A stretch of DNA of 35,829 nt from a virus. The stretch lies in IMG/VR virus record IMGVR_UViG_3300042341_000205, positions 1 to 35,829 of that record. One strand, 5' to 3'. The translations under genes and the position numbers were made by a program. The notes under the pieces were generated by a model. The model saw nothing but the letters and a program-made list of their open reading frames with translations. It searched no databases and was not told where the DNA came from. Shown here in pieces: positions 1 through 35,829 of this stretch. Each line of letters opens with the position of its first letter. Position 1 is the first letter of the stretch.

Positions 1-25
1 AAAAGAAAATAAAAAATAAAAAGAA

Positions 26-943
26 ATGGCAGAAGTTTTTGTACCCTTAAATCGGTTTCAGTCAGTAGTAACAGGATTGACTGGAGAGCCCGATGAAATT
101 TATACAACACCAGCAGGTGTATCATCTATTGTGTTATCTTGTCAAATTACAAATAATAGTTTGGTAACACAACCCGTAACTATATTTGTAACATCAAATA
201 AAGAAATACCTGTACCTGAATTTGGAAATGTATATAGTGGTAGTTCATTTATAAGTTCTTCTGTAAATTTATTAAATTTTAGTGGTAGTTTTGCTAGTGC
301 ATCTTTATTATTAAATGCAAATAGACAATTTTTAAGAAAAGAAATTGCAGCATATACACAAAACCAAAATAGTTTATCAGAAACTCCATTTACTTTTATA
401 TCATCTTACTTTGAACAAAATACTTTGGATGATGTGGATGCAATAAAATATGATATTGTTAATAACACAACAATTAGAACAAATAAAGCAGCAAAAGCAT
501 ACTTTGATAAAAATGGTGTATCTTTAATTGATTCAACTGAATATTCTGCATCTATATTTGCTTTAGATTATTTAAAAGTATTATCAAATCAAATTATAAA
601 AAACGAATCTGTAACTGGTTCTGCACTTTCACCATTATTATTTCAAAGTGGAGTTACTCAATCTGTATTGACATCATTTAATAACGGAACGAACGCTGGA
701 GTTTCTGCATCTATATATGTTGTAAATTCTTTGGTAGACGTTATTAAAGCTACAATTGAATCTCCTGTACTTGCTGAGCAAGAAGCTGTAAGATTAGTGA
801 CGAACGTAACAATACCACCAGCTGATTCACTATCACCGGTAGTTTCTGGTAAATTAGTATTAGAAGAAACATACGGATTTATTGTTTCTGGTTCAACTCA
901 ATTAACTGTGGTTCTTTCTTTGTTAGAAAGTGCGAATGAATAA
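26..943 (+). CDS. Virion structural protein, beta-rich family with a large helical insertion
   Basis: This 305-residue protein has no signal peptide or membrane segment. Residues 10-75 and 265-305 resemble the two ends of the 110-residue protein at 13175-13507: both have a Y-x-TPA/ETPA start of a beta sandwich, and a closing KLVLE-x-T strand followed by a V-x-V/L-S-x-LE end. Between them lies an insertion of about 190 residues, predicted mostly helical, with the patterns NRQFLRKEIAAY and DAIKYDIVNN. I recall similar helical domains from structural proteins of marine T4-like phages. The start is ATG after an A-rich leader with no Shine-Dalgarno sequence, and the leader is almost identical to that of 13175. 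It stands directly before the 3,482-residue fibre, so a role in fibre attachment or in the fibre complex is likely but inferred. Its promoter would lie outside the window. Confidence 0.75.
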   Translation: MAEVFVPLNRFQSVVTGLTGEPDEIYTTPAGVSSIVLSCQITNNSLVTQPVTIFVTSNKEIPVPEFGNVYSGSSFISSSVNLLNFSGSFASASLLLNANRQFLRKEIAAYTQNQNSLSETPFTFISSYFEQNTLDDVDAIKYDIVNNTTIRTNKAAKAYFDKNGVSLIDSTEYSASIFALDYLKVLSNQIIKNESVTGSALSPLLFQSGVTQSVLTSFNNGTNAGVSASIYVVNSLVDVIKATIESPVLAEQEAVRLVTNVTIPPADSLSPVVSGKLVLEETYGFIVSGSTQLTVVLSLLESANE

Positions 944-961
944 CAATAATATCATTGATTG

Positions 962-990
962 ATATTTATAAGGGATTCTCTATATTTATA
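962..990 (+). promoter_or_regulatory. Two ATATTTATA motifs upstream of the giant fibre gene
   Basis: Two exact copies of ATATTTATA lie at 962-970 and 982-990, 20 bases apart, in the 67-base gap before the ATG at 1011. The same or a one-mismatch motif lies before most other gene-group heads in the window. A phage late promoter element is inferred. No -35-like partner is obvious. Confidence 0.5.
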
Positions 991-1010
991 ACAAAGCTGG
1001 AAAGTAACGC

Positions 1011-4000
1011 ATGGCAATAAGTAATCTATTAACGGGCAGGGTAAGGGTTGTAAGCCCGAAAAATGTAACATCTGACAGGTATCAATTCTTGGATTTATCT
1101 CAAGCAGAGCCGAATTTAGGTGTTCCTAACTTTTCTGCATCACTATTAACAAATCCTGCTATTGTAGTTTCGGATGACCAGGGTAATAGAGGATTTGTAA
1201 GAAGTTTAGATTTAGATAGAGTAACTGGTGCATTCACTGGTTCATTTACCGGTTCATTTACTGGTTCTTATTTCGGAGATGGTAGAGATATATTTAATTT
1301 ACCCGCGGCAACTTTTATAGCAAGTGGTTCGGCAACGGCATCTTTTAAACAAGATAATTTAGTAATTAATACAAATACTAGAGTTCAGGGTGACCTTTAT
1401 GTAGATGATACAATTTATGCGGAAACTATAATTGTAAGTTATATATCATCTTCAGTAATCTATTCTTCTGGTTCAAATATTTTTGGTGACAAGTATGATG
1501 ATAGGCAAGAATTTACTGGTTCTGTATTAGTTAGCTCATCGATTGTTGTAAATAATATAACAGCATCTCAATCAATTAGTAGTTCGTTTACAGGTTCTTT
1601 CTTTGGAGATGGTAGAGATATATTTAACTTACCTCAAGCTACAAGATTATCAACTGGTTCAATAACGGCATCGGTATCTCCTGAATTTGGATTTAGAGTA
1701 CAATCTATAATAAGTGGCTCTGAATTTACTGGTAGTGTTAGAATAACTGGTAGTATATCAGCATCTTTATTTAGAGGTGATGGTAGTGGTTTATTTAATC
1801 TACCTGCATTAACGGCAACATTAATAACTAGTGGGTCTGCAACCGCATCAATCGCACCAAATACTGGATTGGTTGTAAATACATTTTCAACATTTCAGTT
1901 TGGAGTATCGGCATCTATGTTTAGTGGTAGTGGTAGGGGCTTATTTGATATCCCTCGTTCTGCTATAACTGAAGATGCTCCTAGAATAGCTAGTGGTTCT
2001 ACTACTGCTTCAATTGCTCCTAATACTGGATTTGTTGTTAATACATTTTCAACGTTTCAATTTCCTGTTTCGGCATCGATGTTTACTGGTAGTGGTGCTG
2101 GGTTATTTGATATTCCTCGTTCTGCTATAACTGAAGATGCAACTTTAATATCTAGTGGAAGTGTAACTGCATCGGTATCTCCTAATTTTGGATTTAGAGT
2201 TGAATCTTCATTAAGTGGTTCTACATTTACTGGAAGTTTATTTGTAACTGGAAATATAGTAATACCATCTGGTTCTGGCTTTTTTAGTGGTAGTGGTGAA
2301 GGATTATTTAATATTCCACTATCTGCACTTAATATTGAGTCGTTGGTATCAAGTAGAATTGCTAGTGGAAGTGTAACTGCTTCTGTATCTCCTAATTTTG
2401 GATTTGTAGTAGTTTCTGTTGCTAGTGGTTCTCAATTTACTGGTTCACTTTTTATAACGGGTAGTGGTGTTGAATTATCATCTGGGTCATTTAGTGGTAG
2501 TGGTGCTAGGTTATTTAATATACCTAAAACAGCAATTTCCGATTTAGATACATCGTTAATATTTTCTGGTTCATATAGTGCATCTATTAGTCCTGATTTT
2601 GGATTTAGAGTTAATACTCGTTCAACTATTAGTGGTAGTTTTGTTGTATCATCATCTGCTGAAATATTTCCAACTGCATCAATAAATAATGTTTTTAATG
2701 TAACAAATAATTTAGCTGCATCATATGTGTTTACTGGTGGGGCTGTAGGTGATAATCCTACATTAACTTTAGTAAGAGGTGTAACCTATACATTTAATTT
2801 AAATGCATCAGGACATCCTTTTTATATTAAAACAGCAAATGTTACTGGGCCGGGAAGTACATATAATACAGGCGTAACTAATAATGGGGATGATGTTGGT
2901 ATAATAACATTTACACCTGCAGCAGGTTCACCTGATACACTTTATTATAATTGTCAATTCCATTCTGTAATGGCCGGGCAAATTAATATTGTAGATGCAA
3001 TATTATTACCAAATAGAATTTTATTTGAAGGAAATACTGCAATTAGTGGTGGTTTATATGTAAGAGATTATGTAAGAGCAAGAGAATTTACTGGTTCGTT
3101 TAGTGGCTCATTTATACAAGGTGATGGTGGTGGATTGTTCAATATTCCTCGTTCTGCTTTTACTGGAGATGCATTTAGAATAGCATCTGGTTCTGTAACA
3201 GCATCAGTATCTCCTAACTTTGGATTTAGAGTAGAAACATCAGCAACTGGTTCGGCATTTGGTTCTCAATTTACGGGTTCAATTGATGTTAGCGGAAGTG
3301 TAAAAGCATTTGCGGTTAGCGCATCCTTTTTCACAGGTTCATTTACTGGTGATGGTAGTGGATTAAGAAATGTACCAGCGGATATATCTACAAAAATAGC
3401 AAGTGGTTCTGTAACTGCGTCTGTTAATCCAAATTATGAAGGATTTAGAGTAGTATCTGCAGAATTTGGTTCGCAGTTTACCGGTTCTTTATTTGTAACT
3501 GGTGGTAATATTGAAGCTAGAAGTGGTTCTGCTTTTAGTGGTAGTGGTAGATTATTATTTGATATACCACAATCTGCATTATCATTTGAATTATCTAGAA
3601 TATCTAGTGGTAGTGTAACCGCATCAGTATCGCCTAATTTTGGATTTGTAGTAGTATCGCCAACCATTGGTTCTCAATTTACTGGTAGTTTAAAAATATC
3701 TGGATCTGTATCTATTATATCTGGCTCATCTTTTAGTGGTAGTGGTAGAAATTTATTTGATATCCCAGCCGCAGCAATATCTGATTTAGATGCATCACGA
3801 ATCTTTAGTGGTTCGGTAACTGCATCAGTTTCACCTAATTTTGGATTTCTTGTAACATCTGTTATTAGTGGTTCTATATTTAGCGGTAGTTTAAAAGTAA
3901 GTGGTAGTTCATTATTTAGAATGGGTGTATCAGCATCCGTATTTAGTGGTAGTGGTGCTGGTTTAACCGATATACCATTTTCAGCACTATCTCAAGAATT

Positions 4001-7000
4001 ATTTAGAATCGCAAGTGGAAGTGTAACGGCATCGGCATTGCCTGATAGAGGTTTTATTGTAGAATCTGCAGCAAATGGTTCACGAATTACTGGTAGTGTT
4101 GCAATTACTGGAAGTTTAAGAGTAACTACAACATCTGGTTCATTAATATTGGATTCATCATCTGCATATTATGGTGAGGGTACTTATTTAAGAAATATCC
4201 CTAGAAATGCTCTTAGTGAAGATGCATTAATATCAACTGAAATCAAATCAGGATCGGTAACCGCATCAGTATCTCCTAACTTTGGATTCATAGTAAAATC
4301 AGCAGAAAGTGGTTCTCAATTTACTGGTAGTGTAAATATAACCGGTAGTGTGCTTGTAAGGAGTGGTTCATTTATTATTGGGGATGGTAGATTCCTTAAT
4401 AATATTACATTAGCTAATTTAGCAATAGATTCAACAAAAATATTTAGTGGAAGTGCAACCGCATCAATATCACCAACTGAAGGATTTGAAGTAAATACTC
4501 ATTCTAGATTTGATGGTAGTTTTATTGTATCATCATCTGCAAGAAATACCCCTAGTTATGATATAGATACAGTAATTATTGTAACAAATGAAGGTAGTGG
4601 TCTTTATAATATTAGTAACGGATTAATAAGTGGTTCAAACCCAACTTTAACTTTAGTAAGAGGTGTAGATTACACATTTAACATAAATGCAAGTGGCCAC
4701 CCATTTTTGATAAAAACAGTACAATCTACTGGTACTGGAGATATATATAATAATGGTGTAACAAATAATGGGGATGATAATGGTATAATATCATTCACCC
4801 CACCATCTGGTTCTCCTGATTTATTATATTATAATTGCCAATTACACTCATCAATGGCAGGTCCTATTAATATTGTTAATTCGATAGTAATACCTGCTGA
4901 AATAAAATTAATTGGAGAAACAAAAGTAATTGGTAATGTTACCGCTTCAATGTATAGTGGTAGTGGTAGGGGCTTATTTGATATCCCTCGTTCTGCTATA
5001 ACTGAAGATTCAGTTAGAATAGCTAGTGGAAGCGTAACTGCATCAGTATCTCCTAATAATGGATTTATTGTTGAATCATTTCAAAGTGGTTCATCATTTA
5101 GTGGTAGTATTTTAATAGATTCATCATCATTTATATACGCTGTAGGAACTTACTTAAGACAAATTCCTAGAGCAGCATTAACGGAAGATGCATTAATATC
5201 AGCAGAAATTAAATCGGGTTCTGTAACTGCATCGGTATCCCCTAACTTTGGATTTAGAGTTATTACTCCGTTTACATCTTCATTTGGTGAGGCTGGAATA
5301 TTTACGGCATCAATTGCATCACAATTTACTGGGTCTATATCAGTAAGTGGTAGTGTTTATATTAACGATAATAGTGGCGGATTATTTATAGAATCATCTT
5401 CATTTATATATGCGGAAGGTACTCATTTAAGAAATATACCTCGTTCAGCATTAACAGAAGATGCATTAATATCTACTGAAATTAAAAGTGGTTCTGTAAC
5501 AGCATCTGTAACACCTGATGAAGGATTTAAAGTTATTACTGATAGAACTGGTTCTCAATTAGGTTCTCAATTCACTGGTTCAATTGAAGTTAGTGGAAGT
5601 ATTAGAGCAACTAATTTCTTTTTTGGTGATGGTAGATTTATAACAAACGTAGTAGCAGCAGCATCTCCATTGATAGCAAGTGGTTCTGCAACAGCTTCTG
5701 TAACGAGTGGTGATACATTTGTGGTAACAACGGGAGCAACTGGTTCTGGTCTTAATTATCAAATTGGTACTCGTATAACTGGTAGTGTTGATATTAGTGG
5801 AAGTTTACAATCTCAATTCTTTATTGGTGATGGTAGATATATTACAAACGTTGTAGCAGCAGCTGCACCATTTATAGCAAGTGGTTCGGCAACGGCATCG
5901 GTAGCAAGTGGTGATACATTCATAGTAACAACTGGAGCAACTGGTTCAGCTATTGGTTCTAGATTTACGGGTTCAATTGATGTTAGTGGTAGTATCAGAG
6001 CATTTTCATTTAGTGGAGATGGTTCTCAATTAACTAATGTACAGGCATCGGCAGCACCTTTGATATCAAGTGGTTCGGCAACGGCATCTGTACAAAGTGG
6101 AAGACAATTTATTGTTAATACTCTTGGTACATTTAGTAGTGTAGGTTCTAATTCAGGTTCTTATTATGGTTCTGTATTTACTGGGTCTGTAATTATTAGT
6201 GGTTCAATATCATCATCTCGTTATGAAGGAGATGGTGGTGGATTATTCAATATCCCAGCATCGGCATTAGAAGATTTACAATTAGATAGAATTATTTCTG
6301 GATCTGGTAGAGCAATAGTAGACCCAAATAAATTTGATGTAAACGTTCCGATAACCGCATCTCGTTATGATGGTGATGGTAGTGGTTTATTTAATATACC
6401 TGCAAACGCATTAGAGGATTTACAATTAGATAGAATTAAATCAGGTTCAGTTCAGGCAGTAATATCGCCAGACAAAGGATTGCAAATTGGAACTAGAACA
6501 TTTGTGTCTGGTAACTTAAGTGTTACTGGTGGATTGTTTGTGACTGGTGGAAATGTTGTAGTAGAAAGTGGCTCAGCATATTATGGCGATGGTAGTGGAT
6601 TAACAAATATTAGTTTAGCAAATATATCATTTGAAACATTTATATTAAAGAGTGGTTCATTTACAGCATCAATATCGCCTAATAATGGATTCGTAGTAAA
6701 CGCATCATCATCTTTTTATGGTGATATGTATGTTGATAAAAATTTAAGAGCAAATAGTATTACTGGAAGTAATTATATTTTCTCTCCATTAATTAGTGGT
6801 TCATTCTTAGGTACATATAATTTCAAAGGAGTAGGACCAACCGCATCTGCAGAATATGATATTTTAAGATACGATGAGAATAGAGGATATTTTGTACCAC
6901 AACCTGAAACAACATTAACGGAAACTGTATCATTTAGTAATGTAAGTGATTTAACAATTGTGCACAACTTAGGAATTTTATATCCTATGGTTCAGGTGTA

Positions 7001-10000
7001 CGCAACTGGTTCTGAAGACCAAATCCTACCTGGTACTGTTAAATCAATTGATGAAGATACTATTCAAATTAAATTTGCTGGATTAACTTCTGGACACGTT
7101 GTAATTGGAAGCGGTGGTTCGTTAATTAATGGTACAATAACTGGTGATAGAGTATTTGGAAATGTACTATCTTCATCATATGCAGTTAGAGCTGGTATCG
7201 CTGAAAGTATTGTTGGATTTAATTCAGCATCATTGGCAGCATTGGGTGATTTGGAAAATTTTGTAAGAAATAACCAAACATCTTCTATGTCTGTATTTAG
7301 AGCAGTAAGTTCTTCTTACGCATTAACTGCATCATATGCATTAAATGCAGGAGCAGGTGGTGGTACTGAATTATTTGTTTATTACACAAGCTCATTAGCA
7401 AAATCACAAACTGCAAAAATTAACTTTACTGGTAGTGGTGTAAGCGTTACACCATCTGGTTCAGATGGGGTATTGGTAACGATATTGGGTGGTGGGGGCG
7501 CTGGTGGTGGTATTGGTGATTTACTTAGTTCACAAACTTCTTCAATGTTAGTTGGAACTGCATCTTTAGCATTCACCGCTTCATACGCTCTTTACGCTTT
7601 AAATGCGGAAGGTGTGAATACAGCATCATTCTTACAAGTAAACAAAGATAGTAACATTAATGCAAACTTAACTATTAGTGGTAGTTTGGGTGTTAGTGGT
7701 AGTATGTTATTAAATTCATTACCAACGGGTTCATCTGAGAATGTTGTTATTTGGAATGATATAACAAAAAAATTAGAAAGAAGAAATATAGCAGCTGCAG
7801 TTGGTTCATCTGGAACTGGTGGTACATCTGGATTTGATGGAACTGCTGGTACATCTGGCACATCGGGAACTTCTGGTTCATCGGGAACATCTGGCACATC
7901 AGGAACTTCTGGTACATCCGGCTCAAATGGTTCATCTGGTTCTTCTGGTACAACAGGAACATCGGGAACTTCTGGAAGTAGTGGTACGGCTGGTACATCT
8001 GGAAGTAGTGGTACAAGCGGCACTTCTGGAACATCTGGTACATCGGGAACTTCTGGAAGTAGTGGTTCGTCTGGTACATCAGGAACTTCTGGAACTTCTG
8101 GAACTAGTGGTATAGATGGAACTTCGGGTACTTCAGGAACTTCTGGAACATCAGGAACTTCTGGTTCATCGGGAACATCTGGAACATCTGGAACATCGGG
8201 TACATCGGGTTCATCAGGAACATCTGGAACTTCTGGAAGTAGTGGTTCGTCTGGTTCATCTGGAAGTAGTGGTACGACTGGTTCAGCTGGTACATCAGGT
8301 TCATCTGGCACATCAGGAACTTCAGGAACTTCTGGTACAAGCGGTACTTCGGGAACTTCTGGAAGTAGTGGTACATCGGGTACAACTGGTTCTGAAGGTA
8401 CATCGGGAACTTCTGGAACATCAGGAACTTCTGGTTCAACTGGTACGGCAGGTACATCAGGAACTTCTGGTTCATCGGGCTCAACTGGTTCATCTGGAAC
8501 TGCTGGTTCATCCGGAACTGCTGGTTCATCTGGTAGTGGAGGTTCATCAGGAACTTCTGGTAGTGCTGGTAGTGGAGGTTCGGCAGGTTCATCTGGTAGT
8601 GGAGGTTCATCAGGAACTTCTGGTACATCAGGAACTTCTGGTTCTGCTGGAGAAGCAGGTACATCAGGAACTTCTGGAACATCGGGAACTTCTGGTAGTG
8701 ATGGTACGAATGGTACATCTGGTTCAACGGGTTCATCTGGGTCATCTGGTACAAGCGGTACAACTGGTTCGGGTGGTACATCTGGAACTTCTGGAACATC
8801 GGGAACTGATGGTACATCTGGTTCATCTGGCACATCGGGAACAAGCGGCACATCGGGAACAAGCGGTACATCAGGAACTTCTGGTACATCGGGAAGTAGT
8901 GGTACAAGCGGAAGTAGTGGTACAAGCGGTACTTCGGGAACTTCTGGTACAACGGGTTCATCAGGAACGTCTGGTACCTCGGGAACTTCTGGAAGTGATG
9001 GTAGTAGTGGTACAAGTAGTACATCGGGAACTTCTGGCACATCGGGAACATCGGGAACTTCTGGCACATCGGGAACTTCTGGAGAAGATGGAACTTCGGG
9101 AACGGATGGTTCGTCAGGCTCCGCTGGCTCATCAGGTACAACTGGTACATCGGGTTCAGCAGGTACATCTGGTTCAAAGGGAACTGATGGAACTTCGGGA
9201 ACATCTGGTACTGAAGGTTCTGCTGGTTCATCTGGCTCATCGGGAACTTCTGGTACGGATGGTTCAACTGGTACAGCTGGTTCATCGGGTTCGTCTGGCA
9301 CAAGCGGTACAACTGGTTCAGCTGGTACATCTGCAATAGATGGGACTAGTGGAACTTCTGGTCAAAATGGAACTTCTGGTACGAATGGTTCAACGGGAAC
9401 TGCTGGTTCATCGGGAACGTCTGGCACTAGTGGTACAAATGGTTCTGAAGGTACATCCGGTACAACCGGTTCTTCTGGTATAGATGGTACATCTGGCACA
9501 AATGGTAGTAGTGGAACTGATGGTAGTAGTGGAACTGATGGTTCGACTGGTACTGCTGGTTCATCTGGTTCTTCTGGTACAAATGGTTCTGAAGGTACAT
9601 CGGGTACAACAGGTTCTTCTGGTATAGATGGAACTTCGGGTACAAACGGTAGTAGTGGAACTGATGGTTCTTCGGGAACCGATGGTTCAACTGGTACGGC
9701 TGGTACGTCTGGAACTGATGGTTCAACTGGGTCTGCTGGTACATCTGGCACATCTGGTTTAGATGGTACATTCTTTGGTTCATCAGGAACGTCTGGAACT
9801 TCTGGAACTAATGGTACATCGGGAACTAATGGCACAACAGGAACTGCTGGTTCATCGGGAACTTCTGGTGAAAGTGGTACGAGCGGATTAAACGGAACGT
9901 TCTTTGGAAGTAATGGAACTTCAGGAACTTCTGGACAAAATGGTACATCGGGAGAAGCTGGTACATCGGGAACTGATGGTTCAACAGGAACTGGAGGTTC

Positions 10001-11459
10001 ATCGGGAACTTCTGGTACATCTGGTACAAGTGGTTTAGATGGAACATTCTTTGGTTCATCTGGAACTTCTGGTGAAAGTGGTACGAGCGGATTCGATGGT
10101 ACGAGTGGATTAGATGGAACTTCTGGAAGTAATGGAACATCGGGTTCGTCTGGTTCTTCTGGTTTAGATGGAACGTTCTTTGGAACTAATGGAACATCAG
10201 GAACTTCTGGACAAAATGGTACAAATGGTACATCAGGAACAACAGGTACATCAGGCACATCAGGAACTTCTGGTACATCTGGTACATCTGGTTTAGATGG
10301 AACTTTCTTTGGAACTAATGGAACATCAGGAACTTCTGGAACATCAGGAACTTCTGGAACATCAGGAACTTCTGGCACATCAGGAACTTCTGGTTCATCC
10401 GGATTGAATGGTACATTCTTTGGTTCTTCTGGAACATCGGGAACTTCAGGAACTTCTGGTACGAATGGTACAACTGGTACGGCTGGAACGGCTGGAACGT
10501 CTGGGTCATCTGGAACATCTGGATTTGATGGAACTTATTTTGGTAGTAGTGGTACATCTGGTGTAAGTGGTACAACAGGAACTGCTGGGTCTTCAGGAAC
10601 TTCTGGTACAAGTGGTACAAGTGGTAATGGAACTTCTGGTTCATCTGGTAGTGGTGGTACATCTGGTTTAAATGGTACATTCTTTGGTAGTAGCGGTACA
10701 AGTGGAGCATTAGGTTCTACGGGAGAATCAGGTACATCGGGAACTTCTGGTACAACTCCTCCGAATTTCACTTCTGGAACGTCTGGAAGTGGTGGTAGTG
10801 GTGGTACTTCTGGTTTGGATGGAACTTTCTTTGGAAGTAGTGGTACAACTGGAACTGGTGGTAGTGCTGGTACGTCTGGTACATCATTCTATGGGGTAAC
10901 TTCGGGAACTTCAGGTACATCTCCTGCAGGATTTACATCTGGAACTTCTGGAACTGCATCAATTAGTACATCTGGAACATCTGGATTCGCATCTTTAAGT
11001 GGAACTACTGATAACGGCGTTCTTACTTTAGAAGGTTCATCTCCAAATGTAAGAGTTGAAAGCAATTTTACATTTGATGGTACTAGTTTATCTGTAACTG
11101 GAAATATAGTATCTTCTACATATATTACATCAACAACATTTAGAGAAACTTATAATGATTTAGGAACTGGTGGTAGTGTAAATTTAGATTTATCAACAGC
11201 AAACAATTTTAGAAGACAATTTAATAGTTCACCAACAATAACATTTACTAACCCACCTGCATCAAACGCATTTGGATTTACTTTAGTAACTGTAAACGCT
11301 GGAGCATATGCTCCGACATGGCCTGCTAATATTGATTGGGTTAATGGACCAAATGCACCAGTCCTAACAGGATCTGGTGGTGTGGATGTATTAGTATTCT
11401 ACACATTTAATGGTGGTACTACATATTATGGATTTGTAGGCGGTAAGAATTTTAATTAA
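1011..11459 (+). CDS. Giant tail fibre/adhesin with beta modules, two cupredoxin-like domains and a collagen-like tract
   Basis: This 3,482-residue protein is probably a trimeric or bundled fibre. Residues ~75-1920 hold about 23 degenerate modules of roughly 60-90 residues built on a theme of SGS-V-TASVSP-NFGF, then GSQFTGSL-VTGS, then GDG/GSG-x-LFNIP. Two cupredoxin-like domains interrupt them near residues 580-661 and 1207-1292. Residues ~1920-2260 include a phage beta domain (motif TIVHNLGILYPMVQVYATG) and SSYALTASYALNA repeats. Residues 2265-3325 are almost entirely Gly-X-Y triplets rich in Thr and Ser. The C-terminal ~155 residues form a separate domain with TWPANIDWVNGPNAPVLTG and a VLVFYTFNGGTTYYGFVGG end, a pattern I recall from phage fibre tips. 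The start has a weak GGAA upstream and two promoter-like motifs. A virion adhesin role is inferred. There is no enzymatic signature, and no S74 chaperone as in the second giant. Confidence 0.85.
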   Translation: MAISNLLTGRVRVVSPKNVTSDRYQFLDLSQAEPNLGVPNFSASLLTNPAIVVSDDQGNRGFVRSLDLDRVTGAFTGSFTGSFTGSYFGDGRDIFNLPAATFIASGSATASFKQDNLVINTNTRVQGDLYVDDTIYAETIIVSYISSSVIYSSGSNIFGDKYDDRQEFTGSVLVSSSIVVNNITASQSISSSFTGSFFGDGRDIFNLPQATRLSTGSITASVSPEFGFRVQSIISGSEFTGSVRITGSISASLFRGDGSGLFNLPALTATLITSGSATASIAPNTGLVVNTFSTFQFGVSASMFSGSGRGLFDIPRSAITEDAPRIASGSTTASIAPNTGFVVNTFSTFQFPVSASMFTGSGAGLFDIPRSAITEDATLISSGSVTASVSPNFGFRVESSLSGSTFTGSLFVTGNIVIPSGSGFFSGSGEGLFNIPLSALNIESLVSSRIASGSVTASVSPNFGFVVVSVASGSQFTGSLFITGSGVELSSGSFSGSGARLFNIPKTAISDLDTSLIFSGSYSASISPDFGFRVNTRSTISGSFVVSSSAEIFPTASINNVFNVTNNLAASYVFTGGAVGDNPTLTLVRGVTYTFNLNASGHPFYIKTANVTGPGSTYNTGVTNNGDDVGIITFTPAAGSPDTLYYNCQFHSVMAGQINIVDAILLPNRILFEGNTAISGGLYVRDYVRAREFTGSFSGSFIQGDGGGLFNIPRSAFTGDAFRIASGSVTASVSPNFGFRVETSATGSAFGSQFTGSIDVSGSVKAFAVSASFFTGSFTGDGSGLRNVPADISTKIASGSVTASVNPNYEGFRVVSAEFGSQFTGSLFVTGGNIEARSGSAFSGSGRLLFDIPQSALSFELSRISSGSVTASVSPNFGFVVVSPTIGSQFTGSLKISGSVSIISGSSFSGSGRNLFDIPAAAISDLDASRIFSGSVTASVSPNFGFLVTSVISGSIFSGSLKVSGSSLFRMGVSASVFSGSGAGLTDIPFSALSQELFRIASGSVTASALPDRGFIVESAANGSRITGSVAITGSLRVTTTSGSLILDSSSAYYGEGTYLRNIPRNALSEDALISTEIKSGSVTASVSPNFGFIVKSAESGSQFTGSVNITGSVLVRSGSFIIGDGRFLNNITLANLAIDSTKIFSGSATASISPTEGFEVNTHSRFDGSFIVSSSARNTPSYDIDTVIIVTNEGSGLYNISNGLISGSNPTLTLVRGVDYTFNINASGHPFLIKTVQSTGTGDIYNNGVTNNGDDNGIISFTPPSGSPDLLYYNCQLHSSMAGPINIVNSIVIPAEIKLIGETKVIGNVTASMYSGSGRGLFDIPRSAITEDSVRIASGSVTASVSPNNGFIVESFQSGSSFSGSILIDSSSFIYAVGTYLRQIPRAALTEDALISAEIKSGSVTASVSPNFGFRVITPFTSSFGEAGIFTASIASQFTGSISVSGSVYINDNSGGLFIESSSFIYAEGTHLRNIPRSALTEDALISTEIKSGSVTASVTPDEGFKVITDRTGSQLGSQFTGSIEVSGSIRATNFFFGDGRFITNVVAAASPLIASGSATASVTSGDTFVVTTGATGSGLNYQIGTRITGSVDISGSLQSQFFIGDGRYITNVVAAAAPFIASGSATASVASGDTFIVTTGATGSAIGSRFTGSIDVSGSIRAFSFSGDGSQLTNVQASAAPLISSGSATASVQSGRQFIVNTLGTFSSVGSNSGSYYGSVFTGSVIISGSISSSRYEGDGGGLFNIPASALEDLQLDRIISGSGRAIVDPNKFDVNVPITASRYDGDGSGLFNIPANALEDLQLDRIKSGSVQAVISPDKGLQIGTRTFVSGNLSVTGGLFVTGGNVVVESGSAYYGDGSGLTNISLANISFETFILKSGSFTASISPNNGFVVNASSSFYGDMYVDKNLRANSITGSNYIFSPLISGSFLGTYNFKGVGPTASAEYDILRYDENRGYFVPQPETTLTETVSFSNVSDLTIVHNLGILYPMVQVYATGSEDQILPGTVKSIDEDTIQIKFAGLTSGHVVIGSGGSLINGTITGDRVFGNVLSSSYAVRAGIAESIVGFNSASLAALGDLENFVRNNQTSSMSVFRAVSSSYALTASYALNAGAGGGTELFVYYTSSLAKSQTAKINFTGSGVSVTPSGSDGVLVTILGGGGAGGGIGDLLSSQTSSMLVGTASLAFTASYALYALNAEGVNTASFLQVNKDSNINANLTISGSLGVSGSMLLNSLPTGSSENVVIWNDITKKLERRNIAAAVGSSGTGGTSGFDGTAGTSGTSGTSGSSGTSGTSGTSGTSGSNGSSGSSGTTGTSGTSGSSGTAGTSGSSGTSGTSGTSGTSGTSGSSGSSGTSGTSGTSGTSGIDGTSGTSGTSGTSGTSGSSGTSGTSGTSGTSGSSGTSGTSGSSGSSGSSGSSGTTGSAGTSGSSGTSGTSGTSGTSGTSGTSGSSGTSGTTGSEGTSGTSGTSGTSGSTGTAGTSGTSGSSGSTGSSGTAGSSGTAGSSGSGGSSGTSGSAGSGGSAGSSGSGGSSGTSGTSGTSGSAGEAGTSGTSGTSGTSGSDGTNGTSGSTGSSGSSGTSGTTGSGGTSGTSGTSGTDGTSGSSGTSGTSGTSGTSGTSGTSGTSGSSGTSGSSGTSGTSGTSGTTGSSGTSGTSGTSGSDGSSGTSSTSGTSGTSGTSGTSGTSGTSGEDGTSGTDGSSGSAGSSGTTGTSGSAGTSGSKGTDGTSGTSGTEGSAGSSGSSGTSGTDGSTGTAGSSGSSGTSGTTGSAGTSAIDGTSGTSGQNGTSGTNGSTGTAGSSGTSGTSGTNGSEGTSGTTGSSGIDGTSGTNGSSGTDGSSGTDGSTGTAGSSGSSGTNGSEGTSGTTGSSGIDGTSGTNGSSGTDGSSGTDGSTGTAGTSGTDGSTGSAGTSGTSGLDGTFFGSSGTSGTSGTNGTSGTNGTTGTAGSSGTSGESGTSGLNGTFFGSNGTSGTSGQNGTSGEAGTSGTDGSTGTGGSSGTSGTSGTSGLDGTFFGSSGTSGESGTSGFDGTSGLDGTSGSNGTSGSSGSSGLDGTFFGTNGTSGTSGQNGTNGTSGTTGTSGTSGTSGTSGTSGLDGTFFGTNGTSGTSGTSGTSGTSGTSGTSGTSGSSGLNGTFFGSSGTSGTSGTSGTNGTTGTAGTAGTSGSSGTSGFDGTYFGSSGTSGVSGTTGTAGSSGTSGTSGTSGNGTSGSSGSGGTSGLNGTFFGSSGTSGALGSTGESGTSGTSGTTPPNFTSGTSGSGGSGGTSGLDGTFFGSSGTTGTGGSAGTSGTSFYGVTSGTSGTSPAGFTSGTSGTASISTSGTSGFASLSGTTDNGVLTLEGSSPNVRVESNFTFDGTSLSVTGNIVSSTYITSTTFRETYNDLGTGGSVNLDLSTANNFRRQFNSSPTITFTNPPASNAFGFTLVTVNAGAYAPTWPANIDWVNGPNAPVLTGSGGVDVLVFYTFNGGTTYYGFVGGKNFN
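2749..2994 (+). other. Cupredoxin-like domain 1 inside the giant fibre
   Basis: Residues ~580-661 of the 3,482-residue protein read as a small Greek-key domain: NPTLTLVRG, then YTFNLNASGHPF, then a TGVTNNGDD loop, then ITFTP, then LYYNCQFHSVMAGQI. His602, Cys648, His651 and Met654 sit as His...Cys-x2-His-x2-Met, the ligand order and spacing of amicyanin-type blue copper proteins. Copper binding itself is inferred. Confidence 0.7.
4629..4886 (+). other. Cupredoxin-like domain 2 inside the giant fibre
   Basis: This is a second copy at residues ~1207-1292 with NPTLTLVRG, NASGHPFLIKT, NNGDDNGIISFTP and LYYNCQLHSSMAGPI. The putative ligands are His1230, Cys1276, His1279 and Met1282. The His-to-Cys distance is 46 residues in both copies. 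Each copy follows a module that begins IFSGS and ends with VSSSA, so module and domain were duplicated together. Confidence 0.7.
7803..10985 (+). repeat. Collagen-like Gly-X-Y tract, ~1,060 residues, with GTFFG interruptions
   Basis: The frame encodes Gly every third residue, mostly as GTS, GSS, GTA, GTD and GTN triplets with no proline. Nine interruptions of the type GLDGTFFGSSG (variants GLNGTFFGSN, GFDGTYFGSS) fall in its last third. The DNA consists of imperfect 9-base units such as GGAACTTCT and GGTACATCA, is visibly richer in G+C than its surroundings, and keeps long open frames on the other strand as an artefact. The tract is a likely site of length change by recombination. Confidence 0.9.
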
Positions 11460-11475
11460 TATTATATTTAAAGTT

Positions 11476-12381
11476 ATGGGAATATTTAGAAGATTAGTAT
11501 CACAAGATGGTTCGCAGGAATATCCATTTGTTTTTAAAATAACAACAACTACGGCTAATACTGTATTTACAACTCCATTAGTTGATTTTGGTGGAATTAC
11601 TCCATCTTTAACAATTGGTTGGGGTGATGGAAGTGCAAATTCACCTATAATAACTGCAAGTAATTCTGTAGATAGAGTACATACATATGTAAGTGCTGGA
11701 ACTTATATAATTACTATAAGTGGATTTATGCCTGGGTTTGCTGTAAATAATAATGCTGGAATTAGAACTCTTATTACTGAATTAGTACAATGGGGTACGG
11801 TTGGTTTAAGAACTATAAACTTTTATGGTTGTACAAATCTAACAGCAATACCTGGTAGTACATCTTTAAGTGGTGTTGGTGGATATACTGGTTTATCCGA
11901 AGTACTTAATTTTACTAACTTTATGAATGGTACTAGAATAACAACAATACCAGAAGATATTTTTGATTTTTCTCCAAATGTAACATCATTTAATAGTGCA
12001 TTTTCATCAATATCAACAATAACAACAGTACCAACTGGATTATTTGATAATGTACCATTGGTAACATCTTTTGCATCTTGTTTCTTTGCATGTTCTGGAT
12101 TAACATCAGTACCATCTACACTATTTGATTTAAACGTAAATGTTACTAGTTTTTCTGGTACATTTAGAAATTGTAGAGCATTAACAAATGTATTACAATT
12201 TACAAATAATACAAATGTAACAACATTTACTAATTTATATAATATGAGTTCTACAACAAATGCATTGACAGGAACTGCACCTACATTGTGGTTAAGAACA
12301 CCAACACCAGCCGGAACTGATGCATTCAACAATTGTACTGGTTTATCAAATTTCGCATCAATACCTGTAAACTTTAAATAA
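11476..12381 (+). CDS. PKD-like plus BspA/DUF285-type leucine-rich-repeat protein
   Basis: This 301-residue protein has two parts. Residues ~45-83 match a PKD fold: WGDGS, then RVHTYVSAGTYIITISG. Residues ~110-300 are repeats of the BspA-like/DUF285 type, with F-x-NC-x-x-LT-x-IP spacing and a recurring P-x-x-LFD-x-x-x-x-VTSF core (LFDNVPLVTSFASCF, LFDLNVNVTSFSGTF). Such repeats are known in surface proteins that bind host or environmental polymers. There is no signal peptide or membrane anchor, so a virion location is likely. It lies 16 bases after the giant fibre gene and 1 base before the next, so it should be cotranscribed with both. A receptor-binding or fibre-tip role is inferred. An imperfect promoter motif (ATATTTAAA, 11464-11472) sits too close to the ATG to be convincing. 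Confidence 0.75.
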   Translation: MGIFRRLVSQDGSQEYPFVFKITTTTANTVFTTPLVDFGGITPSLTIGWGDGSANSPIITASNSVDRVHTYVSAGTYIITISGFMPGFAVNNNAGIRTLITELVQWGTVGLRTINFYGCTNLTAIPGSTSLSGVGGYTGLSEVLNFTNFMNGTRITTIPEDIFDFSPNVTSFNSAFSSISTITTVPTGLFDNVPLVTSFASCFFACSGLTSVPSTLFDLNVNVTSFSGTFRNCRALTNVLQFTNNTNVTTFTNLYNMSSTTNALTGTAPTLWLRTPTPAGTDAFNNCTGLSNFASIPVNFK

Positions 12382-12382
12382 T

Positions 12383-12832
12383 ATGTATTTAAGAATAATA
12401 GATGATACAATTAATTATCCATACGATATACCTACGTTAAGAACATCACATCCTAATGTAAGTTTTCCTGCTAATGCTAATTTAACAAATGAACTTTTAG
12501 CAGAATGGGGTATGTATGTAGTTACTCCAACCCCAATGCCAAATGATTACACAAAAAATATTATCGAAGGAACTCCTGTTTTAACGGATGGTGTGTATTA
12601 TCAAAATTGGATTCAAACTAATGCATCTCAAGCTGAAATTGATTATAGAATAGAAAATCAATGGTTTTTTGTTAGAGAAATTAGAAATGGATTATTATCT
12701 GAATGTGATTGGACACAATTAGCAGATATACCAAACGAAACAAAAGCAATTTGGTCTGAATACAGACAATCTTTAAGAGATATTACATCTCAAACTAATC
12801 CATTTAGTATAACTTGGCCGGTGAAACCTTAA
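12383..12832 (+). CDS. Small protein with a phage tail-assembly-chaperone-type C-terminus
   Basis: The C-terminal half of this 149-residue protein carries R-x-x-LLSECDWTQLADIP, then W-x-x-YRQSLRDI, then NPFSITWPVKP. I recognise this from the Phage_tail_APC family (PF16778), which is common beside phage tail fibre genes. The N-terminal half is not recognised. It starts 1 base after the stop of the PKD-LRR gene, so translation is probably coupled. The position among fibre genes suggests help with fibre folding or assembly, or a minor tail protein. The family name rests on pattern memory and the function is inferred from it. Confidence 0.7.
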   Translation: MYLRIIDDTINYPYDIPTLRTSHPNVSFPANANLTNELLAEWGMYVVTPTPMPNDYTKNIIEGTPVLTDGVYYQNWIQTNASQAEIDYRIENQWFFVREIRNGLLSECDWTQLADIPNETKAIWSEYRQSLRDITSQTNPFSITWPVKP

Positions 12833-12844
12833 AAGGAAAATAGT

Positions 12845-12881
12845 TTATATTTATACCTATAACAAAAGTATATAAATATAA
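12845..12881 (+). promoter_or_regulatory. Promoter-like motif paired with its own inverted copy
   Basis: TTATATTTATA at 12845-12855 is repeated as its exact reverse complement, TATAAATATAA, at 12871-12881, with 15 bases between. The second arm ends directly at the ATG at 12882. The first arm contains the recurrent ATATTTATA motif. The second contains TATAAATA, the T4 late promoter core. As RNA the arms could pair and mask the start codon region. Confidence 0.45.
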
Positions 12882-13160
12882 ATGATTATACACAGTCCTA
12901 TATTTTCTGGCTCAATTACTCAAGCCTCATCTGCTTACGCAAATTTAAGTGGTTCATTCACAGGCTCTTTAACTGGTTCATTTAAAGGAGAAATTGATGT
13001 GCAACAAGCATCATTTGGTAATTTGAATGTAACTAATAAATTATCTGTTAGTGGTTCTATAATTATGACGGGTTCAATGAATCTGACAGCTGGTGGGTAT
13101 TTGGTAGATGGTGTAAGTGTATTGGATTCGGCAATAGCTTTTGCAATAGCATTAGGATAA
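12882..13160 (+). CDS. Mini-fibre protein of the giant-fibre module family
   Basis: This 92-residue protein is built from the same units as the giant fibres: SGSFTGSLTGSF, then NKLSVSGSIIMTGSMNL, then a hydrophobic end (LDSAIAFAIALG). It may be an accessory piece of the fibre, a remnant of a shortened fibre gene, or a structural cap. The start is ATG, directly after an inverted repeat, with no Shine-Dalgarno site. It is 14 bases upstream of the next gene and probably cotranscribed with it. I do not know its specific function. Confidence 0.65.
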   Translation: MIIHSPIFSGSITQASSAYANLSGSFTGSLTGSFKGEIDVQQASFGNLNVTNKLSVSGSIIMTGSMNLTAGGYLVDGVSVLDSAIAFAIALG

Positions 13161-13174
13161 AAAAATAAAAAGAA

Positions 13175-13507
13175 ATGGCAAACGCATTTAAAAATAGTAT
13201 TACGGGTTCTGTTGGAACGAATGGTGTGAAAGTATATGAAACACCTGCCGCAACATCAACAACAGTTATAGGAGTTAGTATAGCAAACTCTGTATCACAA
13301 AATATTTCAGTAAGTGTAATGATGAGAGATACATCAGCTAACAAAGCTGTTTATTTAGTTAAAGATGCATTAGTAATGCCTGGTAGCTCAAATGTATTAG
13401 TTGGTGGAGAACAAAAGTTGGTATTAGAAGCAACTGATTTTATTTCGGTGACATCATCGTTAGCAAATTCGGCAGATGTAATTGTTTCGGTTTTAGAAAT
13501 AACATAA
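13175..13507 (+). CDS. Small beta-rich structural protein, paralogue of the ends of the 305-residue protein
   Basis: This 110-residue protein has alternating beta pattern throughout (VKVYETPAATSTTVIGVSIAN, then QNISVSVMMRD, then EQKLVLEATDFISVTSS, then ADVIVSVLE). Its two halves match the N- and C-terminal parts of the 305-residue protein at 26-943, without that protein's helical insertion. The 21 bases from the leader through ATGGCA are identical in the two genes. Both members of the family precede a giant fibre gene, here by 11 bases. A fibre-associated or decoration role is inferred. It is not otherwise recognised. Confidence 0.7.
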   Translation: MANAFKNSITGSVGTNGVKVYETPAATSTTVIGVSIANSVSQNISVSVMMRDTSANKAVYLVKDALVMPGSSNVLVGGEQKLVLEATDFISVTSSLANSADVIVSVLEIT

Positions 13508-13518
13508 AGTTTTAGATA

Positions 13519-16500
13519 ATGGAGTATTTGGGTAACAATCCTAATGGTTTAAATCAACAAAATAAAGATACAGTTTCTTTATTTGTAAGTGGGAGCAGAA
13601 TAGCTAGTTTTTCATCACAATCAGTAGATGTTGTTGGAAATTTTAGTGCTTCCAAAATACAAACGGATGAAATAGATTCATTTGGAAGTAATCCTTTACA
13701 ATTAAAGGCAGATACTCAAATATCAGGCTCACTTAATGTTTCATCATCCATAACTGCATCTTTATTTAGAGGAGACGGTAGTGGATTATTTAATATATCA
13801 GCTACATCAATTGGTGATATTGATAGAATTAAATCTGGTTCAGCAACTGCAATAATTTCACCAAATACTGGATTGGTTGTAAATGTACCAACTTCAATTA
13901 GTGGTGGTTTAGCAGTAAACGGAAATTCAAACATAACTGGTTCACTTAGAGTTAGTAATGGTTTGGCAGTAAACGGAAATTCGAATATAACTGGTTCGGT
14001 TGTAATAAGCCAAAACTTAAATGTAGGAGGCAAAATTACAACAACCGAATTACATACAACATTCATATCATCTTCAGTAATATTCTCATCTGGTTCTAAT
14101 AAATTTGGTGACAACGTTATTGATAGACAAGAAATAACTGGTTCTCTTAGTGTAAGTGGTTCAATGTTTGTAACCGGAGATACAATACCAACCGATAATA
14201 CAACAAATGAAGTATTAGTTCTTAATACAACAACAGGAAGAATTAGTAGAAGATTTGCAGCAGCAACGTCTGGTACGTCTGGTACATCAGGAACTTCTGG
14301 AACATCTGGAACTTCTGGAACATCTGGCACAAGCGGCACATCAGGAACTTCTGGTACAAGCGGCACATCAGGAACTTCTGGAACAAGCGGAAGTAGTGGA
14401 ACATCCGGCTCTTCTGGAACAAGTGGTACATCAGGAACTTCTGGAACAAGCGGTACATCAGGAACTTCTGGTACATCGGGAAGTTCTGGTACGCGTGGTA
14501 CTTCTGGTACATCAGGAACTTCTGGTACATCAGGAACTTCTGGTTCATCAGGAACATCGGGCTCATCAGGAACTTCTGGTAGTGGTGGTACATCTGGACA
14601 AGATGGTTCATCGGGAACTTCTGGAACACGTGGTACATCAGGAACTTCTGGTACATCGGGTACATCTGGTTCATCGGGAACATCTGGAAGTGGAGGTACA
14701 TCGGGAACATCTGGAAGTAGTGGAACATCTGGGCAAGATGGAACTTCAGGAACATCTGGAACTCGTGGTACATCGGGAACAAGCGGTATAAGTGGTACGG
14801 CTGGAACGTCTGGTACATCTGGTACATCAGGAACTTCTGGTTCATCTGGTACAAGTGGTATAACAGGAGCTGGAGGACAAGGTGGTACGAATGGTACGGG
14901 AGGTACATCGGGAAGTAGTGGTACAAGCGGCACTAGTGGTACATCTGGAACAAGTGGAGTTAGTGGTAGTGGTGGAACTGCTGGTACAAGTGGTACATCA
15001 GGAACTTCTGGCACAAGCGGTACAAGTGGTACATCGGGAACTTCTGGAAGTCGTGGTACATCAGGAACTTCTGGAGCTAGTGGTACTGGAGGTTCTTCTG
15101 GTACAAGTGGCACATCAGGAACTTCTGGAACAAGCGGCACCTCAGGAACTTCTGGTACATCAGGTACATCAGGAACTTCTGGACAAGGTGGTGGAACAAA
15201 ATATAATTTCTCAACAACAATAACTGATTCTGATCCTGGTAATGGAGTAGTACAATATAACAATGCTACAATAGGTTCAGTAACTTTTTTATACATTGAT
15301 AACTTAGACCAAAGTGGTAATACACAAACTGGTTGGTATGATACTTGGGATGATAGTACAACAACATCGGCTAGAGGTACATTAACATTAACATCTAGAG
15401 ATAATGGTACTGTAAATAATACATTTAGAATTACAGGAGCTATAACAGTAGCTGCTGGTTATTATAAAATACCTGTTGCTTATGTAGCAGGAACGTTACC
15501 ACCAAACTTATCTCAATTAACAATAAGTTTTTCTAGAACAGGTGATACTGGTACATCGGGAAGTGCAGGTACATCAGGAACTTCTGGTACAAGCGGAACT
15601 TCGGGAACGTCTGGTACATCAGGTACTTCTGGAGCTAGTGGTTCGAATGGAACTTCGGGAACTTCTGGTACGAGTGGTACTTCTGGCACGAGAGGTACAT
15701 CAGGTACTTCTGGAATTAGTGGGTCATCTGGCACAAGCGGTACATCAGGAACTTCTGGGACAAGTGGAGTTAGTGGAAGTAGTGGTACAAGTGGAACATC
15801 AGGAACTTCTGGGACAAGTGGAGTTAGTGGAAGTAGTGGAACTTCTGGAACATCAGGAACTTCTGGAACATCAGGAACTTCTGGAGTAAGTGGTAGTAGT
15901 GGTACAAGCGGCACAAGCGGAACTTCGGGAACAAGTGGTTCATCAGGAAGTTCTGGAACTCGTGGTACATCGGGAACTTCTGGTACAAGCGGAACTTCGG
16001 GAACTTCTGGAACAAGTGGTTCATCAGGAAGTTCTGGCACAAGTGGTTCATCAGGAAGTTCTGGAACTCGTGGCACATCAGGAACTTCTGGTACGAGTGG
16101 TACATCAGGAACTTCTGGTACGTCTGGTACGTCTGGTTCTTCTGGATTACTTTCATTAACTGGTACAACTGATAATGGTGTAATCACATTAAATGGAACT
16201 GCACCAAACGCAACCGTTGAAGCAAATTTAAGATTCGATGGTAGTACATTGACAGTAACTGGAGATGCTACAATTAGTGGTAACCTTACTGTAAGTGGTA
16301 CAACGACATATATTAATACAACAACCCTTAACGTAGGTGATAATATTATTACACTTAACGCAGATATTGGAGCATCAACTGCCCCAACTGAAAACTCTGG
16401 TATAGAAGTTAAGAGAGGCAATGCAGCAACAAAACAATTTTATTGGGATGAAGGTAGTGATAGATGGTATCACGACGATAACACATACATAGCTGGTAAT

Positions 16501-19500
16501 TTAGTTCTTAGTGGAACTGTTGATAGTGGACAAGGAGCAACTGAAGTTCATTTAATGAACCAAAATGTTCGTACAACTGATAGTGTAACTTTTGCAGGTA
16601 TAACTGGACCTTTAACTGGTACAGCAACTGCTGCAACTAGATTGGTTGATGGTGGTGATTTACTTTCGCAAGTTGGTGATGGTACTCTTATATATACCGC
16701 TCAGATTAGTAATGGTGTTTCGGGATTATTTCCGGCTACTGATAATTCAAATACCGTTATAACAATTAATAGACATCCTGGTAACTACTATAGTCAATTA
16801 GGATTTAGTTCTAACGCTTCTATGTATTATAGAAGTTTTAGCGCAACTGCAATTAACACATCGCAAGCTTGGAGGAGAGTATGGGATGATGGAAATGACG
16901 GGGCTGGTAGTGGACTTGATGCGGACTTATGGGATAGTTATCAATTCGCAGATTATTTAAATCAAGCAGTTCGTACAAGTGATACTGTAAGATTTAATCA
17001 ATCTAGATTTTCAAATAGAATTAGTATTGGAGACGGAAACGGAACTCCATATTTAAATACTGGTTCTCCTGGTGTATGGTTATCATATAATGGAGGTTCT
17101 GATATCTTTATGGGAGCACAAACTTCAACTTTGTGGGGAGTTTATCTTGGTGATTGGAGATTTACAGTAAATAATAGTGGTACTGCAGCAGCAACTGGTG
17201 ATTTTAGAGCACCAATATTCTACGATTCGGTAAGTACCGGATATTATTTAGACCCTAATTCATACTCAAGATTCAGTAGTTTAGCATTAGACCAATCTAG
17301 AGTTGATAGTAGTAGATATCCTATTGGACATTATACAACTGGTGAAACTGTATTTGAGTTTGACCCAATTTGGAATAATACTCAATTACAGGCATATTTT
17401 AATAGTGGTAACGTAACTTGGGTAAACGATTCAACTGCACCTGGTGGTTATGCTATATCAATAGTAGGTGGTGTAAACGTAGGTGGGGCTTATAGTAGTG
17501 GATTCCCTTATATTCCAGTAGATACAAACGATGTTTACTATATGGAGTGTTGGATACGAAGTGTATCTGGAACAAACACTCACTATATGGGTTCTATTGA
17601 TTACAATGAATCATTTACTTCATTGGGTGGTAATCCCGGTTCATTTGGATATTGGGTAATGTCAAATACTAACCCTGGTAGTTCTTGGACTAAAGTAAGT
17701 GGGTATATTACAGGATTTGGTACATCTACTGGACAATTTAGAAGTGGAACAAAATATTGGACACCTCAAGCATTATTTAACTACACTGGTGGTGGAACTA
17801 CATACATTAGTGGTTGGAAAGTAATAAAAGTAAGTGTGCCTGGTAATAGAACATTTCAAGGTAATGTGAATGTTAATGGTACATCTACCCTTAGAAGAAC
17901 TGATATTATTGCAGCTGGTTCTGGATGGAATGACCATTTAAATCTATATTCATCTGACCAAAGTAATAGATTCAATGTATTGGTAGATAGTGGGGCATCT
18001 AATTACTTAAGAATTGCATATAATAATTCGGAAAGATTTAGAATACAACCAAATGGTGACACTTATAATTTTGGAGCATTTTATACGGATATTGTATATG
18101 ATAGAACTAGTACCGGGTATTATTTAGACCCTGCATCTGATTCGCAATTAAATACTGGAACTTTTAATGGTAGAATGAAATATTCAAATTACCTTGTTAG
18201 TAATAATAATGGTGGTTTGATGGGGGATTATAACATCAATAGTACTGCTTCAAAAGTAATTTGGACTATTGGTGAAAGCTGGCCAATCGGTAATATGTAC
18301 GGATTGGGTTATGAGTATGGAAGTGGATATGACCATCACTTAGCAATGAGAAATAATGGTACAACTTATTCTCGTATAGGTTTTGCTGGTGGTATGGTAA
18401 TAACTGGTACTGGAACAGCAACATCCGATTGGAGAGCACCATACTTTTATGATAGTGATAATACAGCTTATTATGCAAACTTTGCAGATACTGGTGTATC
18501 AATACTCGTAGCTGGTTCAGTAAATCATGCAACGTATAACAAACCAGCAACTTTAGTAAACGCAAGTGGTACTTCATCTTCTGGGGCAGCAATAGCAATT
18601 CAGCAAGTAACTCCGGAAGGATGGACAGCAATATTCGCAGATTATGAACCATATACTGGGTGGGGATTGTATCATGATAATCCATCAAACACATTTGGAA
18701 TTACTGCAGAAGATTCTACAAACCAATTAAGAAGTTACACAGTACCTTCAAGAGTTAGTGGTAATAGAACTGCATATGAAAAAATAAGATTTGAGCAAGG
18801 GCCTGGACACGTTTATATTGGTGGAAACGCATACGCATCAGCATTCTATGATAGGGTTGATACTGGATATTATTTAGACCCTAATGGTACATCTAATTTA
18901 GGAGGTTTAACTTTAGCAAGTAATGTTTCAACTGGTAGAAGTAGTTATGGTTCTGGAACAGCAAACCTTGTGTTATTAGCAAGTAGTACATATGGTAGAG
19001 CTACTATTGATTTTAGAAGTGGTGTAAACTATCCATCGGATGGTGCACAAATTTATTATGAAACTGCAACAAATGGTGTAAGTGGTGAAACTTCTAGATT
19101 AGTTATTAGAACTGAAAACGATGCGGATGATTCTATCCTTATTAGAGGTGGTTTTATAATAGCAAACTCAACTACGGTTGATGGTGGTAGTTCTAATCCT
19201 GGTTTCCAAACTCAATATAATGGTAATGCTAGATTGTACACATATAGTGACCACACATCTGAAGCAAGTTCATTTAGAGCACCAATATTTTATGATTCTG
19301 AAAATACTGCATTCTTTGCAAATCCTAATGGACGTTCTCGTTTATCATCAATGGATTATGGTGATGGTGGTTATTATTTCGCAGGTGGTGATTGGGGTTA
19401 TAGACATAATACTCCATCTGGTTGGATTCAATTTGGACCTGCAAACACTGGACATGCTCACATTTATACTAATCTTTCTAACTTCTATTTCAACGTAGAT

Positions 19501-21465
19501 GATTCTTACTTAAATGGTAGAAGAATCATTATGGAAAATAGATGGTTAAGTAACACATATTACGGAACTGGTGGTGATATGTATGCAACTATTTGGTATG
19601 ATACAAATGATACCGGATACAGATCAGACCCTACTGGTACATCAAGATTGAACTTTGTAAACTCAAACAATCACTATATCCAACCTGGTTATATGTTGTA
19701 TAGTGATATGGGTGGATGGCAAGGTGAATATAATAAGATTCAATGGCATAGTACGCATATGTACTTCCAACACCAATCATCTGGATACTTTATATTCAGA
19801 ACTGATAGTGGTGCGGAAAGAGCATATATCAATAGAAGTGGTGACCTTTGGTTAGGATATTTAGGTTGGATGAGTAGTCATCTTAATCAATCGGTAAGAA
19901 CTGATGGTTCACCTACATTTACAAACGTATATATAAACGATTGGTTTAGACAGAATACATCACAGGGTATGTATTGGCAACCATATGGTAGAGGATTTGT
20001 TTCTCCTGAAAATCAGGGAAATCCATATGGAACTGTAACTACAATGGGTAGTGGTCGTAATGGCTGGAACGGATGGGGTATTGGTTCTCAGATTACATTA
20101 ATGCATGATTATAATAATGGTGGTAATACTACTGGTTTGCATGATAACTCATATAGTTGGGTGTGGAGATGGATTAGAAATTCTTACTTTAGTATTGATC
20201 GTGGATATACTGAAATGGCTGGTAGTTCAAGAGCACCTATATTCTACGATTCAAACGATACATCATTCTACTTTGATGGAAACGGAACTACTAGATGGCA
20301 GGGAACTGATGATTACTCTAAAATGAGAATCGGTTTGACAGGTAAAGGTAACTTCCGTAGAAATAACTACACTGGAGATAGTAACTATTGGATTGGTTCA
20401 ATGGGATGGGGTACTGAAGATTTAAACAACGTTTGGAACTGGGGTAGTGGATTCTTTGATACTTGGTCTAATCCGGGCAACCAACCTCCGGGAACTTCAC
20501 ACTGGGTAGGGGTTCAAGCAGCTCACTATACTTGTGGATATGGTTGTGGATATGGATGGCAGTTAGCAAGTGGACCTGTATCAACAATGTACTTTAGAAA
20601 TACTTGGTCTTCATTCACTGGATGGAGAGGTATGTTGGATAGTGGTAACTACTCTAACTGGGCAATTGCTAGAGGTGGTGATACTGTTGATGGTAGAATT
20701 TATTTCTTATACAATAGAGCATATTACGGAACTTCAACGGATTCATCAACATTACAGGCTTACACTACTGGTAACAATGGTGCATTCATGTCTTACCATA
20801 AAGGTGGATACTACGCTATTAACTTAGGATTGGATGGTGATAACGTATTCCGTTTAGGTGGTTGGTCTTCTAGATGGCCAAGATGGTACGCGGATGCAGA
20901 TGGAGCTACAACATTTGGTGTACCTTATGTACTTCGTTCAAACTTTGATAACTATGGTGGTGGTGGTGTTTGGGTATCGGATGATGGTGACCTGTGTGAC
21001 TTGAATGATGGTTATTTAGCATTAAGAGCTTCTTATGGTTTAAGAATTCATAGTGGTAATAGAGGTGGTGGTGCAAATATCAACTTAAGATATGATGGTG
21101 TGATTATTGCATCAAACAACATTATTGCATATGGTTCTCCATCGGATATCAGATTAAAAGAAAATATTAAACCTTTAGAAAACTCATTAGAAAAAGTAAT
21201 GAGAATGAGAGGAGTTGAATATGATTGGAAAGAAGGAACTGACGAATATGAAACAACTAAGTTAAGACATGATATTGGATTCATAGCTCAGGAAATAGAA
21301 GATGTTGTTCCTGATTTAGTAAGAGCAGGTGAAGATGGTTATTTGGCAGTTAGAGATAGAGGTATTCCAGCATTATTGTTAGAAGCTATCAAAGAATTAA
21401 AAGCTGAGTTAGATGAAACTAAAAAAGAATTAAAAGAATTAAAAGAAAAAATGAGTTTTGAATAA
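13519..21465 (+). CDS. Giant tail fibre with collagen-like tracts and C-terminal S74 chaperone
   Basis: In this 2,648-residue protein residues 1-250 share modules with the first giant fibre (ITASLFRGDGSGLFNI). Gly-X-Y tracts occupy 252-559 and 675-876, separated by a ~115-residue folded domain. Residues 876-1005 contain TTDNGVITL, INTTTLNVGDNIITLNA and FYWDEGSDRWYH, typical of phage fibres. Residues ~1100-2500 hold at least seven units around FYDS-x-xTGYYLDPN-x-xS and a GLDADLWDS unit. The last 107 residues are an S74 domain beginning SDIRLKENI, followed by a Lys/Glu-rich coiled coil. Ser2542 and Lys2547 have the spacing of the endosialidase Ser911/Lys916 pair, so autocleavage after trimerisation is expected. 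This is the best candidate for the main long tail fibre or receptor-binding protein. The ATG follows the previous stop closely, without a Shine-Dalgarno site. Confidence 0.88.
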   Translation: MEYLGNNPNGLNQQNKDTVSLFVSGSRIASFSSQSVDVVGNFSASKIQTDEIDSFGSNPLQLKADTQISGSLNVSSSITASLFRGDGSGLFNISATSIGDIDRIKSGSATAIISPNTGLVVNVPTSISGGLAVNGNSNITGSLRVSNGLAVNGNSNITGSVVISQNLNVGGKITTTELHTTFISSSVIFSSGSNKFGDNVIDRQEITGSLSVSGSMFVTGDTIPTDNTTNEVLVLNTTTGRISRRFAAATSGTSGTSGTSGTSGTSGTSGTSGTSGTSGTSGTSGTSGTSGSSGTSGSSGTSGTSGTSGTSGTSGTSGTSGSSGTRGTSGTSGTSGTSGTSGSSGTSGSSGTSGSGGTSGQDGSSGTSGTRGTSGTSGTSGTSGSSGTSGSGGTSGTSGSSGTSGQDGTSGTSGTRGTSGTSGISGTAGTSGTSGTSGTSGSSGTSGITGAGGQGGTNGTGGTSGSSGTSGTSGTSGTSGVSGSGGTAGTSGTSGTSGTSGTSGTSGTSGSRGTSGTSGASGTGGSSGTSGTSGTSGTSGTSGTSGTSGTSGTSGQGGGTKYNFSTTITDSDPGNGVVQYNNATIGSVTFLYIDNLDQSGNTQTGWYDTWDDSTTTSARGTLTLTSRDNGTVNNTFRITGAITVAAGYYKIPVAYVAGTLPPNLSQLTISFSRTGDTGTSGSAGTSGTSGTSGTSGTSGTSGTSGASGSNGTSGTSGTSGTSGTRGTSGTSGISGSSGTSGTSGTSGTSGVSGSSGTSGTSGTSGTSGVSGSSGTSGTSGTSGTSGTSGVSGSSGTSGTSGTSGTSGSSGSSGTRGTSGTSGTSGTSGTSGTSGSSGSSGTSGSSGSSGTRGTSGTSGTSGTSGTSGTSGTSGSSGLLSLTGTTDNGVITLNGTAPNATVEANLRFDGSTLTVTGDATISGNLTVSGTTTYINTTTLNVGDNIITLNADIGASTAPTENSGIEVKRGNAATKQFYWDEGSDRWYHDDNTYIAGNLVLSGTVDSGQGATEVHLMNQNVRTTDSVTFAGITGPLTGTATAATRLVDGGDLLSQVGDGTLIYTAQISNGVSGLFPATDNSNTVITINRHPGNYYSQLGFSSNASMYYRSFSATAINTSQAWRRVWDDGNDGAGSGLDADLWDSYQFADYLNQAVRTSDTVRFNQSRFSNRISIGDGNGTPYLNTGSPGVWLSYNGGSDIFMGAQTSTLWGVYLGDWRFTVNNSGTAAATGDFRAPIFYDSVSTGYYLDPNSYSRFSSLALDQSRVDSSRYPIGHYTTGETVFEFDPIWNNTQLQAYFNSGNVTWVNDSTAPGGYAISIVGGVNVGGAYSSGFPYIPVDTNDVYYMECWIRSVSGTNTHYMGSIDYNESFTSLGGNPGSFGYWVMSNTNPGSSWTKVSGYITGFGTSTGQFRSGTKYWTPQALFNYTGGGTTYISGWKVIKVSVPGNRTFQGNVNVNGTSTLRRTDIIAAGSGWNDHLNLYSSDQSNRFNVLVDSGASNYLRIAYNNSERFRIQPNGDTYNFGAFYTDIVYDRTSTGYYLDPASDSQLNTGTFNGRMKYSNYLVSNNNGGLMGDYNINSTASKVIWTIGESWPIGNMYGLGYEYGSGYDHHLAMRNNGTTYSRIGFAGGMVITGTGTATSDWRAPYFYDSDNTAYYANFADTGVSILVAGSVNHATYNKPATLVNASGTSSSGAAIAIQQVTPEGWTAIFADYEPYTGWGLYHDNPSNTFGITAEDSTNQLRSYTVPSRVSGNRTAYEKIRFEQGPGHVYIGGNAYASAFYDRVDTGYYLDPNGTSNLGGLTLASNVSTGRSSYGSGTANLVLLASSTYGRATIDFRSGVNYPSDGAQIYYETATNGVSGETSRLVIRTENDADDSILIRGGFIIANSTTVDGGSSNPGFQTQYNGNARLYTYSDHTSEASSFRAPIFYDSENTAFFANPNGRSRLSSMDYGDGGYYFAGGDWGYRHNTPSGWIQFGPANTGHAHIYTNLSNFYFNVDDSYLNGRRIIMENRWLSNTYYGTGGDMYATIWYDTNDTGYRSDPTGTSRLNFVNSNNHYIQPGYMLYSDMGGWQGEYNKIQWHSTHMYFQHQSSGYFIFRTDSGAERAYINRSGDLWLGYLGWMSSHLNQSVRTDGSPTFTNVYINDWFRQNTSQGMYWQPYGRGFVSPENQGNPYGTVTTMGSGRNGWNGWGIGSQITLMHDYNNGGNTTGLHDNSYSWVWRWIRNSYFSIDRGYTEMAGSSRAPIFYDSNDTSFYFDGNGTTRWQGTDDYSKMRIGLTGKGNFRRNNYTGDSNYWIGSMGWGTEDLNNVWNWGSGFFDTWSNPGNQPPGTSHWVGVQAAHYTCGYGCGYGWQLASGPVSTMYFRNTWSSFTGWRGMLDSGNYSNWAIARGGDTVDGRIYFLYNRAYYGTSTDSSTLQAYTTGNNGAFMSYHKGGYYAINLGLDGDNVFRLGGWSSRWPRWYADADGATTFGVPYVLRSNFDNYGGGGVWVSDDGDLCDLNDGYLALRASYGLRIHSGNRGGGANINLRYDGVIIASNNIIAYGSPSDIRLKENIKPLENSLEKVMRMRGVEYDWKEGTDEYETTKLRHDIGFIAQEIEDVVPDLVRAGEDGYLAVRDRGIPALLLEAIKELKAELDETKKELKELKEKMSFE
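14272..15195 (+). repeat. Gly-X-Y tract A of the second giant fibre
   Basis: About 308 residues of Gly-X-Y triplets, mainly GTS, with scattered GTR, GQD, GIT and GSG. Regular Arg-containing triplets (GTRGTSG, GSRGTSG) distinguish it from the tract at 7803-10985, where I see no arginine. The DNA units are the same 9-base types. Confidence 0.9.
15541..16146 (+). repeat. Gly-X-Y tract B of the second giant fibre
   Basis: About 202 residues of Gly-X-Y triplets. A larger repeat built on GTSGVSGSSGTSG recurs about four times in the middle, and GTSGSSGSSGTRGTSG-like units recur near the end, so it grew by duplication of units longer than nine bases. Confidence 0.9.
21142..21462 (+). other. S74 intramolecular chaperone domain with self-cleavage site
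   Basis: The segment begins SDIRLKENIKPL and includes V-x-YDWKEG, IGFIAQEIEDVVPDLV and RGIPALLLEAIKEL, the usual order of the peptidase S74 family, then a coiled coil ending KEKMSFE. Cleavage is expected just before Ser2542, freeing a C-terminal piece of 107 residues. Confidence 0.9.
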
Positions 21466-21472
21466 AAACCAT

Positions 21473-21481
21473 ATATTTATA
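21473..21481 (+). promoter_or_regulatory. ATATTTATA motif before the 141-residue gene
   Basis: An exact ATATTTATA ends 19 bases before the ATG at 21501, in the 35-base gap after the giant fibre gene. It belongs to the recurrent motif set. Confidence 0.45.
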
Positions 21482-21500
21482 TATATAAAATAGAATAACT

Positions 21501-21926
21501 ATGGCAATTAAAATTAATACAACGATAGGAACATCTCAAGGTGTTACAGACGAAGCTTATGTAAGAATTTATCGTTATGTTGTAGATAGAAACAAAGGAG
21601 CTCTTGAATTATACGTTAATGTATTTAAGAGTGAAGAAGAAGCTAATTTAATAGAAACATCGATAGCTTCTAGAGTTGGTTCTCCTATTCATGAAAGATT
21701 TCTTGCAAAAGTAGATGCAATACCACATTGGCATTCTATTCCAATGACAGCATCTATAACAGAAGTAATTGATGGCAGGTCTTATCAAAAAACAGTAGCT
21801 GATTTTTCATCTCTACAAGGTGCAGATATATTTGCACAAGCATATCCACTTTTGAAAGCAAAATTAGTAGAAGATTTAAAAGATAGAAATGTTATATCAT
21901 CAGCATCTGAATTAGAAGATTGTTAA
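21501..21926 (+). CDS. Conserved-looking phage protein of unknown function
   Basis: The N-terminal half of this 141-residue protein reads as beta strands (EAYVRIYRYVVDRNKGALELYV). The C-terminal half has an amphipathic helix (PLLKAKLVEDLKD). No motif, signal peptide or membrane segment is visible. It stands between the fibre region and the sheath, with two more small genes, and is headed by its own promoter-like motif. I do not recognise it. A minor structural or assembly protein is the likeliest role from position only. Confidence 0.6.
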   Translation: MAIKINTTIGTSQGVTDEAYVRIYRYVVDRNKGALELYVNVFKSEEEANLIETSIASRVGSPIHERFLAKVDAIPHWHSIPMTASITEVIDGRSYQKTVADFSSLQGADIFAQAYPLLKAKLVEDLKDRNVISSASELEDC

Positions 21927-21939
21927 TCTTTATAATTAA

Positions 21940-21948
21940 ATATTTATA
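21940..21948 (+). promoter_or_regulatory. ATATTTATA motif very close to a start codon
   Basis: An exact ATATTTATA ends only 4 bases before the ATG at 21953. If it is a promoter -10 element, the transcript would be leaderless or nearly so, which makes this copy a useful test of the promoter idea. Confidence 0.35.
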
Positions 21949-21952
21949 CACA

Positions 21953-22243
21953 ATGATACTAACAACAATACAAAATAAAAACTTATTTGGAAAAACAATT
22001 AATGTTGTTTTAACCAATATTCTGAGTTACGATTTAGGAAAGGATGATTGTAGATTAAGATATGAATTAAGATTCAGAGACCCGAATAGAGAATCTGATG
22101 CAGTTCCTGATACTATTATAAATAGTGGAATATGGGATGTACCAACCAATGTATTAAATGCATGGAGTGGTAGCAATACTTATTTGGCTGAAAAGATGTG
22201 TGATGAATTTGAATTAGTAGTAATTAATCACACATTATCATAA
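21953..22243 (+). CDS. Small protein of unknown function
   Basis: I chose the ATG at 21953, giving 96 residues. The frame is open to a TTG at 21920, but that start would overlap the previous gene, and its extra eleven residues look like translated intergenic DNA. The protein has a beta-rich start (TINVVLTNIL), then RLRYELRFRDPNRES, and a closing FELVVINHTL. No family is recognised. It lies between two other small genes, each with its own promoter-like motif. Confidence 0.6.
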   Translation: MILTTIQNKNLFGKTINVVLTNILSYDLGKDDCRLRYELRFRDPNRESDAVPDTIINSGIWDVPTNVLNAWSGSNTYLAEKMCDEFELVVINHTLS

Positions 22244-22257
22244 TTTTGAAAAAATAA

Positions 22258-22266
22258 ATATTTATT
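22258..22266 (+). promoter_or_regulatory. ATATTTATT motif before the 132-residue gene
   Basis: One mismatch from the recurrent ATATTTATA motif. It ends 13 bases before the ATG at 22280. Confidence 0.4.
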
Positions 22267-22279
22267 AAAAAGAAATACT

Positions 22280-22678
22280 ATGGCATTAACATACGAGTGG
22301 AAAATAACTCAAATTAAAAAAACAACCAATGATAGTGTAGATAACGCTATAATTGGTACTAGATGGGAAGTTAAAGGAATAGATGAAAATGGAAACGATG
22401 GTTTATTTACTGGAGCAACTCCGTTTACATTAGACCAAATTAATCCTGATAATTTTGTACCATACAATGAATTGACAGAAGAAATTGTATTGGATTGGAT
22501 TAAAGGATATGTAAGTGGCTCAAATAGAGCAACTAACTATTGGGACCATATATCAGATAGAATCAACACACAAATAAAAGAAAAAACATCTATTATTAGT
22601 AGCGTTGAGGCAGTTAATTTACCTTGGTCACCTACATCAGGTTCATCGATAGAACCTACTGGTTCTTTAGTGGTTTAA
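22280..22678 (+). CDS. Conserved phage protein, DUF7936-like pattern
   Basis: This 132-residue protein begins MALTYEWKITQIKKT, continues I-x-x-TRWEVKGIDENGNDG-x-FTGATPF, then NFVPYNELTEEIVLDWIK, and ends with ISSVEAVNLPW. I recall this order from small proteins of many T4-like aquatic phages filed under DUF7936, whose function is unknown. The number is from memory and should be checked. A terminator follows immediately, so the gene closes a transcription unit before the sheath. Confidence 0.7.
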   Translation: MALTYEWKITQIKKTTNDSVDNAIIGTRWEVKGIDENGNDGLFTGATPFTLDQINPDNFVPYNELTEEIVLDWIKGYVSGSNRATNYWDHISDRINTQIKEKTSIISSVEAVNLPWSPTSGSSIEPTGSLVV

Positions 22679-22695
22679 TTAAAAATATTAACTTT

Positions 22696-22744
22696 AAATG
22701 TCCAAAGTGCAGATTTATAAACAAATTTGTGTTTTGGACATTTT
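22696..22744 (+). terminator. Long hairpin terminator before the sheath gene
   Basis: AAATGTCCAAA (22696-22706) pairs with TTTGGACATTT (22733-22743). Inside, CAGATTT (22710-22716) pairs with AAATTTG (22723-22729) around a 6-base loop, and the bases between can form three G-U pairs. The sequence TTTTCTTTAT follows. The structure separates the small-gene unit from the sheath unit. Confidence 0.8.
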
Positions 22745-22748
22745 CTTT

Positions 22749-22757
22749 ATATTTATA
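22749..22757 (+). promoter_or_regulatory. ATATTTATA motif before the tail sheath gene
   Basis: An exact copy directly after the terminator hairpin, 59 bases before the ATG at 22817. The order terminator then promoter-like motif supports a new transcription unit for the abundant sheath protein. Confidence 0.5.
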
Positions 22758-22816
22758 TAAGTAATTATATTGGATTTTCTTAATTACAAACTTAAAATAC
22801 AAATTCGAAAAATAAA

Positions 22817-25135
22817 ATGGCAGAAAGAATCGTATCACCCGGCGTATTCACAAGAGAAAATGACCTTTCCTTCCTAGCGCAAGGAGTAGGCGAGATTGGA
22901 GCAGCATTTATAGGACCTTTTAAGCAAGGACCTGCATTTGTTCCAACTATTGTTAGAACGCAATCAGAATTCGAAGATATCTTCGGAACTCCTGATGGAA
23001 CTTATTATACTGAATATGCAGTACAAAACTATTTAAGAGAAGCTGGAAGTGCTACCATCGTAAGAGTTGGTGGTATTGGTGGTTATACTCAAAATTTACC
23101 TGTTGGTATATTTGCATCTGGTGGTTTGGTTGGACAAAAACTTATTGGAGTTTTATATTCAACTGAAACTGGTGATGAGGCTGTAGGATTCAGAACACCA
23201 ACTGTAACAGGTGCAGGACCTGGATTTGCATCTGGTTCATTTGTAGTATCTTCTTCATTTGGATTTGTATCAGCATCTATTTTAGAAACTGCTACTAACG
23301 ATGTAGTAGATACATTTGGTTCTTCTCCATTCGGAGCTAAAACAGCATATACTTACGCTTATTTTAAAAATATAGCAACAACTAATTACACTAACGCTGC
23401 GATGGGGCTTGAAGGTGGTACATTTGTATCAGCATCGGCATTACCTCCACAAATTTATAGTGATATTAGTTCTGCAGAAACTCCATATGTTAAATCTCAA
23501 AAAGATAATAACAATGTTAGATATGATTTATTTAAGTTTGTAACTTTAGGACATGGTACTCCATATAATACTAAATTCAAAATTGGTATTTCAAACGTAA
23601 AGGCAGCTGGTGAAGATGGAGCAACTGATTATTCTGTATTCACTGTAACTGTAAGAGGATATAGTGATACTGATAAGAGAAAGAGTGTTGTAGAAACATT
23701 TAATAATGTAAACTTAGACCCTGCTTCTCCTAACTATATAGCTAGAAGAATTGGTGATAGATGGAATACGATTGATAACAATGGTAAGATAACTGAAAAT
23801 GGAGATTACTCAAACAAATCAAAATATGTAAGAGTAGTAATAGCTGAGGCAGGTTCATTCCCGATTTCATCAGCACCATTTGGACATGGAGCATATACAA
23901 ACCCAATAGTAACAAATGTAGCAGATACAACTAAAGTACCTGCGGTAGTTTACCAAACTGGTTCGGCAAATAACACATCATCATCTCCTATATATTATTC
24001 TGGATTTGATTTTGAGACTGTTGGTGCATCCGATGATAACAAACAATACTTAAAACCAATTCCTGTTGGAGCATTGGTTGGAGCAAACGTTGATTTCGCA
24101 TTTGATTCTCAATTATCATATGTAATGACAGGTTCGGCAGCAACTGATATGGTTAAAAGACAATTTTTATTAGGATTCCAATATGGATTTGATGGTAACG
24201 CACCAACTGTAAAAATTAACTTAGGTACATCTATAACTGGAGCAAATACGCAAGGATTTAACTGTTCAAATAACTCAACTAATGGTTCAATTGCATATAC
24301 AAAAGCAATTAACGCTGTATCAAATGCAGATGAATACGATATTAACTTAGTTGTAACTCCTGGTATCATTCGTTCTTTACACCCATCTATTACTACAAAA
24401 GTAATTGATATGGTTGAAGATAGACAAGATTGTTTCTACATCGCTGATTTTGTGGCAGCAACTGCAACAATTACTGAAGCAACCGAAGAAGCAAATTCAG
24501 TAGATTCTAACTACGTTGGAACTTACTACCCTTGGGTTAAGACAGTTGATACTAATAGTAATAAATTAATGAGTGTACCTCCATCAGTATTGATGCCGGC
24601 TGTATTCGCTGCAAACGATAGATTGGCAGCTGAATGGTTCGCACCTGCTGGTTTGAATAGAGGTGGTATTAGTGGAGCAGTTTCAGTATTGAATAGATTA
24701 ACACATTCTGAAAGAGATACTCTATATGAGAATAAAGTAAACCCAATCGCAGCATTCCCTGGACAAGGTATTGTAGCATTCGGACAGAAGACATTGCAAG
24801 ATAAGGCATCAGCTTTAGATAGAATCAATGTTAGAAGATTACTTATCACTCTTAAGAAGTTCATCGCTTCAACATCTCGTTTCTTAGTGTTCGAACAAAA
24901 TACTTCTACAACTCGTCAAAGATTCTTAAACACTGTGAACCCTTACTTAGAGGCAGTTCAACAAAGACAAGGTTTATACGCATTTAGAGTTGTAATGGAT
25001 GAATCAAACAATACACCTGATGTAATTGATAGAAACATATTAGCAGGACAAATTTTCTTACAACCGGCTAAGACAGCGGAATTTATCGTAATAGATTTCA
25101 ACATCTTACCAACTGGAGCAAGTTTTAACGCATAA
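22817..25135 (+). CDS. Contractile tail sheath protein (T4 gp18-like)
   Basis: This 772-residue protein, somewhat longer than T4 gp18, begins with the family's RIVSPGVFTRENDLSF and IGAAFIGPFKQGPAF. It ends with the conserved sheath C-terminal core: FIASTSRFLVFEQN, then RFLNTVNPYLEAVQQRQGLYAFRVVMDE, then ILAGQIFLQPAKTAEFIVIDF. The middle section (residues ~120-430) is the variable outer part. Subunits form a cylinder around the tube and contract to drive it into the host. The tube gene follows after 52 bases, the usual order in myoviruses. The start is ATG after an A-rich leader. The identification is firm from the N- and C-terminal motifs. Confidence 0.96.
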   Translation: MAERIVSPGVFTRENDLSFLAQGVGEIGAAFIGPFKQGPAFVPTIVRTQSEFEDIFGTPDGTYYTEYAVQNYLREAGSATIVRVGGIGGYTQNLPVGIFASGGLVGQKLIGVLYSTETGDEAVGFRTPTVTGAGPGFASGSFVVSSSFGFVSASILETATNDVVDTFGSSPFGAKTAYTYAYFKNIATTNYTNAAMGLEGGTFVSASALPPQIYSDISSAETPYVKSQKDNNNVRYDLFKFVTLGHGTPYNTKFKIGISNVKAAGEDGATDYSVFTVTVRGYSDTDKRKSVVETFNNVNLDPASPNYIARRIGDRWNTIDNNGKITENGDYSNKSKYVRVVIAEAGSFPISSAPFGHGAYTNPIVTNVADTTKVPAVVYQTGSANNTSSSPIYYSGFDFETVGASDDNKQYLKPIPVGALVGANVDFAFDSQLSYVMTGSAATDMVKRQFLLGFQYGFDGNAPTVKINLGTSITGANTQGFNCSNNSTNGSIAYTKAINAVSNADEYDINLVVTPGIIRSLHPSITTKVIDMVEDRQDCFYIADFVAATATITEATEEANSVDSNYVGTYYPWVKTVDTNSNKLMSVPPSVLMPAVFAANDRLAAEWFAPAGLNRGGISGAVSVLNRLTHSERDTLYENKVNPIAAFPGQGIVAFGQKTLQDKASALDRINVRRLLITLKKFIASTSRFLVFEQNTSTTRQRFLNTVNPYLEAVQQRQGLYAFRVVMDESNNTPDVIDRNILAGQIFLQPAKTAEFIVIDFNILPTGASFNA

Positions 25136-25155
25136 TACGAAAATCAATAAAGTAG

Positions 25156-25164
25156 ATATTTATT
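25156..25164 (+). promoter_or_regulatory. ATATTTATT motif before the tail tube gene
   Basis: One mismatch from the recurrent motif, ending 23 bases before the ATG at 25188. It could give the tube gene its own strong start in addition to read-through from the sheath gene. Confidence 0.45.
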
Positions 25165-25187
25165 AATACAAATAAAAGGAATAAAAA

Positions 25188-25676
25188 ATGGCAGAAATAT
25201 TAGAGTTTGATAAGATGTTCTATACGAACTTCGAACCGAAGATGAAAAATAGATATGTGATGGAGATAGATAATATCCCTTCATATCTTGTAAAGGCAGC
25301 AAATAGACCTACAATTCAATTTGAAACCGTAACTTTAGACCATATCAACGTAAAGAGAAAGTTGAAAGGTAAAGGTGAGTGGCAAGATATCACTATCACA
25401 CTTTATGACCCAATCGTTCCTTCTGGAGCACAAGCGGTAATGGAGTGGATTCGTTTAGGACATGAATCAATTACTGGTAGAGATGGATACGCTGATTTCT
25501 ATAAGAAAGATGTTGATTTCTATTTATTAGGACCAGTTGGTGATAAGATTGAACAATGGAAATTGAAAGGTGCATTTATCTCTCAAGCAAACTTTGGAGA
25601 TTTATCATTCGATTCAAATGAAGTTGCAACAATCGAATTAACACTATCTTATGATTACGCAATCTTAGAATTCTAA
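25188..25676 (+). CDS. Tail tube protein (T4 gp19-like)
   Basis: This 162-residue protein is nearly the same length as T4 gp19 (163). It shows the gp19-family pattern: N-terminal FYTNFEPKMKNRYVMEID, then VKAANRPTI, then KRKLKGKGEWQDITITLYDPI, then W-x-L-x-GAFISQANFGDLSFDSNEVATIELTLSYDYA at the end. Hexameric rings stack into the inner tube through which DNA passes. It lies directly after the sheath gene and is closed by a strong terminator, consistent with a high-copy virion protein. An AAGGA element seven bases before the ATG is one of only two clear ribosome sites in the window. Confidence 0.95.
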   Translation: MAEILEFDKMFYTNFEPKMKNRYVMEIDNIPSYLVKAANRPTIQFETVTLDHINVKRKLKGKGEWQDITITLYDPIVPSGAQAVMEWIRLGHESITGRDGYADFYKKDVDFYLLGPVGDKIEQWKLKGAFISQANFGDLSFDSNEVATIELTLSYDYAILEF

Positions 25677-25695
25677 TCTAAAAATAATAAAAATA

Positions 25696-25724
25696 AGGGG
25701 ATTTCAAAAGAATCCCCTTTTTTG
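25696..25724 (+). terminator. Rho-independent terminator after the tail tube gene
   Basis: AAGGGGATT (25696-25704) pairs perfectly with AATCCCCTT (25712-25720) around a 7-base loop, followed by TTTT. The 9-bp stem and U run make a textbook terminator. Confidence 0.93.
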
Positions 25725-25750
25725 TGCTTTCTATTTTTTTAATTTCTATG

Positions 25751-25758
25751 TATTTATA
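25751..25758 (+). promoter_or_regulatory. TATTTATA motif before the chaperone/gp26-like gene
   Basis: The eight-base core TATTTATA ends 24 bases before the ATG at 25783 and follows the terminator at 25696-25724, again giving the order terminator, motif, gene. Confidence 0.5.
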
Positions 25759-25782
25759 TATACAAACAAAATAAACAACGTT

Positions 25783-26592
25783 ATGGCAGAAATGACAAAT
25801 ACAACTAAGGTGCAAATGCAAACCGCACCAAAACAAAATGATTTCCCAACCGAAACCATTGAATTACCATCTCAAGGATTAGTATATCCTGAAGGACATC
25901 CATTAAGAAAGGGTACTTGTGAGATAAAGTATATGACAGCAAGAGAAGAAGATATTCTTGCATCCCAAAACCTTATTAAAAAAGGTATTGTATTGGATAA
26001 GTTATTTGAATCGGTTGTGGTTGAACCAGGTGTAAATCCAAATGATATTTACATTGGTGATAAGAACGCTATCCTTTTAGCAACTCGTATTTTAGGATAT
26101 GGCGCTGATTATGAGATAGAAATGACTGACCCTTTTACTTTAGAAAAGCAAGCAGTAACTATTGATTTGGGTAAAGTGCAAACAAAAGATATTGATACGG
26201 AAGTATTAAATTCTAATAATTCATATAAATTCATATTACCTTCAAGTGGTAAAGAAATTGAATTTAAATTACTTACACATGGTGATGAGCAAGAGATAAC
26301 AAAAGAAACTCAGGCTTTAGAAAAATTAAACAAAAACTCATCTACTCAATATGATGTAACAACTAGATTGAAGTATATGATTACATCTGTTGATGGTAAT
26401 ACTGATAGAGGATTTATCAATAGATGGGTATATAATGCATTCTTAGCAAAAGATACTAAGGCGTTTAGAAAGCATGTTAAGGAAATGAGTCCTGATATGG
26501 ATTTGACATTCCAATTTACATCACAAATAACTGGTGAAACGGAGGCGCTTGATATACCCTTCGGGATTAACTTTTTTTACCCTTCCGCTTGA
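25783..26592 (+). CDS. T4 gp26-like protein in the tail-assembly-chaperone position
   Basis: This 269-residue protein has the pattern of the T4 baseplate gp26 family (PF12322): IELPSQGLVYPEGHPLRKG, then EIKYMTAREEDILASQNLIKKG, then GDKNAILLATRILGYGADYE, and a late IPFGINFFYPSA end. It sits between the tube and tape measure genes. That is where tailed phages keep their tail assembly chaperones, which often come as a short form and a frameshifted long form. The next frame overlaps its end by 59 bases in the +1 register and continues with conserved-looking sequence, so a longer fused product is probable. Whether the role is hub component or chaperone for the tape measure is open. The family call is fairly sure. 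Confidence 0.82.
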   Translation: MAEMTNTTKVQMQTAPKQNDFPTETIELPSQGLVYPEGHPLRKGTCEIKYMTAREEDILASQNLIKKGIVLDKLFESVVVEPGVNPNDIYIGDKNAILLATRILGYGADYEIEMTDPFTLEKQAVTIDLGKVQTKDIDTEVLNSNNSYKFILPSSGKEIEFKLLTHGDEQEITKETQALEKLNKNSSTQYDVTTRLKYMITSVDGNTDRGFINRWVYNAFLAKDTKAFRKHVKEMSPDMDLTFQFTSQITGETEALDIPFGINFFYPSA

Positions 26593-26782
26593 TTATAGAA
26601 TACAATTACATTCGCAAATTTGGGAAATGGTTCAATTCAGTAATGGATTTACTTGGTCTGAAGTTTACCATATGCCTGTATATTTGAGAAGGTTTTATTT
26701 CAATAAATTGGTTGAAATGAAGAAAAAAGAAGCTGAGGAATATAAAAAAGCTCAAAGTAAATCGAAAGTGAGGATGCGTTAA
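26534..26782 (+). CDS. Overlapping frame, probable frameshifted C-terminal extension of the gp26-like protein (gp51/TAC-like)
   Basis: The frame is open from a GTG at 26534, but those first residues are in the wrong register of the previous gene and have no ribosome site. The part that looks real starts near 26593: DYRIQLHSQIWEMVQFSNGFTWSEVYHMPVYLRRFYFNKLVEMKKKEAEEYKK. The FTWSEVY-x-MP-x-x-LRRFY stretch is typical of tail-assembly-chaperone extensions and of gp51-like proteins. A +1 (or -2) shift in the overlap would give a fused protein of roughly 330 residues. Other possibilities are independent starts at GTG 26534 or ATG 26627 (51 residues). The gene ends inside the terminator hairpin that follows. 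Confidence 0.7.
   Translation: MKRRRLIYPSGLTFFTLPLDYRIQLHSQIWEMVQFSNGFTWSEVYHMPVYLRRFYFNKLVEMKKKEAEEYKKAQSKSKVRMR
26569..26592 (+). promoter_or_regulatory. Candidate programmed frameshift window
   Basis: In the gp26-like frame the codons read AAC TTT TTT TAC CCT TCC GCT TGA. Seven T residues (26572-26578) offer a slippery run. The slow stop context GCT TGA T (26587-26593) offers a second site where skipping one base gives GAT TAT AGA in the downstream frame. Either shift lands in the frame that continues to 26782. No strong downstream stimulatory structure is evident by eye. Confidence 0.5.
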
Positions 26783-26795
26783 TCCTCACTTTTTT
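26766..26795 (+). terminator. Terminator overlapping a stop codon
   Basis: AAGTGAGGAT (26766-26775) pairs perfectly with ATCCTCACTT (26782-26791) around a 6-base loop, followed by TTTT. The TAA stop of the preceding frame (26780-26782) spans the loop and the first base of the 3' arm, so a terminating ribosome would cover the hairpin. Confidence 0.92.
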
Positions 26796-26803
26796 ATTAT
26801 CCA

Positions 26804-26812
26804 ATATTTATA
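26804..26812 (+). promoter_or_regulatory. ATATTTATA motif before the tape-measure unit
   Basis: An exact copy ends 20 bases before the ATG at 26833 and begins 9 bases after the terminator at 26766-26795. It would drive the 71-residue gene, tape measure and baseplate genes, which are closely packed with no further copy of the motif until the tmRNA. Confidence 0.5.
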
Positions 26813-26832
26813 CAATATAAAAGGAGAAAACT

Positions 26833-27048
26833 ATGTCAAAACAAAAACAACCAATTAAAGAGGGTCTATTCAGTTCAGCTAAAAAATTTACTGATGCATT
26901 TTTTGATGGATTAAAACAAAATGCAATAAATAAAGCATTAGACCAGGCAAAACAAAACAAATTTCCACCGGATGTAATTGATGCTATGGAAAGAATTGAA
27001 AAAGAAAGTGATACTCTTAATAAATTAATACAAAAGTATTCAAAATAA
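26833..27048 (+). CDS. Small helical protein before the tape measure, unknown function
   Basis: This 71-residue, Lys-rich and mostly helical protein (FTDAFFDGLKQNAINKALDQA, then DVIDAMERIEKESDTLNKLIQKY) has no signal or membrane segment. It has the best ribosome binding site in the window, AAGGAG six bases before the ATG, which suggests high expression. It lies 8 bases before the tape measure gene at the head of the tape-measure/baseplate unit. A tail-assembly or tape-measure-associated role is possible from position, but I do not recognise a family. Confidence 0.65.
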   Translation: MSKQKQPIKEGLFSSAKKFTDAFFDGLKQNAINKALDQAKQNKFPPDVIDAMERIEKESDTLNKLIQKYSK

Positions 27049-27056
27049 TTCTATAA

Positions 27057-29651
27057 ATGGCCGATTTAGAAAATAAAAAAGCAGCAGCCTTACTGAAAAT
27101 ATCAAACGCAGAAGCTGAGCATAATCGTTTGTTGGCAGAAGGTTTACGTCTAAATCGAGATATGACTGCAGCACTGAAGGAGCAGGAAAAAATAATATCA
27201 GATGCTGGAAAGGAAATTAAAAAAATAAATCAAGATAGACTAGATGGTCTTAAGAACGCTGAAAAGTCAGTAAGTAGTATAAGTGGTTTGTACCAAAATC
27301 TAAATAAATTTGAAAGAGATAGAATTAAAAATACTCTTACATCCAATACATTAACACTTGAACAAACTCAAGTATTAAATAAAATGGCTGATATCAATAG
27401 TGATATAGCACAATTAACATTGGATGATGTGGCGGGACATGCTGCATTGAAAAAAGAATATGATGATTTAAAAGGTACATTAGGCACTATAAGTGAAACA
27501 GATAAAGTTATTCTTGAAAATTTAGCAGACCAAAATAAAATGGCAGCTAGTCTTGGTAAAATGACTAAGGCTCAAAAAGATTTTTTAGGAAAGCAATTAG
27601 CTGTATATGATGGTATAAAAGATACAATAGGTGGTATATTAGAAACTGCAAGTTTATTAACATCTAATGTTAAGGGAGCTTTAGGAGCTGCAATACTTGG
27701 TGCTGGGTATGGTTTGGAGGCGTGGGGTAAGAGTGTTAGAAGTTTTGGAGGATACGTGGATTCAGCACAAATATCAACATTTGCTTTAGGTTTTGCATTT
27801 AAGGATGCAGAAGAAACTGCAAAGGGATTATCAAAAGAATTTGGTGGATTAAAAGATGTATCATTTAGTACTCAGTTGAATGCCAATTTAATGGCAACTA
27901 ATATGGGTATTAGTGGTGCTGAAGCTGCAAATGTAGTTGGTAACTTTGCAAGAATGAACGAAGGTTCTGCTTCAACTGCTATGGATATGGCAGCAGCTAC
28001 AAAATCAATGGGTAAAGCGGCTGGTGTTCCAATTGATTCCTTAATGAAGGATGTAGCTGGTTCAACAAAAGCATTTGCTGAATATGGTAAAAATGGTGGA
28101 TTAAATATATCTAAGGCAGCAGTAGCAGCAGCTAAGATGGGTGTTAGTATGGATTCAATGACGAAAGTAACTGATTCCCTTTTAGATTTTGAAACATCTA
28201 TTAATGCGGAGATGGAATTGGGTGCAATGCTTGGTAAAAATCTTAATTTAGATAGAGCAAGAGGTTTAGCATATGAGGGAGATATTAACGGAGCTGTAAA
28301 ATCAACTTTGGATGAATTGGGTGGTATAGAAGCATTCAATAAAATGGATATCTTCCAAAAGAGAAAAGCGGCAGAGTTATTGGGATTATCAGTTGATGAA
28401 TTCCAAAAAATGGCAACCAATGCAGATAAAATATCTGATATTGGTGAAGGTAGCAATTCTAAATGGAGCGCACTTTGGGAAGGAACTACTGCATTTGTAA
28501 CAGGACCATTGGCTGGTGTTGCTAAAGGATTTGGTAGTAGTTTAATTGCAATTGGCCAAATGGGAACTGGATTAAGTGGGTTGGGAATTAATATGGGTGG
28601 TATTGTAAAATCATCGGCAGAGTTTGTAAAAAATATGGTTAAAGCGGCAGCTAGTAAAATTATGGGTAAAGGTGGTCCTGGTGATTCTGCATCTCAATTT
28701 GCTGGTGGTAGTTTTTCAAAAGGAAAAGAATTACTTGCACAAAGAAACGCAGCAGCTGCAGCTAAAACTCCATCTACTGCAACAACTCCAGCACCTGGTG
28801 GTGGGGGAGCTGACCAAGCTAATAAATTTGGAAAGATAAAAGCAGGTGATTTAATTAAAGGAGCAGCTGCATTATTAATATTAGCAGCAGCACTTTATGT
28901 ATCTGCTAAAGCATTCCAAGAGTTTGCAACGGTTAAGTGGGAAGATGTTGGTAAGGGATTGGTTGGATTGGTTGGATTGGCTGGTATTGCATATGTATTA
29001 TCAAAAGCAAGTGGTTCTATGATACAAGGAGCAATAGCAATAGCAATATTAGGCGCAGCATTGATACCATTTGCATTTGCTATGAGTTTAATACAAGGAT
29101 TAAATATAGATTCTGTATTAGCTGCAGCAGCTGGATTGGTTTTATTTGGTGTAGCAGCTGCTGGACTTGGTTTAATATTACCATTTGTATTAGCTGGTGC
29201 ATTGGGTATAGCTGTTTTAGGTGCAGCATTGATAGTATTTGGAACTGGTATGAATTTAATAGGTAGTGGATTTGGTGCAATATCCGCAACACTACCAGCT
29301 ATAATGGAACAAATATCAGCAGTATCTCAAATAGATTACATGCCAATTTTAGGATTAGCAGGTGCATTAACTATGTTAGCAGGTGCATTAGCATTGGTTG
29401 CTATTAGTGGTTTACTTGCACTTCCTGTTTTGATGGCATTGGGTGGATTATCTAGCTTATTTGGAGGTGGTGGAGAAGGTGGTGGTGAAGGTAAGACTGA
29501 TAGTACGGCTCAATTGATTGAAGAAATAAAAGGTTTAAGAGCAGATTTAAATGCTGGTAAAATATCCGTTAATATGGATGGACAAAAAGTTACATCAAGA
29601 GTATCGGCAATAGTTGATAAGGGTAGTTCAAATTCATATGGTAAAAGATAA
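27057..29651 (+). CDS. Tail tape measure protein
   Basis: This 864-residue protein has the classic layout. Residues 1-170 are Lys/Glu-rich coiled coil. Residues ~190-480 are a Gly/Ala-rich central part (LGAMLGKNLNLDRARGLAYEGD is a pattern I recall from tape measures). Residues ~598-805 contain several hydrophobic segments such as AAALLILAAALYVSAKAF, AIAILGAALIPFAFAM and MLAGALALVAISGLLALPVLMAL. The C-terminus reads EEIKGLRADLNAGKISVNMDGQKVTSRV, a common tape measure ending. It fills the tail tube during assembly and may help pass the inner membrane at infection. At about 0.15 nm per residue the length predicts a tail near 130 nm. The next gene starts 2 bases after the stop. Confidence 0.92.
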   Translation: MADLENKKAAALLKISNAEAEHNRLLAEGLRLNRDMTAALKEQEKIISDAGKEIKKINQDRLDGLKNAEKSVSSISGLYQNLNKFERDRIKNTLTSNTLTLEQTQVLNKMADINSDIAQLTLDDVAGHAALKKEYDDLKGTLGTISETDKVILENLADQNKMAASLGKMTKAQKDFLGKQLAVYDGIKDTIGGILETASLLTSNVKGALGAAILGAGYGLEAWGKSVRSFGGYVDSAQISTFALGFAFKDAEETAKGLSKEFGGLKDVSFSTQLNANLMATNMGISGAEAANVVGNFARMNEGSASTAMDMAAATKSMGKAAGVPIDSLMKDVAGSTKAFAEYGKNGGLNISKAAVAAAKMGVSMDSMTKVTDSLLDFETSINAEMELGAMLGKNLNLDRARGLAYEGDINGAVKSTLDELGGIEAFNKMDIFQKRKAAELLGLSVDEFQKMATNADKISDIGEGSNSKWSALWEGTTAFVTGPLAGVAKGFGSSLIAIGQMGTGLSGLGINMGGIVKSSAEFVKNMVKAAASKIMGKGGPGDSASQFAGGSFSKGKELLAQRNAAAAAKTPSTATTPAPGGGGADQANKFGKIKAGDLIKGAAALLILAAALYVSAKAFQEFATVKWEDVGKGLVGLVGLAGIAYVLSKASGSMIQGAIAIAILGAALIPFAFAMSLIQGLNIDSVLAAAAGLVLFGVAAAGLGLILPFVLAGALGIAVLGAALIVFGTGMNLIGSGFGAISATLPAIMEQISAVSQIDYMPILGLAGALTMLAGALALVAISGLLALPVLMALGGLSSLFGGGGEGGGEGKTDSTAQLIEEIKGLRADLNAGKISVNMDGQKVTSRVSAIVDKGSSNSYGKR

Positions 29652-29653
29652 CG

Positions 29654-32440
29654 ATGGGTAAGACAATAGAAGAATTATTTAAGACCAAAGTATTAGCAGA
29701 TGGTAAAACTGCTGAGCAGAAATATGATATCCGCAATAGTAAGGATTTACCTATAAGTGCGAACACTACGGTATTATTAGAACCATCTTTTAAAGCAGCA
29801 ACTGCAATTAGACGAAAAATATCAACAACCAAAGGTGAAACTAGATTAGAAGAAGAAACAAGTGGATTACGAATAATAAATACATTATCAGCACCTTTAA
29901 TATATGGTACTGATATATTTAAATTTCAAAAAAAATCAACTAGACTAGTTGAAATAATGAAGGATAGTGTAAATTCCAATAACCCACAAGATGCTGGTAT
30001 TGTTGGTAACTTCCTTAAAAAAGCAGAAGATTTTGGATTAAAAATTGCTGGTAAATTAGGTATTGCTTTTCCTGAATCAACTATACCAACAAAGATTTCA
30101 TTAAACGCAGATTTCAAAGCAGGTAAAGAACCTGATACGATGATTACTCTTGCTAAAATTAAAGGAGATTCTAAAGGTAATTTAGTTGGACAAGTTTTAA
30201 AGAATAGTGCAAGAGGAACTCCTAAGCAAATTGGTAATCAATTATTGGGAGCAGGTATAAATTTACTTAAAGGTGAAATAAAGAAAAAATTATTTGGAGC
30301 ACCTAAGCAGGGTGCACAAAACTTAGCAGGTAAAAGTGACCAAGAAGTACAATACGATAGTTCCGGAAAATATTCAGATACTATAAGTCCAACTGATGAA
30401 GATTATTTTAAAAGAAATGACCTTTCATCTATTTTAGTTGCACAAGAAACAAAAGCATTAGGTGGCGGCCCCCGTGTTAATAAAAAAATAGATGAGTTAG
30501 TACCAAAATCAAAAGGATTGGATATTCCAAATCCTGGTGGATTATTTTCAAGTGTTAGTGATAAATTTAAAACAGCAGTTGAAAGTGGAAAAACAAAATT
30601 AGCAGAGGCCCAAAAGCAAGGACAACAAGCAATATCGGATGGTAAAACAAAAATAGGCGATACAAAAAAAGATACACCTGCAGGAGCTAAAGATGCTAAT
30701 ATTACATATTCATCTACAATAGATGCTAAATCGGATGATATTAAATTAAGAAACGATTTATCATCCAAATTAGATGGATTAAATACTGCTAATGATGAAT
30801 CTAAATCTAAAGGTGCGGCCGTAGCTAAACCAGGTGTTCCGGAAGTAGCTCCTGATATATCATTAACAGGTAAAACATTACCAGTTAAAAATCCATTTGC
30901 ATCTACCAAAGAAACATTAGATTCAACAACAAAAGATGCAACTGCTAAGTTATCCGAAGGTAGAAAAGAAGGACAACAAAATTTGGCTGCAAAGGATGAA
31001 AAAGCAATAGCGGCCGGAGTAGAATCTAAGCACGATGGTAAAACAAAATATTCAGAGACGGTTGATTCATCGCAGGATGATGTTGCATTAAGAAATGATT
31101 TATCATCTAAGTTAGCAGCACTAACCGCAGCAACTGCCGATATGAGTACAAGCGCAACATCAGCTGAAAGACCGGGAGTTACTATTAGTACTTATTCATC
31201 ATTAAAAGATGCACAAACTCCTAAAGTAACTTTAAAAACAAAATATGGTATTGATAGTAGTGGTAAAACTGATTTTGTAAATGAAAAAACTCAATATGCT
31301 GGTAGTGAATTAAAAATAGGGCCTGATACATTGGATGATTATGATTTTATAACTTTAAAATTTACATCAATTGCAAAAAAGCAATCAGTAAACTTCAGAG
31401 CAACTTTATCTGGTATTACAGAAACTACAACACCAAGTTGGGATTCGGCTAAATTTATTGGTTCACCATTTCCATATTGGACTTATACTGGTATAGAAAG
31501 AAGTGTATCTTTTAATTTTAAAGTATATTCAACTACACCATTACAACATATAGCAGCTTGGCAAAGATTAAACTTTTTGACATCATTAGCATACCCACAG
31601 GGATATGCAGGAAATATAGCAGTACTTGCACCATTCCTTAGAGTTACAATTGGAAATTTATATAAAAATAAAGAATGTTTTATTGCACAACTTTCATATA
31701 CTGTTGATGATAATAGTACTTGGGAAGTTGGACCTGTTGCTGCTATGGGTATGGCTGATAATGAATCATTCAAATTGAATGGGGAATCAACATCTTTAGA
31801 TAATTACAAATTACCAAAAATAATAGATGTTAGTGTAACATTAAACTTTGTGGAATCAAAATCAAATACAAAGGATGGTTATTTATATGGATTTGATAAA
31901 TTACCTAGAGAAATTAGAAAAGGAAAAGATAAAAGTGGTAAAGAAACATCATCAACGTTTACAACAGAAAATACAGCAACTTCAATAGAAGCTGCAGCTG
32001 ACTCAAATAATAAAGAAAGTACCGCACAAGCTGAGGCATCTATTAATACAACTACCCCAAAGGTTGATGCTGTGTCAGCAACTGCACCTGTTAATAATCC
32101 TGCTCAAGCAACAACAGCAACACAAACAAATTCTGGTTTGGAAAACGCAGCAGTACCAAAAGTAGAACCACCACCAACATATAAAATTGAAGCAAGGGAT
32201 ACTGGCGATGGATATGAAGGAAAAATATATGCTAATGGAAAACTTATACAAACGCAAGGATACGTTAGTACATTTGGATATACTTATTCTTATTGGGATG
32301 GGCCGATGGGGCAGCAAAAGGAAATTGTAGAAAGATATACAGGAGTTGAGGCTGTAAAGCAATCATTGATTAAAACAGGAAAAATGCAAGGTTTTTATGT
32401 AGATGGAAAGTTCTATGAAAAAAGTGATAATATAACTTAA
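29654..32440 (+). CDS. Large baseplate protein with a conserved tube-initiator-like core
   Basis: In this 928-residue protein residues ~225-490 hold three copies of a composite repeat about 115 residues apart. Each has a GQQNLA-like helix and a KYS-x-T-(I/V)-D-x-x-x-DD-x-x-LRNDLSS core. Residues ~570-760 form the conserved part: F-x-ATLSGITETTTPSWDSAKFIG, then PYWTYTGIERSVSFNFKVYS, then LNFLTSLAYPQGYAGN, then VTIGNLYKNKECFI, then YTVDDNSTWE. I recall this core from baseplate proteins of T4-like aquatic phages, in the place held by gp48/gp54 in T4. The remainder is low-complexity linker and a small C-terminal domain. A role at the baseplate-tube junction is inferred from the core and from its place after the tape measure. 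It starts 2 bases after the previous stop. Confidence 0.72.
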   Translation: MGKTIEELFKTKVLADGKTAEQKYDIRNSKDLPISANTTVLLEPSFKAATAIRRKISTTKGETRLEEETSGLRIINTLSAPLIYGTDIFKFQKKSTRLVEIMKDSVNSNNPQDAGIVGNFLKKAEDFGLKIAGKLGIAFPESTIPTKISLNADFKAGKEPDTMITLAKIKGDSKGNLVGQVLKNSARGTPKQIGNQLLGAGINLLKGEIKKKLFGAPKQGAQNLAGKSDQEVQYDSSGKYSDTISPTDEDYFKRNDLSSILVAQETKALGGGPRVNKKIDELVPKSKGLDIPNPGGLFSSVSDKFKTAVESGKTKLAEAQKQGQQAISDGKTKIGDTKKDTPAGAKDANITYSSTIDAKSDDIKLRNDLSSKLDGLNTANDESKSKGAAVAKPGVPEVAPDISLTGKTLPVKNPFASTKETLDSTTKDATAKLSEGRKEGQQNLAAKDEKAIAAGVESKHDGKTKYSETVDSSQDDVALRNDLSSKLAALTAATADMSTSATSAERPGVTISTYSSLKDAQTPKVTLKTKYGIDSSGKTDFVNEKTQYAGSELKIGPDTLDDYDFITLKFTSIAKKQSVNFRATLSGITETTTPSWDSAKFIGSPFPYWTYTGIERSVSFNFKVYSTTPLQHIAAWQRLNFLTSLAYPQGYAGNIAVLAPFLRVTIGNLYKNKECFIAQLSYTVDDNSTWEVGPVAAMGMADNESFKLNGESTSLDNYKLPKIIDVSVTLNFVESKSNTKDGYLYGFDKLPREIRKGKDKSGKETSSTFTTENTATSIEAAADSNNKESTAQAEASINTTTPKVDAVSATAPVNNPAQATTATQTNSGLENAAVPKVEPPPTYKIEARDTGDGYEGKIYANGKLIQTQGYVSTFGYTYSYWDGPMGQQKEIVERYTGVEAVKQSLIKTGKMQGFYVDGKFYEKSDNIT

Positions 32441-32444
32441 AGAT

Positions 32445-32738
32445 ATGGAAAGTAGATATTACGAATTAGAAACTAAAAAAACCCACGATGGTAGAGAGGT
32501 ATATAGACCAAAAATATATCCTAATATTCCATTGAGAGATGATGATGTCTATGTAATGACCGAATTAGGTGATAGATTGGATACATTAGCATTTCAATAT
32601 TATCAAGACCCAACCCTTTGGTGGATAATCGCATCAGCAAATAATATACATGATGCACCATTAGGATTCCCAGAAGAAACAATATTAAGAATTCCATTAA
32701 ACTATATACAAATAGTAACCGATTTTACAAATAATTAA
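32445..32738 (+). CDS. LysM-like baseplate protein (T4 gp53-like)
   Basis: This 97-residue protein has RDDDVYVMTELGDRLDTLAFQYYQDPTLWWIIASANNI, followed by PEETILRIP. This is the LysM-type fold of baseplate wedge gp53 and of small tail proteins such as P2 gpX. The GDRLD-x-LA-x-x-YY-x-D-x-x-LWWII pattern is distinctive. In these proteins the domain is usually structural, holding baseplate parts together. It starts 4 bases after the 928-residue gene and ends 9 bases before the hub gene, so the three are one operon. Confidence 0.88.
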   Translation: MESRYYELETKKTHDGREVYRPKIYPNIPLRDDDVYVMTELGDRLDTLAFQYYQDPTLWWIIASANNIHDAPLGFPEETILRIPLNYIQIVTDFTNN

Positions 32739-32747
32739 ATAAAGTTT

Positions 32748-35036
32748 ATGTCAGCGTTTCCAAATTTTTCCAACATCGCAGATTACGTTCAAAAAGAACT
32801 AGCCCTTAGAAAAGGAGATACTATGAGAGTGTCTAACTTAAATGCTTGGGTTAGGGTAGCGTCTGGTGTAGGCGGTGGTTGTCAAATAATATCTAATCCA
32901 AACTTTTCTTTATTTGGTGACCCACGTGGTGGAGCAGGCTCAATATATGGTAATGATACAATGAGTGGTACAGTTGGTACTACTTGGTATGGAAATTTTA
33001 TTTCACCATCTGGTGAGTTTCATGGATATAGACCTAAACCAAATATAACTTCAATTGAAGTTGATGAGGGAGCTGGGAATATTTCTAGAAAAGCAACATT
33101 TTCTATAACTTGTTATACAAGAGCACAATTGGATACAATGTGTAAGTATTATTTGGAGCCTGGATATACTATATTTTTAGAATGGGGATGGAATACAAAT
33201 AAAGGAGTATCTCAATATAAGCAAAGATTAACGGGAGATAGTGTTGGTGAAAATCAATCATTTCAAGTTGTTAATAAGAAAAGAAAAGCATCTGGCGGAC
33301 ACTATGATAATTATTTAGGATTTATAACAGGTGGTAGTGTTTCAATGACAGGACAAGAATGGACAATAACTGTAAAGTGTACAGGATTTACAGAACTGCC
33401 AGCATTTCTTAATGCAGCTGATAATACCGAAGGTAAAGAAGAAACAACTACTAATAAAGCAGAGGCTTATGAATCATCTGATATATCATCTGAACAAGAT
33501 GTTGGCAAGCAAAGGTTTATGATGGCATTTAATAATTTACCATCCAATAAACAAAGTCTTGAAGTTACTGAATTATTAAAAGATGTTAATTTTGCATCAA
33601 CATTAAACTATATAAACGTAGATGAAAATGTAAAAGCTGAAATGAATTCAAAACTAAAAGGAACTAGTTTTTTTGGATTTACATTTGGAGGTGGGGCAAG
33701 TACAGCAGATAAAGGTGGTGATGCAAAAAAAGTAGATTTACCAGAAGGTACTGAACTTATTGGAGATAGTGGATTTATAAGATTTTCAGTATTATCTGAA
33801 GTTTTAAGTAAAATAGGATTTCAGGCATTTAAAGTTGGAAATAAATTAGTTAGTGTTAGAGTAAATACAAAAAACACTGTGTGTTTTGCATTTCCAAAAA
33901 TATTTAGTACTGATAAAAATAAATTGTTCATACCAAATCCACAAACACCAAAGTTTTCATTACTACAAGCATCAGAAAACCAAGCTCAAACCGATTTCAC
34001 AAACGTAATTGATAATTCAGTTACCGATGGTACTACAAAGGTTAGATTCCCATACGATGAAGCAATAGCAAATGGTAGTGTTGCAAGTAGAGGACAAATT
34101 CAATTCGGAGATGATGGTACATTTGTGGGATTAAATAAACCAGCACTTTCTTATGGATTTTTAGAAGACCTTTATGTTAATATGCAATTTGTTAAAGGTA
34201 TATTAGAAACTAAAAACTTTTCTATAAAAGATGCATTATATCAAATTCTTAATGGTATATCTGGGGCAGCTGGCGGAGTATGGGATTTTCAAATACAAGA
34301 ACAAAACTCATCGGATGGCTCTACTGAATTATGTGTAGTTGATATGAATGTAAATCCACAAACATCTGGAACTCCATATAGATTTGATGTAGCTGGTTCA
34401 AATTCTATTTTTATGGATGCTTCATTGGATTTAGATATTAGTGGTGCAAAGATGAATCAAATTATTGGAAATAGATTAGGACAAAAAGTAAACGGAAGTC
34501 AACCTCAGGTAAATAGTAAAAAGAAAAAAGGACTTTTTACGGATTCGGATGATTTGGTTTTAAAAAGTATTGAGGGAAAGCAAGCTAAACCAGCAGATAA
34601 GGGAACTACAAAAACTCCTACTGCAAAAGAAAAAAGTGAAGCAGCTGAAAAAGCTAAAGAAAAGGCAATGCAAATGTTTTTAAGTAAAATTGGGTATGCA
34701 CCAAAAATTGATTTGATTGCAAGTTCTGATTTTGGAAAAACATTAGAAGAAATGACATATATTACTGCATATAATGACCAGTTAGTATTTGAATCATTAA
34801 AAAATGGTAATGATGTTGTTAAAGAAGAAAATGGAGTATCTGCATTAATGCCAATTAAATTTAGTTTTACTATACATGGTGTGAGTGGTATTAAAAGAGG
34901 TGATAAGTTTGCAGTAAATGGTATTCCAAAAGCATATGAACAAACTGGATTTTTTCAAGTAACATCTGTAAAACATACAATTACTGATATGATTTGGAAA
35001 ACTGAAATAGAAGGTGGCTTTAGATTACAAAGATAA
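32748..35036 (+). CDS. Baseplate hub protein (gp27/gpD-like)
   Basis: In this 762-residue protein residues ~100-160 read ITSIEVDEGAGNISRKATFSITCYT, then LEPGYTIFLEWGW, a signature I recall from hub-type baseplate proteins of T4-like aquatic phages. The C-terminal ~60 residues read MPIKFSFTIHGVSGIKRGDKFAVNGIP, then GFFQVTSVKHTITDMIWKTEIEGGFRL, matching the end domain of gp27/gpD-type hubs. Residues ~580-640 are a Lys-rich linker. It forms the trimeric centre of the baseplate that connects tube and spike. No lysozyme or spike motif is present, so the cell-wall-cutting part must be elsewhere. The LysM-like baseplate gene directly upstream supports the call. Confidence 0.8.
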   Translation: MSAFPNFSNIADYVQKELALRKGDTMRVSNLNAWVRVASGVGGGCQIISNPNFSLFGDPRGGAGSIYGNDTMSGTVGTTWYGNFISPSGEFHGYRPKPNITSIEVDEGAGNISRKATFSITCYTRAQLDTMCKYYLEPGYTIFLEWGWNTNKGVSQYKQRLTGDSVGENQSFQVVNKKRKASGGHYDNYLGFITGGSVSMTGQEWTITVKCTGFTELPAFLNAADNTEGKEETTTNKAEAYESSDISSEQDVGKQRFMMAFNNLPSNKQSLEVTELLKDVNFASTLNYINVDENVKAEMNSKLKGTSFFGFTFGGGASTADKGGDAKKVDLPEGTELIGDSGFIRFSVLSEVLSKIGFQAFKVGNKLVSVRVNTKNTVCFAFPKIFSTDKNKLFIPNPQTPKFSLLQASENQAQTDFTNVIDNSVTDGTTKVRFPYDEAIANGSVASRGQIQFGDDGTFVGLNKPALSYGFLEDLYVNMQFVKGILETKNFSIKDALYQILNGISGAAGGVWDFQIQEQNSSDGSTELCVVDMNVNPQTSGTPYRFDVAGSNSIFMDASLDLDISGAKMNQIIGNRLGQKVNGSQPQVNSKKKKGLFTDSDDLVLKSIEGKQAKPADKGTTKTPTAKEKSEAAEKAKEKAMQMFLSKIGYAPKIDLIASSDFGKTLEEMTYITAYNDQLVFESLKNGNDVVKEENGVSALMPIKFSFTIHGVSGIKRGDKFAVNGIPKAYEQTGFFQVTSVKHTITDMIWKTEIEGGFRLQR

Positions 35037-35047
35037 TATAATATAAA

Positions 35048-35416
35048 ATGGATTTAAACAGATATAACACAATATCAAATATAGGTAGTACTTTTGATGA
35101 AAGAATAATATCAGCACATATACCAACATTAACTGATTTGGATTATGATAGGGGATATATTGTAAGATATTTTATTCAAAAAGCAAATGATACTAATTCT
35201 AGAATAACTGAAGTTGATTATATAGGATACAAAAAGTTTTTAGGAAATGCATTTTATACAGCCGCATCTTTAGATTGGAAAGTAAAAGGAACTGATGCAG
35301 AAATAAAAGAATGTAATTTTAAATCAATAAAGACTATTGTTGATAAGATACCATTAATACAATCATATCTTCCAAATTTACTTCAATTTAAAAAGAAGAA
35401 AGATTTGGTACTCTAA
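35048..35416 (+). CDS. Small conserved phage structural-type protein
   Basis: This 122-residue protein contains LDYDRGYIVRYFIQKANDTNSRITEVD, then a Lys-rich stretch with LDWKVKGT, and ends in hydrophobic and basic residues (IQSYLPNLLQFKKKKDLVL). I recall the RGY-x-x-RYF-x-x-x-ND-x-x-x-x-x-EVD pattern from small proteins near baseplate or hub genes of T4-like phages, without a known function. It starts 11 bases after the hub gene and is the last gene before the tmRNA. Confidence 0.65.
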   Translation: MDLNRYNTISNIGSTFDERIISAHIPTLTDLDYDRGYIVRYFIQKANDTNSRITEVDYIGYKKFLGNAFYTAASLDWKVKGTDAEIKECNFKSIKTIVDKIPLIQSYLPNLLQFKKKKDLVL

Positions 35417-35428
35417 CAAATTATTCGT

Positions 35429-35437
35429 ATATTTACA
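35429..35437 (+). promoter_or_regulatory. ATATTTACA motif before the tmRNA
   Basis: One mismatch from the recurrent motif, ending 9 bases before the mature tmRNA 5' end at 35447. If it is a promoter, the transcript would start within a few bases of the mature end and need little 5' trimming. Confidence 0.4.
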
Positions 35438-35446
35438 TAATTATAT

Positions 35447-35829
35447 GGGGATGCCATGGACTTGATTGCAATGAGAATGGTAGTACCACACGTAGACAGA
35501 AGTGCTAGATGTCTTTAAATCTGTACAAAACAATAACTGACGAAATGTCAACTATGACCTTTGATTCTATGATGGAATTCATTGGGGCTTCTGAGTACGC
35601 ATACGCTGCTTAGTTCATTCCGCATCACTCGTGGAACATTTAAATAGAAGTGAACAAAACGGAGCTCTACCTATCGGCTCTTAAAAACTGATAGGTTGGT
35701 GGAAAGCTGTACTAACCATACGGCCCCAATTATTTTGGAAAGTGAATAAGATTAAACTTTACCTAAACGTGTGATATGCTGGTATTATGATTACTTTGTA
35801 AGACAGGGGTTCGATTCCCCTCATCTCCA
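35447..35829 (+). ncRNA. ssrA: Phage-encoded transfer-messenger RNA (tmRNA)
   Basis: The RNA is 383 nt up to the window edge. The acceptor stem GGGGATG (35447-35453) pairs with CATCTCC (35822-35828), with a G3-U70 pair and discriminator A, the alanine identity signals. The T arm is AGGGG-TTCGATT-CCCCT (35805-35821). P2 is CACACGT (35487-35493) with ACGTGTG (35767-35773). Pseudoknot 1 combines 35494-35498/35510-35514 with 35502-35509/35520-35526. A second combines GAGC/GCTC (35662-35665/35677-35680) with ACCTATC/GATAGGT (35669-35675/35690-35696). A third uses 35706-35710/35720-35724. The tag frame ends GASEYAYAA then TAG (35611-35613). The resume codon is probably GAC at 35539, 12 nt after pseudoknot 1, giving 24 residues. 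CCA, if encoded, lies past the edge. Its job would be to rescue stalled ribosomes and tag the nascent protein for proteolysis. Confidence 0.96.

Follow-up and report, generated by a model that had tools for sequence, protein, structure and literature searches.

The window, meaning the whole 35.8-kb stretch of DNA analysed here, is a virus record with a contractile-tail cluster in which a 301-amino-acid (aa) protein is encoded among fibre genes (Table 1). The first-pass annotation gave the coordinates and reading frame of this gene correctly, and was also right to place it in a virion gene cluster. PHROGs profiles identify sheath (phrog_23, 1.9e-69), tube and tape measure in the same cluster, and a T4 baseplate-like protein is encoded in the window with a match slightly below the cut-off. 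The gene starts 16 nt past the 3482-aa fibre, and a 149-aa chaperone, the strongest clue at this locus and one overlooked by the first-pass annotation, begins 1 nt after it. A location between two fibre genes, as first described, is accurate in that giant fibres lie on both sides, but downstream the chaperone and two ORFs of 92 and 110 aa intervene. The second giant fibre is closed by an intramolecular chaperone domain (Peptidase_S74). A position directly 3' of a fibre gene is that of gp38-type tip adhesins in the T4 superfamily.

Table 1. Features of the fibre region and of the 301-aa protein
Feature	Coordinates	Strand	Evidence or remark
Giant upstream fibre, 3482 aa, GTS/SGT collagen-like repeats	1011..11459	+	ORF list
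C-terminal domain of the giant fibre	about 10977-11456	+	lies upstream of the adhesin in all relatives with sufficient sequence
PKD + leucine-rich-repeat (LRR) protein, 301 aa	11476..12381	+	ORF, AlphaFold2 (AF2), homologues
N-terminal arm, residues 1-16	11476..11523	+	residues 1-12 pLDDT <50; may serve as a mount
PKD-like beta domain, residues 17-106	11524..11793	+	AF2 model; invariant W49-G50-D51
LRR solenoid, residues 107-245	11794..12210	+	AF2 model; LRR matches in PDB by sequence and by fold
C-terminal LRR cap, residues 246-301	12211..12378	+	most conserved part; matches the C-terminal end of phrog_9915 (E 1.4e-22)
Tail-fibre assembly chaperone (Phage_tail_APC), 149 aa	12383..12832	+	PF16778 E 3.2e-15, phrog_4912 6.3e-16
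Small fibre-like protein, 92 aa, kept in cassette	12882..13160	+	
110-aa protein, kept in cassette	13175..13507	+	phrog_1276, phrog_26609 (both 'unknown function')
Second giant fibre, 2648 aa	13519..21465	+	Peptidase_S74 near C-terminal end, PF13884 E 2.4e-19

Other features of the window deserve brief mention. Both giant fibres contain long GTS/SGT collagen-like repeats, and long antisense ORFs over them look like shadows of these repeats. The sheath (22817-25135, 772 aa) aligns end to end with a PHROG profile of just 496 positions, and therefore probably carries a large insertion. A phage-encoded tmRNA lies at 35447-35829 (ARAGORN; Rfam RF00023, 77.1 bits vs 47). Its tag has 24 residues and ends in YAYAA, and the match stops exactly at the final base of the record.

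AlphaFold2, run on 32 aligned members, models the 301-aa protein as a beta domain followed by an LRR solenoid (mean pLDDT 91.9, pTM 0.87). The repeat fold anticipated from the letters alone is thus confidently predicted. In the N-terminal arm, M1 and I3 are invariant and R5 and L7 nearly so. The beta domain that follows has strands between residues 18 and 105 of the model and a W49-G50-D51 core shared by 32/32 aligned members; a WGDG-type motif in a beta-sandwich is the mark of a PKD domain. Matches to the LRR part took up the fold searches with the whole protein, and a PKD fold for the N-terminal domain is put forward tentatively.

Several lines of evidence define the repeat region. Short LRR strands begin at residues 113, 145, 171, 198, 225, 250 and 279 of the model, a spacing of 25-32 residues, and a plain lag test of hydrophobic periodicity over residues 107-301 peaks at 27 residues, a signal that is weak alone (271/5000 shuffles reach the peak). 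PDB LRR proteins superpose with Z 15.0-15.2 and rmsd 2.5-3.7 over 188-208 residues (VIA-align, five top rows), while Foldseek gives low TM-scores against PDB chains (TMq no higher than 0.40 among the 50 matches listed). A profile match to PDB 5a5c reaches 7.2e-10. Together, the model and the PDB matches place the region in the leucine-rich repeat superfamily as a solenoid. The matches comprise variable lymphocyte receptors of jawless vertebrates, repebodies, LRRTM2 and Toll; they show a common kind of solenoid, not a common function. The best family match, phrog_9915, is labelled 'unknown function'.

Domain names are harder to assign than folds. At E<=1 the window protein matches neither PKD (PF00801 / PF18911) nor LRR_5 (PF13306) nor DUF285 (PF03382); its sole Pfam matches at this threshold, LRR_4 (0.12) and CT_C_D (0.2), are both below cut-off. 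A PamR profile match (1.1e-5 over residues 25-82) is far under its cut-off as well. Among the 32 aligned members, PF00801 is matched by 19 (best E 5e-4), LRR_5 by 4 (best 0.0058) and DUF285 by 4 (best 0.072). The evidence for the PKD assignment is accordingly modest, and because the window protein falls under the PKD, LRR_5 and DUF285 cut-offs, the BspA label depends on relatives. Of the initial description as PKD plus BspA-like repeats, the PKD-like domain and the LRR solenoid stand in the AF2 model, and 'BspA/DUF285' survives as a family resemblance only. The protein carries no secretion signal, as first claimed: the highest 15-residue Kyte-Doolittle mean in its first 40 residues is 0.77, for a stretch that begins with residue 18 and lies in strand one of the PKD-like domain. 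Nor is it glycine-rich in the manner of gp38, with no glycine run of >=3 in its 301 aa.

Scans of viral contigs recovered homologues down to about 50% identity. Individual scans gave 82, 195 and 413 stretches that encode such a protein, and the best 80 of the 82 represent 79 distinct loci. The sample comprises the best 80 of 145, 174, 195, 413, and 597-or-more relatives, so distant clades are under-sampled. Complete ORFs for this predicted adhesin occur at 385 of 482 loci, which include loci fetched through neighbouring genes, and yield 72 distinct proteins of 290-311 aa. Only ATG starts and lengths of 270-400 aa were accepted; the 97 loci without such an ORF were left out, making other lengths invisible. 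Because contigs recur, we count by distinct protein.

The surroundings of the gene are fixed. The chaperone lies directly 3' of the adhesin in 72/72 distinct relatives, with a gap of 1-12 nt in 70; in the other 2 the first chaperone ATG overlaps, and we interpret the resulting '-62 nt gap' as an ATG further upstream in the frame of the chaperone. In all 68 distinct relatives with >650 nt of upstream sequence, the giant fibre's C-terminal domain lies on that side. Conversely, loci anchored on the chaperone or on the 110-aa gene carry the adhesin in 152/160 cases, and the other 8 reach the contig edge first (two scans, the best 80 of 145 and the best 80 of 174, with contigs common to both). Fibre, adhesin and chaperone are a co-conserved three-gene cassette. 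The homologues, their conserved length and the purifying selection described below show that the ORF is not a chance one.

The chaperone itself is a clear member of its family, matching PF16778 at 56.2 bits against a cut-off of 26.6. Its AF2 model (pLDDT 92.0, pTM 0.68) has a beta N-part and a helical C-part. Foldseek's only sensible match among those listed is 2kz6 (E 7.5e-3), and neither Mu Tfa nor Pam3 gp25 is among the matches listed in its fold searches. Precedents for the gene order exist in earlier reports. In Pam3 a fibre gene (gp24) is followed by that of its chaperone (gp25), which was undetected in virions (PMC9608196); in V22 the chaperone gene gp27 lies directly downstream of the fibre gene gp26 (PMC7289586); and A5 likewise has a fibre gene and then a chaperone (PMC10579305). 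The locus resembles both T-even/S16 gp38 and Pam3 gp24-gp25, where a small separate protein or fibre follows a fibre gene or is paired with a chaperone (PMC9608196, PMC7289586). The protein studied here differs in its LRRs, in place of which gp38 and gp24 have glycine-rich parts. The chaperone's client may be the giant fibre only.

A family profile searched in nine records found matches in six, and revealed the LRR module in other phage proteins. It is C-terminal, as here, in gp35 of Klebsiella phage ST16-OXA48phi5.4 (best 2.7e-21), in gp231 of Escherichia phage ukendt (3.0e-22), an annotated tail protein, and in gp353 of Bacillus phage G (best 3.1e-10). These proteins differ in what stands before the module. 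In gp35 it lies behind Tail_P2_I (E 3.6e-38) and Big_2, with LRR_5/DUF285 and both other domains above cut-off; in gp231 it lies behind RCC1 and Big_2, both above cut-off, with the LRR part below; gp353 is a 2055-aa protein whose role is not annotated. In contrast, the window encodes the module in a separate 301-aa gene, fronted by a PKD-like domain.

Two further proteins combine both parts in one chain. ORF63 of phage KZY1-k141_1027853, annotated BspA family, matches the family profile at 2.8e-18 on its PKD part and 0.0036 on its LRR part, but differs in having DUF285 well above cut-off (8e-16) and in lying near a terminase gene. The KZY1 gene with PKD and DUF285 (L083:231-1397) is two small ORFs from that terminase gene, and the side seen holds no fibre gene. 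Closer in layout is a gene of a Bacteroidetes metagenome-assembled genome (MAG; L164:7965-9080, family profile 1.9e-30), in which PKD, LRR and C-terminal cap follow a gene with tail-fibre PHROG matches and an Mtd_N match under cut-off, at a prophage-like locus. It differs in identity (about 27%), in length (371 aa) and in its extra repeats; by eye, no obvious chaperone ORF was noticed beside it. The C-terminal IPxx(W/Y)K motif of the clade recurs in 3 of the 5 non-clade proteins compared; in gp35 an LPGNW stands five residues short of the C-terminus, whereas KZY1 ORF63 is without the motif.

Matches at the level of predicted structure extend further. The best-covered among predicted viral structures are A0A6J5LGN5 of an uncultured Caudovirales phage (PKD domain-containing, 384 aa; TMq 0.69) and A0A8S5V2Z7 of a Siphoviridae sp. 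(327 aa, uncharacterised; TMq 0.68), both alike in predicted fold along most of their chain but longer, at 24% and 20% identity. Against a phage collection, tblastn matched parts of the protein in 59 records and over 80% of it in none, and the C-terminal cap alone matched only phage G (2 records). At E<=1 the family profile is unmatched in Synechococcus phage S-SKS1, Microcystis phage Mel-JY01 and Flavobacterium phage immuto; a PKD protein of S-SKS1 listed as a fold match was set aside as evidence because of that blank. On these sequence comparisons the LRR module is at home in phages, in at least two annotated tail proteins and on several types of N-terminal mounting.

Databases already contain phage proteins annotated BspA-family or PKD, and a report on Vibrio phage pir03 lists a BspA-family ORF in a table (PMC7765460). 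We found no paper on a phage PKD-LRR adhesin, or on such a protein with a tested function, in a search that left most subscription journals outside. Two candidate sources were rejected: in PMC11823257 PKD stands for pyocin knob domain, and PMC12750041 is not relevant to a phage PKD-LRR adhesin. By appearance the protein belongs to an unremarkable, if so far unstudied, type of phage adhesin, to which the fixed fibre-adhesin-chaperone cassette is the useful addition.

The proposal that the adhesin was borrowed from cellular surface proteins drew no support. A genome scan returned 3 relatives among 40 pattern matches, all distant (26-27% identity), and the best of them, the Bacteroidetes MAG gene beside a tail-fibre-like gene, also occurs at 100% in an IMG/VR viral contig. 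This was a single shallow scan with two degenerate patterns derived from the window's own clade, and it may have passed over remote LRR proteins of cells.

Start sites offer a clue to the host. An SD-like site precedes 2/18 starts in the window, compared with 4/41 in Flavobacterium phage immuto, 22/39 in Microcystis phage Mel-JY01 and 12/15 in phage G, and the A fraction of leaders is 0.60, 0.50, 0.41 and 0.37, respectively (mechanical ORF starts for the window; annotated + strand starts, one stretch each, for the other phages). The resemblance to the Flavobacterium phage makes a Bacteroidota host plausible, and is what suggests one here. A cyanobacterial host was considered and rejected: the window's start sites are unlike those of Mel-JY01, and the Photo_RC family (PsbA/PsbD) occurs in 0/10 long relatives, possibly fragments.

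The adhesin is under purifying selection, with dN/dS of about 0.27-0.28 (Nei-Gojobori, pairs with dS 0.1-1.5). With a median of 0.279, the adhesin falls between the 110-aa gene (0.224) and the chaperone (0.318). Across the window and 22 contigs with a sheath, the adhesin (0.268) is close to the sheath (0.277) in dN/dS, and its amino-acid distance is larger (0.284 against 0.209); 23 contigs were paired by hand, one was dropped when no sheath ORF was found, and some of the 22 are near-identical. Within the protein, the N-terminal arm is loosest (0.488) and the cap tightest (0.241). Rates around the LRR strands are 0.341 versus 0.246 in the remainder of residues 107-301, a difference given without a significance test and one that a binding face might show. 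As a side observation, the DUF7936 gene (22280-22678) is 45-54% identical to the window's copy in 10/10 contig pairs, below the conservation of the adhesin.

The first-pass annotation had suggested a possible host-range element, to be checked by looking for rapid replacement of the locus among close relatives. Such replacement is not seen in the sampled clade, where 152/160 loci keep the gene at a sheath-like dN/dS. Distances of the PKD part, LRR, cap, chaperone, fibre end and 110-aa protein are correlated (r 0.61-0.87; r 0.58 with sheath distances), and because the six rise together there is no sign of single-module swaps within the clade. A simple reading of 'never exchanged' fails, since 2 of 10 contigs have a cassette more diverged from the window than their sheath: the sheath is 74-76% identical, the adhesin 55%, the chaperone 54-64% and the fibre end 46-55%. 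Either joint exchange or faster drift of the cassette would fit. At a deeper level the gene comes and goes, as it was not found by family profile search in the three phages nearest by tail sheath. The adhesin profile did give matches in other records of its search (6/9); the chaperone profile was also unmatched in those three phages, a set without a positive control.

Combining these observations, we propose, at a probability of roughly 0.6, that a contractile-tailed phage, probably of a Bacteroidota host, encodes the 301-aa protein as a separate fibre-tip adhesin, matured with the downstream chaperone. The 3482-aa collagen-like fibre would be made and would presumably trimerise. The chaperone would help the fibre end, the adhesin or both to mature. 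The N-terminal arm and PKD-like domain might then fix the adhesin to the fibre's C-terminal domain, leaving the LRR solenoid, closed by its cap, to project outward and bind a host surface molecule. A virion adhesin, as initially suggested, is supported though not proved by the tail cluster, the adjoining chaperone and the C-terminal LRR module of two annotated tail proteins. From the sequence evidence a role in host recognition is likely; presence in the virion and receptor binding we infer.

The evolutionary data weigh on the other side. Few parts of a phage tend to evolve as fast as the one that binds the receptor, and the sheath-like dN/dS and near-constant length count against such a role. 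They make a fair rival of a connecting or accessory fibre component, a structural joint or decoration whose LRR binds another fibre subunit and which is not the receptor-binding tip. The most conserved part being the cap, and the presence of the gene in every sampled locus whose sequence reaches its place, also favour a connector. What argues against it is that the LRR-cap module forms the extreme C-terminus of an annotated tail protein in two other phages, and receptor-binding parts are usually located at the extreme C-terminus of tail proteins. We regard a connector as unlikely, though worth keeping in view.

Less probable still is an accessory adhesin that sticks to polysaccharide, mucus or environmental particles, like the Ig/PKD proteins of gut phages, and is not a host-specific binder. 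Slow evolution would suit it, and in one report about 46% (6/13) of the adherent gut phage groups with Ig domains, for which Bacteroidota hosts are predicted, have PKD domains (PMC13370021). Nevertheless, constant coupling with chaperone and fibre end points more to a fibre part than to a capsid decoration. A non-virion intracellular protein (regulator or anti-defence), in the tail cluster by chance, would fit the absent signal peptide but is very improbable given its fixed position in the fibre-chaperone cassette, the fusion of the LRR module to tail-protein domains elsewhere and the lack of a PADLOC match at E<=0.01.

A fibre-tip adhesin would have wider implications. Tentatively, and with the odds somewhat against it, the protein may represent a phage receptor-binding class resembling the LRR recognisers of jawless vertebrates: a PKD-mounted LRR solenoid in one chain that has its own gene, caps a giant collagen-like fibre, is matured by an APC chaperone and is common in a clade of uncultured Bacteroidota phages. 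If the proposed role is true, LRR solenoids would join the host-recognition folds of phages, and the fibre-adhesin-chaperone cassette would be a ready co-expression unit. The adhesin also serves as a marker for an uncultured phage group with start-site signals pointing to Bacteroidota hosts.
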